Below, one piece after another: positions 1 through 5,906 of a stretch of 5,906 nt of DNA. The stretch's first letter is position 1; every line of letters starts with the position of its first letter. The stretch covers positions 1-5,906 of the forward strand of contig JAUXAH010000123.1 in NCBI GenBank assembly GCA_030614945.1. Direction: 5' to 3'. This DNA comes from Phycisphaerae bacterium (GTDB lineage: Bacteria > Planctomycetota > Phycisphaerae > Sedimentisphaerales > SG8-4). The position numbers and the translations under genes are program-made. The notes under the pieces are model-generated. The model was not told the DNA's origin. It made no database searches and saw nothing but the letters and a program-made list of their open reading frames with translations.

Positions 1-233
1 AGGCGGATATGCGAAGGGCAAAGGCCGAGGCGGAAAAACGACGGGCAATGGCTGTGGCGCGCGAGCAGGAAATGCGGGCACTCGTAGTGGAAAACGAATC
101 AAAGATACCATTAGCGATGGCTGAAGCCTTCAAGAAGGGCAATCTCGGCATTATGGATTATTACAGAATGAAAAACATTATGGCTGATACCTCGATGCGG
201 GATTCCATTGCAAAGCCGAAAAAGAAAGAATAG
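1..233 (+). CDS. floA: Flotillin-like protein FloA, C-terminal fragment (5' end outside window)
   Basis: This is the tail of a flotillin-like (SPFH/UPF0365) membrane scaffold protein of the kind that organises functional membrane microdomains. The frame is open from the left edge, so the ATG at position 9 is an internal methionine and not the start. The visible part begins with a charged, alanine- and glutamate-rich coiled-coil stretch ([19 protein letters not shown]). It continues into the strongly characteristic FloA ending: [19 protein letters not shown], then [14 protein letters not shown], then a short lysine-rich tail. The stop is TAG at 231-233. The membrane anchor and SPFH domain lie outside the window. 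The next gene, on the same strand, encodes a membrane-anchored protein, so the two may act together at the membrane; that link is inference. The identification rests on memory of the FloA C-terminus and is strong. Confidence 0.9.
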
Positions 234-236
234 CAG

Positions 237-370
237 CAGGGTATCAGGAATGCAGGATATTAGGGCGTAGAATATCAGAAAATCAGGATACTAAGAAAAG
301 GCAAAATTAACCTGATATTCTGATAACCTGATACCCACTGCCTGATAATCTGGTACCCTGATAGCCTGAC
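237..370. repeat. Nested inverted repeat made of 8-base CCTGAT/ATCAGG units
   Basis: This intergenic block starts three bases after the floA stop. The right half carries CCTGAT-like units at 311, 319 (tCTGAT), 327, 341, 349 (tCTGgT), 357 and 365, so the spacing is 8 except for one 14-base step. The left half carries the complement, for example ATCAGA at 274 and ATCAGG at 282, again 8 apart. The halves can fold on each other. An outer stem pairs 237-248 with 327-340 (one bulge and one unpaired base). An inner stem pairs 273-287 with 311-325 (15 bp, one mismatch, 23-base loop). No T-run follows, so it is not a canonical terminator. It may slow transcription or protect the floA mRNA 3' end, or it may simply be a repeat expansion. 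Confidence 0.7.
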
Positions 371-390
371 ATCGATTAGCTTTACAATAT

Positions 391-1068
391 ATGAACTATT
401 CTCTGGCACAAATCATTTTAGTTGCCCAAAGACGCGACCCTGGCGGCTGGATGAACATACTGGTCCTCGTGATTGTGGCGGTTGTATATGGGCTCGTAAC
501 TATCCTCAAAGCAAAGGGGAAAAAGGAGCAAGAGCAGGCTGAGGAAGAACAGGGCCGTAAGCCACAACGTAAACCTGAGGGTGGTAGGGGGTTGCTGGAA
601 CAATTCGTCAGGGAGATTCAGCGTGCTGTCGATCCTACACAAGAGCGAGAGTCTCGCCCGGCTGGCCCGCCGGCACGCCAAAAAATCGCTCGTCCTCAGC
701 CTACTGTACGTAAATACGCCGCCCAAGCCAAACAAGCGGGCCGGCCCAAACCTATAATACCGCCGGTAAAACATAAAAGGCCTGGCTTTGAATTGTCGAT
801 ACCGGCCCCACAAGTGCAGCCCGACTTTGAAGAGCTCCCGGTACTCCAGACAGGTATCGAAGACCTTCCGGATTTCACCAGCAAAGCTGTTGAAGGATTA
901 CTCGGCAAACGTAAGGGTATGGCTGAAGTTCCTAAGTCAAAATATCTTTCCGAAGTTTTGTTGGATTACGCCGACCCCGATGAGCTGAGAATGGCGATTC
1001 TGCACTACGAAATCTTAGGCAGACCCTTATCGCTGCGTGATCCATCCGGCCAGATTATCGGACTATAA
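391..1068 (+). CDS. Hypothetical single-pass membrane protein with basic Pro-rich linker and conserved C-terminal domain
   Basis: This is a 225-residue protein of unknown function. A hydrophobic segment at about residues 21-39 (NILVLVIVAVVYGLVTIL) is followed by a Lys/Glu-rich stretch, suggesting a single membrane anchor with the bulk in the cytoplasm. Residues about 45-150 are low-complexity, very rich in Lys, Arg, Pro and Gln, and probably disordered. Residues about 185-209 form an ordered acidic helical piece (LSEVLLDYADPDELRMAIL), followed by the ending GRPLSLRDPSGQIIGL. I recall similar proteins beside floA in planctomycetes, but no named family. The start at 391 lacks a Shine-Dalgarno sequence. 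ATG 451 (Met21) would begin directly at the membrane segment and is a possible alternative. It sits 157 bases after floA, with the inverted repeat between them. A membrane-microdomain partner role is plausible but is inference. Confidence 0.75.
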   Translation: MNYSLAQIILVAQRRDPGGWMNILVLVIVAVVYGLVTILKAKGKKEQEQAEEEQGRKPQRKPEGGRGLLEQFVREIQRAVDPTQERESRPAGPPARQKIARPQPTVRKYAAQAKQAGRPKPIIPPVKHKRPGFELSIPAPQVQPDFEELPVLQTGIEDLPDFTSKAVEGLLGKRKGMAEVPKSKYLSEVLLDYADPDELRMAILHYEILGRPLSLRDPSGQIIGL

Positions 1069-1113
1069 TTATGTTATAGCTCGTTAGTATTACATCAAGC
1101 TTGAATGTTTGAT

Positions 1114-1141
1114 TTGTCATTCCTGCGAAAGCAGGAATCCA
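1114..1141. repeat. REP-like palindromic repeat, copy 1
   Basis: The core is ATTCCTGC (1119-1126), loop GAAA (1127-1130), GCAGGAAT (1131-1138): a perfect 8-bp stem closed by a GNRA-type tetraloop. All 28 bases are identical to copy 2 at 1233-1260. This core is a common type of dispersed intergenic repeat in bacteria (GTCATTCC...GGAATCC class). In RNA it would form a stable hairpin, but no T-run follows. Confidence 0.8.
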
Positions 1142-1192
1142 AGTCTTTAAGCCGCCAACTTCCTTGTCGCCATAGGGTTCCTTTTGGGTTGT

Positions 1193-1322
1193 CTTATACC
1201 AATTCTATTTATTGATTGCCGATTAACTGACCTTGTCATTCCTGCGAAAGCAGGAATCCAGGCCCTCACAGTTAGTATAATGTACAATTTTTTCAGCAAT
1301 TTTTAACTATAATTGGTATAAG
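1193..1322. mobile_element. MITE-like element, 130 bp, with 12-bp perfect terminal inverted repeats
   Basis: The ends are CTTATACCAATT (1193-1204) and its exact complement AATTGGTATAAG (1311-1322). Beyond these 12 bases similarity between the arms continues imperfectly, with both sides reading toward an ATTGC-like stretch about 15 bases further in. The interior holds a second copy of the 28-bp palindrome and no coding frame, so it is non-autonomous if mobile. A TA dinucleotide lies just inside each end, which would fit a TA target duplication of the IS630/Tc1 type if the true ends are TACCAATT...AATTGGTA; this is inference. No matching transposase is in the window. Confidence 0.55.
1233..1260. 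repeat. REP-like palindromic repeat, copy 2 (inside the MITE-like element)
   Basis: Identical over 28 bases to 1114-1141 and 119 bases downstream in the same orientation. Stem ATTCCTGC (1238-1245), GAAA loop (1246-1249), GCAGGAAT (1250-1257). It lies near the centre of the 130-bp inverted-repeat unit, so either it was carried by that unit or the unit formed around it. Confidence 0.8.
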
Positions 1323-1335
1323 CAGATATTTAGCT

Positions 1336-1352
1336 GCGCTCAGGATGACAAG
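1336..1352. repeat. Degenerate inverted third copy of the REP-like repeat (half only)
   Basis: CAGGATGACAA (1341-1351) is the complement of TTGTCATCCTG, which matches the left half of the two 28-bp repeats (TTGTCATTCCTG) with one base missing. The other half of the palindrome is not recognisable. It starts 14 bases after the right end of the MITE-like unit. It is probably a decayed member of the same repeat class. Confidence 0.45.
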
Positions 1353-1542
1353 TTTTCAGTGGTTTACTTACGGATTCCGCTCCGCCTAAAGCCGGATTCC
1401 GTCAAACAAAAGCCGGATATTCGACTTCGATTTCGCGGCAATGGCATAAAAAGTGAAAAAAGGCTGGAAAAACTGCTGCTTATCACTACAATTGCGGAAA
1501 TTAGCATATACCGTAGATACTGAATAGTGAATCGAACCACGT

Positions 1543-1605
1543 ACAATGAACAATGAACTATGAACTATGAACAACGAACTAAGAACTATGAACAACGAAC
1601 TAATT
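1543..1605. repeat. Heptamer tandem array, nine units, ending one base before a start codon
   Basis: Exact period of 7 over 63 bases. The units read ACAATGA x2, ACTATGA x2, ACAACGA, ACTAAGA, ACTATGA, ACAACGA and a final ACTAATT. One base (T1606) separates the array from the ATG at 1607, so it occupies the place where a ribosome binding site would lie, and no GGAGG-like sequence is present. Because the unit contains ATG and TGA, the array also offers several out-of-frame start/stop pairs. It resembles the short tandemly repeated repetitive sequences known from cyanobacterial genomes, though that is only an analogy. Confidence 0.85.
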
Positions 1606-1606
1606 T

Positions 1607-2077
1607 ATGAGATTTATACTTATCGATAAGATTGTTTCGCTTCAGAGCGGCAAGGAAATAAAGGCGGTCAAGAGCGTTTCTTTAGCTGAAGAGTATCTGG
1701 CGGACCATTTTCCCGCATTTCCGGTGCTGCCGGGCGTACTGCTGCTCGAAGGACTCATTGAATCGGCATCGTGGCTGGTGAGAGAGGCGGAGAATTTTGC
1801 ACACAGTATGATATTGCTTAAACAGGCGAGAAATGTAAAATATAGAAGTTTTCTGGCGCCGGGCGCACAGATAGAATATACAGTCGAGGCCAAAACAATC
1901 GAAGAAGACGTCAGCAGTTTTTCGGGCTTTGGTTTATCGCAAGGCCGGCGAATCGTGGAAGCAAGATTTGGACTAAGGCACTTTAACCTCTCTGTGCAAA
2001 ATTCGACAATGGCAGAAGTGGATGCCAAAATTATCGAGAATATGAAAAAACGATGGAAGATATTGAGTTGCGAATAA
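1607..2077 (+). CDS. FabZ-like 3-hydroxyacyl-ACP dehydratase (hot-dog fold), first copy
   Basis: A 156-residue hot-dog protein, close to the usual FabZ length. It is predicted to remove water from 3-hydroxyacyl-ACP to give the trans-2-enoyl-ACP in the cytoplasm. The active-site motif is HFPAFPVLPGVLLLE, with His34 and Glu48. The 14-residue spacing equals that of the FabZ catalytic His/Glu pair, so the enzyme should be active. FabZ works as a dimer whose active site combines residues from both chains; that is family knowledge. The start at 1607 is supported by the paralogue at 2654, which begins almost identically (MRWIWIDKF against MRFILIDKI). There is no Shine-Dalgarno sequence, and the heptamer array abuts the start. 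The tail after about residue 125 is unlike FabZ. It is the first gene of the carrier/ketosynthase set. It could instead act on a special chain, as the aryl-polyene dehydratases do. Confidence 0.85.
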   Translation: MRFILIDKIVSLQSGKEIKAVKSVSLAEEYLADHFPAFPVLPGVLLLEGLIESASWLVREAENFAHSMILLKQARNVKYRSFLAPGAQIEYTVEAKTIEEDVSSFSGFGLSQGRRIVEARFGLRHFNLSVQNSTMAEVDAKIIENMKKRWKILSCE

Positions 2078-2114
2078 ATTCCTGCTTGGTACAGTAATAG
2101 CAATGCTAACATAA

Positions 2115-2149
2115 ACGCAATACGCAATACGATATACGCAATACGAAAT
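2115..2149. repeat. Heptamer tandem array, five units, upstream of the carrier protein gene
   Basis: Period 7 over 35 bases: ACGCAAT (2115), ACGCAAT (2122), ACGATAT (2129), ACGCAAT (2136), ACGAAAT (2143). The unit differs in sequence from the array at 1543-1605 but has the same length. It ends 22 bases before the ATG at 2172 and leaves room for a proper ribosome binding site. Confidence 0.8.
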
Positions 2150-2157
2150 TTTATGCC

Positions 2158-2163
2158 GGAGGT
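2158..2163 (+). promoter_or_regulatory. Strong ribosome binding site for the acyl carrier protein gene
   Basis: GGAGGT lies nine bases upstream of ATG 2172 (counted from the end of GGAGG), with an A-rich spacer. It is the only near-consensus Shine-Dalgarno sequence before a gene of this set; the neighbours have weak or no sites. It favours the 2172 start over the in-frame ATG at 2178 and suggests the carrier protein is translated more than its partners. Confidence 0.8.
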
Positions 2164-2171
2164 AAAAAAAT

Positions 2172-2567
2172 ATGGCAATGAGTCGGGATGAAATATTCCA
2201 GGAAGTGCAGGAAGTCATGGTCGATGCGCTGGGAGTCGACGACGACGAGGTTACGGCTGAAGCGACCTTAATGGGAGACCTGGGAGCTGAAAGCATTGAT
2301 TTTTTGGACATAGTATTTCGATTGGAGAAAACGTTCGGAATAAAAATTCCACGGGAAGAGTTATTTCCGGCTGAGAGCCTGATGAATAATCCGGAATTTG
2401 TCAAAAACGGCAAATTGACCGAAACAGGGCTGAATGAATTGAGGGATAAAATACCGCATACCGACCTCACGGCATTTGAGAACGACCCTGATATCAACAA
2501 ATTGGGTAATTTGTTCACCGTCGATGCGATTGTAAATTACGTTGAGACTAAGTTGAATGTTGCTTAA
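2172..2567 (+). CDS. Acyl carrier protein with a long insertion before the last helix
   Basis: This 131-residue protein is much longer than a typical ACP (about 75-80). It would carry acyl chains as thioesters on 4'-phosphopantetheine attached to Ser41 in the motif DLGAESIDFLDI. The usual Asp before that serine is Glu here (ESID for DSLD). Residues 1-60 follow the ACP pattern through helix II and the FGIKIP segment. Residues about 65-112 form an insertion rich in Asn, Asp, Glu and Leu, and residues 115-128 (FTVDAIVNYVETKL) restore the final ACP helix. It lies between the two dehydratase genes, 94 bases after the first. The start is fixed by the GGAGGT site. The GAESID style recalls carrier proteins of planctomycete specialised lipid clusters, so this is probably a pathway-dedicated ACP. 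The role of the insertion is unknown; it may guide partner choice. Confidence 0.88.
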   Translation: MAMSRDEIFQEVQEVMVDALGVDDDEVTAEATLMGDLGAESIDFLDIVFRLEKTFGIKIPREELFPAESLMNNPEFVKNGKLTETGLNELRDKIPHTDLTAFENDPDINKLGNLFTVDAIVNYVETKLNVA

Positions 2568-2589
2568 TGTGTAAGGTGTCTTTGGGATC

Positions 2590-2626
2590 TTAGCGGCAGG
2601 ATTGCTCGAGGTCAACCTGCCGCTAA
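2590..2626 (+). other. Strong intergenic RNA hairpin between carrier protein and second dehydratase
   Basis: TTAGCGGCAGG (2590-2600) pairs perfectly with CCTGCCGCTAA (2616-2626). The stem continues after a bulged A2601 with TTG (2602-2604) pairing CAA (2613-2615), leaving an 8-base loop. It starts 22 bases after the carrier protein stop. No T-run follows, so it is not a standard intrinsic terminator. It could protect the upstream mRNA or set the ratio of carrier protein to downstream enzymes; both are inference. Confidence 0.7.
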
Positions 2627-2653
2627 CTTATATAGGCGGGGCCCTGGCGGAAA

Positions 2654-3148
2654 ATGCGATGGATATGGATAGATAAATTTGTTGAGTTTCACAGCGGCGA
2701 ATGTGCTGTGGCGCTTAAAAATGTAACGCTCGCTGAAGAGCATTTGCACGACCATTTTCCCGGCTTTCCCGTTATGCCGGAGACCTTATGCATTGAAGCA
2801 ATGGCGCAAACATCGGGGATACTCGTCGGGGAGGCAAAAAAGTTTCAGGAAAAAGTTGTTCTTGCGAAGATAAAGAAAGCCGTCTTTTTTGACTACGTAA
2901 AGCCCGGCGATACAATAAAATTAGATGCAAAAATTGAATCCATCTCACCTGAAGCGGCAAGTACGAGCGGTAAGATTACCTGCGGAGAAAAGCTGATTGC
3001 CGAGATAGATTTGATGTTCAGCCACATAGACCAGAACCTGGCAGGTAAGAAATTTCCGGAGGAGAACTTCGTGTTTACCGACACGTTCAAATCACTTCTG
3101 CGCGACGTGCTTCCGGATAGTGCCGGGCAGAAGCCGGAGCAAGACTGA
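2654..3148 (+). CDS. FabZ-like 3-hydroxyacyl-ACP dehydratase (hot-dog fold), second copy
   Basis: A 164-residue paralogue of the protein at 1607, predicted to dehydrate 3-hydroxyacyl-ACP. The motif HFPGFPVMPETLCIEAMAQ contains His34 and Glu48, numbered identically to the first copy and correctly spaced for FabZ catalysis. The usual PG after the motif is PE (Pro42-Glu43), a local change close to the active site. The segment EAMAQTSGILV is closer to standard FabZ than the first copy's EGLIESASWLV, so this may be the more conventional of the two. The last 30 residues or so are a charged extension. No clear Shine-Dalgarno sequence precedes ATG 2654. Its TGA stop (3146-3148) overlaps the next gene's ATG (3148-3150) by one base, indicating translational coupling with the degenerate ketosynthase. 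Two dehydratases in one set suggest different chain lengths or a heteromeric enzyme; neither is shown. Confidence 0.87.
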   Translation: MRWIWIDKFVEFHSGECAVALKNVTLAEEHLHDHFPGFPVMPETLCIEAMAQTSGILVGEAKKFQEKVVLAKIKKAVFFDYVKPGDTIKLDAKIESISPEAASTSGKITCGEKLIAEIDLMFSHIDQNLAGKKFPEENFVFTDTFKSLLRDVLPDSAGQKPEQD

Positions 3149-4476
3149 TGGGTTCGGCCCGTGTAGTAATAACCGGCCTTGGTGCGATAAGCCCACTCGG
3201 ATTAACCGTCGGCGATATGTGGAGCGGTCTTTGCGCCGGCAGATGTGGGATAGGGCAAATTGACGCATTTGACCCTGTGGGCTTTAGCTGCAAATTAGCC
3301 GGTCAGGTCCCGGATTTTAAAATACAACAATATGTGCCAAAGACCTATCGCAAAGCCATTAAACTGATGTCGAGGGACATCCACCTGGCGGTTATAGCGG
3401 CAAACGAAGCGCTTACAAGCAGCGGCCTCGTTACAAAAGGCCTCGACACGGAAAAAGTCAATGTTGACCCGGCACGCATGGCAATCAATCTGGGGGCAGG
3501 CCTTATAAGTTGTGATTTGGTTGAGCTGGCTCCGGCGGTGGCAGCAAGCACTACCGATGGTAAGTTTGACATTATTAAATGGGGGAAGGATGGTCTTGAG
3601 CTGGTAACACCTTTATGGCTGCTGAAATATCTGCCCAATATGCTCGCCTGCCATATAGGTATTATTCACGACATACAGGGGCCGAGCAACACCATCACAT
3701 GTGCTGAAGCGGCTGCGCATCTGGCGATAGGTGAAGCAACGCAGATTATCGCCCGCCGTGACAGTGACATCGCCCTGGCAGGCGGGGCTGAAGCAAAGGT
3801 CAATCCGATAGTTATGATTCGCCAGTGCCTGCTTAAAAGGACTACCAGCAAAAACAACAGCAGCCCTGCCACGGCCTGCAGGCCTTTCGACGCCGACGCC
3901 AAGGGCTCGGTTTTCGGGGAAGGGGCCGGGATGGTTGTACTGGAAAACGCGGAAAGGGCTGAAAGGCGGGGTGCAAAAATTTATGCCGAAGTAGTCGGGG
4001 TCGGACACAGCAATAATATCAACCCGGCGTATGAGTGTCTTGAGCCCGACGGCTATGGGTTACAAATAGCAATAGAAAAAGCAATGGCGGATGCACGGAT
4101 TCAGCCGGAGGCTCTGGACCTGATTATTCCGCACGGAACGGGGATAGCCGCCGATGACCTCGCTGAAGCAAAAGCAATCGAGGCGGCCCTTGGCAAAGCA
4201 GCAACAAAGCCGGCAGTCTGGCCGACAAAAAGTATGCTCAGTAACACAGGTGCCGCAGGCGGTGCTATTGACGTTGTCGCTGCGGTTTGTGCAATGACCG
4301 AGAGTAAGATACCGGCTGCGAAAAATTGCGACAGAAAGCCCGATGGCTGCAACTTGAATATTGTAAAAGAGCCAGAGCAGAAAAAAATCCGCTATGTACT
4401 CTGCTGCAGTTATACATACGGCGGACAAACAGCGGCGCTTGTGCTAAAAAACTTTGACGGCGAAATGGTGAGCTAA
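3148..4476 (+). CDS. Ketosynthase-like protein lacking catalytic Cys (chain-length-factor-type)
   Basis: A 442-residue thiolase-fold protein of the FabF/KAS II family, starting with RVVITGLGAISPLG. The nucleophile region GPSNTITCAEAAAHLAIG aligns without gaps to the 18-residue FabF segment from GPS to IG. The position of the catalytic Cys is Glu187; Cys185 is two residues too early. The first His is kept (His329 in PHGTG), as is Lys361 (TKSM), but the second His position, five after the Lys, is Asn366. The C-terminal GFGG gatekeeper loop reads TYGG (423-426). It therefore cannot condense in the normal way. In type II polyketide and aryl-polyene systems such partners pair with an active ketosynthase and shape chain length, so this is probably the partner of the enzyme at 4595. 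GGAG at 3136-3139 and the one-base overlap with the preceding gene support the start. An independent decarboxylase or scaffold role is also possible. Confidence 0.85.
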   Translation: MGSARVVITGLGAISPLGLTVGDMWSGLCAGRCGIGQIDAFDPVGFSCKLAGQVPDFKIQQYVPKTYRKAIKLMSRDIHLAVIAANEALTSSGLVTKGLDTEKVNVDPARMAINLGAGLISCDLVELAPAVAASTTDGKFDIIKWGKDGLELVTPLWLLKYLPNMLACHIGIIHDIQGPSNTITCAEAAAHLAIGEATQIIARRDSDIALAGGAEAKVNPIVMIRQCLLKRTTSKNNSSPATACRPFDADAKGSVFGEGAGMVVLENAERAERRGAKIYAEVVGVGHSNNINPAYECLEPDGYGLQIAIEKAMADARIQPEALDLIIPHGTGIAADDLAEAKAIEAALGKAATKPAVWPTKSMLSNTGAAGGAIDVVAAVCAMTESKIPAAKNCDRKPDGCNLNIVKEPEQKKIRYVLCCSYTYGGQTAALVLKNFDGEMVS

Positions 4477-4486
4477 ATGTAAATTA

Positions 4487-4587
4487 GACGCAGATTATGC
4501 TGATTAACCCAGCCCCTCGGAGAGGCGGGGTTAACGCAGATTGGTTAATTAAAAAACATTTTCAGCGAAATCTGCGAAATCAGCGTC
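4487..4587. repeat. Palindromic intergenic repeat between the two ketosynthase genes
   Basis: The outer arms 4487-4505 (GACGCAGATTATGCTGATT) and 4569-4587 are complementary at 15 of 19 positions. A GC-rich inner hairpin lies at 4504-4534, with TTAACCC pairing GGGTTAA and further pairs inside. Extra CGCAGATT-like words occur at 4535-4542. The block nearly fills the 118-base gap and ends 7 bases before the ATG at 4595. No T-run follows the inner hairpin, so it is not a clear terminator. It looks like a dispersed repeat inserted into the operon, and it may uncouple expression of the two ketosynthases. Confidence 0.65.
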
Positions 4588-4594
4588 AAAAACA

Positions 4595-5906
4595 ATGGTT
4601 GAGAAAGAGACAACCGAACGAGTAGTAATAACCGGAATGGGCATTGTCTGTCCTCTGGGTCACGATGTAGAGACCGTCTGGCAGGCAATGGTAGCGGGTA
4701 AGAGCGGAATGGCCAAAACCACCATTTTCGACGCTTCGACGTTTCCATCGACTTTCAGTGCTGAAGTTAAAGATTACGACTTTGCAAAATACACAAAGAA
4801 TCCACAGCTGCACAAACACGGCAATCGAGGCTCCGGGTTTGCTATCGGCGCAGCGGTTCAGGCCTGCAAACAGGCGGGGATTGATATCGAAACCGACAAG
4901 CCGACTGACGGGATAGACCGCAGCAGATTAGGGATTTACCTGGGAGCAGGCGAAGGCTCCGTTGACAATGACGTATTCTTCGGCGCTATCGTGGAAGCGT
5001 GGGACACAGACAAAAGCGAAATGGACTGGGGACGATGGACAGAGGTGGCTCTCAGCAGGATGAGACCAATGCGTGAGCTTGAGCAGGAGCCGAATATGCC
5101 GGCTGCTCATATCGCAATGCTCACTGGCGCACGCGGGCCGACAAGAAGCTGTCTTACCGCCTGTGCAGCGAGTACTCAAGCCGTCGGCGAAGCAATGATG
5201 ATAATCCGAAGGGGCAACGCGGACATAATGATTGCAGGCGGTGCCCATTCGATGATACACCCCTTGGGTCTTACGGGCTTTAACCGTCTTACCGCCCTAT
5301 CGACAAGAAACGACAGTCCAGAGACAGCATCAAGGCCCTTCTCAGCCGGCAGGGATGGTTTCATCCTCGGTGAAGGGGCAGCGATGTTAATTCTCGAATC
5401 GCAGAATTCAGCCAAAAAGAGGGACGCCGAAATCTTGGCCGAACTCATCGGCTACGGCAGCAGCTCCGATGCATTCAGAGTTACTGATATGCACGAGCAA
5501 GGCAGAGGTGCAATACAAGCGATTACTGCGGCACTTGCCGATGCCGGCATTAGCAAAAGGCAAGTCGATTACATAAACACGCACGGCACCAGCACAATCG
5601 AGAACGACTCGATAGAGACCAAAGCCATCAAGGCGGTTTTCAAAGAAGAGGCGAAAAATATTCCTGCCAGCAGTGTCAAGAGTATGTTTGGACATTTAAT
5701 TGGGGCGGCCGGGGCCGCGGAATTGATTACCTGTGTTCTGGCAATACGTGATAATATAGTCCCGCCGACAATGAACCTGAACGACCCTGACCCCGAGCTT
5801 GACCTGGATTACGTACCTAATGAGCCGAGAAAAATGCCGGTCAATGTCGCAATGAACGAGTCCTTCGGTTTCGGCGGACAAAACAATGTCGTAATCATTA
5901 AAAGAT
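4595..5906 (+). CDS. 3-oxoacyl-ACP synthase (FabF-type ketosynthase), 3' end just outside window
   Basis: An active-looking KAS II-type condensing enzyme, predicted to extend an ACP-bound chain by decarboxylative Claisen condensation with malonyl-ACP. Translating from ATG 4595 gives 437 residues without a stop before the right edge. The sequence has reached the family's usual ending (SFGFGGQNN followed by VVIIKR), so only a few codons are missing. The catalytic triad is complete: Cys190 in SCLTACAAS, His330 in NTHGTST and His367 in VKSMFGHLIGAAG, with Lys362. The Cys-to-His spacing of 140 equals that of E. coli FabF. The catalytic Cys sits about 27 residues later than in E. coli FabF, consistent with extra sequence before it around residues 125-165. 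No Shine-Dalgarno sequence precedes the start and the palindromic repeat lies just upstream, so the start is slightly uncertain. It probably partners the degenerate ketosynthase at 3148. Confidence 0.9.
   Translation, partial: MVEKETTERVVITGMGIVCPLGHDVETVWQAMVAGKSGMAKTTIFDASTFPSTFSAEVKDYDFAKYTKNPQLHKHGNRGSGFAIGAAVQACKQAGIDIETDKPTDGIDRSRLGIYLGAGEGSVDNDVFFGAIVEAWDTDKSEMDWGRWTEVALSRMRPMRELEQEPNMPAAHIAMLTGARGPTRSCLTACAASTQAVGEAMMIIRRGNADIMIAGGAHSMIHPLGLTGFNRLTALSTRNDSPETASRPFSAGRDGFILGEGAAMLILESQNSAKKRDAEILAELIGYGSSSDAFRVTDMHEQGRGAIQAITAALADAGISKRQVDYINTHGTSTIENDSIETKAIKAVFKEEAKNIPASSVKSMFGHLIGAAGAAELITCVLAIRDNIVPPTMNLNDPDPELDLDYVPNEPRKMPVNVAMNESFGFGGQNNVVIIKR

Follow-up and report, generated by a model that had tools for sequence, protein, structure and literature searches.

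The question raised by this locus is what a ketosynthase homologue that lacks the catalytic cysteine does when it is encoded directly ahead of a ketosynthase that has it. The window, by which we mean the whole 5,906-nucleotide stretch of Phycisphaerae DNA that was analyzed, carries five genes on the + strand in the order FabZ-like, ACP, FabZ-like, KSE, and KSC:

1607..2077, + strand: FabZ-like hot-dog dehydratase 1, 156 aa (Pfam FabA, 58.8 bits; NCBIfam FabZ, 82.3 bits, below the cut-off of 113)
2172..2567, + strand: acyl carrier protein (ACP), 131 aa (Pfam PP-binding, 46.0 bits; NCBIfam ACP subfamily, 71.4 bits, exceeding the cut-off of 66)
2654..3148, + strand: FabZ-like dehydratase 2, 164 aa (Pfam FabA, 54.7 bits; NCBIfam FabZ, 92.0 bits, below the cut-off of 113)
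3148..4476, + strand: KSE, ketosynthase homologue without the catalytic Cys, predicted non-catalytic subunit, 442 aa (ATG to TAA)
4595..5905, + strand: KSC, Cys-bearing ketosynthase, predicted catalytic partner (intact Cys190-His-Lys-His and GFGG; the ORF runs off the window)

The final base of dehydratase 2 overlaps the start codon of KSE (position 3148), and His34 and Glu48 of dehydratase 1 presumably correspond to the catalytic pair of FabZ. The ACP has an extended C-terminal part, with a candidate phosphopantetheine Ser within GAESIDFLD, and scores below the cut-off (49.9 versus 83 bits) against the PRK06508 model, presumably that of AcpXL. By crude ORF calling, FabZ-like ORFs were found in 23 of 60 clustered loci and an ACP cluster in 12 of 60; thus, the whole operon is not general.

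KSE has a whole-length thiolase-type KAS II fold, with both Pfam domains above cut-off (ketoacyl-synt, 131.5 bits; Ketoacyl-synt_C, 69.7 bits), and scores 319 bits against TIGR03150, below the cut-off of 493.75. HMMER alignments to FabF chains, ungapped from the GPS motif through the nucleophile elbow, placed FabF Cys163 on Glu187 of KSE, and the Gln of the C163Q FabF mutant chain (9lpl) aligned with the same residue; a C163Q variant of FabF was also the top Foldseek match of the KSE model. The codons of the active-site positions were read as follows:

3706..3708, + strand: Glu187, GAA, at the nucleophile position
4132..4134, + strand: His329, CAC, the first catalytic His, kept
4228..4230, + strand: Lys361, AAA, the catalytic Lys, kept
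4243..4245, + strand: Asn366, AAC, replacing the second catalytic His

The Cys-His-His triad of catalytic FabF/KAS II is therefore represented in KSE by Glu187, His329, and Asn366. All of these assignments, along with the TYGG loop, had been made in a sequence-only reading of the window and are borne out here. That reading had also considered that Cys185 (TGT at 3700) might instead sit in the nucleophile elbow. In the AlphaFold2 model (pLDDT, 94.5) a strand spans residues 180 to 183 and a helix starts at 186, so that Glu187 lies at the helix start like the FabF nucleophile; Cys185 precedes the helix and, judging from secondary structure and sequence alignment together, would not be the nucleophile. 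A further codon read was that of Tyr424 (TAC at 4417). The frame is under purifying selection relative to the nearest relative (dN/dS of 0.15 by NG86 and 0.23 by YN00).

The relatives show that this is not a local mutation. No Cys was found at the site among the same-order orthologues read. Glu occupies it in 30 of 30 same-order loci and in 120 of 120 nearest proteins, and across 80 named loci with 81 KSE places, 80 places have Glu or Asp (70 Glu, 10 Asp, 1 gap). A wider sample of 58 KSE rows held 48 Glu, 8 Asp, 1 Gln, and 1 Asn, and the best matches of 30 Planctomycetia genomes held 18 Glu, 9 Asp, and 3 Ser. Rows were left out beforehand if their tblastn matches spanned <250 or <300 query residues, depending on the count, and matches of <300 bases were left out of the named-locus count; one scan retained the top 80 of 565 relatives, and another listing comprised 120 of 7675. 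At E <= 1e-80, 75 of 294 genomes had a match, part of these being KSC or a two-cysteine pair rather than KSE. The expectation that Glu187 and Asn366 would both be conserved in planctomycete orthologues thus held for the former but only partly for the latter: among the 30 same-order relatives, 28 have Asn and 2 have Thr at the second-His position, and Asn accounts for 31 of 58 rows of the wider sample and for 54 of the 81 named-locus places, so that Asn366 is less general than Glu187.

These residues bear on the possibility that KSE is a malonyl-ACP decarboxylase resembling the known KSQ enzymes, which would supply KSC with an acetyl primer, its Glu acting as Gln does there. Such a role would suit the match to C163Q FabF, an Asn or His at the second position, and the retention of His329 and Lys361 in the window protein and in most KSE outside five families (f8 to f12). 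In the named loci the first His is kept in 61 and the Lys in 76 of 81 places, and in the Planctomycetia best matches in 24 and 28 of 30, respectively; outside f8 to f12 this exceeds what a purely structural role would require. However, of 28 rows of those five families, counted by eye, 23 lack His329 and 20 lack Lys361, yet the site remains Glu (27) or Gln (1), and the disappearance of these two residues around a retained acid argues against decarboxylase chemistry. So do the Asn in place of the second His in the window KSE and its close kin and the rhizobial FabF2XL proteins (see below), which have the same Glu and have lost the first His and Lys in 5 of 5 rows. KSQ decarboxylases, moreover, combine Gln with both catalytic His, unlike Glu187 and Asn366 of KSE. 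The decarboxylase proposal is thus weakened, and we consider it improbable.

Of the 77 named-locus places with room downstream (4 of the 81 KSE places lacked 900 bases there), 76 have KSC immediately after KSE in the same orientation, and KSC rows have Cys at the site in 66 of 66. Cys-less KSE was present in all 32 Planctomycetia genomes read (29 picked for having KSC without a previously found KSE, plus 3 known positives). Several Planctomycetia encode KSE apart from KSC and as two or more paralogues, so that the pairing there is not one to one. This last observation would fit KSE being a stand-alone structural or regulatory pseudoenzyme homodimer, e.g., an acyl-ACP sensor, that does not pair with KSC; we regard this as improbable given the adjacency, the co-occurrence, and the complementary charges described next. 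The product of the gene at 4595 is likely the partner of KSE.

Two conserved features fall at the expected KSE-KSC interface:

3616..3618, + strand: Trp157 of KSE, at FabF position 133 (Trp in all 58 KSE rows and in all 4 rows of the Cys-bearing sister ketosynthase)
5066..5095, + strand: KSC segment PMRELEQEPN, with Glu at FabF positions 134 (66 of 66 KSC rows), 136 (62 of 66), and 138 (64 of 66)

Trp157, which presumably lines the acyl pocket of the partner, recurs in further Planctomycetia KSE (30 of 30 in one set and 17 of 19 in another, two being without it). The acidic segment stands where FabF has what we take to be a partner-facing hydrophobic segment, and KSE has basic residues at FabF positions 201 (Arg in 57 of 58 rows) and 193 (Lys or Arg in 51 of 58); the conserved charges of the two proteins are thus expected, from the alignments, to be complementary across the interface. 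KSC additionally has Glu in 66 of 66 rows at FabF position 108, a gating position of the acyl pocket, and in this its pocket departs from that of ordinary FabF.

We therefore favor, with somewhat better than even confidence and on comparative sequence grounds, the explanation that KSE is the non-catalytic, chain-length-factor-like subunit of an obligate heterodimer in which KSC is catalytic and whose product is likely the long 3-hydroxyacyl chains of lipid A. Of the roles that had been suggested for the lineage, dimer scaffold or chain-length gauge fits best. A hydrophobic helix of KSE, carrying the near-invariant Trp, would contribute to the KSC acyl pocket and set the shape and length of that pocket, with Glu187 packed inside the closed KSE site. 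The acidic segment of KSC would fill the dead KSE pocket, facing its conserved Lys/Arg, and we propose that the same segment in the counterpart position hinders a KSC homodimer. The ACP and the two FabZ-like dehydratases may work with the dimer on long 3-hydroxyacyl chains, the ketoreductase being supplied from elsewhere in the cell or, in some relatives, by SDR genes.

The ketosynthase tree agrees with the suggestion that the acidic residue marks a separate lineage. KSE forms one clade (support, 100/99) into which all Cys-less planctomycete proteins tested fall. This tree used rows of >=350 aa from 32 of 80 planctomycete loci and left out one FabF2XL locus (L232, 99% identical to Sinorhizobium meliloti). 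An enlarged tree took in 12 of 50 Planctomycetia places read; with 11 Planctomycetia KSE added, the same clade was recovered (37 rows; support, 99). Its sister is a Cys-bearing ketosynthase of a lineage (f22) whose ketosynthase pair has Cys in both members (97/95; 80 with more rows), KSC groups with a sister of its own (97/77), and a lineage-specific origin of the two-cysteine pair was rejected (AU P = 0.001). Among planctomycete rows the tree contains a single switch at the site between Cys and other residues. Since the outgroup synthases carry Cys, we take this switch to be a loss, and we read the two-cysteine sister, the sole Cys-bearing near relative, as probably preserving the older state. 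KSE would act like a chain length factor but descend from an active ketosynthase in or close to Planctomycetota, and a living relative with both cysteines makes the birth of a chain length factor testable step by step. To our knowledge, ketosynthase heterodimers with a dead subunit come mainly from specialized metabolism; here such a heterodimer appears to be part of the core envelope machinery in a large part of the phylum.

KSE probably shapes unusually long outer-membrane lipids together with KSC, the chains being most likely destined for lipid A. Long-chain beta-hydroxy acids are reportedly present in Pirellula/Planctomyces lipid A (Kerger, 1988), and the pair is a candidate source for them. 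LpxC was found in 30 of 30 genomes tested and a lipid A acyltransferase, encoded elsewhere than the operon, in 29 of 30; this near universality does not discriminate for or against a lipid A role. No lipid A families were found in the ORFs flanking the operon on either side in the nearest relative. One genome (G171) encodes an Asp-type KSE paralogue ~5 kb away from lpxC and an OmpH gene, which are on the opposite strand. In Planctopirus limnophila almost all of lpxABCDKL is essential, as is the whole of a paralogue group of five ketosynthases (PMC10632474); if Cys-less members are among the five, a KSE-KSC heterodimer could account for several ketosynthase paralogues each being essential.

The product might instead be another lipid (ladderane-like, a polyene, or a very long membrane fatty acid), to which we give a serious but minority chance. 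The window operon has no lpx gene, and Kuenenia clusters proposed for ladderanes hold pairs of non-canonical and canonical FabF. The non-canonical Kuenenia FabF/FabB are, like KSE, divergent paralogues in fatty acid clusters with canonical ones, but they have no acid at the site: kuste3606, 2805, and 3348 have Val, Phe, or Ser and radical SAM genes nearby (PMC2649909; PMC4790861). In contrast, Pfam/NCBIfam profile searches of the window recovered no radical SAM or desaturase gene, and the wide conservation would suit a core envelope lipid better than a specialty lipid.

In Rhodopirellula baltica the residue change had already been tabulated in 2009 (Rattray 2009, PMC2649909), where RB4527 has Glu, His, Lys, and Asn at the four sites, the same as the window KSE, and RB3714 has Asp at the nucleophile position but is printed with Ile in place of the Lys, in which it departs from most of the Asp-type KSE examined here. 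The RB4527 pattern (Leu after HG, Pro in the loop) fits the VTPQGQ type of Planctomycetia KSE, and both proteins are putative members of the KSE clade, judged by residue pattern and taxon. Our literature search turned up no paper on KSE and KSC as a pair, on the relative with two cysteines, or on the parallel in rhizobia.

The type II polyketide chain length factor (KSbeta) resembles KSE in being Cys-less beside a Cys-bearing ketosynthase (4595 here), close to an ACP (2172 here), and in keeping the Lys, and FabF differs in having both the catalytic Cys and the second His. However, the chain length factor site is Gln in 3 of 3 Streptomyces rows of the same alignment, compared with Glu/Asp in KSE, and in the tree the KSE clade stands apart from chain length factors, as sister to a Cys-bearing ketosynthase, with a one-clade test of the two borderline at P = 0.0586. 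No cyclase, aromatase, or oxygenase gene of aromatic polyketide tailoring was found in the window, and no tailoring gene among 5 annotated neighbors in the nearest relative (L061) or among 10 further annotated ORFs, nine of them neighbors elsewhere; the remaining neighbors were clustered only.

FabF2XL of the rhizobial lipid A cluster (NCBIfam NF005084/PRK06519) likewise has Glu at the Cys position, in 5 of 5 rows (five records, two near-identical), and FabF1XL directly downstream has Cys in 4 of 4 rows read, like KSC. ACP and FabZ genes precede the pair in 4 of 5 records, in the same order as in the window, the Bradyrhizobium plasmid pair having a methyltransferase gene upstream instead. The planctomycete operon differs from that locus in having a second FabZ-like gene and in the greater length of its ACP, and there is no lpxXL or adh in the window (which ends inside KSC); FabF2XL has lost the first His and the Lys, which the window KSE keeps as His329 and Lys361, and retains the second His in 4 rows. 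True orthology, i.e., one ancient acidic-partner heterodimer inherited by or transferred between Planctomycetota and Alphaproteobacteria, would account for the gene order, the Glu, the shared block (mean identity of FabF2XL, 0.319 to KSE, 0.300 to the two-cysteine sister and polyketide chain length factors, 0.241 to KSC, and 0.246 to FabF/B), the grouping of FabF1XL with KSE and KSC (93/94), and borderline one-clade tests (AU P = 0.0498 and 0.058). We nevertheless think it unlikely: the best tree joins FabF2XL to chain length factors (93/91), apart from KSE and with a branch length of 2.5 changes per column, KSE nests with its Cys-bearing sister, and KSE scores 72.3 bits against the FabF2XL model (cut-off, 320), compared with 616 for Sinorhizobium FabF2XL. 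The resemblance may be convergence. Tentatively, and somewhat short of an even chance, we picture the heterodimer as Planctomycetota's own, arising by a duplication in which both Cys were first kept and one then became Glu/Asp, to give an essential lipid A chain-length subunit separate from rhizobial FabF2XL and an unrecognized class of membrane-lipid chain length factors. The sequence-only interpretation is thus partly supported overall. FabF2XL-FabF1XL presumably acts for the very-long-chain acid of rhizobial lipid A as KSE-KSC would for planctomycete lipid A. The KSE case suggests that FabF2XL, despite its annotation, is no synthase; it is FabF2XL, rather than the polyketide chain length factor, that is the closest functional parallel of KSE.

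The genes of the window discussed here lie in the following order:
1607-2077, a FabZ-like gene
2172-2567, an ACP gene
2654-3148, a FabZ-like gene
3148-4476, forward strand, KSE, a 442-aa ketosynthase homologue with Glu187 at the catalytic Cys position
4595 onward, forward strand, running off the window, KSC, a Cys-bearing ketosynthase

The explanation that we consider on balance probable is that KSE is a noncatalytic subunit of a heterodimer with KSC. Glu occupies the KSE nucleophile position at all 30 loci read within the same taxonomic order and in all 120 of the closest proteins in the protein database. Of the 81 KSE places at 80 named genome loci, 70 have Glu, 10 have Asp, and 1 has a gap at this position; a broader sample of 58 KSE rows has Glu in 48, Asp in 8, and Gln and Asn in 1 each. 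Among 30 genomes of Planctomycetia, a class inferred from Rhodopirellula-like residues and names such as Planctomycetaceae, the best KSE match has Glu in 18, Asp in 9, and Ser in 3, and 20 further places comprise 16 with Glu, 3 with Asp, and 1 with Cys, the last being an ordinary ketosynthase. The Planctomycetia loci L278, L282, and L285 (f57, g159) have Ser at the site with Asp immediately preceding it. Amides occur there besides acids: Asn in L242 (from 4449), a deep KSE of f34, and Gln in L089 (from 7671), a KSE of f10. One KSE (L167; CAMDDF010000019.1, 8001-9314), from a genome deposited under the name Candidatus Kuenenia stuttgartiensis (MAG MiH-14oct19-120), is 60% identical to that of the window. 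It differs from the published Kuenenia paralogues, which have Val, Phe, and Ser at the site, and the label of the record looks doubtful.

With regard to the other catalytic positions, the 58 rows show His at position 329 in 32, Lys at 361 in 35, and Asn at 366 in 31 (His in 7). As counted by eye from the alignment rows, families f8 to f12, which belong to the same class as the window, have lost His in 23 of 28 rows and Lys in 20 of 28, whereas the remaining 30 rows have lost each in only 3. His and Lys are retained in 61 and 76 of the 81 places at named loci and in 24 and 28 of the 30 Planctomycetia best matches, respectively. Therefore, where the other catalytic residues disappear, the elbow still holds an acid, although most lineages retain His and Lys. 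Such wide retention speaks for KSE being a decarboxylase, an alternative that we regard as unlikely.

The KSE and KSC genes are usually neighbors: of the 77 places at named loci with enough sequence, 76 have KSC downstream of KSE, no more than 1.5 kb away and in the same orientation. The order FabZ-ACP-FabZ-KSE-KSC recurs in relatives from the same taxonomic order, in several of which a seryl-tRNA synthetase gene comes next (a cluster found in 12 of 60 loci). FabZ-like open reading frames (ORFs) were found in 23 of these 60 loci and the ACP cluster in 12; therefore, to judge from crude ORF calling, the pair elsewhere often occurs without these genes. In Planctomycetia, the KSE and KSC genes are often separated and at least two KSE paralogues can occur; a Cys-less KSE is present in all 32 genomes read (29 picked for an earlier KSC match without a KSE match, plus 3 positives). 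Of 294 genomes sampled from the phylum, 106 gave a KSC match at E ≤ 1e-120. Within the KSE-KSC gap of the window (4477-4594), an inverted repeat rich in GC (AACCCAGCCCC...GGGGTT) may be an attenuator or else a dispersed repeat. A 225-aa ORF after floA (391-1068), with an N-terminal hydrophobic stretch, has no match in Pfam or NCBIfam.

The sequence-only reading had suggested that the acidic residue might mark a separate lineage, and in a 79-row tree KSE indeed forms a single clade (100/99), with KSC in another (91/95); a quick tree placed 11 further Planctomycetia KSE, of both types, inside the KSE clade (37 rows, 99). In the lineage f22 (L062, L063, L095, and L100), two neighboring ketosynthases both carry Cys; in L095, genes for a FabZ-like protein and an ACP precede them. 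All 120 proteins nearest to the first f22 ketosynthase have Cys-His-Lys-His, and the nearest database proteins of f22 include some named Planctomycetota, one Planctomycetaceae, and one Gemmataceae. The first f22 protein is sister to KSE (97/95) and the second to KSC (97/77). A private duplication giving rise to the f22 pair was rejected (P = 0.001); placement of its first protein on the KSC side was not rejected by the tree test (P = 0.0758). A single switch between Cys and non-Cys is enough to account for the planctomycete rows; we interpret it as a loss, given that Cys is present in FabF, KSalpha, and FabF1XL (the Cys-bearing ketosynthase of the rhizobial lipid A cluster).

At FabF position 133, Trp is present in all 58 KSE rows and in all 4 f22 first proteins and is missing in 2 of 19 further Planctomycetia KSE. 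KSE also has Lys or Arg at position 193 in 51 of 58 rows and Arg at 201 in 57, and 66 KSC sequences have Glu at positions 134 (66), 136 (62), 138 (64), and 108 (66), all in FabF numbering. In FabF structures, residues 133 and 138 of one subunit line the acyl pocket of the partner subunit. KSE would thus provide the hydrophobic wall of the KSC acyl pocket, and the acidic segment of KSC would contact basic residues inside the dead pocket of KSE; the conserved Trp, basic, and Glu positions fit a predicted dimer with such contacts. Glu at 108 of KSC is at odds with a plain hydrophobic pocket. The FabF acyl pocket is gated by Ile108, Phe202, and Phe400 (PMC7138838; PMC5206705), and the general composition of the dimer interface has been described (PMC5206705). 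Chains B and C of PDB 9s5h are two differing ketosynthase chains, perhaps a further heterodimer.

As to function, one study (PMC10632474) reports that in Planctopirus limnophila a paralogue group of five ketosynthases is entirely essential, as is nearly all of lpxABCDKL. LpxC is present in all 30 genomes picked for KSE or the two-cysteine pair, and 29 of them have a lipid A acyltransferase, which permits lipid A and does not single it out. In one genome (G171; L306, 6672-7943 and 12700-13572), lpxC and ompH are separated by about 5 kb from a further KSE paralogue of the Asp type, which lacks the Trp and is encoded on the other strand; this single case may be chance. Lipid A of Pirellula and Planctomyces reportedly contains long-chain beta-hydroxy acids, going by a title of Kerger et al. 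We therefore propose with moderate confidence that the product of KSE-KSC is long 3-hydroxyacyl chains for lipid A; the role of KSE as a noncatalytic chain-length subunit is proposed with higher confidence.

The residue change is already in print for Rhodopirellula baltica: Rattray et al. 2009 (PMC2649909) gave RB4527 as Glu-His-Lys-Asn with a loop Pro, the pattern of the VTPQGQ-type KSE of Planctomycetia, and RB3714 as Asp-His-Ile-His, and remarked on a probable difference in function, with no dimer proposal in the available portion of the paper. Planctomycetes are listed among 14 phyla with pairs of ketosynthase and chain length factor in PMC10132072. In the accessible, mainly open-access literature on planctomycete ketosynthases with chain length factors, ladderane FabF, and planctomycete lipid A acids, neither the KSE-KSC pair, its conservation, nor the two-cysteine relative is described, and among the 25 matches listed, of 149, for planctomycete FabF with lipid A, also mainly open access, none describes any of the three.

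The closest parallel is FabF2XL, encoded next to FabF1XL. FabF2XL has Glu at the Cys position in Sinorhizobium meliloti, Bradyrhizobium, Methylobacterium, Shinella, and Sinorhizobium sp. M103; the FabF1XL rows read have Cys in 4 of 4. The available text of PMC11901934 names both 3-oxoacyl-ACP synthase II, and a search of it found no mention of active site, cysteine, or heterodimer; a literature search likewise turned up no paper that brings fabF2XL together with chain length factor. PMC5613085 reports that acpXL, fabZXL, fabF1XL, and fabF2XL resisted mutation in Bradyrhizobium ORS278. In the deposited sequence, FabF1XL of strain M103 is in two pieces in different frames (L232, about 4651-5933), differing from S. 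meliloti, by either sequence error or true damage. The S. meliloti order is ACP, FabZ, FabF2XL, FabF1XL, dehydrogenase, and lipid A acyltransferase; in Methylobacterium, Shinella, and M103, too, the pair comes after ACP and FabZ, whereas the Bradyrhizobium plasmid has a methyltransferase there instead. Tree tests of a shared acidic ancestor of KSE and FabF2XL were borderline (P = 0.0498 and 0.058). We tentatively suggest, as a fuller scenario somewhat short of an even chance, that Planctomycetota evolved a heterodimer of their own, by way of a two-cysteine stage, with KSE as a chain-length subunit for lipid A, and that rhizobia reached a similar solution separately.
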